DNA of 64,000 bases from Isoetes taiwanensis (lineage: Eukaryota > Streptophyta > Lycopodiopsida > Isoetales > Isoetaceae), in the NCBI GenBank assembly GCA_021234155.1, contig JAJEKV010000058.1:4350600-4414599 (forward strand), read 5' to 3'. Of the stretch, positions 1-64,000 are shown piece after piece. The translations under genes and the position numbers were made by a program. Within the stretch, counting starts at the first letter, position 1. The number at the start of each line of letters is the position of its first letter. The notes under the pieces are model-generated. The model was given only the letters and a program-made list of their open reading frames with translations. It searched no databases and had not been told where the DNA came from.

Positions 1-1270
1 TTTTTATTTGAAGAATGACAAACTTTATTGAAACTCCAAGCCAAAAGCCAGATACAGATGCAGAGGTGGGAATAAAATCTCAGAGGATAATCATGATCCA
101 CTGAATAGAACCACCAGTCTATGCATAAGACAACACACTCAAATAGGACTCAAATATCGACTGTCGCTTGGCAGGAGCAAGCGAAGAACAATGGTAGGCC
201 TTAACGATTCTAGCTTGTGCGTCCTGGAGGGCAACTGCAGGAGGAATATCCGAACCCTGAAAGATACACAATCTTCTGCGCTTCCAGATGGACCACAACA
301 ACCATCCTGATGCTAAATGAAATGCTTGGCTCTGCAACTTATTCCAGGTATCAGGATAAATAGCCAGAAGCACTTGCTGACTTGTCAATGTCAAATGAAA
401 AAGAGAAAGCAGCCAAGACCAAATAGGCTGGAGCTGATCACATAAAAAGAAATAATGCTCAATAGTCTCGTCCCTTTGCTTGCATAGTGGGCAGAGTGCT
501 GACACTCGAGGATCAAATCTGTGGACAAGCACATTCACAGGAGGACATCTGTGAAGAATCTGCCACCAAAGCACAGCCACCTTAGGATGGAGTAGTTTAT
601 CCCAAGCCCAAGTCCACATACGTCTCCAACTAGGAGGTGAGAGCTGAAGGGACCACATATTGGATGGCGGAAGAATATCACCATTGACCAGTAGCCTATA
701 CATAGAGCTCACAAGCCTATGCTCGTGCACACTCTGGTGGGAAACCCACATGCACACTTCAATAGCCTCTGGAGCAACCAATGGCAGAGTACCTAGCAAC
801 CTTTTGCCAAATAGGTCTATCCCATCGAGACAATAAGATTTTTGATTGAAAGATTTGCCATGTTGCTAACTGGCCAGAATCATATTATACCGCAACTGTC
901 AAGACTCCTGCTAACCTCCAACGCCGTTGAGTTAATGGATGAACTGGGGCACAAAGTGGAAGATTATTTTCCGCAGGTATCCACCAATAGGGGGGGCACT
1001 CAACTGATGACATGCAACAAGATCAATACGAAATAAGGTCCGTATTGTCTCCCAAGACTCCAGCAAGCCTTTCAAAAAAGGTGAAGCAAAAGGTCTACTT
1101 TTAAGGGTTGCTACGGGCTATCAAATTGTGCCCCATACATGTATTTGAGTCATGAAGATCGAGTAATTGTCTAAATAATGTAGCAGCAGCATTTAGCAAG
1201 CTTAGCATAAGGATGATCTTTGGCCAGTCTGGCATAAGGATATTAAAACCATTTATCTTTGAACCAATTC
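1..1270 (-). mobile_element. LINE retrotransposon, 3' portion
   Basis: Non-LTR retrotransposon remnant on the minus strand. The left edge reads T-rich on plus (an A-rich 3' end on minus), as expected at a LINE tail. The open zinc-knuckle segment lies at 119-799. Upstream of it (800-1270) the minus strand still gives broken fragments that look like the linker between reverse transcriptase and zinc knuckle, with frame breaks. The reverse transcriptase itself is not in the window. The start of the tandem duplication (661) cuts through this element, so positions 661-1270 recur at 16487-17097. The upper limit near 1270 is an estimate. Confidence 0.7.
119..799 (-). pseudogene. LINE ORF2 C-terminus with zf-RVT zinc knuckle
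   Basis: An open reading frame of 226 codons that matches the C-terminal zinc-binding region of plant LINE reverse transcriptases (zf-RVT). Visible hallmarks are a W-rich block (WSLQLSPPSWRRMWTWAWDK), then KVAVLWWQILHRCPPVNVLV and the metal-binding run CPLCKQRDETIEHYFFLC (C-x2-C...H-x4-C). In the family this segment follows the reverse transcriptase and helps template RNA binding. Here the frame is not continuous with an upstream reverse transcriptase, so the gene is a fragment. The apparent start codon is internal to the original protein and has no meaning as an initiation site. The duplication breakpoint at 661 falls inside it, so copy 2 carries only its upstream end. Confidence 0.75.
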
Positions 1271-1511
1271 ATTAAAAAAATCAGATTTGACAAAACCAAG
1301 CTAGACAGCATGTTGGCGATATTGATAAGTTGGAGCAATAAAGGTATGTGGACTTATGTTCTTGTGTTGTACACCCAAGTTCCCTTTCATGTTTATTCAT
1401 TAAATTATGCACGCATTTTGACACTTTCGTGACAACAGTCTCGAATGAATAGTAAGTTTGACAAATGGATAACAAGTTAGATGTTGGTGTCATTTTCAAC
1501 TAGAACAAATT

Positions 1512-1566
1512 CGATAAAGAGAAATGTTCGCGGCGGCCTTGGCCGCCACGATAAATTTCTTGTAAT
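1512..1566 (+). repeat. GC-hairpin repeat block (GGCGGCC-TT-GGCCGCC)
   Basis: A block of about 55 bp: GATAAAGAGAAATGTT, a perfect GC-rich stem around GGCGGCCTTGGCCGCC, then ATAAATTTCTTGTAAT. The same layout recurs inverted at 9091-9145 and 46966-47015, and in copy 2 at about 17336-17389 and 24929-24983. The conservation of flanks as well as stem shows that it is a dispersed family. The 46.97-kb member lies next to a tRNA-like head, which suggests a SINE 3' region. Confidence 0.7.
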
Positions 1567-2469
1567 GGTAAAAAAGCTTGTGCCTTATGGGCATCCAATC
1601 CCTATTGCTGGAGTCGGTGAGAAGCTTGTAATCTATGGGCTTCAGGAGAAAGGGTTGCCATTTCTGCTCCGGCATCAAGCTGGTCTGCAACAGAGTAAAT
1701 AGAAGCTGCAGGTCATATTTGGCCTTAAGATAGACAATATGGTATTTGGGTCGCAAAATTTGGTTTAGGCTTATTGTGGTGCCGTGGCAAGCAATTCCAT
1801 TGCAGAATGGTAGTTGAGTCTACCATTCTGCATCTCCGGTTTCTAGCCAGTTAACACATTATTCTGTTTTCTGCAATACTTTGTTTCTGCTTAGAATTTA
1901 AGAGCTCTGTTTCTACAATACTCTGCTCTGCTGTAAACCCATTTTTTATACTAGGTAGAACCGAAAGAAAGCTAAGGTCATACACGGATGCATTTGCAAG
2001 GTCATTACCATATCTACAAATTTGCAAGCACGGTTATGGCCGCATGCCAGAATGGCAATAAGCATTGTATTTCATAAGTCCAATACCCTGAGGTATTTGA
2101 CTTTTAAATCTCCTCAGTGTATTTTATAAGTCGAATACCCTCCTGCACTATTGCATAAGTCGCATACCTATTTTATTTTTTGAAATGCCACTATTCAGGA
2201 AAACTACAGTATTAGACATCTCTAAATCACAACTTCATTCCATAAGTCGAATACCTTCTTTCACATCTGCATATATTTGTTCTACAATTCTTTATTTTCG
2301 TGTTTCTTATGTTTATTCTATAATTGTTTGCATTTATTTTATTTCTCTATCCTCCAAAATCATAGTTGCTATATCCTTATCATATAATCTTGGTAACCTT
2401 TGGGCAACAACAAAGCATTTCTTATAAGCATGTTGGCGATATCTATTAAACTCAGCTACAAAGTATAGA

Positions 2470-2555
2470 TGACTAGTATAAGTATGAATACACATAAAAC
2501 GTGAGAGCAGCACGACTAGTGTAAGTATGAATACACACGAAATGCGAGAGCAGCA
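2470..2555 (+). repeat. 43-bp tandem duplication
   Basis: Two adjacent units, each beginning GACTAGT(A/G)TAAGTATGAA and ending GAGAGCAGCA. The same pair is present in copy 2 at 18302-18387, so it predates the 15.8-kb duplication. Confidence 0.8.
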
Positions 2556-5081
2556 ATGGATTGATCTTACCAAGCGATATTCTCCCAAAACAGTGCTCGA
2601 GAAGGGAGCCTGAAGCTAGCCTATGGCCATCAAAGTAACCCATTATATATGATAACAAAGTATACATATGAACATTGGTTATTTGATCTAGAACATGGGC
2701 TTTCAAGACCTGTCATTACGACTTGACATGATTTGTTATACTTACATTCATGTGTTCAAATAGCGCCCCAAAAAAAAAAAAAAGAAGGGCCAGCTGCGTT
2801 TCTTTAGGTATAGCTTTCCACCCCACAAGTCAGCCTATGAGTCTAACCATCTTCCATGTCTAGACTTTCCACGCATCAACTATCTGTCGATTTTTAAGCT
2901 ACACCCGCTGGCAGGTGCTCAGCGGGGCTTTGCCCTACTTCTAAAGCACCGTCGGCTCGAGAAAAAATAGTGCCTGAACCTTTGCCATTTTCATCCCATA
3001 GTGCGTCGAAAACCCACCCTGTTCCGAGTAACTAGATAAGAATACTTTTTATGCTTGTGTTAGTCTACTTAATGCATATTCATTCAAGAACACCAATCGA
3101 TCATACCTCGTAACTGCTTCATTTTCGCCATCCAGTAAAGTTATTCAATAACCTATTGTATTCAATTATAGAGAATGCCCTCATCATCTTGTTAACATTA
3201 TAGAATACATCTCTTTTTTTTATCTACTCCAGCAATCTTCGGAACAAGGTGCATAACCACACACGTCTGACATGAAACCAACACGCTATGGCATGCAACC
3301 TGTTCACCATGGTTGTTATGACAATGAGCATCCCAATGATGACCTCTATATGACTACACACTCGACTCCATCGAGATCGATGGTGATAGATTCCGTGTAA
3401 CATTTTTCATCCTCCGAAAGGTCAATAGTAAGGCAATTTACAAAGGAGTGCTTTATTTAGCACCGAAGGTGATTTTATGCAAAACGCATAGAAGAGGGTA
3501 AAAACATCTTTGTCGGAAGTGCAAATGAATGTAGCGTAACCCCAATACCTAGCACCCCAAGTACCTTTCACCCATTATTACACCCTACTATTTCCCCATC
3601 ACATCATTTGAGCATTACATTACTAATGATTATGCCCACAATAATAAATGCATCCCACAAATCTAATACCGAGAAAAGAAAAGTAGCTTTTGAATTTGTA
3701 TTTTTCAACTATTCTTCTCCAACTTTCTTCCCTCGGCCAAAAACCCTCTGCAGAAAGCTTCATAAAAATTCTACATCCTACTCAAACATCTCCAAAATAG
3801 ATATAGTATGGACAAGAAGGTGATTGATCCTTCGGTTTAGGTAGTAATTGTAATAGATGATAGGCACAAGGTAAGTAGAATTTCCGCCAAATTCAATATG
3901 ATATTCTTTTGCTCTATTTATTTGTTTTTCTTGCTTTCTTAGGGCCAAAAGGGACGTGCCCTTAAGAGTGGACTTAACTGATTGCCGAACTAAAAGAGAC
4001 TTTCATGCTTATGTGGTGCTTATGTGGGTTTACCAAACGATGTGATTCATCCCTCTCAATTTCAAACTGATGTTATTTCAACTACAACATATAATGAGGT
4101 TTTTGGATATCAATGGTGTCATTTCCAACAAAACTACCATCGACAAGGTAAGTCCAGAGCACAAAGAAATACTAATTGAGCTGCTAAGCAAGATATACCT
4201 TGATGGATTGAAGAATCGAGAAGCAGAAAAAAAATAGTTTCCTACTTATTTGCTTTTCGACTTTGTTAGGGATCCAAGTGGGGATAATTTTAAGATCAAT
4301 ATGGATATTAGTGGTAGCTAAAAGTAGAGCCTATTTAAGCAAGGTTTAACATGAACCCACCAAAAAGTGGCCCTCTAAATAGAACAAAGAACAACAGATC
4401 TCACAGACTACAACACATGTAAGCATACCAAAAAAGGCAAGCTTAAGCTAGATACTCGATGTAACAATCAAAAGGGAGGACATTCATGAGCACTTTTTGA
4501 AATGTGTCCAACAAAATTGCTCAAATTTTATCGGGGAAAATATTTCATGTCTGGAGAGCATGATCAAAAGTGTGTAGGATATCTTAAACACATAGCACAC
4601 TGATTTAGTGTTTAAGAAGGACTTAGTCCTACAATCTCAGGCAAAAGCCACTCTCTCTTGGCTCCACAATAGAAGTATGCAGATCATAAAAGACAAAGAC
4701 TTTGCGTCTTTCTATCTTGACAGATCCTACTCCAAGTGCATCTATTGAGATAGCAAGTTAAGAGAAGGAGAAAGATATGGCCAAATACATGCTCAAATCT
4801 CTCTTTGAAATGGGGGTGAGCCAATAATTGAAGGGATAGTGTATGAAATGGCTACTCTAATAGGTGAGGTTGCCAATAATAAAGTACTTCTCACAAAAGC
4901 ACGTGCCATTCAAATTGACAATTAGATGAGGAAAGATGTTTGACATGCGGTCTCCCATTAGAAGATGATTACACACTCAGTCTGAAGTTGAAAGGTGGAC
5001 ACATGTATCATGTGAGTTGTAGTGATGAGTTTATCATCCTCTAGCTAATTCTAAAGCATAGGAATTGTGGTGATTGTTTTA

Positions 5082-8000
5082 TCTTATTGTTTAAATTTGG
5101 TTTTTCCGGCAAGTGAGAAACTTTTTAGATTTTTTTTTCAGGCAACTTTGGCTAAGGTTATGGGGAGTTTTATAGCCGACAAAATTTTTTGATGACCCAA
5201 AAATTAAAAAATTTCTTCGCATATGATTTCATCACAAATTTCTTCTATTTTTGGTAACATCGTGGCCGGCTACAGGTGATGATGATGTAGGCATCCAGAT
5301 CGGGTTAGAAATGGTTGAGGATGGATTGAAAGCTTCAGTTTCAATTAAATAATTCAAGGGAGTTAGAAGGAAACGTAAGAAAGAAGAAGAAGGAAGGAAT
5401 TAACGGAGTAGAGAAGATATAATTAGGAATTGAAGAGGCAATTAGAGATAAGACAATTGTTTCTTTTTGTTTAAAGAAAGCGATCATTCTAAAACAAATA
5501 TAGAAGGAAATGACAGAAATAATCTATAAGCATAGATCTCTGATTCTGGCAGCAGTATCTACCTCAGCCTGTGGTTTCGGCAGCTTTTGATAGTTCCACA
5601 ATGAAAAATAAAAAAATACTAGTAATGGTGCCCGGCGTTGCCGGGCCTAGCACATCATTAAGGAGGTAGGAATGAAATTGTAACTATGAGTGCAAGTGGG
5701 CTTATTGCATTCGACAAAGGAGTAGAAAGTAAATCGTGTCTAATGCGCATCAATGTGGCCAATATATGATTTTGCAATAAATACTTATGTTGTACTATAC
5801 TTTGAAAATAGATGTGTTTATTTTTTTTTTTTTTTTGTAAATTAGAGATGCTTGACAATGACGTTTACGATGGAGTAAGAACAAAAGAAGATAGGCATAG
5901 AACAAAAGAAGATAGGCATGCAAGTTAAGGTGAATGTTACTTAGGTGGTAGAATGGTATAGGATCCCATACAATAACCTAGTGTTGCCATGCCACGCTTT
6001 AGCAAACAAAGGGATTGGATTATAGACTACAATTCAAGGCATCACTATAAAACTTTTTCTACGATGTTTTATTGCAATGTGAAATTGTAATGTGATGTTC
6101 ACTGCAACTTGAAAAATATCACTATAGATGCTGTAGGGTTGGGAGGGCAATTTTCTAATGACATGAAACTGTGAGGTAGAATGAAGCATGGTGGAGGTTC
6201 ATATTACATACCACATGGACAAAACATGATTGCAAACCAAATTGTGCATGGTTGGTGCCACCAACTTTTCTTAAGAGCGTATAATCTGACAAACTTTTTG
6301 TAATAATGCATGGCAAGGTACCTCAGCCCTTTAGAAAAAGCAAGTCTCATTGGGTACTATTGAGCAATTCGAGACAAAATGTAGAGCTCACTAAAACATA
6401 GATTAAAAGCAGGAATCAAACTATGCTACTGATTTAACTTCTTTCTAGGGAAGGTGAAGCAAAATAGCAATAGGAGATGCACGATTTTGAAGCAATTCTG
6501 AATAGCAACCCGTGAAAGCAAGTCCCATTGGGCAGAGTTGTACTTTTAGGCAACTCGAGACAAAACGTAGAATGCACTGTAACACAGATCAGAAGTAGGG
6601 ATGAAACTATGCAACTGATTTAACTTCTTTCCTGGAAAGGTAGAGCGAAATAGCATTAGAAGAGTACAAATTTGAAGCAACCGCAAATAGCAGCCCCTGA
6701 GAAGGATCATTCTTTCTAATATTGTCTGGCAGATACACATATTATATGCAATTCTACTATAAAATATGACAGTTTTGAGATGTGAATGACCATTTCCTAT
6801 GGGATGTGCATGTACATGATAACTTGGGTGCCGAGACAAATACATTAGAAGTCAAAATACTAAAAGCAGTGTATAACTCTAGAAGCATTATGATGGACCT
6901 AGAATGGATGCAACAGAACCATTCTAGCATTGCTCCTAGCCATTTGTTGGGCAAACCTGCAAAAATAAGAAACCTTAGACAAACTACTGTTAGCTTTTGT
7001 ATCTTACCAGTTTACCAATAATTTTGGCAAGCTGGCAGCATCTAACCATCACAAATACAGAAAATGTTCAAAAAGCAGTACTATGTGACCAACACATGAT
7101 ATTAGATAAACACCATTAGTATTAGTACTAAGGGATCCACATTGGAAAAATGTTTTATAAAGTATATAATTCTCTATTACCATAGACACTTGGCAATACA
7201 GTTATACTTGGGAAAAACTGATGTGTGTAGCAGGGCAATCTAAGGAGATAAGATGCCATATATGACTGATATTTGGGTTCTTTGCATTGGAGAAGTAACA
7301 TATCTGCAAAACTTACAGGGATTCGAATTATTAATAAAATTATAATGTCAATACTGGACATTAATGGTTATTGTGGCATAAAGATAAGATAAGATGAATT
7401 TTAGAGAAACAGAGGAGAATAATACCATAGAACTCCATGATAAAATATAAAGAATGTAGGTAGACTTTGACCTGCTTGCAGTTTTCTTCAATTGATAACT
7501 GTTATTGAGATTCAGTATCATGCTCACCTGTAACAAATTAACAGGAATGTGAGTCCACAAATAAAAAATAGATTCAACAACAAATAAAGCAATGTTCGAA
7601 ATGACACACAACGTCCCTTTCCAGGTTTAAGGTTTCTGCTCATAGCTCTTTATGAGCTTATTTGAACTAAGAGCAGCTATAGGAGCTTGGAACCAAGTCC
7701 TTCAAGAAAGCAGATGGCCATTTTACTCATCAGCGGAAGGAGCATGCTGCATAATGCTATTTAAGTACTCTCAAGCTATTAGGTCTGTAAAGGGCCTTCC
7801 AGTGTTACTGAATTTGCAATAGAGAACCCTCGGATGACTTGCAGAAACTAAAATGCAAGTCCTAAATCATACACTGAGAGTTCAGATATTCGCTACCATA
7901 ACTCTTGAAGTCAATTATCTTTTGCAATCAGCAGAAGTTATTTTGGAAGACATTTACCTGCAAAATTTAGCACCACATATATGACTGCAAATCACCATAG

Positions 8001-8615
8001 ACAGTGATTGCTGCTCCAAGAACTATTTTGGCCATTTTCTCGAAAAGATCTTTAAGAGCAGTATATCAAAGGAGAATAGAATTGGTGAATATTTCCACTA
8101 ATAGCTTGAAGAACTTCCTCATTGAAAAGCACAGACTTGCCTCGCCAAAAAGGACGACTGCAAAAATTGCTCTGGCCATAAGAAACCTCTGATGCAGTTC
8201 CTTCATTCCCATGAACATGCAGGAGTAATGAAGCATTAAGCTAAAATCCAAAATTTAGGATGCAGCATGGCTCCCTCATACCATCATCATGATAAAGCAA
8301 ATTTATTATCAATATTATGTTAAGCCTTCAATGTTTACTGTGCTGGTGTAGCTAGCCTAGCAAAATCTTTAACATAACAAAATGCATGGCATACCTGAGA
8401 CTCAAAGCTTTAAATGTAGATTTCAACAAATGGAATTCGTCCAAGATCCATGTTGTTTCTGGCAGATGAAAACATATGCGAAGAAATTTTTTAATTTTTG
8501 GGTCATCAGAAAATTTTGTCGGCTATAAAACTCCCTATAACCTTAGCCAAAGTTGCCTGAAAAAAAATCTAAAAAGTTTCTCACTTGCCGGAAAAACCAA
8601 ATTTAAACAATAAGA
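5082..8615. mobile_element. 3.5-kb element with 145-bp terminal inverted repeats (copy 1)
   Basis: The left arm (5081-5225, outer end TCTTATTGTTTAAATTTGG) and right arm (8473-8616, ending CCAAATTTAAACAATAAGA) are near-perfect inverted copies of about 144 bp. They are flanked by TTTA on both sides (5078-5081 and 8616-8619), a possible 4-bp target duplication. Long AT-rich inverted ends fit a non-autonomous Mutator-like or foldback DNA transposon, though a 4-bp duplication is not typical of Mutator (usually 9 bp). The 3.2-kb interior shows no transposase; it holds the hairpin at 5628-5653 and otherwise only short meaningless frames. Confidence 0.65.
5628..5653 (+). repeat. GC hairpin followed by CTAG, Helitron-3'-end-like
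   Basis: GCCCGGC-GTT-GCCGGGC forms a perfect 7-bp stem with a 3-nt loop and is directly followed by CTAG (5647-5650). A short GC-rich hairpin just before CTRR is the hallmark of Helitron 3' termini. Against it: the next base is C rather than the T expected of A^T target insertion, and GTGC...GCAC also pairs outside the stem. No 5' TC end was identified. The copy 2 equivalent is 21442-21467. Confidence 0.35.
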
Positions 8616-9090
8616 TTTAAAGTTTCTAGTGTTTGCAAGTAAGGCCAGTCGAACTCAATAAATGTGATCTTTGTTACTATCTATAAATAGAAACTTGCCC
8701 TGTATCTCGCATGTTTTCCTATCTGCTTACCATGTCTGCGTTTTTTGTCGAAGTTTTTCACAGCCCTGTAGTTACTTCGCAGCCAAGATATGCCCAAACA
8801 GATCTTCGCATGCCAAGATGTGTAGCGGCCAGAATTTCCGCCATTTGCAAGAAATCTAACTGATCTGTTTGTCAACTCTCCGGAATCGTGCTTTTCATTT
8901 GCAAATAGTGGATAATAACAATGGATAATGATAGATCGGCCAAGTTTATTGAAGATCTGGCCTTTTCCCCCAGGTCAGAATGACCTTTTCTTATCAGATA
9001 TGGAGATCCGGCCAAGCTTGGCGTGTCTGATACAAAATTGGCTATAATAGGTCGATGACCCGTTATCAGCCAATTAATAACTTTTAAAAT

Positions 9091-9145
9091 TACAAGAAAT
9101 TTATTACGGCGGCCAAGGCCGCCACAAACATTTAGCTTTATCGAC
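9091..9145 (-). repeat. GC-hairpin repeat block, inverted relative to 1512-1566
   Basis: TACAAGAAATTTATTA precedes a GGCGGCCAAGGCCGCC stem, followed by ACAAACATTTAGC. Read on the minus strand it matches the 1512-1566 block along its whole length. Copy 2: 24929-24983. The two blocks bracket about 7.6 kb, but they need not be ends of a single element because a third member occurs alone at 46.97 kb. Confidence 0.65.
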
Positions 9146-12100
9146 TCCATGTGAATGTTATGCTTGGTGTTAGTTCAAAAATCCTAAAAGTTGAACCCAT
9201 TATCAACTCCAAATGTGGAGGTTGATCTTATGGATGCGTGCATAAATGATTGTCATTAGCACATAGCCATAAGTACACAATGGATTTAAAAAGAACCATT
9301 TGCTCAAAGCATCTTCCTTGCAACCTCTACATTGTTGTAGATATTGCAAGTAGTAAGAAGACATGTTATCATCAAGCGCCAGGTTAGTCAAGAACGTTAG
9401 AGCATGCTTTCTTTTGATGTGAAGAATGCACTGGTAACCTTCATGTACAATTCCTATCTAATTTTCATGTAGAATGAATATACAAAGGTGAGTTCGCTGC
9501 GTGCTACGAGCAATATTCAACGATCGTGTGGTCGAGAAGTTCTAATGGAACACATGCAAAATGCCTATCTTAGTATGTTTAAATAATACTAGCTATAAAA
9601 GAATATGCCAAGGTGATTAGTTTGAGCATACTTCTGTCCATGCCACAAGAGATGTAGTTCAGTCCTCATAGAAGGGAATTCAGATTTGCAAATTCATTTT
9701 AGGCCTTAGTTTTGATCTTAAAAGTCATGGCTCCCAACCCGCTTTTAATAATGCATTGTTTTTATCAGAGTTTTCTTCTGCAACATTTTTCTTCTCACTA
9801 ATCAGTATCATCCGGTGCGGCTATGGCCGATTCACGAAGTTTTTACGGCCCAATACGATAAAACAAGGGAATGGCTCAATTCTAGTTTTTTCTTGTTTCT
9901 ACTCTTATCTAGAATCGCGTATTAAACTCAGCAATGCTGATACTTCGCTCTGCCTTTTTCCATCGGTTTCTACCATCGCTTTTCCATCGGTTTCTACAAT
10001 CTGGGTTACAGAGATTTCAAGTAATTTTTGTTTCGACAAAATAGCCGAATCTTCACAGAGCTACAGAGCAAAGTATATTAAAGAAAAATAGATCCAAACC
10101 CTAAACACTATCAATCCGGGCAGCTTCTTCTTTAGTAAATGGTGGACTTTTGCAAAAAGTTTTCTGCCTCCCTGATACGAACCAAGCTCCCGGCTCTTAA
10201 ATCCGGTCTCCGGCTCTTAAATCCGGTCACAGCCCCAGCTCGGATTTTGCTTTAGCAGAGCGAGCTTTAGCAATATGGCGTAGAGATGGCCAAAGCAGAG
10301 CCGCGCTTTAGCAACATAAAACGAACGTAACCAAGCTCAACAAAAAATTGGAGCAGTAACCCGAGTTTGGAGTGACACCGTTGTCGGCATAGCAGGGCGG
10401 AATGTTGCGTAATAGAGTACACGATCGCCCAATCTTGCCCTGTTGCTTGGCTAACACCAGGGCAGAGATTTTGATCCCTTTTTTTGGAAAAATTAACTAC
10501 TTTTTCCCCTCCGAAACACATGCGAAAAAATAGACGTGTCATTACCTAGATAGAAAAGCATCTTGCCAATAGCAATCATATGAGTTAGATATTATTCCTT
10601 AGCTTAACTAATTAATTTGTTTATCCAAGTAAAGACCATAAATAAATATTTCCTAGGTTCACAAAGCAAACTGAGCCTAAATACGCTGAGCCTGAGCCGT
10701 TTTCCCAAGCCAACTCTGTTGCCTAGTTTTTTTCGCTGTGGCATATTATAATTATAGGAATGCCCAGACGTTATATGAACTAAGGTTAGGTATTAATTGT
10801 TCGTAAATCAAAAAAGAAATATATGTCAATCCGTTCAAGGCATGAATATCTCGATAATGGATAGCAACAACACCCATCCTAAGGGTAGCCCTAGGCATTA
10901 ACAAGGTCGTTTAATAATGGACCTTACCAAATGAAGTCGGATACACGTTCATAGATAGTCTTTCTCGAGTTAGCATATCCATAGAAAAAAAATACTGGAA
11001 ATCGCTCATGTTGCTAGCCTGGATTGCATTCAAGTAGCGAGCAATTACAACATTTATCCACTTATTCCTGTGATTTGATTTCAGTGTGAACAGACTGCAA
11101 GAGAAAAGGATGTGACATTCTCCTGATTATGGTTTTAAAGAGGGCATTTTGTTCCTGCCAGGTGTTCCCAAGGTTGCAAAACATGCAAAAATGGCTAAGC
11201 TGGTGAAAAGGTATGGAAAAACGTTTTCTTTTTTGCAGTACGGTTGTGGAGATGTTCCACCTCTTGGATTGCTTCAACTTATGATGAGCTTTATTAATGA
11301 TGGCCAACTCCCCTACAACAAGTCTAGGCTTCTTAGCCTATCCACCTGGATGTTCATGTCACTAAATTGATGTGTTACAGTTAGGTCTTCATATTTTAGA
11401 TCTAACATCCAAGAAAATTAGAAACTCTTGCAAAATAAGCTCCACACCTCATTCTTTCTTTTGTCTGAACTCGGCTGCAGCTGCAAGGAATCCGTTAGTT
11501 GCTAAGAAGCCTATCGAGTTATAGGCTCTCATCATCGAGATTGAAGATTCGCTTTTACTTTTGGTTGTTTTATTTTAGGCTACTGCTTTTTTCTAGGCAC
11601 TGCCGAGGGCACCTTTTTTGTGCATTGTTCTCCCCATGCGGGTGCTTGTAGATGTGCATGTCTGATATTTAAATGGATTGATAGACGTGTAAATCTCGCA
11701 TCTGACCCTGCAAACCATGAGGACCTTTTTTTTGTTTTTTGTTGAATTTAAGTCACAACTCCATTTCTCAATTGGTGTCAAAGCAAAATCTGCAAAAACT
11801 TTCATTTCTAGGTACATTCAATGAACAAACAAAAAGGCAGGATAGGATCCTATGCCATGACCATGGAGCAACAACTTTGAAATTGCCTATTGAAACTACG
11901 AAGATATGTAAAAATTGTAATGTGTGCCCTCAATTTGTTTCTGTCTCTTTGATATTCAATTAAGCTGGACAAAAAGACAAGTAACCAAAAACATGCGTGA
12001 ATAAATGGAGGAGGAATCCGAGCAATTAAAGGGATAAGAATAAACTTCACCTTATGTAGATGTAAGAGAGAAGTCTTAAACATAGACAAAACTTATACTT

Positions 12101-12275
12101 CTCTGAACAGAATATCTAGCATTATAAGCATTATAACAGGGGTTTTTTTGTGATTTTATACGCTTTTTGGCATGGTTTTCATATGATTTCATGGGCGTAT
12201 TGCACGAAGCATACTAATCAGTATATCTAGAGTTGCACTCCACATTTTATTGTCTAAATTCCATATCATCAATGG

Positions 12276-12610
12276 TTCACTTTAGGGTTATTTTAGGGTT
12301 ATCTGAAGCATTCTCTCTCTCAGGTATGCAGGTGCTGCGGGTTTTGGGTTTATATTTTAGGGTTGTGAACACACCATGTTATGGTGCAGAAAGATTCGAG
12401 GGATATTGTTATGGTGCAACAGATTCGGCCAAGGTCGTGAATCATTTGTTTTAGGGTTGTAAAAGAGGAAGATGCTGCTTATTCTTTGGAAGCGGCTATG
12501 CTGGGGGCATTTCTGCCAGACTGGTGAAGCAAAGTTCGGATATGTCCGGTTCGTGATACATGCATCGGAGTTGGGTTATTATAGGGGTAATATAAGAGAT
12601 GTATTAGGGT
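12276..12610 (+). promoter_or_regulatory. Cluster of telo-box-like TTTAGGGTT motifs
   Basis: TTTAGGGTT occurs twice within about 20 bp at 12281-12301, again near 12355 and 12451, with TATTAGGGTT near 12601. The reverse form AAACCCTAA lies at 10096. These match the plant telomere unit and the telo-box found in some plant promoters. The spacing is irregular, so this is not an interstitial telomere array. Copy 2: about 28094-28430. No transcribed gene could be linked to it. Confidence 0.35.
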
Positions 12611-14229
12611 TGTCAGTTTGGCTGCTAGAAGAGCAGGGGGTTCAGGTAGGAGAACGCATTGCATTTTCTTTCATATGTATCAGACGTACGTGTATTAGTT
12701 TAAGGCTAACTCAAAAACATGACCTAACTCTATTTTTCTCAATATCTCGAAGAGCTGCAGCAGTGACGAACATGGGTCGTAGAGCCGGCGTTGGTCATGC
12801 ACTGGAGTTCCAGCTACAACGGGGAACTACCAGCTATTTATAGGTGAAGATTAACAGCTTTGTGGAGATCAGGTAAGATCTTCTTCCTCTTTCAAATGCT
12901 TGTATCAAAAAATACTTCTTTTTCATTTTGAATTATTTTGTTTAACTACTAGATAGTGTTAGAAATGGTCATCAGCTCTTAGTGTATGGTTATGTGCCAA
13001 ATGAAGTTATTGTGATTTCGTTATCTTGCAAATTCCAATCTAAGGACTTAGCAGGGAATTGCTGTAGAAACGGCCAAAGCTCTTCTGAAGATCCTCCAGT
13101 AGCTTATAAAAATAACATGTGCCCTTTATAAATTGGTTTGAAGTCTACTAATGTTAATTGTCTTTCAATAAATGTAACTTTATGAGTGCATGTAACTCCA
13201 TAAGGCAAATCGATCCAAATTGTTGATCCTAAGCTGGGATGTAATATTTTTTCAGAGACTTTTTAAACCATAAAGGTCATGTCAGAGCTTGCAGTTGAAT
13301 GCGTTGCATTTTTTATGAAAACACGGCTACAGTAAGATGTGATATTGTGAAGACTTATCACAGTTAAGAGATTGAAGGGATATTCAACTCAAATAGTGCC
13401 TATACTGGACAACTGTACATATGGTTTGCAAGTCCAGGAATAAACATCAGAATTGCCATCAGGAATGACAGGATATTGTGCTAGCTCCTTCGGATTTGGC
13501 CTTTGATATTTACATATGCGGTCAACAGCTCAAAAAATGCTATGTTATTAAGCCATATGCTTTGGATATTGTTGTGAAGCAGCTGTATAGCATAGTCACA
13601 ATTCTGTAGTGATCAGGGATGCAATGAATTTTGCATGAATTTAGTCTGAAGCTGAATAACGTCCTTTCTAACATGGTTTAATGGCTGAATATCAATGCTT
13701 TACTAAGGATTCTAACACATGGTACTGAATTTTGAAGTTTTTTTTTCTGTCCTTACTAACATGATTTTAATGGCCAAAATATCAATGCTCTGGATATTAT
13801 TGAGAAGCAACAGTATAGTATAATTAAACTTCTTGTAGTGATCAGGGATACGATGGGTTTTGCATGTGCTTTAATTTGAAGCTGAATATTTGTCATGTAT
13901 AACATAGTACTTAATAACATAGTACTACTTGATAAAGACCCTATGATACTTGGTTACTATATAAAGCTGTAGAATCACACCGTTCATTATTACTGACAGT
14001 GTGAAAACATATTGTAAATTTGTCGCTCCATGACCTTCAAGGTCCAACGTATATTTCATTCGGGTTCTTTGTCAAGCTCTTTCTTTTGGAAAATTATTTG
14101 CTTGAGATGCTGCAACTGTGAGTGCTGGTTTCAGCTGGTCTTGGAATACAAGGCTCTTCGCACTTTGTTTTTGGCAGTGAATATATCTAGCGACATTTCA
14201 GAGATATCAAATATTCTGCCAAATCATCT

Positions 14230-14443
14230 GTTAAAGTGTTCTTTGATACTCGAATGAACCATTCACAAATGTTCAATCGATTAGAAACATATCGAGGTAA
14301 TGAAAGAAGATTATATTGTGCGCAAGAGTTATTATCTTAAATTGTTAAAGTGTTCTTTGATACTTGAATGAACCATTCACAAATGTTCAATCGATTAGAA
14401 ACATATCGAGGTAATGAAAAAAGATTATATTGTGCGCAAGGCT
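14230..14443 (+). repeat. 114-bp tandem duplication
   Basis: Two adjacent units begin GTTAAAGTGTTCTTTGATAC at 14230 and 14344. Both include GTTCAATCGATTAGAAACAT and a shared ATATTGTGCGCAAG end. Also present in copy 2 (about 30058-30273), so it is older than the large duplication. Confidence 0.8.
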
Positions 14444-15307
14444 TATATTCACAACATCAACTCATCCAAGTGTCATGTAACGTTGTTTATTTTTGGCCCC
14501 GAAGGGGCAAAATTTTTTTTTCACCTATAACACAAACCATTACATTACACGCATTAAAATTTGTTTGGGTGTATATTTACACGGGGGGTGACTCCGGGCA
14601 ACGAGAGCTGTTGGATAGGCATATTCACCCCTTATTCCTTAATCTACACCGTACACAAAGTTCCTCGTTTGTGGGGTATGGATGTACAGAATTTGTTATA
14701 CTGTATAACAAGATTTACAAAATACTATAAGATTTCAGGCAAAAAAGTGTAAATAATGTTGAACATTATCAAAAGTGTAGAGCTTCCTTCAACATAGTTA
14801 TCTAAAAAGAAAACGCGACAAACCTTAGCAACCCATATTAAAAAAGAGTGGCATACATAATCCCAGGAAAATGCAAATGAAATAGGACATACGAGTGCAA
14901 GTTAAAAAATGTCTGCCCCTCAAAAAGACTGAAGAGGGGGACTAAAGCAGAAAAATTTGAATATAGTAACCCTGATGAATCATGCTATGAAGCTATCAAA
15001 ACCATCAAAAGTAAAAATCAAATGCAAAATATGCATTGAAAAAAATATTCAGATGCCTGAATGCAGCTTACCCGAACCCTATTGTGCACGCCTGATTCCA
15101 AGTGCTTGAATCTCGGAGCAAGAAATGCGCATAATAGATAGGGAACGGGAATTGGTTGCTAAGAAAAGCAGGTTGATCAAACATGAAACGCAAAGTACAG
15201 ATCAAGTGAAATGTTAGTATTAAGAAAGTCTTAGGGAAAAAACAAACACGAATAGTGTCTTATTGCCATGGACTTGACAAGGAATGTGCAGAGCAAGGGG
15301 AACCTGT

Positions 15308-15497
15308 TGTTTGGAATCTCCTTTCTATAGGAGATATTGCACCTTTACCTTTTGCCATATATGGCACCTGTTTCACATATAGCACTCTTGCCTATTGTGG
15401 CACTAGCCTAATTGTGGCGCATATTGATGTATAAATATGTATCTCATATGAATGAAATATGATCTTGTCTTGTGGGAAAAGTTTTGTGTGTCTCATA
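15308..15497 (+). repeat. Copia 5' LTR, truncated-element copy
   Basis: 190 bp beginning TGTTTGGAATCTCC and reading to GTGTGTCTCATA, identical to 31140-31329 and one substitution away from the 3' LTR at 35409-35598. It is preceded by CCTGT (15303-15307), the 5' target duplication. Internal copia sequence follows to 16486, where the tandem duplication junction truncates the element; its pol region and 3' LTR exist only downstream of copy 2. Confidence 0.85.
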
Positions 15498-16479
15498 GAT
15501 TCGTTGTATAGTCTATAAGCATTAGTTTTATGTTTGATGCAAAAGCAAAAGTAGAAAGTCGCAGCTATGGAGGAAAAAGATAGCCTTGCTTTGGAAGGCC
15601 ATAACTTTTCTAATATAGATCAGATTCATGCGATCTAAAGCTTGCTAGAAAGAACTTAAAATCTAGTTTAAGTGGAAACAAAAATCAGCCAAAAAGGATA
15701 ATTAGTTTTTGAGTTATCGAAATTTTAGTGACTAACCCTGTTTTAAGACTGCAGGAGAAAAAGAAAGGATGGAAAGTGGTATTCATGTTGGATAGTTAAT
15801 TCTTTGTTATTTGTTGAAGATAAAAAGTAGTATTACTTGTTGATGATTAACTATATCCTTTTAATGCATCTGTGAATCTTCTAAACCATCATTGTATGGA
15901 TCCTGAAGATATATGCCTAACTAGTTTTTTAACAGCTGCCTCTTGATTCCTAATAGATATTGGTAGCATGCTGTAATAGTCTAAAACCTCTGATTTAAAA
16001 CTGAAAACTTTAGAACCTCTGATTTGAAACTGAAAACTTTGTCATCTCTTGCTCGTTCAAGAGGGATTCAGGGTGTTGAAATCCTGCCTACCATTAAATT
16101 CCTTGCCTAAGAATTTGCTTTTAACTAGTTGGATATGGAATCATAAAAGTTTAAGCATGAAAGGCTTGAATCATGGACTTGAATCATGTAAATTAAGCAT
16201 GGAAGTTTTAAATGATGGAACTTACGTATGAAAGTTAAGTATGATAGCATGAAGGTGTGCAAATTTTGATTATTACAGTGACCATGTGCTTAGGAATTTT
16301 AGCAGTTGGATTTATCTGCTAGCTACACTGTTGAAATCGTATTTGATGCTGCATGTGTGTATTATTCTTGAATTGTGGATTAATTTTTGGTTGTGTGCAT
16401 GAACAAGTTATGGTAAAGAACGACAGGTATTATGTTTATTGATTTTATATTCAATAATCTGAGGTGTCGATTAATTTCT

Positions 16480-16496
16480 TTACAACTGGATGGCGG
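16480..16496 (+). other. Junction between tandem copies
   Basis: Copia internal sequence (TTTCTTTACAA, ending 16485) is joined to LINE sequence (TGGATGGCGG, starting 16487) with one extra C at 16486. TGGATG is common to both parental edges, so the join carries 6 bp of microhomology. This fits end-joining or template switching, not recombination between long repeats. Confidence 0.85.
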
Positions 16497-17097
16497 AAGA
16501 ATATCACCATTGACCAGTAGCCTATACATAGAGCTCACAAGCCTATGCTCGTGCACACTCTAGTGGGAAACCCACATGCACACTTCAATAGCCTCTGGAG
16601 CAACCAATGGCAGAGTACCTAGCAACCTTTTGCCAAATAGGTCTATCCCATCGAGACAATAAGATTTTTGATTGAAAGATTTGCCATGTTGCTAACTGGC
16701 CAGAATCATATTATACCGCAACTGTCAAGACTCCTGCTAACCTCCAACGCCGTTGAGTTAATGGATGAACTGGGGCACAAAGTGGAAGATTATTTTCCGC
16801 AGGTATCCACCAATAGGGGGGGCACTCAACTGATGACATGCAACAAGATCAATACGAAATAAGGTCCGTATTGTCTCCCAAGACTCCAGCAAGCCTTTCA
16901 AAAAAGGTGAAGCAAAAGGTCTACTTTTAAGGGTTGCTACGGGCTATCAAATTGTGCCCCATACATGTATTTGAGTCATGAAGATCGAGTAATTGTCTAA
17001 ATAATGTAGCAGCAGCATTTAGCAAGCTTAGCATAAGGATGATCTTTGGCCAGTCTGGCATAAGGATATTAAAACCATTTATCTTTGAACCAATTCA
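16487..17097 (-). mobile_element. LINE fragment in copy 2
   Basis: Duplicate of 661-1270, the upstream part of the LINE ORF2 fragment on the minus strand. Its zinc-knuckle end was left behind in copy 1, so it is cut off at the junction. No function is expected. Confidence 0.75.
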
Positions 17098-19896
17098 TTA
17101 AAAAAATCAGATTTGACAAAACCAAGCTAGACAGCATGTTGGCGATATTGATAAGTTGGAGCAATAAAGGTATGTGGACTTATGTTCTTGTGTTGTACAC
17201 CCAAGTTCCCTTTCATGTTTATTCATTAAATTATGCACGCATTTTGACACTTTCGTGACAACAGTCTCGAATGAATAGTAAGTTTGACAAATGGATAACA
17301 AGTTAGATGTTGGTGTCATTTTCAACTAGAACAAATTCGATAGAGAAATGTTCGCGGCGGCCTTGGCCGCCACGATAAATTTCTTGTAATGGTAAAAAAG
17401 CTTGTGCCTTATGGGCATCCAATCCCTATTGCTGGAGTCGGTGAGAAGCTTGTAATCTATGGGCTTCAGGAGAAAGGGTTGCCATTTCTGCTCCGGCATC
17501 AAGCTGGTCTGCAACAGAGTAAATAGAAGCTGCAGGTCATATTTGGCCTTAAGATAGACAATATGGTATTTGGGTCGCAAAATTTGGTTTAGGCTTATTG
17601 TGGTGCCGTGGCAAGCAATTCCATTGCGAGAATGGTAGTTGAGTCTACCATTCTCGCATCTCAATTTCTAGCCGATTAACACATTATTACTTTTTTACGC
17701 AATACTTTGTTTCTCGCTTTTTAGAATTTAAGAGCTCTGTTTCTACAATACTACGCTGGCACTGTAAACCCATTTTTATACTAGGTAGAACCGAAAGAAA
17801 GCTAAGGTCATACACGGATGCATTTGCAAGGTCATTACCATATCTACAAATTTGCAAGCACGGTTATGGCGCATGCCGAATGGCAATAAGCATTGTATTT
17901 CATAAGTCCAATATCCACGAGGTATTTGACTTTTAAATCTCCTCGGTGTATTTTATAAGTCGAATACCCTCCGCGACTATTGCATAAGTCGCATACCTAT
18001 TTTATTTTTTGAAATGCCACTATTCGGAAAACTACGATATTAGACATCTCTAAATCACAACTTCATTCCATAAGTCGAATACCTTCTTTCACATCTGCAT
18101 ATATTTGTTCTACAATTCTTTTTATTTTCGTGTTTCTTATGTTTATTCTATAATTGTTTGCATTTATTTTATTTCTCTATCCTCCAAAAATCATAGTTGC
18201 TATATCCTTATCATATAATCTTGGTAACCTTTGGGCAACAACAAAGCATTTCTTATAAGCATGTTGGCGATATCTATTAAACTCAGCTACAAAGTATAGA
18301 TGACTAGTATAAGTATGAATACACATAAAACGTGAGAGCAGCACGACTAGTGTAAGTATGAATACACACGAAATGCGAGAGCAGCAATGGATTGATCTTA
18401 CCAAGCGATATTCTCCCAAAACAGTGCTCGAGAAGGGAGCCTGAAGCTAGCCTATGGCCATCAAAGTAACCCATTATATATGATAACAAAGTATACATAT
18501 GAACATTGGTTATTTGATCTAGAACATGGGCTTTCAAGACCTGTCATTACGACTTGACATGATTTGTTATACTTACATTCATGTGTTCAAATAGAGCCCA
18601 AAAAAAAGAAGGGCCAGCTGCGTTTCTTTAGGTATAGCTTTCCACCCCACAAGTCTAAGCCTATGAGTCTAACCATCTTCCATGTCTAGACTTTCCACGC
18701 ATCAACTATCTGTCGATTTTTAAGCTACACCCGCTGGCAGGTGCTCAGCGGGGCTTTGCCCTACTTCTAAAGCACCGTCGGCTCGAGAAAAAATAGTGCC
18801 TGAACCTTTGCCATTTTCATCCCATAGTGCGTCGAAAACCCACCCTGTTCCGAGTAACTAGATAAGAATACTTTTTATGCTTGTGTTAGTCTACTTAATG
18901 CATATTCATTCAAGAACACCAATCGATCATACCTCGTAACTGCTTCATTTTCGCCATCCAGTAAAGTTATTCAATAACCTATTGTATTCAATTATAGAGA
19001 ATGCCCTCATCATCTTGTTAACATTATAGAATACATCTCTTTTTTTTATCTACTCCAGCAATCTTCGGAACAAGGTGCATAACCACACACGTCTGACATG
19101 AAACCAACACGCTATGGCATGCAACCTGTTCACCATGGTTGTTATGACAATGAGCATCCCAATGATGACCTCTATATGACTACACACTCGACTCCATCGA
19201 GATCGATGGTGATAGATTCTGGTGTAACATTTTTCATCCTCTGAAAGGTCAATAGTAAGGCAATTTACAAAGGAGTGCTTTATTTAGCACCAGAAGGTGA
19301 TTTTATGCAAAACGCATAGAAGAGGGTAAAAACATGCTGTCGAAGTGCAAATGAATGTAGCGTAACCCCAATGCCTAGCACCCCAGTACCTTTCACCCAT
19401 TATTACACCCTACTATTTCCCCCATCACATCATTTGAGCATTACCTGTTACTAATGATTATGCCCACAATAATAAATGCATCCCACAAATCTAATACCGA
19501 AAAGAAAAGTAGCTTTTGAATTTGTATTTTTCAACTATTCTTCTCCAACTTTCTTCCCTCTGGCCAAAAACCCTCTGCAGAAAGCTCGCAAAATTCTACA
19601 TCCTACTCAAACATCTCCAAAATAGATATAGTATGGACAAGAAGGTGATTGATCCTTCAGTTTAGGTAGTAATTGTAATAGATGATAGGCACAAGGTAAG
19701 TAGAATTTCTGGCCAAATTCAATATGATATTCTTTTGCTCTATTTATTTGTTTTTCTTGCTTTCTTCCGGGCCAAAAGGGACGTGCCCTTAAGAGTGGAC
19801 TTAACTGATTGCCGAACTAAAAGAGACTTTCATGCTTATGTGGTGCTTATGTGGGTTTACCAAACGATGTGATTCATCCCTCTCAATTTCAAACTG

Positions 19897-20145
19897 ATGT
19901 TATTTCAACTACAACATATAATGAGGTTTTTGGATATCAATGGTGTCATTTCCAACAAAACTACCATCGACAAGGTAAGTCCAGAGCACAAAGAAATACT
20001 AATTGAGCTGCTAAGCAAGATATACCTTGATGGATTGAAGAATCGAGAAGCCAGAAAAATAGTTTCCTACTTATTTGCTTTCGACTTTGTTAGGGATCCA
20101 AGTGGGGATAATTTTAAGATCAATATGGATATTAGTGGTAGCTAA
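19897..20145 (+). other. Unrecognised open frame, intact only in copy 2
   Basis: An 82-codon frame with plausible protein composition (KVSPEHKEILIELLSKIYLD, then KNREARKIVSYLFAFDFVRD). I do not recognise it. In copy 1 (about 4071-4320) the same stretch is frameshifted where copy 2 reads GAAGCCAGAAAAATAG and copy 1 reads GAAGCAGAAAAAAAATAG. Upstream sequence (from about 19790) hints at a longer degraded reading frame. It may be a gene fragment or part of an old element. Whether the copy 1 frameshift is real depends on sequence accuracy at this CAG site. Confidence 0.25.
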
Positions 20146-20896
20146 AAGTAGAGCCTATTTAAGCAAGGTTTAACATGAACCCACCAGCAGTGGCCCTCTA
20201 AATAGAACAAAGAACAACAGATCTCAGCAGACTACAACACATGTAAGCATACCAAAAAGGCAAGCTTCGCTAGATACTGATGTAACAATCAAAAGGGAGG
20301 ACATTCATGAGCACTTTTGAAATGTGACCAACAGCCTGTTCAGCTTATCGGGAAAATATTTCATGTCTGGAGAGCATGATCAAAAGTGTGTAGGATATCT
20401 TAAACACATAGCATACTGATTTAGTGTTTAAGAAGGACTTAGTCCTACAATCTCAGGCAAAAGCCACTCTCTCTTGGCTCCACAATAGAAGTATGCAGAT
20501 CATAAAAGACAGCACTTTGCGTCTTTCTATCTTGACAGATCCTACTCCAAGTGCATCTATTGAGATAGCAAGTTAAGAGAAGGAGAAAGATATGGCCAAA
20601 TACATGCTCAAATCTCTCTTTGAAATGGGGGTGAGCCAATAATTGAAGGGATAGTGTATGAAATGGCTACTCTAATAGGTGAGGTTGCCAATAATAAAGT
20701 ACTTCTCACAAAAGCACGTGCCATTCAAATTGACAATTAGATGAGGAAAGATGTTTGACATGCGGTCTCCCATTAGAAGATGATTACACACTCAGTCTGA
20801 AGTTGAAAGGTGGACACATGTATCATGTGAGTTGTAGTGATGAGTTTATCATCCTCTAGCTAATTCTAAAGCATAGGAATTGTGGTGATTGTTTTA

Positions 20897-23800
20897 TCTT
20901 ATTGTTTAAATTTGGTTTTTCCGGCAAGTGAGAAACTTTTTAGATTTTTTTCAGGCAACTTTGGCTAAGGTTATGGGGAGTTTTATAGCCGACAAAATTT
21001 TTCGATGACCCAAAAATAAAAAATTTCTTCGCATATGATTTCATCACAAATTTCTTCTATTTTTGGTAACATCGTGGGCCACTCTACAGTGATGATGATG
21101 TAGGCATCCGGATCGGGTTAGAAATGGTTGAGGATGGATTGAAAGCTTGGGTTTCAATTAAATAATTCAAAGGGAGTTAGAAGGAAACGTAAGAAAGAAG
21201 AAGAAGGAAGGAATTAACGGAGTAGAGAAGATATAATTAGGAATTGAAGAGGCAATTAGAGATAAGACAATTGTTTCTTTTTGTTTAAAGAAAGCGATCA
21301 TTCTAAAACAAATATAGAAGGAAATGACAGAAATAATCTATAAGCATAGATCTCTGATTCTGGCAGCAGTATCTACCTCAGCCTGTGGTTTCGGCAGCTT
21401 TTGATAGTTCCACAATGAAAAATAAAAAAATACTAGTAATGGTGCCCGGCGTTGCCGGGCCTAGCACATCATTAAGGAGGTAGGAATGAAATTGTAACTA
21501 TGAGTGCAAGTGGGCTTATTGCATTCGACAAAGGAGTAGAAAGTAAATCGTGTCTAATGCGCATCAATGTGGCCAATATATGATTTTGCAATAAATACTT
21601 ATGTTGTAATATACTTTGAAAATAGATGTGTTTATTTTTTTTTTTTTTGTAAATTAGAGATGCTTGACAATGACGTTTACGATGGAGTAAGAACAAAAGA
21701 AGATAGGCATAGAACAAAAGAAGATAGGCATGCAAGTTAAGGTGAATGTTACTTAGGTGGTAGAATGGTATAGGATCCCATACAATAACCTAGTGTTGCC
21801 ATGCCACGCTTTAGCAAACAAAGGGATTGGATTATAGACTACAATTCAAGGCATCACTATAAAACTTTTTCTACGATGTTTTATTGCAATGTGAAATTGT
21901 AATGTGATGTTCACTGCAACTTGAAAAATATCACTATAGATGCTGTAGGGTTGGGAGGGCAATTTTCTAATGACATGAAACTGTGAGGTAGAATGAAGCA
22001 TGGTGGAGGTTCATATTACATACCACATGGACAAAACATGATTGCACACCAAATTGTGCATGGTTGGTGCCACCAACTTTTCTTAAGAGCGTATAATCTG
22101 ACAAACTTTTTGTAATAATGCATGGCAAGGTACCTCAGCCCTTTAGAAAAAGCAAGTCTCATTGGGTACTATTGAGCAATTCGAGACAAAATGTAGAGCT
22201 CACTAAAACATAGATTAAAAGCAGGAATCAAACTATGCTACTGATTTAACTTCTTTCTAGGGAAGGTGAAGCAAAATAGCAATAGGAGATGCACGATTTT
22301 GAAGCAATTCTGAATAGCAACCCGTGAAAGCAAGTCCCATTGGGCAGAGTTGTACTTTTAGGCAACTCGAGACAAAACGTAGAATGCAACTTGTAAACAC
22401 GATCGAAGTAGGGATGAAACTATGCAACTGATTTAACTTCTTTCCTGGAAAGGTAGAGCGAAATAGCATTAGAAGAGTACAAATTTGAAGCAACCGCAAA
22501 TAGCAGCCCCTGAGAAGGATCATTCTTTCTAATATTGTCTCGCAGATACACATATTATATGCAATTCTACTATAAAATATGACAGTTTTGAGATGTGAAT
22601 GACCATTTCCTATGGGATGTGCATGTACATGATAACTTGGGTGCCGAGACAAATACATTAGAAGTCAAAATACTAAAAGCAGTGTATAACTCTAGAAGCA
22701 TTATGATGGACCTAGAATGGATGCAACAGAACCATTCTAGCATTGCTCCTAGCCATTTGTTGGGCAAACCTGCAAAAATAAGAAACCTTAGACAAACTCA
22801 TCGTTAGCTTTTTGTATCTTACCGGTTTACCAATAATTTTGGCAAGTGGCAAAACATCTAACCATCACAAATAGAGAAAATGTTCAAAAAGCAGTACTAT
22901 GTGACCAACACATGATATTAGATAAACACCATTAGTATTAGTACTAAGGGATCCACATTGGAAAAATGTTTTATAAAGTATATAATTCTCTATTACCATA
23001 GACACTTGGCAATACAGTTATACTTGGGAAAAACTGATGTGTGTAGCAGGGCAATCTAAGGAGATAAGATGCCATATATGACTGATATTTGGGTTCTTTG
23101 CATTGGAGAAGTAACATATCTGCAAAACTTACAGGGATTCGAATTATTAATAAAATTATAATGTCAATACTGGACATTAATGGTTATTGTGGCATAAAGA
23201 TAAGATAAGATGAATTTTAGAGAAACAGAGGAGAATAATACCATAGAACTCCATGATAAAATATAAAGAATGTAGGTAGACTTTGACCTGCTTGCAGTTT
23301 TCTTCAATTGATAACTGTTATTGAGATTCAGTATCATGCTCACCTGTAACAAATTAACAGGAATGTGAGTCCACAAATAAAAAATAGATTCAACAACAAA
23401 TAAAGCAATGTTCGAAATGACACACAACGTCCCTTTCCAGTTTAAGGTTTCTGCTCATAGCTCTTTATGAGCTTATTTGAACTAAGAGCAGCTATAGGAG
23501 CTTGGAACCAAGTCCTTCAAGAAAGCAGATGGCCATTTTACTCATCGGTGGAAGGAGCATCTTTGCATAATGCTATTTAAGTACTCTCAAGCTATTAGGT
23601 GCGTAAAGGGCCTTCCGATTGTTCTTGAATTTGCAATAGAGAACCCTCGGATGACTTGCAGAAACTAAAATGCAAGTCCTAAATCATACATTGAGAGTTC
23701 GGATATTAGCTACCATAACTCTTGAAGTCAATTATCTTTTGCAATCGTGAGAAGTTATTTTGGAAGACATTTACCGCAAAATTTAGCACCACATATATGA

Positions 23801-24452
23801 CCGCAAATCACCATAGGCGATGATGATTTGCTCCAAGAACTATTTTGGCCATTTTCTCGAAAAAGATCTTTAAGAGCGGTATATCAAAGGAGAATAGAAT
23901 TGGTGAATATTTCCACTAATAGCTTGAAGAACTTCCTCATTGAAAAGCCACAGACTTGCCTCGCCAAAAGGACGACCGCAAAAATTGCTCGGCCGCCATA
24001 AGAAACCTACGATGCGGTTCCTTCGTTCCGTGAACATGCAGGAGTAATGAAGCATTAAGCTAAAATCCAAAATTTAGGATGCAGCATGGCTCCCTCATAC
24101 CATCATCATGATAAAGCATTAGTAGCACTTTACTAATTTATTATCAATATTATGTTAAGCCTTCAATGTTTACTGTGCTGGTGTAGCTAGCCTAGCAAAA
24201 TCTTTAACATAACAAAATGCATGGCATGCCTGAGACTCAAAGCTTTAAATGTAGATTTCAACAAATGGAATTCGTCCAAGATCCATGTTGTTTCTGGCAG
24301 ATGAAAACATATGCGAAGAAATTTTTTAATTTTTGGGTCATCAGAAAATTTTGTCGGCTATAAAACTCCCTATAACCTTAGCCAAAGTTGCACGAAAAAA
24401 TCTAAAAAAAGTTTCTCACTTGCTTAGGAAAAACCAAATTTAAACAATAAGA
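20897..24452. mobile_element. 3.5-kb TIR element, copy 2
   Basis: Counterpart of 5082-8615: left arm 20896-21037, right arm 24308-24453, with the same TTTA flanks. Several small indels in the arms compared with copy 1 sit at CTG/CAG or homopolymer sites. Confidence 0.65.
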
Positions 24453-27274
24453 TTTAAAGTTTCTAGTGTTTGCAAGTAAGGCCAGTCGAACTCAATAAAT
24501 GTGATCTTTGTTACTATCTATAAATAGAAACTTGCCCTGTATCTCGCATGTTTTCCTATCTGCTTACCATGTCTGCGTTTTTTGTCGAAGTTTTTCCGCG
24601 ACCACAGTTAGTTGCCGCGGCCAAGATATGCCCAAACAGATCTTCGCATGCCAAGATGTGTAGCGGCCAGAATTTCCGCCATTTGCAAGAAATCTAACTG
24701 ATCCGTTTGTCAACTCTCCGGAATCGTGCTTTTCATTTGCAAATAGTGGATAATAACAATGGATAATGATAGATCGGCCAAGTTTATTGAAGATCTGGCC
24801 TTTTCCCCCAGGTCAGAATGACCTTTTCTTATCAGATATGGAGATCCGGCCAAGCTTGGCGTGTCTGATACAAAATTGGCTATAATAGGTCGATGACCCG
24901 TTATCAGCCAATTAATAACTTTTAAAATTACAAGAAATTTATTACGGCGGCCAAGGCCGCCACAAACATTTAGCTTTATCGACTCCATGTGAATGTTATG
25001 CTTGGTGTTAGTTCAAAAATCCTAAAAGTTGAACCCATTATCAACTCCAAATGTGGAGGTTGATCTTATGGATGCGTGCATAAATGATTGTCAGTAGCAC
25101 ATAGCCATAAGTACACAATGGATTTAAAAAGAACCATTTGCTCAAAGCATCTTCCTTGCAACCTCTACATTGTTGTAGATATTGCAAGTAGTAAGAAGAC
25201 ATGTTATCATCAACTGCCAGTTAGTCAAGAACGTTAGAGCATGCTTTCTTTTGATGTGAAGAATGCACTGGTAACCTTCATGTACAATTCCTATCTAATT
25301 TTCATGTAGAATGAATATACAAAGGTGAGTTCGCTGCGTGCTACGAGCAATATTCAACGATCGTGTGGTCGAGAAGTTCTAATGGAACACATGCAAAATG
25401 CCTATCTTAGTATGTTTAAATAATACTAGCTATAAAAGAATATGCCAAGGTGATTAGTTTGAGCATACTTCTGTCCATGCCACAAGAGATGTAGTTCAGT
25501 CCTCATAGAAGGGAATTCAGATTTGCAAATTCATTTTATGGCTCCCAACCCGCTTTTAATAATGCATTGTTTTTATCAGAGTTTTCTTCTGCAACATTTT
25601 CCTTCTCACTAATCAGTATCATCAGTGCAGCTATGGCCAGATTCCTGGGTTTACTCGGCCCAATACGATAAAACAAGGGAATGGCTCAATTCTAGTTTTT
25701 TCTTGTTTCTACTCTTATCTAGAATCGCGTATTAAACTCAGCAATGCTGATACTTCGCTCTGCCTTTTTCCATCGGTTTCTACCATCGTTTTTCCATCGG
25801 TTTCTACAATCTGGGTTACAGAGATTTCAAGTAATTTTTGTTTCGACAAAATAGTCGAATCTTCACAGAGCTACAGAGCAAAGTATATTAAAGAAAAATA
25901 GATCCAAACCCTAAACACTATCAATCCGGGCAGCTTCTTCTTTAGTAAATGGTGGACTTTTGCAAAAAGTTTTCTGCCTCGCTGATACGAACCAAGCTCC
26001 CAGCTCTTAAATCCGGTCTCCTAGCTCTTAAATCCGGTCACAGCTCCCAGCTCGGATTTTGCTTTAGCAGAGCGCGAGCTTTAGCAATATGGCAGAGAGA
26101 TGGCCAAGCAGAGCGCGCGCTTTAGCAGCATGTACCGAACAGAACCAAGCTCAACAAAAAAATTGGAGCAGAACCTGAGTTTGGAGGCGACCTGTTGTCG
26201 GCATAGCAGGGCGGAATGTTGCGTAATAGAGTACACGATCGCCCAATCTTGCCCTGTTGCTTGGCTAACACCAGGGCAGAGATTTTGATCCCTTTTTTTG
26301 GAAAAATTAACTACTTTTTCCCCTCCGAAACACATGCGAAAAAATAGACGTGTCATTACCTAGATAGAAAAGCATCTTGCCAATAGCAATCATATGAGTT
26401 AGATATTATTCCTTAGCTTAACTAATTAATTTGTTTATCCAAGTAAAGACCATAAATAAATATTTCCTAGGTTCACAAAGCAAACTGAGCCTAAATACGC
26501 TGAGCCTGAGCCGTTTTCCCAAGCCAACTCTGTTGCCTAGTTTTTTTCGCTGTGGCATATTATAATTATAGGAATGCCCAGACGTTATATGAACTAAGGT
26601 TAGGTATTAATTGTTCGTAAATCAAAAAAGAAATATATGTCAATCTGTTCAAGGCATGAATATGGATAGCAACAACACCCATTCTAAGGGTAGCCCTAGG
26701 CATTAACAAGGTCGTTTAATAATGGACCTTACCAAATGAAGTCGGATACACGTTCATAGATAGTCTTTCTCGAGTTAGCATATCCATAGAAAAAAAATAC
26801 TGGAAATCGCTCATGTTGCTAGCCTGGATTGCATTCAAGTAGCGAGCAATTACAACATTTATCCACTTATTCCTGTGATTTGATTTCAGTGTGAACAGAC
26901 TGCAAGAGAAAAGGATGTGACATTCTCCTGATTATGGTTTTAAAGAGGGCATTTTGTTCCTGCCAGGTGTTCCCAAGGTTGCAAAACATGCAAAAATGGC
27001 TAAGCTGGTGAAAAGGTATGGAAAAACGTTTTCTTTTTTGCAGTACGGTTGTGGAGATGTTCCACCTCTTGGATTGCTTCAACTTATGATGAGCTTTATT
27101 AATGATGGCCAACTCCCCTACAACAAGTCTAGGCTTCTTAGCCTATCCACCTGGATGTTCATGTCACTAAATTGATGTGTTACAGTTAGGTCTTCATATT
27201 TTAGATCTAACATCCAAGAAAATTAGAAACTCTTGCAAAATAAGCTCCACACCTCATTCTTTCTTTTGTCTGAA

Positions 27275-27356
27275 CTCGGCTGCAACTGCAAGGAATCCGT
27301 TAGTTGCTAAGAAGCCTCGGCTGCAGCTGCAAGGAATCCGTTAGTTGCTAAGAAGC
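27275..27356 (+). repeat. 41-bp tandem duplication specific to copy 2
   Basis: Two units starting CTCGGCTGCA(A/G)CTGCAAGG, at 27275 and 27316, each 41 bp. Copy 1 has a single unit near 11467-11507. This is a clean post-duplication insertion or an assembly slip. Confidence 0.8.
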
Positions 27357-30300
27357 CTATCGAGTTATAGGCTCTCATCATCGAGATTGAAGATTCGCTT
27401 TTACTTTTGGTTGTTTTATTTTAGGCTCTTTGCTTTTTCTAGGCACTGCCGAGGGCACCTTTTTTGTGCATTGTTCTCCCCATGCGGGTGCTTGTAGATG
27501 TGCATGTCTGATATTTAAATGGATTGATAGACGTGTAAATCTCGCATCTGACCCTGCAAACCATGAGGACCTTTTTTTGTTTTTTGTTGAATTTAAGTCA
27601 CAACTCCATTTCTCAATTGGTGTCAAGGCAAAATCTGCAAAAACTTTCATTTCTAGGTACATTCAACGAACAAACAAAAAGGCAGGATAGGATCCTATGC
27701 CACGACCATGGAGCAACAACTTTGAAATTGCCTATTGAAACTACGAAGATATGTAAAAATTGTAATGTGTGCCCTCAATTTGTTTCTGTCTCTTTGATAT
27801 TCAATTAAGCTGGACAAAAAGACAAGTAACCAAAAACATGCGTGAATAAATGGAGGAGGAATCCGAGCAATTAAAGGGATAAGAATAAACTTCACCTTAG
27901 TCTTAAACATAGACAAAACTTATACTTCTCTGAACAGAATATCTAGCATTATAACAGGGGTTTTTTTGTGATTTTATACGCCTTTTGGCATGGTTTTCAT
28001 ATGATTTCATGGGCGTATTGCACGAAGCATACTAATCAGTATATCTAGAGTTGCACTCCACATTTTATTGTCTAAATTCCATATCATCAATGGTTCACTT
28101 TAGGGTTATTTTAGGGTTATCTGAAGCATTCTCTCTCTCAGGTATGCAGGTGCTGCTGGTTTTGGGTTTATATTTTAGGGTTGTGAACACACCATGTTAT
28201 GGTGCAGAAAGATTCGAGGGATATTGTTATGGTGCAACAGATTCGGCCAAGGTCGTGAATCATTTGTTTTAGGGTTGTAAAAGAGGAAGATGCTGCTTAT
28301 TCTTTGGAAGCGGCTATGCTGGGGGCATTTCTGCCAGACTGGTGAAGCAAAGTTCGGATATGTCCGGTTCGTGATACATGCATCGGAGTTGGGTTATTAT
28401 AGGGGTAATATAAGAGATGTATTAGGGTTGTCAGTTTGGCTGCTAGAAGAGCAGGGGGTTCAGGTAGGAGAACGCATTGCATTTTCTTTCATATGTATCA
28501 GACGTACGTGTATTAGTTTAAGGCTAACTCAAAAACATGACCTAACTCTATTTTTCTCAATATCTCGAAGAGCTGCAGCAGTGACGAACATGGGTCGTAG
28601 AGCCGGCGTTGGTCATGCACTGGAGTTCCAGCTACAACGGGGAACTACCAGCTATTTATAGGTGAAGATTAACAGCTTTGTGGAGATCAGGTAAGATCTT
28701 CTTCCTCTTTCAAATGCTTGTATCAAAAAATACTTCTTTTTCATTTTGAATTATTTTGTTTAACTACTAGATAGTGTTAGAAATGGTCATCAGCTCTTAG
28801 TGTATGGTTATGTGCCAAATGAAGTTATTGTGATTTCGTTATCTTGCAAATTCCAATCTAAGGACTTAGCAGGGAATTGCTGTAGAAACGGCCAAAGCTC
28901 TTCTGAAGATCCTCCAGTAGCTTATAAAAATAACATGTGCCCTTTATAAATTGGTTTGAAGTCTACTAATGTTAATTGTCTTTCAATAAATGTAACTTTA
29001 TGAGTGCATGTAACTCCATAAGGCAAATCGATCCAAATTGTTGATCCTAAGCTGGGATGTAATATTTTTTCAGAGACTTTTTAAACCATAAAGGTCATGT
29101 CAGAGCTTGCAGTTGAATGCGTTGCATTTTTTATGAAAACACGGCTACAGTAAGATGTGATATTGTGAAGACTTATCACAGTTAAGAGATTGAAGGGATA
29201 TTCAACTCAAATAGTGCCTATACTGGACAACTGTACATATGGTTTGCAAGTCCAGGAATAAACATCAGAATTGCCATCAGGAATGACAGGATATTGTGCT
29301 AGCTCCCTTCAGTGACGGCCTTGATATTTACATATGCGGTCAACAGCTCAAAAAATGCTATGTTATTAAGCCATATGCTTTGGATATTGTTGTGAAGCAG
29401 CTGTATAGCATAGTCACAATTCTGTAGTGATCAGGGATGCAATGAATTTTGCATGAATTTAGTCTGAAGCTGAATAACGTCCTTTCTAACATGGTTTAAT
29501 GGCTGAATATCAATGCTTTACTAAGGATTCTAACACATGGTACTGAATTTTGAAGTTTTTTTTTCTGTCCTTACTAACATGATTTTAATGGCCAAAATAT
29601 CAATGCTCTGGATATTATTGAGAAGCAACAGTATAGTATAATTAAACTTCTTGTAGTGATCAGGGATACGATGGGTTTTGCATGTGCTTTAATTTGAAGC
29701 TGAATATTTGTCATGTATAACATAGTACTTAATAACATAGTACTACTTGATAAAGACCCTATGATACTTGGTTACTATATAAAGCTGTAGAATCACACCG
29801 TTCATTATTACTGACAGTGTGAAAACATATTGTAAATTTGTCGCTCCATGACCTTCAAGGTCCAACGTATATTTCATTCGGGTTCTTTGTCAAGCTCTTT
29901 CTTTTGGAAAATTATTTGCTTGAGATTTCGCAGAAGCGTGAGTCTTTGGTTTCAATTTGGTCTTGGAATACAAGGCTCTTAGCACTTTGTTTTTGGCAAA
30001 TTTGAATACATCTAGCGACATTTAGGAGATATCAAATATTACGCCAAATCATCTTAAATTAAAGTGTTCTTTGATACTTTCGAATGAACTATTCACAAAT
30101 GTTCAATCGATTAGAAACATATCGAGGTAATGAAAGAAGATTATATTGTGCGCAAGAGTTATTATCTTAAATTGTTAAAGTGTTCTTTGATACTTGAATG
30201 AACCATTCACAAATGTTCAATCGATTAGAAACATATCGAGGTAATGAAAAAAGATTATATTGTGCATAGCAAGGCTTATATTCACAACATCAACTCATCC

Positions 30301-31139
30301 AAGTGTCATGTAACGTTGTTTATTTTTGGCCCCAGAAGGGGCAAAAATTTTTTTCACCTATAACACAAACCATTACATTACACGCATTAAAATTTGTTTG
30401 GGTGTATATTTACACGGGGGTGACTCGCAACGAGAGCTGTTGGATAGGCATATTCACCCCTTATTCCTTAATCTACACCGCATTACACAAAGTTCCTCGT
30501 TTGTGGGGTATGGATGTACAGAATTTGTTATACTGTATAACAAGATTTACAAAATACTATAAGATTTCAGGCAAAAAAGTGTAAATAATGTTGAACATTA
30601 TCAAAAGTGTAGAGCTTCCTTCAACATAGTTATCTAAAAAGAAAACGCGACAAACCTTAGCAACCCATATTAAAAAAGAGTGGCATACATAATCCCAGGA
30701 AAATGCAAATGAAATAGGACATACGAGTGCAAGTTAAAAAATGTCTGCCCCTCAAAAAGACTGAAGAGGGGGACTAAAGCAGAAAAATTTGAATATAGTA
30801 ACCCTGATGAATCATGCTATGAAGCTATCAAAACCATCAAAAGTAAAAATCAAAGGCAAAATATGCATTGAAAAAAATATTCAGATGCCTGAATGCAGCT
30901 TACCCGAATCCTATTGTGCACGCCTGATTCCAAGTGCTTGAATCTCGGAGCAAGAAATGCGCATAATAGATAGGGAACGGGAATTGGTTGCTGAGAAAAG
31001 CAGGTTGATCAAACATGAAACGCAAAGTACAGATCAAGTGAAATGTTAGTATTAAGAAAGTCTTAGGGAAAAAACAAACACGAATAGTGTCTTATTGCCA
31101 TGGACTTGACAAGGAATGTGCAGAGCAAGGGGAACCTGT

Positions 31140-31329
31140 TGTTTGGAATCTCCTTTCTATAGGAGATATTGCACCTTTACCTTTTGCCATATATGGCACC
31201 TGTTTCACATATAGCACTCTTGCCTATTGTGGCACTAGCCTAATTGTGGCGCATATTGATGTATAAATATGTATCTCATATGAATGAAATATGATCTTGT
31301 CTTGTGGGAAAAGTTTTGTGTGTCTCATA
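31140..31329 (+). repeat. Copia 5' LTR
   Basis: Begins TGTTTGGAATCTCC; contains TGATGTATAAATATG, a plausible TATA region for element transcription. The last nine bases of the 3' LTR and an obvious primer-binding site are absent after it, so a small deletion has probably removed the LTR/PBS border. Confidence 0.85.
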
Positions 31330-33160
31330 GATTCGTTGTATAGTCTATAAGCATTAGTTTTATGTTTGATGCAAAAGCAAAAGTAGAAAGTCGAAGCTAT
31401 GGAGTAAAAAGATAGCCTTGCTTTGGAAGGCCATAACTTTTCTAATATAGATCAGATTCATGCGATCTAAAGCTTGCTGGAAAGAACTTAAAATCTAGTT
31501 TAAGTGGAAACAAAAATCAGCCAAAAAGGATAATTAGTTTTTGAGTTATCGAAATTTTAGTGACTAACCCTGTTTTAAGACTGCAGGAGAAAAAGAAAGG
31601 ATGGAAAGTGGTATTCATGTTGGATAGTTAATTCTTTGTTATTTGTTGAAGATAAAAAGTAGTATTACTTGTTGATGATTAACTATATCCTTTTAATGCA
31701 TCTGTGAATCTTCTAAACCATCATTGTATGGATCCTGAAGATATATGCCTAACTAGCTTTTTAACAGCTGCCTCTTGATTCCTAATAGATATTGGTAGCA
31801 TGCTGTAATAGTCTAAAACCTCTGATTTAAAACTGAAAACTTTAGAACCTCTGATTTGAAACTGAAAACTTTGTCATCTCTTGCTCGTTCAAGAGGGATT
31901 CAGGGTGTTGAAATCCTGCCTACCATTAAATTCCTTGCCTAAGAATTTGCTTTTAACTAGTTGGATATGGAATCATAAAAGTTTAAGCATGAAAGGCTTG
32001 AATCATGGACTTGAATCATGTAAATTAAGCATGGAAGTTTTAAATGATGGAACTTACTTATGAAAGTTAAGTATGATAGCATGAAGGTGTGCAAATTTTG
32101 ATTATTACAGTGACCATGTGCTTAGGAATTTTAGCAGTTGGATTTATCTGCTAGCTACACTGTTGAAATCGTATTTGATGCTGCATGTGTGTATTATTCT
32201 TGAATTGTGGATTAATTTTTGGTTGTGTGCATGAACAAGTTATGGTAAAGAACGACAGGTATTATGTTTATTGATTTTATATTCAATAATCTGAGGTGTC
32301 GATTAATTTCTTTACAATGGATGTGTCTTTTGGCACTGCAGTATGTATATACGTATGGGTTGAAATTGAATGATATATTTGTACATGCTCTCACTGCATA
32401 TGGTGATGACGAATGTCATATTTTGGCATATGTCTTGTCGTTCTACTATCTTGTTGTAGACGAATTTACGATTTGCTAGTGTGTAATGAAAATCTCATTG
32501 GAGATGCAAATTAGAAGATATGTTATTGAAAATTGACAAATATATAATTGCAAACTAGCAATTTGGCAAAGCAATCTCCTTGGAGCTTGAATGAAAATTG
32601 GCTAGTATCTAATTGAACATCTTATTAAAGATTTGACTTACTGACATTGGAAAATCTCATTGGCGATTGGCTTACTGAAATTGCAATATCTCTTTGGAGA
32701 TTGACTGATTGAATATCTTTAATTGGAAAATTTTCTTGAAGATTGACTTTGGAAGATGAATGTTATTACAGGAAGTTTGCTACACAGCATAAAAATTTTC
32801 TTGGAATTCATCATGAGGTCCACCTGGTAAGAGATATGTATAATGTGCTTGAAACTAACACTTTCATGAATGTTGATTAAGGATGATTGTTGAGGAGGCA
32901 TGAAATTTTGCATATATTGGATATTGGTTTTAGTGTTGAATTTCAATGCGCTTGCCCCATTCTATTTCTTGCCTCAATGCTATAGGTTTTCTCAAGCTTG
33001 TCATGTTGTTGTTTGACATCTAGATAAGTTTCCCTTTGTATGACCTCGTGCAAAATTTGGTCTAACACTATGTGGTGGTGATGCTAGTTCTTTATGGCTC
33101 TTTGAAAATACATGGAAACCTCTTTTAAGATATGGTCGCCAAATATGAAGACCTTTCACA
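31330..33160 (+). other. Copia 5' internal region without recognisable gag
   Basis: Expected to contain leader and gag but shows only short frames and no CCHC knuckle. Between 32480 and 32760 there is a degenerate series of motifs like AATCTCATTGGAGATTG recurring every 40-60 bp, perhaps from local expansion. The tandem duplication ends within this region at 32317. Confidence 0.5.
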
Positions 33161-35255
33161 GTTTTTCATCAAAGGCAATCTTTATTAACTCAAGATGAAT
33201 GGTGGATTTGCTAATGTTGTGATATCTCATGGTGATGATATCAGTACTTTGTGGCATCGACGTTTTGGTCATGCTAGCTTTCAAGCTCTTTTGGACATGA
33301 GCTGTGATAACCTTATGGAGTATTGAATGCTTGTGAGGCATATGTTATTGGTAAGCCACATTGCCACTCATTCTCTGGGGAAAGATATCGTGCTACGCGA
33401 GTCTTAGAACTGGTCCGTTCTAAACAATGGGGCCATTCTATGATTCTGTGATTCTCTTTGGCTATACATTTATGTACTTTACTACTAAAAAAAACTTGAA
33501 GTATTATCAGTCTTTTGTACTTCCAAAAAGATGATAGGAGTTTAAACTAGAACAATGATTCAGAGACTGTGAACTGATAATGGTGGCAAGTTTAAGTCCT
33601 TGGTATTTGACAAAGTTTGTGCAAATTCAAGCATTGTTCTTGAATACATTGCGTCTTATTCTCCTCAACAAGATGGTATTGCTGAGAGGAAGAATTGCAC
33701 CATCGTGAATGTAGTGCATTGCATGCTTACTCATATTAATTTGGATGTGTTTCTATGCAGAAGTTGTTGGCGCTGCTATGTACTTGCAAAATTGCTTACT
33801 TATTTTTTGAAAGGCAAAACTTCATTAGAAGCTTGGTCTGCTATTAAACCCAATGTTGCCAATTTTGTACGATTTTGGTTTGTTGTACTGCTTATGTTCA
33901 TATTCCTCCTGTGAGAGTAAAAAATGATGATTTTGCTAAGGAAGCTATTTTATTAGATACGCCTATAATGCCAAAATATATTAATTTGGGGATCAGCTTT
34001 CCATTTACTTATGCTTCATTCTATTGATGAAATCATGCTTCTGTCGCTGCCCCTGCTTCTATTACTGAATCTTCCTTTGCTCTTGATGTCCTTGACTTTG
34101 TTCATAATTTTGCTAATATTGATGGGGAAGATCATTTTGGTCTTAATGAGATTATTCATGAGGTTGCTTATGATGATGTTATTGCACATCGAGCATGAAA
34201 GCCGACACAATGGATGTTAGAATATCTGACTGATGATCCAATTTCTATGGAGGATGCTCTAACATTAGAACACTTGGACAAGAGGACTTGGTTTCTGGAT
34301 TCCTTTCTAGTGTGAATGATTTGAATATTTACTTCAAAAGGAGAAGGGTCTTATTATGTTTTCATTGCCTTATATGTCGATGATATATTTTTTGTTTGCA
34401 ATGATTTACCCTTCTTACATCACATGAAAGTTTTATTGTCTGCAGCTTTTGAGATGGTAGACTTGGGTGCAATTCACTCATCCACATATGTCTCTGCGCT
34501 CATTGAAAAGTTTGGCCTCCTTGAAGCAACATCAGAAAGTACTCCTCTTGTTGCTAGTTCCAGATATTTCAAACTTTCTCAAAAACAAAGTCCTTGCACT
34601 GAAGAAGAAAGATTGCAAATGAAAAAATGACCCTATGCTAGTTTGGTTGGTGCATTGATGTATTCCGCCAATGCAACTCGCCCTGATATTAGTTATGTTG
34701 CTAATACTCTTGTTCAATTCATGACTAATCCTGGACAGGTTCATTGGACTGCTGCTAAAAGGGTTTTGAGATACTTGAAAGACACTTCTACCTGTGGTTT
34801 ATTGTTGTACACAAAGCAGAATGATGTTGATATATTGACTTTGCTAGGCTATACAGATGCTGATTGGGATAGTTGTACTGATACGCAACGATGTGTTTCT
34901 GTTTCCACCACAGAAACGGAGTCTCTTGCTGCATCCGTTTGCTGCAGAGAATTGGTTTGGTTGCGGTGGTTAATGGATTGTTTGCATTAAACTCAGGTGG
35001 AGCCTACTCTACTCATGTGTGATAATCAAAGTACAATTGCATTAACAAAAGATGAGGTTTTCCATGCTTAATCTAAACATATTGAGCTACACTATCATTA
35101 TATCAAGTTGGAAGTACGAAAGAAGACTATTGTGCTTAAATATTTTCCAACGTCAGCGATGGTTGCTGACATCTTCACCAAAGCATTAGGACTTCAGAAA
35201 CAAGAGATGTGCAAAGCAGCTCTTGGAATTGTTGAATCTTTTGTTGTTACTTGAG
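33160..35255 (+). pseudogene. Copia pol remnant (GAG-pre-integrase, integrase, RT end, RNase H)
   Basis: Pieces lie in order but in different frames. Near 33235-33330 LWHRRFGHASFQALLDMS is the GAG-pre-integrase histidine block. At 33570-33910 the integrase core shows a TDNGGKF-like start, YSPQQDGIAERKN, and LKGKTSLEAW. At 34370-34390 YVDD is the reverse transcriptase active site, but the fingers and palm upstream are largely deleted. At 34643-34990 RPDISYVANTLVQF, YTDADWDSCTD and SVSTTETESLAA are the copia RNase H region, followed to 35255 by a DNQSTIAL-type block with an internal stop. At least four frame breaks; not functional as it stands. Confidence 0.85.
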
Positions 35256-35408
35256 TTGTTCTGAAAGTGCTTGGGTTTTTTCCTTTTAACCCACAAAAGG
35301 TTTTTTTGATCCAAGCACTAGATTAAAGATGCAGGGAGGGATGGTTGGAGGCATCTTTAAATATGAGATACAATTATTTTGTTCAAAAGGCTAAAGTTGC
35401 AGGGAGGG

Positions 35409-35607
35409 TGTTTAGAATCTCCTTTCTATAGGAGATATTGCACCTTTACCTTTTGCCATATATGGCACCTGTTTCACATATAGCACTCTTGCCTATTGTG
35501 GCACTAGCCTAATTGTGGCGCATATTGATGTATAAATATGTATCTCATATGAATGAAATATGATCTTGTCTTGTGGGAAAAGTTTTGTGTGTCTCATATT
35601 TCTAACA
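35409..35607 (+). repeat. Copia 3' LTR
   Basis: 199 bp from TGTTTAGAATCTCC to CTAACA. Differs from the 5' LTR by A against G at position 6 in the shared 190 bp. Followed by CCTGT, matching the 5-bp flank of the 5' LTR. Confidence 0.88.
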
Positions 35608-35612
35608 CCTGT

Positions 35613-36619
35613 GGCAAAGTAAAGCTCCCAGACCCTACAGAAAATGCAAAATGCTGGCAAGGCATAACCTAACAAACGGGAGCTGTAAATCTAAAAACAC
35701 AACGACAAGTTTTCCTCCAAAAGCATTAGATGCATTTGAAGAGTTTAAATATCTGGAATGCTTTGTGATTAAATTTTAGAGATGCACGTGATATCATAGC
35801 TTGCAAGTGTGATGCTAAACTGCCATTTCAGTTGAAATAGATAGCTAAGAAGAGATGCAAATGGTACTGAAATCTGAGTTTCAGATATGTTCCTAGTTCT
35901 GAAGTTGAAGTTTGAGAGATCTGAAACAAAACAATGAGAAATGAAAGAGGATCCAAATGCTCTGCTCAAGAGTCCCAACTACTATGGTCCAAGCTTTGAA
36001 AATATGCGTAGCTGCTCCAACGATTCCTGTGATTTTTGTGATTCTGTCTGCTGCGATCCTACTTGCCTAATCTTTCTTTTTGAGGAAACCATGTCTGTGA
36101 TTCATCCTCAGTAGCTTGGCAAGCAAACAATGGCGGAAACATATAGCCAGTTACACAGTTCGAACAACGACTGCACAATAACAATGGTGACCGATGTTTT
36201 ACTGTCCATAGCATAGCAAGTTTGACTGATGTTTTACTGTCAATAGCAAGTTTGGAGCAGTTTTTGGCATATTCCAGGCATATAATAGCATATATCAAAA
36301 ATATGTCAGAAACCCACGTGAGCAAGGGATTGCCCCCCTGGGCAACCCAAAAATACCTTAGTTCTTTTGCCTTACTTTTTCACACTTTTCATACCAAGGA
36401 GGTCACGATTAAAACATCCTTACCTTCAACAAAGCTTTTCCATTGGACCATTTAGCCAAAAAGCAATTATAGTAGGATATATTTGAAACCTTTAAAAGTC
36501 ATTTAATGTGCTTTAAAATAAAATAGAAATCTTATAAGCTTTATGCTTACTAAATGGGAATTTACTAATCATGTAGAAAAACTTGCGGGTTGTTTATATA
36601 GAAATTAGCACAGGTTGAA
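35613..36619. other. Intergenic stretch with no recognisable feature
   Basis: AT-rich sequence with short frames on both strands and no domain, repeat family or RNA gene that I can support. A small duplication of TTTTACTGTC(C/A)ATAGCA occurs at about 36196-36250. Confidence 0.5.
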
Positions 36620-36965
36620 GGGGACGTGATGTCGCATGCGACATCCAGTCAACGGTTAGTAGCTACGTCATGGCCGTAGGTGCCACGTGGGCTTAAAGTA
36701 CTACCACATCATACCTCATTTTCACGATGTCACACCGCACGTGATGTGACGTCAACGAGGGCCAGCTAGCATGGCACATGCGACCCCGTCATAGCAAAGT
36801 GATTGTAGACTTTGCATGTGGCACGTCCCATGTCGCAGATGACGTAGCATGCGACATGTAAATCACGTGACATCGCAAGTGCGAAGTCAATAGCGATGTT
36901 GGCGTGACACAGTCACGTCACATATGATGTCATGTGACTCAGATGTCGCAACTCCACATCGTTAA
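36620..36965. promoter_or_regulatory. Motif-dense island of CACGTG, ACGTCA and TGTCGCA palindromes
   Basis: Within about 345 bp in otherwise AT-rich DNA there is an 18-bp perfect palindrome (GATGTCGCATGCGACATC, near 36630), repeated TGTCGCA/TGCGACA, three CACGTG/CACGTGG G-box cores, TGACGTCA-like cores, and several TCACGTCA/GACGTAG variants. Such words are binding sites for plant bZIP and bHLH factors, but the density and palindromy also resemble subterminal repeats of a DNA transposon. It lies about 1.0-1.4 kb upstream of the dioxygenase gene. No terminal inverted repeats were found by eye. Confidence 0.4.
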
Positions 36966-37940
36966 ATGGCCATTTTGTTGTTGTGTATCTTGCATCTTCT
37001 TTTTATATGCAAGACATTTTTGGTGGAGGCTATAAGGCTTGAACAGGAAGCCACAGATGAAGATATGTTCTATATTCGTGTTAATTCATAAGGTGAAGTG
37101 TTCCCTAAAAAATAGAGCCATAGAAGCATTCCATGGATTCTATGTCTTGACATATTCCATGGAATGTCCCTGCATCTAACGTTCAAGAATCAATAATACA
37201 AAAGTTCATCAATAAGTGTGTTGTGAATGAATGGGAAGATGTATAAATGTATGGCAAAGCCACAAATAAAAAATATTTGTTGGCCCTCCATAATATTTCT
37301 TCTAGGTATCATTATGAGGAAACTCCCGCCCCAAAGGTTACCATAAATTCTTTGTTACAATCTAGGTGGATATTCACGCCCCAAATGGATATTCCAAAAT
37401 ACCTATGTATCTTACATTCTTTTTGTCCAGCCATTATATCAGGAAGCCAAACATGTTAGTCCAAATATTGGTAGAAACGTTTTGTTTTGCAACACAAGTC
37501 TTCTTATATAATTTTAATATCTTACTGTCCTTGTAAAGACCCTAGTATACATAGTGATGATGACTTCATTTTGCTCACATAAGAATGACCTCACTAATCT
37601 TTGCAAGAATGATGAGATGATGACCTCACCCCCTTACCTAAGAACAACAAGGTTGGAACTTTTTCCTTTTCAATTTATTGAAAACTAAAAATCTATCACC
37701 TCAATCTACTAGTTGAACCAATATTAAGTATATTTTATCTCAAAAAGAGACCAATTTATAAATATTCATCTATAGATACTTCGGCTTTTTCATCATTTTC
37801 TTTATGTTAATTTTCATGTTAAGATGGTTTATTGGTGAGACATGACACATCAAACTTAGTTGCCTGATAAGACAGAAAGGAACGGGTCCACAAAGACATT
37901 TTGAATGTCATGTTTTTTTTTTCACCCTTCATTCCCTTTG
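36966..37940. other. Upstream region of the dioxygenase gene, no other gene seen
   Basis: AT-rich sequence with no recognised domain. CATTCCATGGA-type strings recur near 37118-37165 as small inverted repeats. Nothing else can be supported. Confidence 0.45.
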
Positions 37941-37952
37941 TTTTATAAATTG

Positions 37953-37960
37953 TATATAAG
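37953..37960 (+). promoter_or_regulatory. Probable TATA box of the dioxygenase gene
   Basis: TATATAAG lies 34 bp before the chosen start codon, with TTTATAAAT just upstream. If used, the transcript would begin about 5-15 nt before the ATG, an unusually short leader; a second weak promoter further upstream cannot be excluded. Confidence 0.4.
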
Positions 37961-37993
37961 AAGCACAAGGAATATGGAGGAGGAATGTAGAGC

Positions 37994-39205
37994 ATGGCTG
38001 AGATGAAGAATGAAATCAAGGGAGTGAAGGCATTGCTCGACTCTGGAATGGTGAGAGTGCCTGATATTTACATCCAGCCTTCTACTAGACCTTTAACCAA
38101 CATGGCAGGCTCCTTTCAAGTCCCACTTATTGATCTTGCAAGGCTTCATACTTCAGGCCATTCTGAAGTGGTCCATGCAATTGGAGATGCTTGCAAGAGA
38201 TGGGGTTTTTTTCAGGTAGCTCTTGTAGCTTTAATCAAATATCGTATATATTGTTTATATCATATTTTATGTGTTCTTCTAGGTCCTTAATCATGGGGTC
38301 CCCAGATCAGTGTTAACGGGAATGATGCAAGCAGTACAACAATTCTTTGACTTGCCTTTTGAAGAGAAGGAACTCTACTATTCAAATGATCCATCCAGGA
38401 TCATGAGGTTCGGAACGAGCTTTAATCCAAGACAAGAGTCCATTCTAGAATGGCGAGACTATCTGATTCATCCCCTTGAACCGAAATTTATGGAGTCTTT
38501 GCCTCAGAAGCCAGCATGTTATAAGTAAGTCTTCATTTTCTCATACTTTATAAGACATGGACTGATGCTTTACAGCTTATCAGGGAGGCTACATTACAAT
38601 ATGCTAGTCATTTGAATAAACTCTCCTCTTCTTTGTTGGCTGCTATCTCAGAAAGTCTAAAACTTGAGTCGGATTATATAGCCAAGGTTTGTGACAAGAT
38701 GGTATTGCTTGCAAACCATTACCCACCTTGTCCAAATCCAGAGCTTACTATTGGTGTAAAGAACCACTCAGATCCAGGAGGCATTACTATCTTGCTTCAG
38801 AATGAAGTTTCTGGTTTAGAAATCAATCATCATGGCAACTGGATTGCCATAAAACCAATGCCAAATGTCTTGTCCATATTTTTGGCAGACCAAGTCGAGG
38901 TATTAACAAAAAGCATGATTATTATAAAATTTCACATTCAAGTCTTGTGTATTGAAATCTTCTTTACTTGACAGATCTTGACAAATGGGAAGTACAAAAG
39001 CATTGAGCACAGGGTCTTGAGTACAACGGAGTCTCGGTTTTCCCTTGCCACATTTGTGCAACCGGCTCTAGACTCTAAAGTAACACCTTTAGTTGATAAG
39101 GCAGATGTGCCAAAATATAATGAAGTTGTTTTTGGGGAGTACCTCAGGCACTATTTGTCAAGGAACCTTCAGCAGAAACAACACCTAGATGCATACACTA
39201 TATGA
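37994..39205 (+). CDS. 2-oxoglutarate/Fe(II)-dependent dioxygenase, plant DOXC type
   Basis: Four exons joined by GT-AG introns: 37994-38215, 38283-38524, 38584-38899 and 38975-39205, giving 336 residues, close to the usual 330-370. The N-terminal half is the DIOX_N domain (VPLIDLARL, then KRWGFFQ/VLNHGVP across intron 1). The C-terminal half is the double-stranded beta-helix oxygenase domain. The iron ligands are present: His216 and Asp218 in HSDPGGITILLQ and His272 in YKSIEHRV. The 2-oxoglutarate-binding Arg281-x-Ser283 pair (RFSLATF) is also intact. Introns 1-3 are only 67, 59 and 74 bp. The enzyme should couple 2-oxoglutarate decarboxylation to oxidation of a small metabolite in the cytosol. 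The substrate cannot be read from sequence; relatives act on flavonoids, alkaloids and hormones. One oddity is FLADQ where most members have N-x-GD. Gene appears functional. Confidence 0.93.
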
Positions 39206-40859
39206 CGAGCAGGTGTCACTAATGCAATCTTTGTTAGTTTCATCAACTTACTACTATAGTAAGTTTCTAGTTCCTATTCAGCATGTGATAATATAGTATT
39301 GCAAAAAAGAATATATTTTTAAATTCCTCATGTGATCGCTGCATTTTTTTCTATCTCCAATTTGCATTTTTTCCCTTACAAGGACACCAAACCATACTGC
39401 AAACTATAGTTTTTTAAGGAATCAATATATGGCGTAACTGAAAAGTATTCTTTTCAGCTATTTTTGTAAGAGCCACAGAGATGAGAAAAGCGAATCTTGT
39501 AAGAGAAATACAAGTATCAAAATAATACATACCTAGATACGAAGATGAGTAAGCCAAGCAGGCAAAAGAAAACAAATTGTCTGCTTGTAAATCTGAAGTT
39601 GTAAATTGGCTCTTCAAATTTTAAGATAAAATGAGTACCTTAGTAACAATAAGAATTAACAGCTGGTACAGTTCATCTGGGTTTGGAGTATATAATTCCG
39701 GCAAAATAACTAACATGTGAAGAAAGGGTTTTTTTAAGGGCTTGAAATACTGTTCAGTCTATTGGTTTGTATTACATTGATGGGAGCATCTGCATGCAAC
39801 GAGAACAGAAAGTCTTTTTGTACTTGGTAATCGGTTGATTTGAGTGATATGTAAATCGGAAGGTGGCGCCACTGTCCAATTTGCGGCCGAGAACTATGAA
39901 AACCAGCCGAAAACCACGAAACATGGCTAGCTATGAAATGTATGCCATCATGTGTGAAATGACTGACTGAAATCGATGATTTTCAGATGGAGTTCAAATG
40001 CGCTTGAGGTTTTTATACTTTTCTGTTGATTCAGTGAGAATTTTTGTACGTTTCTTGCTGAAGCTTCAAAAGAACTCCAAGTCTTGATGCATTTTTCTTG
40101 GAAATCCCTATGAAATGTAGCATGAAGAGCTTTTTCTTGACCTCTTTTACTCAAATTTCTAGACCATCAAGAAAATTCAATATATAAAAATGCTTGGATG
40201 CGTTTATTATCTTTTTTATTAGCACTCCAACCCTACCTCAGCAAAATTTGAGGTGCCATATCTCTAGAACTTTAGATTTACGATTTTAGAAATCAATGGC
40301 TGGGGAAATAAGAAAATGAGTATAAAAATAGACACAGAGCTATGATACGACATTATCCAAAGTTAGACCCTTCCTCGCAACCTTGCATTGCAATCCTCGA
40401 CCAGAACTCTTTTGACGGTAAAATAATTAAATATTCATTCTCAAGTTTTGCGTTCTCTCATCTACATCCATTTTTGGTTGAAAAATAGACTCGAAAAAAT
40501 GGCTGAAGCCCCTTTACTTTACGTCAGTTGCTGTATATCTTACAATCTTGGTAGCCTAAACTTGATTATTTCCAAAGCACATATTCTCAAACTTTTGTAT
40601 ATCTAGTCTAATTCTAGGGTGCTTGCAGACCTAATAGATGAACGAAAAATTGTGGAGGGTCAATTATCATAAGCAAAGTTGGTGCAGCTATCAAACTGAA
40701 ACTAAAAGGTACAAAACCTAAGGAATCGTGGAATATTGATCAATATAAAATAAAAACTTCTCCTCAGATTGATGTTCTGTAAAAACAACTTAGGAGGCTT
40801 AAGTTGTATAGAAAAGGTAATTTGATAGAATATTTGGAAGTGTAAAAAGCAAGGGTACA
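39206..40859. other. Intergenic region downstream of the dioxygenase
   Basis: Includes the dioxygenase 3' flank (no single clear AATAAA; A-rich strings at 39300-39330). The rest is AT-rich with short frames and no recognised domain or repeat family. Confidence 0.45.
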
Positions 40860-41095
40860 TAACATTATCCAATGCTAAAGCTAAGTACAATTTAGCTGCA
40901 CTAACAACTAAGGAAGTAATTTGGGAGAGGAGATTACTGCATGAATTAACTTTCAGTCAAAATACACCTACACCTATATTTTATGATAGTGTGAGTTGCA
41001 TGAATATGTCAAAAAAATCAAATGCTACATGAAAGATCAAAATACATTGTGTTGAAGGTTCATTTTATAAGAACACAATAGAATAGATTAGTTTT
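40860..41095 (+). pseudogene. Ancient copia RNase H fragment
   Basis: Plus-strand translation gives SNAKAKYNLAALTTKEVIWE, then RRLLHEL, then PTPIFYDSVSCMNMSKKSNA. These match the end of copia RNase H, where family members read S-x-AEAEY-x-A, then a DNQS-x-I block. Stops interrupt it (an in-frame TGA where a lysine/histidine segment is expected). No LTRs were found nearby. It is much more decayed than the 31-35 kb element. Confidence 0.6.
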
Positions 41096-41890
41096 TTATC
41101 GTCTACAAAGAATGGGACCCAATAAAAGAGCGCAATAGAATTATTATTGTCCGGTTAAAGAACCCCGACCCTAAAAGGTTTTCGAGGGAAAAACCAGGTA
41201 GTAATAAGAATGTTGTCAAACTATACAAATATACATATCATAAAACATATATATAAGTCAGGTAATATATATGGTAAGTAAAAAGCTGTTGCAATTGACG
41301 TGTTTAAATACTTTGGAGCATATAGCTACTTTGTTGACTAAAACAAAGGCCAGTGACTAGTTACATCAAATGTGTAATATTCAATTTCACATAGTGGTTC
41401 ACACTTCAGTGGATATAAGCATAGAGAAGAATTTACATAGAGAAATTACTATGGGCAATGGTTAGAATAAATTATTGCATAAGGAATTGAACTTATTAAT
41501 ACATTTTGTAGACTGAGAACGTATACAAATAAGTTGGAGTCAAAATAGATTTAAATGAGATTGGCAAGAAAAAGTTGGAGGCCGGTCCGGCACAGCTGCC
41601 AAATTGAGGTGCATAAATACAAGGAGGATGTAATGTGATCTTATCTTGAACTGTTTATGTTTGCAGATCGGATTAAAGGCGACGCTTGGGCTCTCGAAGC
41701 TTTAGTCAAACTTTGTACATTATTATCCTTTCTACAAATATAGTTTCAAAGATTATTTTTGAGTTTGGAGTTCTTTAGAGTTTATAGCAAACAAATAAAA
41801 CGAAATAAAAAAGAGGCAGATGACCATTCAAAAGTGAATGAAGCTCTGCACTTTTTAAGATGATATTGTGCTACTTATTCTAAACGAGAT

Positions 41891-42131
41891 GTGCCCTAGA
41901 CTACCTCGGCCACTGAATCTATCGATTCTACAGCCCAGAGTGCCGTCAACTACTTCGATCATTGGATCTATCGATCATATATCCCAGATTGTATGTTAGG
42001 CCCTTCAAGAGTCACCTTAAAATGCCGCGGTCATTGGATCCATTGATTCTACTGCCCAAAGTGCCCTGAACTACCTCGATCGTCGAATCCATCTATCATA
42101 TGGCCAAGAGCATATGTTTGGGCCTCTGGGG
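41891..42131 (+). repeat. Higher-order tandem repeat, 121-bp period of two 49-bp units plus spacer
   Basis: Four 49-bp units at 41891-41939, 41940-41988, about 42012-42060 and 42061-42109 share GTGCC-ctAACTACCTCG and a (G/C)AATC(C/T)AT-CGAT tail ending CCCA(G/A)A. They form two pairs, each followed by a similar 22-23 bp spacer (TATGTTaGGCC-CT). Divergence is about 20-30 percent by eye. Confidence 0.65.
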
Positions 42132-42307
42132 ACATTCATTTACGATCAGTTATGATTGGCGTCATCTATGATTTTGGAATACGAGATATGGTTGCACCTA
42201 AGGTTTCAATAATGGATTAAGGGAACTTGAACCTTTACTAAAATAATTCATTGTCCTAATAAGAATACTATTCGCAATTCAACTTGCAAACTAACATGAT
42301 CTTTTTT

Positions 42308-42724
42308 TTATTGGATCAATTTTTTCTTGACATTGAAGGTGCACTTTTCGGGATTGAGAGTGATGCCTGACTCATCACATTTTTGGAAGACAAGCTCTAT
42401 TTTGGAGAGGTGCTCAACTTCCATGCTGTAGGCAGAGAAATCGTCTTGAAAAAATTGAAGGAATGCATTTTCTTTCATGAAGTCTTGGAAAACGGAGAGC
42501 ATGATACGTTGAAAGGTAGAAGGAGAATTGAAACGACCGAAGGGAACAACCTTGTAGATAAAAGTACCCCACGACATAGTAAATGTGGTTTTGATTTGAT
42601 ATTCAGCGCGAATGGAGATTTGATTATAGCCAGAGAAGCCATCCATTAAGGAGTACAGCTCATGGCCAGCAACTTCTTCCAGGACTTGATACGTGAAAAA
42701 TAAGGGAAAATAATCCCACTCCAT
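42308..42724 (-). pseudogene. Ty3/gypsy reverse transcriptase fragment
   Basis: A 138-codon open frame covering the central gypsy reverse transcriptase palm. GHELYSLMDGFSGYNQI carries the first catalytic Asp, KTTFTMSWGTFIYKVVPFG and STFQRIMLSVFQDFM follow, and FFQDDFSAYS is a disrupted F-x-DD box with extra residues around it. LVFQKCDESGITLNPEKCTF follows. Only about one third of a normal RT is present; no integrase, protease or LTRs were seen around it. Confidence 0.8.
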
Positions 42725-42878
42725 TGCGGAAAGAGAATGATGCTGCTGGATGAAAGTCGTACCTCCAAAGTATAATGCCTCAAAAATTGGACAATTGGAT
42801 TGAACAATCTTTTGGATTCACTTAATGGACATGCACTTAAATATATTACCATGCTTAGCAAAACTTGTACAATTGAAA

Positions 42879-44046
42879 ACTTTATGGCATTTTTAATTCC
42901 TGATTTTTGTTGCAGATAGAATGCATGTATACTCTAAAGGACCAGGCTGGCACGCCAGGTGCCAGCAAGAGCCTATGTTAATTGAAAATAGAAAGAGGAG
43001 CATTCATTTGTAGGAACTGATAGAAGAAAATCTTGTACAAAATACCTGGAGAAAGCAGTGCCTAGAGGATGCAGGCATGAGCATCAACCAGTTCAATTTG
43101 ATCATGCTTAAATCCTCCTACTCTGCTTACTCCTCAATCCAACGTCGTCGTTTCAGAAGATTCATATCACGTAGATTTTGCAAGCTTTTAATATATTTGT
43201 AGCCGTGAGCCAAAAATAAAATTGAAGGATGCAGAGACCTTGGGTTATGCTAAAGTTTCAGAAAGAAGACTCTCAGATCGTGAAGAAAGCACAGCACAGA
43301 CCCTTCAAATCGAGCTCACTGCATTGAAATGAAGATGATCAGTCAATCGGCCTGTTAAAAACCCACGGGGGAAAAGACGGAAGAAGGGCGTGCCTTGGTT
43401 CTGCAAGTGAAATCTTGTATTAATCGGCTAAAACAGACTGCAACCTCAAAGTGCAGAGCTCTGAAAATGCCCCGTTACCTTGATATGCAATCTTCATTAT
43501 CTGTTTAGAACAGAGTTAGTAACAAAAGCTCTATTGCAACCATAAAACATAGATTCAGCTCTTACCCTCCGACGAAAAAACACGCATTATGGCGTAAGCA
43601 ACGTCATCACAAGCATGCAAAAATCCTGTGCTTGAGGCGTGAATCAGAAGATATGAAGCAACTCAATGTTCTATTCTATTCTCGAAAGCTCAAACTATGG
43701 AAAATCAAGCTTTATGCAATTCCCAAATAACCAAATCAGCAGATATGAAGCACTCAATGTGCTATTCTATTCTCGAAAGCTCAAACTATGGAAAATCAAG
43801 CTTTATGCAATTCCCAAATAACCAAACTCACCTATGTTAAGGGCTGATATGATTGGAGTCGTCAGTACGTGAAGTGAGGAAGCTCCCTGAGAAGGTGTGC
43901 ATAGGATGGTCATTTCTATTGCACTTTATGGCATTTTTAATTCCTGATTTTTGTTGCAGATAGAATGCATGTATGCTCTAAAGGAGCAGGCTAGCATGGC
44001 AGGTGCCAGCAAGAGCCTCTACTAATTGAAAATAGAAAGAGGGGCA
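42879..44046 (+). repeat. Pair of 124-bp direct repeats about 1.04 kb apart
   Basis: Blocks 42879-43003 and 43923-44046 both begin ACTTTATGGCATTTTTAATT. Both contain GCAGATAGAATGCATGTAT and GGTGCCAGCAAGAGCCT, and they end near AAAATAGAAAGAGG. About 93 percent identical by eye. They could be short LTR-like ends of a tiny element (TRIM) or a segmental duplication; no TG...CA ends or target duplication were found. The interval between holds the tandem duplication at 43644-43826. Confidence 0.6.
43644..43826 (+). repeat. 92-bp tandem duplication
   Basis: Units 43644-43735 and 43736-43826 start TCAG(A/C)AGATATGAAGCA and share CTCGAAAGCTCAAACTATGG and AATTCCCAAATAACCAAA. Only three or four differences, so it is recent or an assembly slip. 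Confidence 0.8.
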
Positions 44047-45639
44047 TCGATATGCATTATCTAAGTAGCTTATACCGTCTGAACTATGAAACCAAATTGC
44101 TGAAGCATAAGCCCATCCAGCTGCAAGCACTAAATATATTATGCAGCTGCAAGCACTTAATATTTTAAGCAACCCTGTATAGAAGAAAAGCAGGTTATGA
44201 ACACCTCACTCTAAGAAATTATTCCAGTAGTGTAACCCAATATTGCATTCAAGTTCTTGCTAATTATACATTCTCCTACTAATGATACTTAGGTTCATCA
44301 ATGCAGTATGAGTGTCAATGTGTCTATCATTCTATTAGAAACTGCCCAAGAAATTGATGAATGTAGATAATATATGCATTATACTAAACATGGATCTGAG
44401 AGACTGATTACCTAATATGCTAGAAAATACCCATTAGTCAGAACCGAAGTTGAAATTCCATACTCCATTTCAATGATGCAATTTATATATGAAGCAAAAT
44501 CTTGAAGATGAATAAAAGAGCAAGGTGTAGAGCTAAAAGTACCTGCATTTACAAAGCAATGGCAACTGAGTTGTAACAGAAGCCAAGCAAGCCAGGAATC
44601 AAAAGCCTCCATAGCCTGAAAGCCTTGCTTGTGCTTCTATTACTTGGTGTTGTATAAGACCCATTTTCTACACAGCTAAATCCAGTCGACATACAGAAGT
44701 GGCGGGTCATAGAGGGCCCAGAAAATTGCATCTCTCTTTCTGTACCTCCCTGAAAATATTGTTGCTTAACAAGCTGCCAATAACACTCAAAAATCATGGG
44801 TAAGGACTCAAATTGTTGTGACGGATACAAAATTGGCAAAGATGAGAATCATATCTGATACATTAATTTACTTATCTGTACATACCTCCCAGCACACATT
44901 TGACCAAATCCACCTGCACATAGAGCAAAGAATCTTTAGAGGCAAATTCATTCCTCCAAATATAATAAAGGAAAACCAGACGAGACCAGATGCTAAAACC
45001 TGATCCAGACCTTCTGAAACTTCTTCAAGAGAAGGTGAGGACCACATATCATAGCCGACCCGAAGATGTCTGTCCCTTCTACCAGAACTAAGAACAGGAA
45101 TCAGATTGCCTACATCCATTCTGCAATAGCTACAAAGACCGATTATGTGCAGAACACCAAAATAGGCTACCACGGATTTCCTGACGCATCATAGCTCGAC
45201 ACAAAAGAAACACCCACTTCTGCAAGTTGAACATTCATTTTTTTTTTATGCTTGCTCCAGCCTGCTTGTTTTCGATGCTTGCTCCAGCCTACCGAAGCAC
45301 CACAGAAATACAGAAAATATTAAAGAACAATACGAAACAAACTAAGCTTTGGCGCAAGAGAAGAACCAATTGTTGCAAAACAAATGCGGCACGGCTCCAC
45401 TGGATCTTGAGCGCCTCCAAGTGGTCGTACTTAGAATGCTATGCAGAAGCAATTGAACGCAGAGAAATGAAGCAATTGTAAAAAGAAAATCGATTATTTC
45501 TAAACCTTCTTTTCCCTATAGATTCGTCTTCGAGGCTCGATACAATAGATAGGATCATTAAATTTTTTTGCCACCTCATAGCTGCCAATAATTCGCTTTA
45601 TATACGTGGCAACATCTGAGCCATCGCTTAAGCTGCCCC
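44047..45639. other. Intergenic, no recognised gene
   Basis: Short frames only. A minus-strand frame at 44868-45173 has many Trp and Cys residues and faintly recalls LINE C-termini (a region reading LVFLYYIWRNEF in another frame), but I cannot support a family call. Confidence 0.4.
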
Positions 45640-45730
45640 CTTGTGGGTAGAGATTTTGGTGTCAAAGTCTGAACTGTCGAGATATCAGATCGACGGCCCA
45701 GACGGCGACACCCGAATCTCTACCCACAAG
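45640..45730. repeat. 91-bp foldback (24-bp inverted repeat)
   Basis: CTTGTGGGTAGAGATTTTGG at 45640 is mirrored by CCGAATCTCTACCCACAAG ending at 45730. The arms of 24 bp have about three mismatches and the loop is 43 bp. It sits immediately upstream of the GATTC array. It could be a tiny MITE or a recombination scar; no target duplication was seen. Confidence 0.6.
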
Positions 45731-45827
45731 TTGTATATATATAACAGATAACAGATATATACAAGTGATTGTACTATGAAGTACTGTACAAATTCGAGTA
45801 GAAGCCAAATGCAGAGCCATTCAATAA

Positions 45828-46440
45828 AGATCCTATAAAGATTCTCCATTCTAAGATTCCTCTAGATTCTCCAAGATTCCATGTAGATTCTCTTAGATTC
45901 TATGAAAATTCCCCTACAAAACACACCTACTGTCAAAGATTCTCTTAGATCCCCCCTAGATTCCCTAATATTCCACAAAGATCCCCCCTGGATTTTTAAG
46001 ATTCTATAAGGATTTCTCTAGATTTTCAAAGATTATCCCCAGATTCCTCTAGATTCTCCAATTCTCTTAAGGTTCCATAGATTCCCATATATTATCCCAA
46101 GATTCTTCTGGATTCCCTAAGTTTCTATGTTGATTCTCCTAAATTCCCTTAGATTCTATGGAGATTCCTCTAGATTCTCTAAGATTCCATCGAGATTCCC
46201 ATTTATTCTCAAAGATTCTCTTGAGATTTTTATAGATTCTCTAAGATACTCTAGAGATTCCTTAAGATTCTCTTCAGATTCTCTAGATTCCCATAGATTA
46301 TCCCAAGATTCTTCTAGATTCCCCAAATTTCTATGTAGATTCTCCTAAATTCCCTTAGATCCTATGGAGATTCCCCTAGATTCTCTTAAAATTCCCATAC
46401 ATTCCATAAAATTCTAAGATTCCAAGAAGATTCACATTGA
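45828..46440 (+). repeat. GATTC array with 10-11 bp spacing
   Basis: About 610 bp in which (A)GATTC, or close variants AATTC/GATTT, recur at steps of mostly 10 or 11 bp. For example, from 46133 the steps run 10, 10, 11, 10, 10, 11. The approximate double unit is AGATTCTCTTAGATTCCATGT (21 bp). The strand is pyrimidine-biased between motifs. A related array lies at 51420-51975. The mean step is close to the helical repeat of DNA. Confidence 0.75.
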
Positions 46441-46959
46441 CTCCAACTACGACGGAATAATGTTAATGCACCACTCTTAAAAAGCTCTCGACGAAAGGAA
46501 TCCAAAGATGTGGGCCCCACCTTCAGTCGACCCTTCTACCGCAAGTTACAGCCATATAATCATGATGTAAAAAAAGGAAGCTTCCTTGAAAGTCCATCCA
46601 TAAATGCACTGCCACCTTACTATCTTTTTATTAATTAAGATGCCACCTCACCTTTAATATAAAGAAATTGCAATTTATTAAAAAAAAAAAACTTAATGGC
46701 TAGGATTGCTCCTGCCTTTTTGATCTAACGGCCAAGATTGCCTACTCCAAATCCATTTTTAAGGGAGCTTCCTAGAACATTCCAAAACAAATCAAGGGCT
46801 AAGATCTTGCCTTCCCCCTTGATCCAACAATCTAGAGGCATGGTCTAGTTCTTAAGGCCATAGATGTGCCACCTCATTGGCCCCCAAATAGATGCCTAAA
46901 TTGATTTCAATATATAAACAATCCATGCGTACATCATTTCCCATGGACACATAGAATAA
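46441..46959. other. Intergenic, no recognised gene
   Basis: AT-rich; contains short repeated words such as GATGCCACCTCA and TGATC(T/C)AACGGC(C/T)A(A/G)GATTGCC-like strings at 46630-46830, suggesting old local duplication. Nothing coding. Confidence 0.4.
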
Positions 46960-47137
46960 TTATATATACAAGAAACTTATCGCGGCGGCCAAGGCTGCCG
47001 CGAACGTTTCTCTTCTTCCATCAAACAAAGGTCGTCGCTTATTCTTCCTATCACTCTATCAACTTGCAGGAATCGAACCTACAGTATAGCCAGGTGTTTT
47101 GTGCTTTCAAGATAAACGCTATGGCCGTTGTAAAGCT
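46960..47137 (-). mobile_element. Candidate tRNA-derived SINE with GC-hairpin 3' part
   Basis: Read on minus from about 47137: a degraded box A (GGCCATAGCGTTTATC, 47126-47111), then a good box B (GGTTCGATTCC, 47079-47069), a body of about 60 bp, and a GC stem (46981-47002). The 3' end is GATAAGTTTCTTGTATATA. The two boxes are about 32 bp apart, as in tRNA-type Pol III promoters. The stem and 3' tail match the hairpin blocks at 1512-1566 and 9091-9145, which may be 5'-truncated or diverged relatives. Confidence 0.5.
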
Positions 47138-48389
47138 AAATGTTTGTATTGACAACTGGTGCGTGTCTTAGAATGGCATGGGAAGTATCTGATATGAATA
47201 ATAAAAAAATGATATTAAAACCTAAAGGTTACTGAGGATATGGCACTAGTCAGTATTGCGGAAGAAAAAAAGGGGCAGCCGACATCAACACGGTAGAATT
47301 TCTTGCCAGGACTTCGTGGCTGCCGAATTTCTTGCCAGATTGCCGGTTCTGCTATTACTTGGGATCCTGGACTGCCGTTTTTGGGCTTCTTGGTTCTGAT
47401 TGCTTTTGCAGAAATGGTGGGCAGGGCTTTCTTACACAACGATGGCAGAATAAGGCTTAAAGACTGACTTTTCTAGCCAGAGCTTGAAAAAGTTTAGTTC
47501 TAGCCAGAGTTGGGGTATTCTATGAGCTTTCTTGCACAGCCATGGCGAAACTGGGCTATCTTAACAGAGAATAACAGAAAATTACTTTCATAGACTTGCT
47601 AGGTTAATTTCTGGGTTAAAATCCTAGAATGTTTAAGAGAAAAACTAGAGGAAAGCCGTTAAAACCCTATATGCATGCAGGCTCTTCTTCCACAAACAAA
47701 TAGGTAGCGGTCAGATCGAGGGAAGACAGAGGGTATGAAATCAAGAAAGCAAATCCGACAAACATTCTAGATTGGACTGATGCAAGAAAACTTACAGATA
47801 GATGCAAGAAAACAGATAGATGCAAGAAAACTTACAGACTGGACTGATGCAGAGCAAATCCGAGCACATCCTAGCACAGTTTTAGAATTATTCAGAGTTA
47901 TAGGTGCACAAGATCTACGAGTTATATACAGGTGGCCAAGGCCAAATAACCAGACAAATCCGCAGACTATCCACCGCCATAGCTTGTGGACAGAGATTAT
48001 ACACCGCCATAGCTTAGCCTGTGGACACCATAATGACAACCTAGACGGAGTTCGACGGAGTTCGAGGGATTGGATTTATCAGAAAAAACGTGACAATAAA
48101 AGCAACAAATCGATTGCGGCGCAGAAAAAATATCCACGACAAAAACAGAAAATAGAAATTAGAAGCTCAATTATGTGTAGACAAGGATTTGTCACGGCGA
48201 CCTTCGTCGCCACATTTGTGCTTTTTTTAGCTTGATTCTAATTGCCAATTTGGTTCATATGGATTTGAGTCTATGAAGGGGCAAATTTTGTACTAATTCA
48301 AGTTCCGTTGCTACGCCTCCACGTATATTTCTGTAAATTACCCAAAGCAAAGTTTGCTTATAGCAAGTAGACATAATAATACCTTTTGA
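47138..48389. other. Intergenic; short repeats and unsupported frames
   Basis: Contains the mini-repeat GATGCAAGAAAACTTACAGA, three times at about 47778-47850, inside a 151-codon frame (47780-48235) that has no recognisable domain. A hairpin CACGGCGACCTTCGTCGCC at 48193-48211 resembles the GC-hairpin family in layout but not in flanks. No gene is supported. Confidence 0.4.
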
Positions 48390-48800
48390 TAGGAATTTGA
48401 AGCATTAGCATGTGTTCAGGTACTTAGCATGTATTCAAATGCTTCAAAAAATGTTCATATTATGACTAGCCATATTGATATGAAACGGACAATAGTGTTT
48501 GTGGCTACATGCAATAATGATTTTTGGTTGGGAACACGTGATGGGATCAAGTGCTTAGCATGTGTTCAAATGCGTTAATTCATATGAAGAAGGTAGTATA
48601 GTGTTTGAGGCCGGATGTTGCAGCTACATGCAATCATGACTTTGTAGCTACATACCACCATATAATGGTAGTTACATACCCACCATATAATGGTAGTTAC
48701 ATATAATAGTTAGCCATATATTCATATGAAGGAGGTAGTAGTGTTTGTTGCCAGATATTGTGGCCACATGCGATCACGTTTTTGGTTGGAAACACATATT
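48390..48800 (+). repeat. Degenerate local repeat region
   Basis: Recurrent words: TAGCATGT(G/A)TTCA(A/G)(A/G)T (48410-48570), TTCATATGAA(G/A)(A/G)AGGTAGTA (about 48579 and 48720), GCTACATGCAAT(A/C)ATGA, and TACCACCATATAATGGTAGT, twice in 48650-48690. Together they indicate two or three diverged copies of a unit of about 120-240 bp. Confidence 0.5.
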
Positions 48801-51078
48801 TTTGTTAGACGTGTGATTCTATTATGTCCAGGTTGCTCATATGTACTTGAGTCCAATAATCCACCATAGCAAAGTAGCTTATGTTTACTTGAACACATTA
48901 ATCCATCATGCAAAAGGAAAGTGAGAAATGCCAGCTTGAGGACTTAAATAGACTAAAAAAAGAAGAAAGGAAAAGAAAAAAGGAAAGCCAAATTATTCAA
49001 GAAACTAATAAAAGAAACACATCCTTCAATAGAAAGATGTGATCTCCAAAGATTCCACAGAGAAATCTTGTACTACAAAATTGCAAGTTACATTGGTGAA
49101 AGGAACGTAATATTTCCCTTTAAAGCATCCTTATGGCCTATTCCGCTCATATGGCCAATCAATATGAGAGGCGTGGAGGAATTCTTCGAGTTTTCAATAT
49201 GAACAAAAAAAGAAAATTTAAAATTATGGTAACACGGGATGAGGTTGAGGCCGAGGCTGAGGCTAGGTGAGGGTGAGGGTGATGCAACGGTCATCAAAGC
49301 CGAGCTTTGGTTCTGGCTATGGCTATGATGTCCCAAAACAGCGTAGCATGCCATGGAAGAACCCCACACTACAAAACATGTTGTCGATCGCGATGACAAA
49401 GGACGATTATACGGATGCTATCTTCTAAGCTCGCTTAAGTGCAAGGAATTATGCAAATGCAATTTCAAGTGTGCATTTAATTGGGATTTTTAGATTTATG
49501 TTTAATGCCCTTGATAACCATAGTCAAATTAAGCCTTTGATATTTGTCAAAGCTGTAAAAGAAGATATGTTGAAACTAACCGCAAAATGTTAATGCAGGG
49601 AATATGTTGGTGAGCTTGTGCATTAGAATCAATTTATTATTTTGATTGCACCCTGTGATGTAAGTAGCAAAAGATATTTGGCAATACCAAGGTCACTTTG
49701 CTGGGTACTTCTAATGACTTTAGTGCCCTCATTCTAGTACAGGAATTTAGGATTCTGAAGTTAAAAATAAAAACCATTTTGAGTAATCCAGTCGTCGCTA
49801 TTCATGACAGTTTGAGTAGGCTTGGCAACATCCTAAAGAGTCCAAAGCTGTGAGGGAAATTGCAAAACAATTACTTGTAAAATAAAAAAGGAGCTTGAGC
49901 GAGTCCACGGGACAAATTAATTTCGGCTTTTACCATGCTTATATTGCTACATGGGGAGGGTAGGATTTCCTTTCATTTTGGATCTAACATGTTCAGCTAT
50001 TTGAATTGTATAAAATTTGTTGTTACTGTGTTCTTTGCAGGATGAATTTGACTGTTCAGTTCTTTTCTTCCAAGTATGCAAAACACAAAGCCGAAACAGA
50101 AGAATTGCCTCATCAAATGCACGTCATGATTAATAGATTCTTTCCCAAGTGATGCTAATCTTGTACCAGATGATGATCATGCTGAGGATCAGGATGCATC
50201 TAGTTCAGAATTATCAAACAAAGATTTGCATATGACAAAGCAAGCACTTGAAATCCTGGTATTGAAGTTTACGAATAGGGAGAAACATATACAACACAAT
50301 GTTAAAAGTAAAAATTGTGCATCATGAATAAGAGTTTGTGATACCTATTATATGATTAGCATAAAGACGGAGTATTCTACAAAATCTGGTTGTACTGACC
50401 CATCTTTAACCAAGGCCGGAACTACTTCAGCTCAGAGCTTAAAACTTCTAACAGAACTACGCAAGATGCATAATAGTAAACAGAAAGGAAGAACATGAGT
50501 TCAAATAGATCTCCAGAATTAATTTTAATAGTGCTTGAAGCAAAACTGCAGGTCTTAGATAAAATCGTCACTAACAATTTCTTCACAGAAAATAATCAAA
50601 ACCTCTAGCATGACCGTGTAACTACCCAGTTACCGTATACACTCATTTTCATTTAGAACCAGCATAGTGAGGCTAGACTTCTCAAGGAAAACACTGGATT
50701 CAGACAAAAAAGACCAATTCCTGCAATGCCTCAATAGAAAAGCACCGCAATTTTATTACACAGTGGTATGATTCAGGCAAATACAAAACCAAAAATTGTC
50801 CCACATTTCTTGTACGTCTCCGACGAAATTAATACAAAAACAGAAGCTTAAAAACTCAAGGGCAACATCAAAGATTAAAAATCTCCAAGAAGCTATTTCA
50901 GCAATGATGAACGGATCCGGAAACATCTACTTACTTACCATTTCAAGGACGGAGATTCAGGAAAAACACACTGGAAAAGTCACCTGGACCAAAGCCAGAG
51001 CGGGCAAAATGCGGGAAACGCCATAGCCAAAAAAGAGGAATTCTGATCTACAGCTCGTTACTGCTATACCTTCTTCAG
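48801..51078. other. Intergenic, no recognised gene
   Basis: AT-rich. A purine-rich run with GAGGCTGAGGC/GAGGGTGAGGG at 49235-49285 gives a Ser-Pro-rich antisense frame with no other support. No domains, LTRs or RNA genes were seen. Confidence 0.4.
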
Positions 51079-51175
51079 CTATGTTGGAGCGGCCTCTGCT
51101 CCCTTTTTGCGACCTCTTCTTGGCATCTCATTGCATTGACCCCAATAGCTGGCCTCTGCCCTTTATATATAATCC
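51079..51175 (-). other. Possible promoter and first exon
   Basis: On minus, a TATA-like run (TTATATATAAAG, about 51172-51161) lies about 36 bp before an ATG at 51126. The frame reads MPRRGRKKGAEAAPT and then a stop at 51079-51081, with AAGAAGGTATAG (a possible splice donor) just beyond. Basic start peptides with a good TATA can mark first exons, but no downstream exon was found. Weak. Confidence 0.2.
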
Positions 51176-51370
51176 CAAAGAATAGGCTGGATCGGCGAAA
51201 GCTTCAGGCAATACTCGAAAGTTCTAGAGGAAACAACCTCCTTCCAAATTTTTTATATGCGCACACGTGCACGATGCAAAGCATAATTTTCTATTAAAGG
51301 AACCAGCGCCAAAGCTAGCCCCTTACCTTCCTTATTACAATTATATATTAGAGATATATATACAAGAAAT

Positions 51371-51632
51371 TTAGAACGTCCTGCGACTCATTGTTCCAGT
51401 TTAAACATGTTCCTATGATGCAAATTCCAGTCAGCGCATATTCTAAGATTCTTAAATATTCCCTTAGAGTATCTTGAGATTCCTATAGATTTCCCAAGAT
51501 TTTAGCACGTCCTGCGACGCATTGTTCCAGTTTAAGCATGTTCCTATGATGCAAATTTCAGTCAGCGCATATTCTAAGATTCTTAAACATTCCCTTAAAG
51601 TATCTTGAGATTCTTATAGATTTCCCAAGATT
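51371..51632 (+). repeat. 131-bp tandem duplication leading into a GATTC array
   Basis: Units 51371-51501 and 51502-51632 share ACGTCCTGCGAC(T/G)CATTG, CATGTTCCTATGATGCAAAT and GTCAGCGCATATTCTAAGAT. Differences are about 6 substitutions. The second half of each unit is GATTC-type sequence. Confidence 0.8.
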
Positions 51633-51975
51633 TTCTTGAGATTCCCCTAGATTCCCAAGAATTTTTGTCCGATTTGTCTAGATTCCTTAAGATTCTCTTG
51701 AGTGTCGGCGTATATTCCAAGATTTCTCAGATTCCCTTAGATTAGATTTTGTTAGATTCCCTAGGTTCTCGAATTAGTGCCCACCCCTAGGAATTGAACC
51801 TAAGTGTATGAGGTGGAAACGCGGCATTGATTCCCACCACGCAAGATGATCCGTGAACTTGGCTTAACCACGAATGCAAAAATGCTTGCATGTCTTTATT
51901 AACTAGTCTTTGTGTAGATTTCCTTAGATTCTATGAAGGCTCCCCTAAATTTTTCAAGATTCCATCAAGATTGCT
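51420..51975 (+). repeat. Second GATTC array
   Basis: GATTC/GATTT steps of 10-11 bp resume at 51449-51770 and again briefly at 51915-51975, as in the 45.8-46.4 kb array. Interrupted at about 51775-51910 by unrelated sequence that includes GGAATTGAACC (a box-B-like string on minus). Confidence 0.6.
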
Positions 51976-52545
51976 CAACAAATGGTTTACCTGGTGAACA
52001 ATTGTTCATTTTGGCATTTAAAGTGTCATAGACGGGTTTCTTTTTTTCGTTGTTCAGGTAGGAAATTACATATAAAATTAACATTAATGAAGATGAAGAC
52101 AAACGCGAGGCATTGCATTGATTTTGCATACATGATAGTTGTGTTTCAAGCTTTAGCATGTTCTTATGGTTTATCAAGATTGCCTTAGATTCTCATGAAA
52201 TTTATAAAGTTTGGAGTACCTCGATTCACATCAAGACAATAATCCATTGTAGTGCATGTGTAGCGCATGTAACGTGTCTGATGCATGTCTAGTGGGGATA
52301 GTTTTTTTAGCGATGCATCAAGAGATTGTGGACATGACATTGTTGATGTCTGAGGTTTTATATTAGTGCATAAATGCTATTTATCTAATTTGCCAACAAC
52401 AATGTACATTTTGTCAATCCCATGGAAATCAAATGGCGTGACAAAAAATACTATCCAGCGATTCATATTCTAACATTAGTTGTAAAAGCACCCATCGACA
52501 TTCTAATGACAATCAACAGATCCATACTTTAGAATTCTTCTTAAA
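51976..52545. other. Intergenic, no recognised gene
   Basis: No supported feature; AT-rich lead-in to the Helitron remnant. Confidence 0.35.
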
Positions 52546-52550
52546 CTGCC

Positions 52551-54110
52551 ATGGATATCTGGAAACAACTTGCACATCGCATGAATTCTCCTATACAACC
52601 TTATTCTGGTTATTTGTGGACAAAGACGTGTTCACATTGTGGAACCAAATTAATGTCTGCTGAGAATGCATCCTTCCGCTATAACAATGGTAAGAATATC
52701 CTTCCTCGTTTGCCTCTTTTATCAGGGTCAATAACATTGTTGTATGACCAGCTGAGCATTAGTGTTGATAGTCGAAATTGAATCATCCTTTTTTATTCAC
52801 ATCTCTTGGTGTTCATGGTCAGTTTATGACGTTGGCCATGCCATCCTCTGTGGCAATGATGGGCCATTCATATCATCAAATTCTTCCAGTTTCAAAACCC
52901 CGCATTGGTATATTTATGATGAAAGTGGCAGGTATAGTGATGCCACTGAACATCTTGTGTCAGCACAATGGTTTTGCAATTGGGTGCAATGCTTGACGCT
53001 GTCAACCCATTTTGTAAGTTTATAAATAAAAGTAAAGGATTTACAACTCATGGTCTAGTGGCAGGACTTTAAACTGCCACACCCAAGGTCACGGGTTCAA
53101 ACCTGACCAATATCAGTCTAGTAATGGGGACCTTAAATCCATTACCCCGAGGTCACGGGTTCAAGTATGACCAACCGGTCCTATGGTAGAGACCTTAAAC
53201 CTGCCATATGTACTCGATAATCACATGCAAAGCAGCTCCTAGCATATCGCGCCTAGGTAGTGGATTGGCTTTCATGTGATATGTAGAATAAAGTGATGTA
53301 GAATGTACTCATGATGTGATGATGAATAGAATAACGTCCTTCAATAAAAAAAAAACAGCGACTTTGACTGTCAATAGTAAGATTGCAACAAACGATGTGG
53401 CTGCTATTGTCCATGCAAATAATACGTCATCACTTGATTCAATAATTGCCGTATTCTGGTTACATGACCAACAACAACCTGTATATATGAGCATTTTAGA
53501 TGCGCACTATGAGCCATTGCGGTATCCATTATTGTTCCCACGCGGGACTTTGGGGTGGTGTCCTTATAATGAAATGGGTTTGTCACATATAGCTGGGTAT
53601 AGATTTCGAATTTTACATGAACTGCGATTCTTTCAATTAGGTTTTAACCTGTGAATACCTTGTTGACATGTATTCTAGGGTGGAGGATGAGTGCCTAAAT
53701 TTCCTTGCTACGCAAGGATATAGAAAATCAGCAATAAATGTTGAGGAAGATTTTGCTGAGGATGAAGAGCCAAGTGCCATTAACCCTGGCCTGCCATCGT
53801 CTTTTCTGGGATCAAGACGTTGGTTTTCTTGCAAAATAGCGGACGCTCTAAGGGTCAACCATCATTATTTATTACAATGACAATAAATCCACGTTGGCCA
53901 GAAATTGAGTCACAGTACATTATAGCCAAACAGCTGTCGAGCTGCCAAGTGCCATTGTAAGGTCATTCCATCTTCGATTGCAATGTTTGAAAGCATTGTT
54001 GCATGACTATTTTGGCACAATTCTATATATGCGTCATGTTATAGAATTTCAGAAATGTTATCCTAAGCCTTTGAACGCCTATACACATATAATGAAAAAG
54101 AACCACGATT
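52551..54110 (+). pseudogene. Helitron Rep/helicase N-terminal remnant
   Basis: Broken plus-strand frames follow the order of the Helitron-like N domain. A zinc motif CSHCGTKL comes first (52638-52660), then FTSLGVHGQF and PRIGIFM (52790-52910), then AMLDAVNPFCKF at the end of the first part (52988-53025). After an insertion the frame resumes at about 53316: IATNDVAAIVHAN, then HYEPLRYPLLFPRGTLGW (53500-53560), then LPSSFLGSRRW, then NPRWPEIES (53885). Near 54020-54090 IEFQK is followed by LNAYTHIM, where active Reps have the HUH nickase motif (PHAH type), so the motif is degenerate. No helicase domain follows. Frameshifts and stops throughout. Confidence 0.78.
53046..53210 (+). repeat. Tandem tRNA-like hairpin units (SINE-like) inside the Helitron Rep
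   Basis: Unit 1 has box A (TGGTCTAGTGGCAGGA, 53051-53066), a 7-bp stem GTGGCAG/CTGCCAC, and box B (GGTTCAAACC, 53094-53103) in a second stem (GGTCA/TGACC). Unit 2, about 62 bp later, repeats the plan with AGTCTAGTAATGGGG, stem GTAATGG/CCATTAC, and GGGTTCAAG. Unit 3 is partial (GGTCCTATGGTAGAGACC, stem near ATGGTA/TGCCAT). The stems are kept while their sequence changes. It falls where the Helitron Rep homology is interrupted (about 53026-53310). Confidence 0.55.
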
Positions 54111-54451
54111 CCATTATTTTGAAATTATTCCATCATTTTGAAATTTACAAATAGTGACAACCCCAATTTCAACAATGTGGAATTGCATGTAAATACTTTT
54201 TATTATCAGCATTAATTCTAACAGGTCTCAAATTACAAGTTAACACTTATCACAAGCCAGTATTCCACATTCAAGTAGATGTAACTCAAGTAGATAATCA
54301 CAAGCCAGTATTTCACATTCAAGTAGAGTAAGATACTCATATACTAAAAGTAAGATTACAATGAAAGCACGAAGACAATGAAAATGCACTGAAAGTAGGA
54401 TTACAATGAAAGTAAGATTCATATCATAAGATACTCATGAACTCTCGTACT
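54111..54451. other. Spacer, probable 3' region of the transposase gene
   Basis: Contains two copies of CACAAGCCAGTATT(C/T)CACAT about 52 bp apart (54247 and 54299) and repeated AGTA(A/G)GATTACAATGAAAG. It lies just downstream of the minus-strand transposase gene and may be its 3' UTR. No terminal inverted repeat was identified. Confidence 0.35.
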
Positions 54452-56790
54452 TTATTTTGCTTGTTCGGCTATCTTCTCTAGTGACTTCAGAACTTTATCC
54501 TTCACAGAGATTGGAATCTTCATGCACCCCTTTCTCGGATCCACCTTGCCCTTTCTGGGGTTCCATGACATCAACACGGATTTTATTTCCACCCATTGGG
54601 CCGGATCACTTGCATCATACTTCCATTGCTTATTAAAACAATCTTTGTAGCGCTCTTTTTCAGTAATGACTCCTTTTCCACTTACTGGATGCCACCACTC
54701 CACATGCACCTTGTTTCTGTTAGGGTTATTAGCTTCCCTATAAACACTCGAGATGGTATACCCTAACCAAATAGGATAAGTATCTTCATCTGATGGCCTG
54801 ACGATCAAATATTGGCCATCCTTCAAATCCATCTTAGGATCATATGGAGGCAAGTCCATAATACTTGGGACGCTCTTTTCTAGGTCCAACATAGTGCTCT
54901 TCATCCTCTTCCACCTCCTCTTCATACTCCTCTGTCATCAAGTGGATCGGCTGCTGATCAGGTTGGAATTGACCATGGTCGAGCCTCCATCGACTTTGAG
55001 GTAGCCAACCCTCTCGAACGACGCTACTACTTGTGTCCAAACTCCCTAAAAGTATATGAACTTCATTCCAATAATTTACAAGTGCTTCATTGCACGCTCT
55101 TCTCTCTGGTGCTATGTGTTTATCTGCTAAGGATTTCTCCCAGTACTTTATATAATCCATTATCCCTTCCATAGTCCGTTCACAGTCCTTCACTTCTCCT
55201 AATGGTTTCATAGCTTTAGGCTCTCCCGTTGGCACCATTGGTTCACCTGCCACATCCTCTTTCCAAATCAATATATCTTTATCTTCCGGTTTCCACACAG
55301 GATCTCCAGCCCTCATCTTGTATTGCATTATTGGCTTTCCATTCTTCACCCAAAACCTAAATTACAATGGAGCGCTATGCCCAATAAGGTCTTCATGAAC
55401 ATAACCCTCTATGAACTCTTTCCACTCGGGGACTTCTTGTATCAATGAACCAATAGGAGGAGGTGAAGAACACTGCTTAAATAGCTCCAAAGCCTCGGAT
55501 AGGTGGTGATGTCACTTTTCTGCAATTTGATTCTATAATGCCCAAACATTGCATCAATGTCTTTGTGAGTGTGGCCAGGCATCAAGTAACCAACATAGAC
55601 CATTTCAAACACTCCAACCCATGTAAGATACGACAAGTATGCAAACAAGTATCTATTTTTATTCTGGCCAGCACAATTGTCAAGTTGCAAGAGTAGCTTC
55701 TTGGGTAGTCGGCACCTCAATATTGGGTTCACATGAATTGAAGGTGCTGGCCCATTGCATCCTTCCTATGGTCAAATCCTCTAGTTTCATGGGACCAGTG
55801 TCATGCAATGCCTTGAAGAGATGCTACAATGGCTTACAAGAATGAACATCTCCATTAAAACCATGTTCCAAATCGCGCAATGCTTTTGCAATGCTACCAA
55901 CATAGAAGTTTGGACCATCACCCCATAATTCTAATGTAAAATGACCGTGATGCACTGCTCCCTGGCTATGAGTTATGAATCCAGCTAGTGATATTTGCAA
56001 TGGAAAAGACCTTGCAACAGACTTTGGTATAGCCCTAAACTGGGGCAAACAGGTTTTTTGCTGATCCATCTTGTCATGAATGACGCATAGAAAATTCTCT
56101 GGTTCCATTGTAGACAAGCATCTCCACATCCAGTATGTTGATTGACATAGCATTTGCTCCATCGTGTGAATTCTCATTTCCTTCCGAACCGCTGATCTTT
56201 CCACCTCAAGCTTCGACTTCTCGAGCTTATCTAACAAATCCACGCATATATTGCACTTTGAGAAGTTGTTATATTGCATTCTTTTGACATCTGAAAAATG
56301 CTTACTCCAGAGTTTGCTGAAGGCTGATTGTGAAATCTTGTCCACACCCATTTCCTCTAGAAGACTGTTGATCATTTGTAAAATCACTTTTTGTGTGAAA
56401 TATGCAGGCAACCTTCGAACTACTTTCCTGCATCCCTCTTCATCAACCGCACTTTTGTGAGGCATACTCTCAGCATGATAGTTAACAAACTTCTCGAATA
56501 AACTCTGAGCTGCAAGCACCCTGAGGGTTGTCCTCGCCTTTCCCCGATTACCATGCCAACCTATTTGAGCCCCCCTCTTTTGGTTCCGCCTTAATCTCCA
56601 CCATGTAGAGGCTGAAATACCTAGTATGGTTGTCATTGCACTGCTGCATATCCATTTCCCACCAATAGTAAATCCCCTGTTCCTGACATTAGGTGACGGC
56701 CCAAATGCATGCTCTATTATATTGTAACTATTAAGTTTTTCTAGCGTCATGAGTTTTCTCCTTGTAGATTGATCGGGCTTCCACAAGTTC
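54452..56790 (-). CDS. DDE-like transposase, DUF7869 type, with frame breaks
   Basis: Minus-strand pieces 56786-55824, 55732-55442, 55349-54840 and 54925-54452 belong to one protein. The first has FSKCNICVDLLDKL (a metal-binding C-x2-C), IRIHTMEQM, and HDKMDQQKT with the first candidate catalytic Asp. The second has LLQLDNCAGQNKNRY (second Asp) and MPGHTHKDIDAMFG (third acidic/His block). The rest is a C-terminal region (EWKEFIEGYV, DPVWKPEDKDILIW, YPIWLGYTISSVY). This arrangement matches the RNase H-fold family I know as DUF7869, found in plant, protist and animal mobile elements. Breaks: an in-frame TAG near 55827, frame changes near 55745 and 55500, TAA near 55362, and a frame change near 54880. 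Introns explain few of these. The product would act in the nucleus on DNA. The family call is good; activity is doubtful unless the breaks are sequencing errors. Confidence 0.72.
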
Positions 56791-56885
56791 TTTCACTGTG
56801 AATCTACCAAAGCAGTTGTTGGGGCAGCCACAATCCCCCCCTCTGATGGCTTGCATGGTCTCGTCACTGCAGTTGTTAGTATCTT

Positions 56886-57575
56886 TCACAGTCTGCACTT
56901 TTCCTTCCTCTTCTTCCTCTTCAAGAAATTGTATGCCCTTCTTTCTGGTATGGATACATCCAAAGGAGGTATGGAAGGAATGTCATTTTCATCTACCACC
57001 ACATTATTTTGTCCAACACGCTCAATTCTTTGAAGCATCCCTTTTCCTATCATCTCAATGGAGTCCACTGGCCAGAGCAACAAGGCTGACAACTCTAAAC
57101 CACTGTTGATATTATTGCAAGCATAGCAGTGTCTGTCCTTCAGCTCAACACTGAAGTTATGAAGCTGTATTGAGGAAATGGAGACTCCCACAAAGTCATC
57201 ACCAATAGCCTGTCCATTATAGCAGTGCATAGGATCCCATAGTATAAGCACACCTTCACCAACAATTCCTCTATTGCACTGATGATGCAAAATCACTTTC
57301 TCGTCCTTCCATGTTAATCTGGAAACTACCATTCTTCTTTCCTCATTAGCACTAGTTGGGTTTTTAATATTTTCTGCAGTCGCTTTAGGTGGCTGCTCAT
57401 TCTTATTTGTATTAATCTCTTCCACATCCATGTAATCAACATCATTCTTCTCTGCTCGAGGTTCTTGGTCACAGGGTTCCCCAGCAGTAGCTTCATGAGA
57501 AATCTGAAAATTAGAAGAAAGGTTGGGGAAAACATAGTATTGTATGCAATAACAATAAATGAAATATCTATACAA
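56886..57575 (-). CDS. Unrecognised protein or upstream exon of the transposase gene
   Basis: A 229-codon frame just upstream of the transposase on the same strand. After a dubious start it gives an acidic, polar stretch (QEPRAEKNDVDYMDVEEINT), then a segment with C and H residues (HHQCNRG, LKDRHCYACNNINS) and ends in a basic run (RRAYNFLKRKKRKEKC) that could be a nuclear localisation signal. I recognise no family. The 100 bp between it and the transposase frame contain stops, with a possible acceptor near 56796 (TTCACAG on minus), so the two may be exons of one gene. The true start is uncertain; the first 30 residues look like intron or UTR translated by chance. Confidence 0.45.
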   Translation of the reverse strand: MYRYFIYCYCIQYYVFPNLSSNFQISHEATAGEPCDQEPRAEKNDVDYMDVEEINTNKNEQPPKATAENIKNPTSANEERRMVVSRLTWKDEKVILHHQCNRGIVGEGVLILWDPMHCYNGQAIGDDFVGVSISSIQLHNFSVELKDRHCYACNNINSGLELSALLLWPVDSIEMIGKGMLQRIERVGQNNVVVDENDIPSIPPLDVSIPERRAYNFLKRKKRKEKCRL

Positions 57576-57583
57576 TGCCTACA

Positions 57584-57692
57584 CCGCGCTACACGCGACA
57601 GTGCGCGCGACACGTATGGACCATAATGTTGTAAAAACCATAAGAAAATTATATTAATTTACAAAATACAGATATGTCGCGCTAAGCGCGAC
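57584..57692. repeat. CGCGCTA-type palindromes, spacer pair
   Basis: CCGCGCTACACGCGAC at 57584-57599, GTGCGCGCGACACG at 57601-57614 and GTCGCGCTAAGCGCGAC at 57676-57692 are members of a 16-19 bp palindrome family. They lie in the spacer between the minus-strand genes to the left and the small plus-strand gene to the right. Other members: 60747-61217 and 62404-62528. Confidence 0.7.
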
Positions 57693-57820
57693 TCATACAG
57701 AAGTACCCCATTTGGACACGTCACCAGATATCCCATTTCGTAGCACATTTCCAATTTCGTATTTGTTGAATCAGTACAAATATCATTTCCCCATTTCAAT
57801 CTCTGCAATTTGTCTTCTCA

Positions 57821-58312
57821 ATGGGCTATGTAACCGGTTTGGTGCATGTCGATGCTACCAACCGTGGACATGTGCATGAGCGAGGCTTGGCCTTGAGCCT
57901 CACCAAAGCCCGCGACAGGGCACTCCAGAGAGATATCCCGGAAGCAACACTCTTCCGGGATTTCAACAACATGTTGAGGAGGTTCGACCATCTCCTCCCT
58001 GTCTCTGAGGAGAGATGGATGTGGAAGTACGGAGCCGGGAGTGGCAGGCTTAACAGAAGCCCAGTTTAATGCCGAGATTGCAGATGTAGTCCTCCATGCA
58101 GCTGCAATTATCGGCATAAAATTTGTTTTGACCATTTCCTAATCCTCAAACCTGGGCAGAAAGACTTGTTAGAGAGTCTAAGGACCCACCATTCTGGAAT
58201 CCTGGAGGCCAAGATGAACAGCCTCCTGATGATCACAAACATGGATCCAGATAGACTGGATTACATTGTACAGAGGACAGTAGTTATTGATCCTGCACCA
58301 CTGCTACTAGAA
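57821..58312 (+). CDS. Small unrecognised protein, one probable frameshift
   Basis: ATG at 57821 opens an 82-codon frame (MGYVTGLVHVDATNRGHVHE, then LSLTKARDRALQRDIPEATL and FRDFNNMLRRFDHLLPVSEE). It stops at 58069. Shifting frame near 58040 keeps plausible coding (GLTEAQFNAEIADVVLHAAA), and a third segment before 58312 reads MITNMDPDRLDYIVQRTVVI. AATAAA follows at about 58351. I do not recognise the family. The opposite strand is also open here (57818-58135), but its composition is less protein-like. It lies head-to-head with the minus-strand block to its left, with the palindromes between them. Possibly an accessory gene of the same mobile element. Confidence 0.4.
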
Positions 58313-58529
58313 TAGCTTTCATAAAGCTCAGATGTATATATTTTTTTTGTAATAAAAAACATTTTTTGTTTCACAATTCTTTCTACTTGTTGTGTTCTTC
58401 TCGGGCTGGGCGCGAGTCTTTTATTCTCATAGTTAGATTTACTATACATATTACATTTAGTTAGTTAACCCAAAAAACCACTACAGAGTCACTTCAAATC
58501 AAGTTCTTGCCTGGATGCAGGCGACTTTT

Positions 58530-58775
58530 TATTCAACAAGATAGATAGATAGATAGATAGTATTTTAACGTCACGCCACTAGGCAGCATCCAACTGGACA
58601 TGTGACCACACACCACACTACATTGCTTGGTTGGGCCCTGCCCCCAACCACTTTACATTGCGTCTGTGGGTTTTGACACCCAACAGTTCAGAGTGCGATT
58701 CTGGGCAGTCTCGAACTCGAGACCTATAGTTGCTACTAGTGTGTTACCACTAGACAAGGAAAAACCATGGGAGTT
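58530..58775 (-). mobile_element. Candidate tRNA-derived SINE with GATA tail
   Basis: On minus, box A-like TCTAGTGGTAACAC (58754-58741) is followed by box B-like GAGTTCGAGACT (58722-58708). It ends in a (TATC)n tract, seen on plus as GATAGATAGATAGATAGATAG at 58540-58560. Spacing of the boxes fits a tRNA-type internal promoter. It separates the small plus-strand gene from the DUF8039-like gene. No target duplication was identified. Confidence 0.45.
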
Positions 58776-58794
58776 ACAAAAGAAGACAACTCTT

Positions 58795-59675
58795 TTACCA
58801 ACCAGGCTCATCATGAGCAGGTAGCACGGTCACTCTCTTAACTTCATAAACACCATGCTCTGGAACCCATACATGGTGAATGACAACCTTATATATATCA
58901 GGATAACTTCTAGCAGAGGCCATTGCAACTCCCTGCAACCAAGGATCGAGTTCCAAGCCCCTCTGCTGGCATCTATAAATTTCAGAATAGTTCATGGAGC
59001 AAATGATGGAATCCACATATTCTAGAGCCAGTGGCAGGGTAGATCGACAATTGCAATTAGAACAGGATGTGATCGGATTGCGGGACATGACTAATGCGCT
59101 GCCACTGAGAGGTACTCATATTTATAGCACGAGGAATATAGTAGCAGCATTATTGTGTAGACATACGAGTATGCATGTGAGTAGCACATGAATAGGTGAT
59201 ACGTGAAATATGTTACAGTAGCTACAGTAAAGAGCAACACTGCTACAAAAAAAAATTCAGTACATACCTCTCTGAGTAGTGTTGTTGGCCAAGCCAAGAA
59301 ACTCCCTACTGATTCTCCCAGTGTTTCTGCTCCTGCATGTGGTCTTTGTAATGGATGAGTGGCAGCATAGCAGTCTGTCAATCTGATTCTAATATAATCA
59401 GGTCCCAAGGGCACTCCACGGCATGCTGTAGTTGGTGCCATGTTATCAACAATGCCCTTGCCAATGACATCTTTCTTGTTTTCTGCTAACAAGAAGCATG
59501 CTTCTCCAATGGAAATTTTCATTTCTCCTGCTTGATTGTTCATTTCCTCGACCTGCAAAGCTTTGTTAATTAAGTTGCACAAGCCATGGTGCCTCAATCC
59601 ACTCACTTGATAGAGAACTACCTGAGATTCGGCAGCCTGATCCAGCGCTTCAGCGAGCTTCCTTCTTGGCGACAT
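58795..59675 (-). CDS. Plant transposon protein with DUF8039-like domain
   Basis: Exon 1 is 59675-59268: ATG at 59675, coding MSPRRKLAEALDQAAESQVV onward, and it ends at a good donor (AGAGAG/GTATGT). Residues about 65-135 match the domain I know as DUF8039 of plant En/Spm-associated proteins: a KKDVIGKGIVDN start, RGVPLGPDYIRIRL, and the signature TLGESVGSFLAWPTTLL, where family members read G-x-SVG-x-F-x-AWP. Exon 2 is probably within 59088-58795 (NYSEIYRCQQRGLELDPWLQ, VIHHVWVPEHGVYEVKRVTV), stop near 58795; the acceptor is unclear. The N-terminal part is predicted helical. Function in the family is unknown. It is divergent from the ParB-like gene, sharing a spacer of 609 bp. Confidence 0.6.
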
Positions 59676-60284
59676 CCCAAATTCGAATTAAAACACTGTA
59701 ATGAAAACACATTTCTTGTGTTTCTCTAGGCGCATCAGAGAAACACAAATTCTATGATCCAATGCGAGGCCAAGAACATAAATTAAATGGTGGGCATTTT
59801 TAAAATAGACGGTTAGTACAGGCCAATGATTGAAAAATAGTTGGGGAAAGGGATATTCGCGGGCGGCGGGCTAAAAGATTTTAAATTTTAAATTGCGGGC
59901 AATTTTCTTGTTTAGCTAAACAAGGATAAGGGTAGTACAAGCTTTCAATGGCGAGGGTCTATTCATTAATTGTTTGTATGACCCGTGTAATAATCACATT
60001 TTCTAATTTCAAATGTAATTTAAATCTCATTTTTTCATTCCTAATTTCTTCCAGAAGTTTTGCTTCGACCGGCTTCCGAAACCAACGCAATCTTCTTGAG
60101 CGATCTCTCAAGCGATCCAAATTTTTGTAACGCTACCTGCATTCCGAGCTATCATACTTCATTTCCGGCCTGTTTACAACAATTCCGACTCGATTTGAGC
60201 TTCTCGAGCTTCCGGAGATTCACCCGACCTTCTCGAGCTACAACAGAGTTCAATTCCAATTTTTAGAGCTTCAAGCACTTCGAT
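59676..60284. promoter_or_regulatory. Divergent spacer between the DUF8039-like and ParB-like genes
   Basis: 609 bp without coding potential that I can support. It should contain both promoters. The 3' half (60020-60284) is pyrimidine-rich with TTCGA/TTCCGA words and probably forms the 5' UTR of the plus-strand gene; a weak repeated motif TTCTCGAGC(T/T)(T/A)C occurs at 60201 and 60229. No CGCG palindromes occur in this spacer except a GCGGGCGGCGGGC run near 59861. Confidence 0.4.
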
Positions 60285-63200
60285 ATGGCAACTAAAGGTT
60301 AGTATGTTCGAGTTCTTAATGGAGGAGGAACTCTGTGACTCTATTTTTATTAGGTTTTAGAAACCTTCTGCTTGTGTGCTTAACTTTATTAATAGATTTA
60401 GAAACTCTGAGACTCTTTAATTAACACTGTCACTCTGCAACCTAGATTTGATTAGATTACTGTTACCCTGATTACTGTTATCCTGCATCTCTGCTACTTG
60501 GCTTGTATTTGTTTGCAGCTTATTCTTTGTTTGATCATGTGTTCAGGGTTTTCTGCTTAGTCTGAATTGAATCTGCAATGCTCTGTGATTATAATTCCTA
60601 GTATCTTAATCTTCAATTGTAATCATCAGAGACAGGGAACTGGGTTACGCTTCCTTGTGCTATGATTTTCTTTTTTTATGAAGCTTACTCTCTTTGATGT
60701 GTTCCTATGATGAAGCCTTCTGTGGAGTGCCGTTGGTCTATGGATTTCTCGCGCTTAGCACGAAAAGTTCAGATTCTATCGCTCTTAGTAAGCGTATATG
60801 GTTGTTGAGGTCATAGTCGAGGTCAACCCTTCGGGAGGACGGTAAGAGAGTTGGAATATGAATTCTTGCGCTACACGCTATAAGCGGGTTATGCTTCCTT
60901 GTGCTATGATTTTCTTTTTTTATGAAGCTTACTCTCTTTGATGTGTTCCTATGATGAAGCCTTCTGTGGAGTGCCGTCGGTCTATGGATTTCTCGCGCTT
61001 AGCGCGAGAAATTCAGATTCTATCGCTCTTAGTGTACGTATAGGGTTGTTGAGATCCTAGTCGAGGACGGTAATAGAGATGGAATGTGAATTCTTGCATT
61101 ACATGCGAGTAGTCACATTCCATCTATCTTACCATCCTGGATCATTCGACTCACGCTACACGCGAATCCTAAGACATTGCTCTCAGACTTTACAGACTTG
61201 TCGGGCCACGCGCGAGATGTTGGTCAAGTTGCTTAACATAGAAATACTTTAGCAATGTCTAACTTGATTATTTATTTTACAGCTTCCAAGAGAGCACTAG
61301 TTACATCATCTTCTGCACCATCAAAGAAACACAAGAAGGACCCCAAGGTAGTTCAAGAAGAGGCAGAGGAGATAGATCGAACTCTTGGCATAAAGCTAAT
61401 TGATGACGGCAGAGTCATAACATGCGAGCTAAGTCAGGACTTGGCAGAGACAGTATTTGTTGAGGGGTCTGAATGGTATGTTACTGTGAGCAGGATGAGC
61501 TCAAAGTATGACGTGGTCCTGCATTCAAGGGAGAACAAAGACGCGGCCTTCAAAAAAGTAGGGTTGATCCTTTCATGCGAGGAGCTTGATGACCACATCT
61601 GTGTCTTCATAATAGAGAAGACCGTAAAGAAAAATCTCAGCATTTCCAAATACAATGTGGATTCAGGCCAGATAAGACAGCAAACAGTGTTACAAAATAT
61701 GGCTGGCCCATTGAAGGCTCAAACCATATAGTTTGTTCTGTATATGAAGGAGTATCTGCAGTCTGACGAAGTTTGCAGAAGAAACCATCTTCAAGCTTCT
61801 ACATATCTGGTTTTGGTGGTAGTGGCGATGCACTTGAGTCAGAAACTTCCCCCCTAGCACCTTTGCCAAAGCCAGTGAAGGAAACGGATATTGAAAAGAA
61901 ATCAAGGGTTGATGCTATGAAATTCAACCAATGGTATCCACTTGGTTTAGATGTCACAAAAAGGATAGCTATTGACAAGCTGATAAGATCTCCTAGAGCA
62001 TCTTTCATATCTAGGATCTTTGATCCCAAACATGCCCTGAGGATACAGAAGTCCATGGTTGAATATCCCACCACAGTACCAAATCCAGCTGATGTTCTAC
62101 CATGGGACTCAGTCAATGACAAGCCATACCCATGGAAGGCATGGGATGACCTAAGGAAGAGCGACACGGTGCGCTACATTGAAATTGACGGGCAGCACTC
62201 AGTTGAGGCAGCGAAGGCGCTTATAGAGAAAATAGATAAGATAGGTGCCAAGGAGTACAGGGAGCACTTCAGCTACAGGCAATGTCGAATCCTTAGTCAT
62301 TACACGCCTCAACTTGCACTGACTACAATAAGTGCAGACTTGAACACAACTGCAAGGGTGGTACAATACAACTCGTAAGTGCCTTTGTTTCTTAATAACC
62401 TCAGTCGCGCTACGCGCGAGACTGCAGATCAATGTTGGGCTGCAGACCCAACGTTGGTCTGGTGTCTCGCGCATAGCGTGACTAAGCTTTTTACTTTCTC
62501 TATTCGGAATGCTCGTGCTACGCGCGAAATGGAGATCTATATGGTACTAATGGTTTTATATTCTTATCTCAGACCATATCCCATGCAATTGAGGCAAGTT
62601 AGAAATCAATGGATTGAGCTTGGCCGTCCAATTTCAAAGAGAAAGAAGCAGGGGGAGAAGAAAGACAAGTCTTACGACGAAGTGATTAAGATGATCAGCA
62701 AGGTCATCATACAAAAGAAGAAGGATGTTGATTGTGATGAGGCTATTAAACGCCTCAAGGTGGCACAAGGAGTTTGAGTATATAATGTGTATGGGTGGTT
62801 TTGCTTAGTGGACTATTTCGTCCTCTAGGTTTTGAGTCCCATGTCACAAGTCCCTTGTATGTATCTTGATTTTTCTTGATAATAGATTGTCTCCTTCAAA
62901 GAAAAAAAGAAGAAGAAGGATGTTGCAGAGGAGGAAGAGGAAACTGGCACCAAGAAGAAGAAGTCCAAGGAAGGCCCATCAGATTCCTACCACATAGTGT
63001 TCAGTCCTGATCATGTGTGGGACAAATGGAATGAGGTGTGGAACAAGTGGACTACAGGAGAGCTTGTAGGAAAAGCAGGGAAACCTGAGAAAGGATCCCT
63101 TGAAGATTTTACAGTTACAGACTTGAGGAGTGCACGGGGGTTAAGGGAAGAAGAAATTCTCAAGGTGCTCCAGTCTGTTATAGATGGACAAGTCTTTGTG

Positions 63201-64000
63201 AAGAAGGTCTCAAAAATCAAAGAGGTACCATCCTTTCCAGAGGCCTGCAAGTCCATGAAAGACCTCCGCATCATGAGGGAGGCCATCTCAAAGGAGCTCT
63301 TCGAGATGTCTGGAATACAAAACCTATCTGAGCAAGGTATCTTGGGCATGATGAAAATAACAGATGAAGACCTGCTCAGGTACTCGAAGTGGTCGCCTGG
63401 ATTTATTCAAGCATATAAATCCAGGAACAAGGAAAAACCAGCCCATCTGCCATCAAAGGTCCGTGTGGAGCTGAGGTGCAGAGTCAGCGGGGACTTGGAC
63501 ATTCCTGAGACTATATCAGAAACCTACATGGTGAAGTCCTGTCAGGGTTCCATGGTTGTTGCCACCCAGACTATTCCAAAGACAGCTTCATTGTTTGTGG
63601 TGGACTGTCGGACATACCCTCAAGATATAGACTACTACATCTCTATGCTCTCAAATTGTAGCAGACCACCCAAGAGTACATCACACTTGTGTTCCTGTCT
63701 GAACCTGCAGAGGAATATCCAAAGATCTTGCAGAAGGATGGTCGCCAAAAGCTTCCTGAGCCGATACTCAGATTTACAGAGAAGGAGAGCTTGGATAATT
63801 ACCTCTGGACGGATGAGCTTACTCCTAACCTGACTACTGAGGAATGTGAGAAGGAATTAGAGTACAAACAGGTTGGCCTGAAGGGAGGTGCAGTGAACAA
63901 GTACAGACTAAGCTCGAACTTGGCTTTCTACCTCGTGGATACATTTGTGCCCAAGGGAGGCTTAGTCTGTGACTACTTTATCAATGGTAGGGTTGGGCGT
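60285..64000 (+). CDS. ParB/DGQH-type domain joined to a degenerate DNA methyltransferase-like domain, partial
   Basis: Proposed exons are 60285-60297, 61283-62374, 62573-62759 and 62886 onward, open at the window end, with GT-AG borders that keep frame (AAAG/GTTAGT, TTTTACAG/CTTCC; ACTC/GTAAGT, TATCTCAG/ACCAT; CAAG/GTGGCA, TAATAG/ATTG). About 800 residues so far. After a basic start (SKKHKKDPK) comes an unrecognised segment. A ParB/Srx-like domain covers about residues 215-375: KRIAIDKLIRSPRASFISRI, then YIEIDGQHSVEAAKAL carrying the G-x-H...AA signature, then LTTISADLNTTA. Lys- and Glu-rich linkers follow. Residues about 640-800 follow the order of N6A/N4C methyltransferases. ASLFVVDCRTYP sits where DPPY belongs, and SSNLAFYLVDTFVPKGGLV then CDYFINGRVG sits where VLDPFAGSG belongs. 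Both catalytic boxes are altered, so inactivity is likely. A frameshift near 61697, a TGA near 61765 and a frameshift near 63657 interrupt it. No direct homologue was confirmed. Confidence 0.6.
60642..61110 (+). repeat. 244-bp tandem repeat within intron 1 of the ParB-like gene
   Basis: Copies start GGGTTA(C/T)GCTTCCTTGTGC at 60642 and 60886 (offset 244). They share GATGTGTTCCTATGATGAAG, GGTCTATGGATTTCTCGCGC and CAGATTCTATCGCTCTTAGT. The second copy has a perfect palindrome (TCTCGCGCTTAGCGCGAGA) where the first has a mismatched version. Divergence is roughly 12 percent. Confidence 0.75.
60747..61217. repeat. CGCGCTTAGCGCG palindrome cluster in intron 1
   Basis: Members at 60747-60763 (CTCGCGCTTAGCACGA), 60866-60879 (GCGCTACACGC), 60991-61009 (perfect 19-bp palindrome), 61150-61165 (CTCACGCTACACGCGA) and 61201-61217 (GGCCACGCGCGAGA). 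All lie in the 985-bp first intron. In AT-rich DNA this density of CGCG words is exceptional. Confidence 0.75.
62404..62528. repeat. CGCGCTACGCGCG palindromes in intron 2
   Basis: GTCGCGCTACGCGCGAG at 62404, TCTCGCGCATAGCGTGA at 62465 and GCTCGTGCTACGCGCGAA at 62511 lie in the 198-bp second intron. The first two are also inverted copies of each other over about 20 bp, 60 bp apart. Confidence 0.75.

Follow-up and report, generated by a model that had tools for sequence, protein, structure and literature searches.

A ParB-methyltransferase-like gene and candidate recognition palindromes in probable Sola-like transposons of the lycophyte Isoetes taiwanensis

Proteins that combine ParB-like and amino-methyltransferase domains are encoded by transposons of several algae. 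The element Sola1-1_Ec32 of the brown alga Ectocarpus carries such a ParB-like/N4-N6 methyltransferase accessory protein, and similar proteins are cited for transposons of green algae (Iyer et al. 2011) and red algae (Petroll et al. 2025) (PMC12477816). In the openly available text of that paper, the authors propose that the protein binds and modifies the DNA of its own element (PMC12477816). The locus described here resembles Sola1-1_Ec32 in that a ParB-like plus amino-methyltransferase-like protein is transcribed opposite to the transposase of a probable Sola-type element. Unlike the algal element, it resides in Isoetes taiwanensis, it belongs to a group of elements in which two lineages lack the methyltransferase motifs and yet have kept the protein, and it has an additional gene for a NIF-type phosphatase. 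We also name candidate recognition palindromes, of which the open PMC text makes no mention for Sola1-1_Ec32 (PMC12477816).

Other described systems share single aspects with this locus. In Arabidopsis, the VANC protein of VANDAL transposons is associated with element-specific short motifs that are often arranged in tandem, are non-coding and differ between related elements; the accessible text does not describe them as palindromes, unlike the motifs reported here (PMC5735166). The likeness to VANC lies in the proposed way of working only, namely an element-encoded protein paired with element-specific short motifs, and is one of model rather than of sequence. The VANDAL transposase also differs from the DUF7869 type found here. 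Retrotransposons of dinoflagellates and charophytes carry DNMT genes (PMC5890265); they share a transposon-borne DNA methyltransferase with our elements and differ in being retrotransposons with a C5-methyltransferase instead of DNA transposons with a ParB-amino-methyltransferase. In bdelloid rotifers, N4CMT has an N6_N4_Mtase domain of bacterial origin that acts on eukaryotic DNA (PMC8885841). This domain is what it has in common with our locus, since N4CMT is a host gene with a chromodomain and is not transposon-borne. Finally, the bacterial ParB-methylase Bce_0392 joins an adenine methylase to a ParB domain that is reported to nick DNA nonspecifically, and the ParB/Srx pocket has an arginine (PMC5512222).

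The window that we analyzed is a stretch of 64,000 nucleotides of the I. taiwanensis genome. A preliminary description of this DNA had raised the idea that the gene became part of a transposon, and terminal inverted repeats (TIRs) and target-site duplications indeed bound a DNA transposon of 11,444 bp, from 54101 to window-equivalent 65544, that houses the ParB-like/methyltransferase-like gene. The left TIR (AACCACGATTCCATTATTTTGAAATTATTCCA, 54101-54132, plus strand) has its partner at C1065:4416112-4416143 (window-equivalent 65513-65544), and the 4-bp target-site duplication AAAG lies at 54097-54100 and, beyond the window, at C1065:4416144-4416147. We distinguish three lineages of such elements in this genome, with the window element in family 1. 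Matching 4-bp flanks were found in four out of four elements with both ends and AACCA-type TIRs, a count that excludes the single family-3 element with both ends. The TIRs measure 32 bp in the window element, 31 bp (perfect) in the C1066 element and 34 bp (88%) in family 3; in the C1028 copy just one end was detected in 17 kb. The transposase gene (54452-59687, minus strand) consists of several exons or pieces and contains a match to DUF7869 (55445-55765, Pfam E = 2.7e-28), which we take to be a domain of Sola transposases. The same domain is present in the other two lineages (E = 9.4e-30 and 1.1e-52). A 4-bp target-site duplication is a feature of the Sola superfamily (PMC10741241). Our elements show this duplication as well as TIRs, and the evidence from the transposase is its DUF7869 match. 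Judging from the sequence, the gene under study very probably serves as the accessory gene in a cut-and-paste DNA transposon of Sola-like (DUF7869) type.

In the window element, the minus-strand transposase is followed by the ParB-like/methyltransferase-like gene on the plus strand and then by the NIF-type phosphatase gene. The NIF domain of this third gene is well above the Pfam cut-off of 21.8 bits in the two copies L003 (E = 4.6e-12, 46.3 bits) and L007 (E = 1.4e-15, 57.8 bits). NIF/FCP1 phosphatases of the HAD type have the catalytic motif DxDx(T/V). The third gene reads FDLNGVL instead, with the first Asp retained and the second replaced by Asn in six of the seven aligned copies, namely those that cover the site. 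A small nested frame lies inside a transposase intron (57770-58315, plus strand), split in two pieces here, with a single open frame of 228 amino acids in L009 and a piece in L005; its comparison with Pfam returned nothing over the cut-off. Two other readings of element structure were discarded. A hairpin near the right end of family 3 had suggested a Helitron, which is ruled out by the inverted repeat at both ends and by the transposase. The C1066 transposon beside the family-3 unit, considered as the tail-to-tail half of one element, has its own 31-bp TIRs and duplication and is a separate element.

The ParB-like/methyltransferase-like gene is probably spliced and runs on the plus strand past the right edge of the window, as previously described, and the rightward extension L003 carries its continuation. 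Its 5' part (60285-61731) comprises a short predicted first exon with the ATG (60285-60297), an intron and an N-terminal domain; the ParB-like exon (61767-62374) includes IDGQHSVEA (62184-62210); a linker domain and a motif-IV-like part with SLFVVDCRTY follow (62573-63640), and a motif-I-like part (63662-64000) continues in L003 at 262-633. The motifs reported earlier are all present: IDGQHSVEAAKAL at 62184-62222 (plus strand), DCRTY at 63603-63617 and CDYFINGRVG at 63968-63997, with SSNLAFYLVDTFVPKGG ahead of the latter. GT-AG borders are found at the first exon, at the acceptors 61280-61282 and 62570-62572 and at the donor 62375-62376, and transcripts probably use them, as relatives have frames that continue across. 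Compared with the more open copies L005, L008 and L010, the window copy is broken. It has a stop or frame change at 61729-61766, where L005 and L008 are continuous, and the frame also changes near 63650; about 165-195 bases are surplus around 62731-62908, and about 148 are missing near 63732. What had been called a plant gene is represented in the window by a decayed copy and not by a functional plant gene. The ParB-like exon has at least 159 matches in the genome (scoring covered the 150 best among 3260 first-look candidates), and since the piece is a high-copy repeat, a chance arrangement of motifs is excluded. In 60 of 93 family-1 places a ParB-like piece is accompanied by a methyltransferase-like piece, always in that order (60 out of 60 pairs), compared to 0-1 in controls displaced by 50 or 200 kb.

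Every lineage carries distinct palindromes, which are largely intronic and nearly absent from the neighbouring DNA examined. In the window element, those of family 1 (TCGCGC NNN GCGCGA type) lie in a transposase intron (57677-57691), just right of the nested frame (58401-58415, imperfect), in the first intron of the ParB-like gene (60749 and 60993, spanning 60749-61007) and in its second intron (62405, 62467 and, weaker, 62513, spanning 62405-62527). With at most one mismatch, seven lie inside the window element and none in the remaining 54.1 kb of the window; two mismatches add two matches outside the element, at 9012 and 24850. The same holds for family 2 (10 palindromes versus none in 6.2 kb of flanks, at most one mismatch) and family 3 (8 versus none in 8.9 kb, at most three mismatches). 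The total of palindromes of all kinds in the window element does not exceed that after shuffling (17 versus 11-20), which counts against the interpretation favoured below; the totals are 37 versus 9-23 in family 2 and 24 versus 9-14 in family 3. In family 2, only 10 of 88 sites fall in stop-to-stop coding frames, although such frames make up 55% of the length; 9 of these 10 are at frame margins judged intronic, which leaves 1 of 88 after trimming.

The best overall explanation, in which we have moderate confidence, is that a transposon protein descended from a ParB-methyltransferase fusion is a candidate for self-recognition of these palindromes. A less likely, though still appreciable, alternative is that the transposase, or a host factor on which it depends, binds the palindromes, with the ParB-methyltransferase-like protein doing something else, for example nicking, modifying or stabilising the element. 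The transposase could be the reader because palindromes occur in its introns (57677 in the window) and because two are found in a family-2-like element with transposase and phosphatase pieces, where no ParB-like piece was found; family-3 sites also lie between the divergent genes. However, the sites are seen well inside the elements and not at the ends, and palindrome relatedness follows that of the ParB-like proteins: families 1 and 2 have related proteins and related palindromes, whereas family 3 has a very different ParB-like part and unrelated palindromes. This parallel is not decisive, because transposases may diverge in parallel.

It is rather improbable that the palindromes act in RNA, as intron hairpins that guide splicing or yield small RNAs. 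They are self-complementary, and 78 of the 88 family-2 sites are outside coding frames, as expected for such a role. On the other hand, family-3 palindromes are found in introns but also between divergent genes, and palindrome cores are conserved in sequence, beyond pairing alone. Moreover, the most frequent spacing is 32 bp in family 2 (23 of 70), near three turns of the DNA helix, and in family 3 it is 42 bp (13 of 17), near four turns. Family 1 shows no helical spacing (46 bp is its most frequent value, 6 of 27), and the window element has no tandem palindrome array; the regularity in families 2 and 3 may also come from mere tandem duplication of a unit.

The proposed descent from a ParB-methyltransferase fusion is supported by family 3, a related lineage of this genome that has the same layout and retains the methyltransferase motifs. 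N6/N4 DNA methyltransferases carry motif IV, [DNS]PP[YFW], and motif I, DPFxGSG. Family 3 has DLPYG and LDAFSGSGTT beside the same kind of transposase and matches N6_N4_Mtase (E = 2.3e-18, 5.7e-19 and 2.1e-17) and, in PDB, MboIIA (E = 7.1e-11). Among 150 methyltransferase places listed for family 3, at least 24 lie within 15 kb of a DUF7869 match that is also listed. This match is upstream and on the other strand in 22 of the 24, and shifted controls gave 0-1. Copies chosen by the Pfam model read DLPYG (4 of 4), with DLPY in place of DPPY, and GSGTT (5 of 5). Copies chosen by palindrome also have DLPY (4 of 4 readable); their motif I is damaged in the 3 readable cases, so many family-3 copies may be dead. 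In agreement with the loss of catalytic motifs suspected earlier, neither motif stands in the window lineage: by partial-motif search, which misses places with other changes, family 1 has SLFVVDCRTY in at least 7 distinct places and CDYF(V/I)xG in at least 6, and family 2 has SLFVLD without a following PPY in at least 4 and LELHV in at least 5. The family-3 methyltransferase has only distant prokaryotic relatives (identities of 27-39% among the matches listed), and therefore no donor can be named. None of four such prokaryotic matches is annotated as a ParB-methyltransferase fusion, the viral contigs and bacterial genomes searched returned no relatives, and a tblastn search of phages with the family-3 ParB part found none.

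We consider it unlikely, slightly more so than an action in RNA, that the ParB and amino-methyltransferase likeness is superficial and the product an unrelated transposon accessory protein. Scanning the window pieces directly against Pfam yielded no usable match, and for the family-1 and family-2 proteins scanned, neither Pfam nor PHROGs nor NCBIfam returned a significant match to ParB or to a methyltransferase. Yet two segments, each on its own and in collinear order, align with a genuine methyltransferase lineage from elements of this type. The degenerate region of motif I does so with hhalign Prob 85.8 (E = 5.4e-6), the linker with Prob 71.8 (E = 3.5e-5). By comparison, 20 pairings of unlike segments reached at most 0.6, and a reversed-profile control gave 0.4 versus 74.3. 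The motif IV pairing is at the expected place but no better than unlike pairings (Prob 0.17), and it is solely through the profile match to family 3 that an amino-methyltransferase domain is recognised in the window lineage.

In the window lineage, homology to ParB is marginal, all ParB-like matches in the three families scoring below curated cut-offs, where given. Among 11 aligned relatives in families 1 and 2, 7 match the ParB-like phrog_1033 (best E = 0.011), 4 match DndB (0.011) and 5 match DUF6742 (0.012). The family-3 piece matches TIGR03764 (E = 0.0011 and 0.0072) and phrog_723 (0.019 and 0.29), and about as well phrog_30771, of unknown function (0.0089), and DUF6551 (0.0023). Pairing of the window lineage with family 3 is weak here (Prob 1.5); ParB families reach E = 0.001-0.08, and comparable values are obtained with families whose function is unknown. 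Against PDB, both profiles gave chance-level rows (best E = 0.11 for the window lineage and 0.31 for family 3). Unlike in the Bce_0392 type, HS (in DGQHS of the window and GGNHS of family 3) stands where the ParB/Srx arginine is expected, as placed by eye, which suggests that the pocket chemistry was lost.

In open copies, dN/dS was 0.09-0.20 for the ParB exon (four within-family pairs), 0.11-0.16 for the motif IV region and 0.06 for the family-3 methyltransferase. Higher values were obtained for the motif I piece, which includes an acidic tail (0.41-0.48), and for two recent pairs (0.27 and 0.31). The values of 0.09-0.20 suggest that the degenerate protein was maintained. Although many copies are broken, drift of a host gene recently captured by the transposon is very improbable, given dN/dS well below 1 and the same gene set and layout in two subfamilies of about 42% identity, which led us to reject recent capture of the ParB gene.

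We propose that a fusion of ParB with an N6/N4 DNA methyltransferase was the ancestor of the gene product. Since its methyltransferase motifs decayed and selection nevertheless kept the protein, in the window lineage it would most likely be a DNA-binding pseudoenzyme. The element-encoded protein, presumably the ParB-like one and not the transposase, would recognise the palindromes of its own lineage, which are situated within introns and, for family 3, additionally in the region that separates the divergent genes. Once bound, it might mark or open the chromatin of the element or regulate its genes, as VANC does for VANDAL, a mechanism for which we see about an even case, and the outcome would be anti-silencing or self-regulation. 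In family 3, the same kind of protein may also methylate the element DNA (6mA or 4mC). More tentatively, vascular-plant transposons would have evolved self-recognition in which the ParB-methyltransferase or its catalytically dead descendant binds palindromes of the introns and promoter region, and in which protein and palindromes co-diverged, so that each lineage tags only itself, helix-phased in two of three lineages, with one lineage writing 6mA or 4mC and the others reading.

These elements place the ParB-methyltransferase class in a vascular plant genome and allow candidate writer forms to be compared, within one genome, with forms that apparently only read. The existence and function of 6mA in eukaryotes are described as controversial in the available text of PMC12695648, and a family 3 that writes 6mA or 4mC would bear on this contested mark. 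The self-modification proposed for algae now has nameable, lineage-specific candidate sites, and so becomes testable by gel-shift or DAP-seq. Family-3 sites number 1823 genome-wide (at most one mismatch), while the reversed-pattern control gives 0. Contigs C1-C265 hold 10 of the methyltransferase places listed; judged by the listed exact palindrome sites only, 4 of them have one within 6 kb and 6 do not. The candidate sites did lead to further family-3 elements in a small check: coding pieces of family 3 lie within 6 kb of the palindrome in 6 of 6 places taken elsewhere, as opposed to 0 of 11 background pieces.

Comparison of copies delimited a conserved stretch of 11,444 bp, running from window position 54101 to C1065:4416143 on the window's own contig (window-equivalent 65544). 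Its ends are inverted repeats starting AACCACGATT, with AAAG flanking both sides. The left half carries, on the minus strand, a transposase gene (DUF7869, E 2.7e-28), and the right half a ParB-like/methyltransferase-like gene followed by a NIF-type phosphatase (E 4.6e-12). The suggestion in the preliminary description that the fusion gene at 60285-64000 is part of a transposon is thus borne out by the inverted repeats, the AAAG flanks and the transposase that they enclose. When we searched the genome (1,658,258,908 bases, 1110 contigs) for the 32-bp word at the element's end, allowing 2 mismatches, 150 matches were listed per strand, compared to 0 for the backward-read control. Matching 4-bp flanks occur in three further two-ended elements, CTAT on contig C941, TATT on C1027 and AGAG on C1066; the C1027 element measures 13,714 bp and belongs to family 2, a degenerate lineage related to that of the window (family 1). 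Since we take DUF7869 to be the domain of Sola transposases, we term the window element a Sola-like DNA transposon. Sola transposons are described, in the accessible text of PMC10741241, as having 4-bp duplications and variable terminal inverted repeats (TIRs). Nested in one of the transposase gene's introns is a small reading frame in two pieces (57770-58315, plus strand), which recurs as a piece in L005 and as a single 228-aa frame in L009 (1728-2411, minus strand), both comparison copies. It has no Pfam match above the cut-off and is possibly a further element gene.

The motifs named in the preliminary description are present in the window where it placed them, and the adjoining stretch to the right, L003, continues the gene beyond the window, as had been proposed. 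The window copy has at least four disruptions relative to more open copies; it is therefore the remnant of a repeated gene, not a functional single-copy one. Because genome matches were scored for the best candidates only, copy numbers are lower bounds: at least 159 matches for the ParB-like exon, at least 144 for the methyltransferase-like piece and at least 154 for the phosphatase. Identity to the window exon separates two subfamilies (roughly 48-100% and roughly 40-45%). We counted gene order over 93 family-1 ParB-like places, entered by hand, and 110 methyltransferase-like places. The methyltransferase-like piece lies within 3 kb of the ParB-like piece in 60 of the 93, and the phosphatase within 6 kb in 35, always downstream and on the same strand (60/60 and 35/35). 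A phosphatase also follows within 4 kb downstream of the methyltransferase-like piece in 59 of the 110 places, with one pair in the opposite arrangement, while controls displaced by 50 or 200 kb gave 0-1. At C1031:10984487-11036834, six family-1 methyltransferase-like pieces lie in about 52 kb, each followed by a phosphatase piece at a distance of about 1 kb, which suggests local tandem expansion.

A third lineage, family 3, bears methyltransferase motifs. When the genome was scanned with the Pfam model N6_N4_Mtase, the best 150 of 1444 candidates were scored and all exceeded the curated cut-off. Family-3 loci encode a ParB-like piece (VLGGNHSFKARR), DLPYG as motif IV and LDAFSGSGTT as motif I; single pieces match N6_N4_Mtase down to E 5.7e-19, and the family-3 profile matches MboIIA (E 7.1e-11) and CcrM (E 4.1e-10) in the PDB. 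On contig C1051, a copy with frame changes has the methyltransferase gene and a DUF7869 transposase gene (E 1.1e-52) in head-to-head orientation, the pair being enclosed by inverted repeats 8.1 kb apart. With DUF7869 matches drawn from the best 150 of 9907 candidates, a listed one lies within 15 kb of the methyltransferase in 24 of 150 listed places (0-1 in shifted controls), and 22 of these 24 listed pairs are head to head. None of the family-3 copies examined was seen to have a frame open throughout the gene.

The descent from a ParB-methyltransferase fusion that had been proposed for the window gene is upheld in part by profile comparison with family 3 (hhalign). The motif I region (Prob 85.8, E 5.4e-6) and the linker (Prob 71.8, E 3.5e-5) match, as do the full-length profiles (Prob 74.3, against 0.4 when reversed). 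Since 20 control pairings of unlike segments all gave 0.6 or less, motif IV (SLFVVDC aligned to TLVIADL, Prob 0.17) is not distinct, and the ParB part (IDGQHSVEA aligned to LGGNHSFKA, Prob 1.5) is distinct only slightly. Pairing of the N-terminal domains falls where it would be expected but is weak (Prob 0.85, against 0.1-0.4 in controls). Library matches to ParB are weak, with TIGR03764 (0.0011) and phrog_723 (0.019) in family 3 and phrog_1033 in 7 of 11 cases (best 0.011) in families 1 and 2, and comparably weak matches connect to families of unknown function (phrog_30771, DUF6551, DUF6742). We use the ParB label because of these matches, the position in the protein and the published ParB-methyltransferase proteins of algal transposons.

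Neutral copies are expected to have dN/dS near 1. We made pairwise Nei-Gojobori estimates for 17 pairs; their copies were chosen because the frames were open, a choice that biases the ratio downward. The ParB exon had 0.09-0.20 in four within-family pairs and the motif IV region 0.11-0.16; the phosphatase ranged over 0.13-0.31, the motif I piece (acidic tail included) over 0.41-0.48, and the family-3 methyltransferase piece stood at 0.06. Two recent ParB-exon pairs gave 0.27 and 0.31 with wide intervals, and 3 of the 17 gave no ratio, dS being saturated. Values this far under neutrality indicate that the methyltransferase motifs were probably lost long ago and that the protein, itself maintained, tolerated their loss.

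Each lineage has its own palindromic word: TCGCGC-NNN-GCGCGA in family 1, AAATCACGCC(A/T)GGCGTGATTT in family 2 and CAAAGTGTATTCCGGAATACACTTTG in family 3. The palindromes lie in introns and, in family 3, also between the divergent genes. At stricter settings (up to 1 mismatch, 3 for family 3, with one shared pattern for families 1 and 2), the window element has 7 sites; the remaining 54.1 kb of window sequence has 0, as does a right flank of 7.9 kb. A family-2 element has 10 (0 in 6.2 kb of flanks) and a family-3 element 8 (0 in 8.9 kb). No family-3 word occurs in the family-1 or family-2 element, and the family-3 element in turn has no match to the pattern shared by families 1 and 2. Looser settings return two window matches, at 9012 and 24850, that lie beyond the element. 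The repeated word has 15 matches on both strands of the window, all within the element, against 0.09 expected. Palindromes of any kind number 17 in the window element, equal to shuffled DNA (11-20), 37 in family 2 (9-23) and 24 in family 3 (9-14); the window signal resides in the repeated word and not in the total palindrome number. In family 2, 10 of 88 sites fall within stop-to-stop frames, which make up 55% of the length; 9 of these are at frame margins judged to be intron, and hand trimming leaves 1 of 88. Arrays repeat every 32 bp in family 2 and every 42 bp in family 3, a regularity for which simple tandem duplication could account; no tandem palindrome array is present in the window element, and no single spacing prevails in family 1 (the commonest, 46 bp, accounts for 6 of 27). 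A distinct palindrome, CGGGAGTGCTGCA(G/A)CACTCCCG, lies near the right end of two family-3 copies (L028 5986-6013, L023 875-900).

Genome-wide, the family-3 word has 1823 sites with up to 1 mismatch (0 read backwards); for the family-2 word, 159 matches are in forward and 171 in reverse orientation, against 0 in the control. We took six listed places of the family-3 word, 6 kb each, on contigs outside the methyltransferase match list. All six contained family-3 coding pieces by tblastn (background pieces, 0/11), with ParB pieces in five and transposase only in one. Conversely, on contigs C1-C265 a listed exact site lies within 6 kb of 4 of 10 listed methyltransferase places. Among the palindrome-picked copies, motif IV reads DLPY in all four readable ones and motif I is damaged in 3/3 (one has a deletion, another a D-to-G change preceded by stops, the third a broken frame). 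Together with the motif-bearing copies, this indicates that family 3 retained its motifs long enough to show in many copies while individual copies decay.

The best-supported reading is that a transposon-encoded DNA-binding protein would recognise its own element through these candidate sites. The main rival is that the transposase recognises the palindromes instead. In both the ParB-like protein and the palindromes, family 3 is strongly divergent from families 1/2, which differ less from each other. In family 3, methylation of the element would be likely in copies still working. The closest working analogy, in the portion of PMC5735166 available, is VANC, whose proteins bind short, often tandem motifs in non-coding parts of their own VANDAL elements, motifs that vary between related elements. 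The kind of element-borne protein is known, ParB-methyltransferase proteins of algal transposons being already published (PMC12477816, accessible part). Relative to open PMC text, what is new is the host, apparently a vascular plant, together with lineages maintained without methyltransferase motifs, the presence of a phosphatase gene and the palindromes specific to each lineage.

The AGAG-flanked element at C1066:8251660-8259058 (L026 7661 to L027 6059) is family-2-like, with perfect 31-bp TIRs, and adjoins a family-3 unit; its reading frames include transposase and phosphatase pieces and no ParB-like piece was seen among them. To the right of both the window element (L003 5567-9998, minus strand) and the C1027 family-2 element (L007 2-1051) are Ty3/gypsy-type retrotransposon frames, assigned by eye to integrase, reverse transcriptase and gag; they are 95% alike across 1.2 kb. 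The terminal stretch of the family-2 phosphatase (L007 1531-2172, minus strand) matches DUF433, a small domain of bacterial antitoxins, at E 0.0003, under the cut-off.
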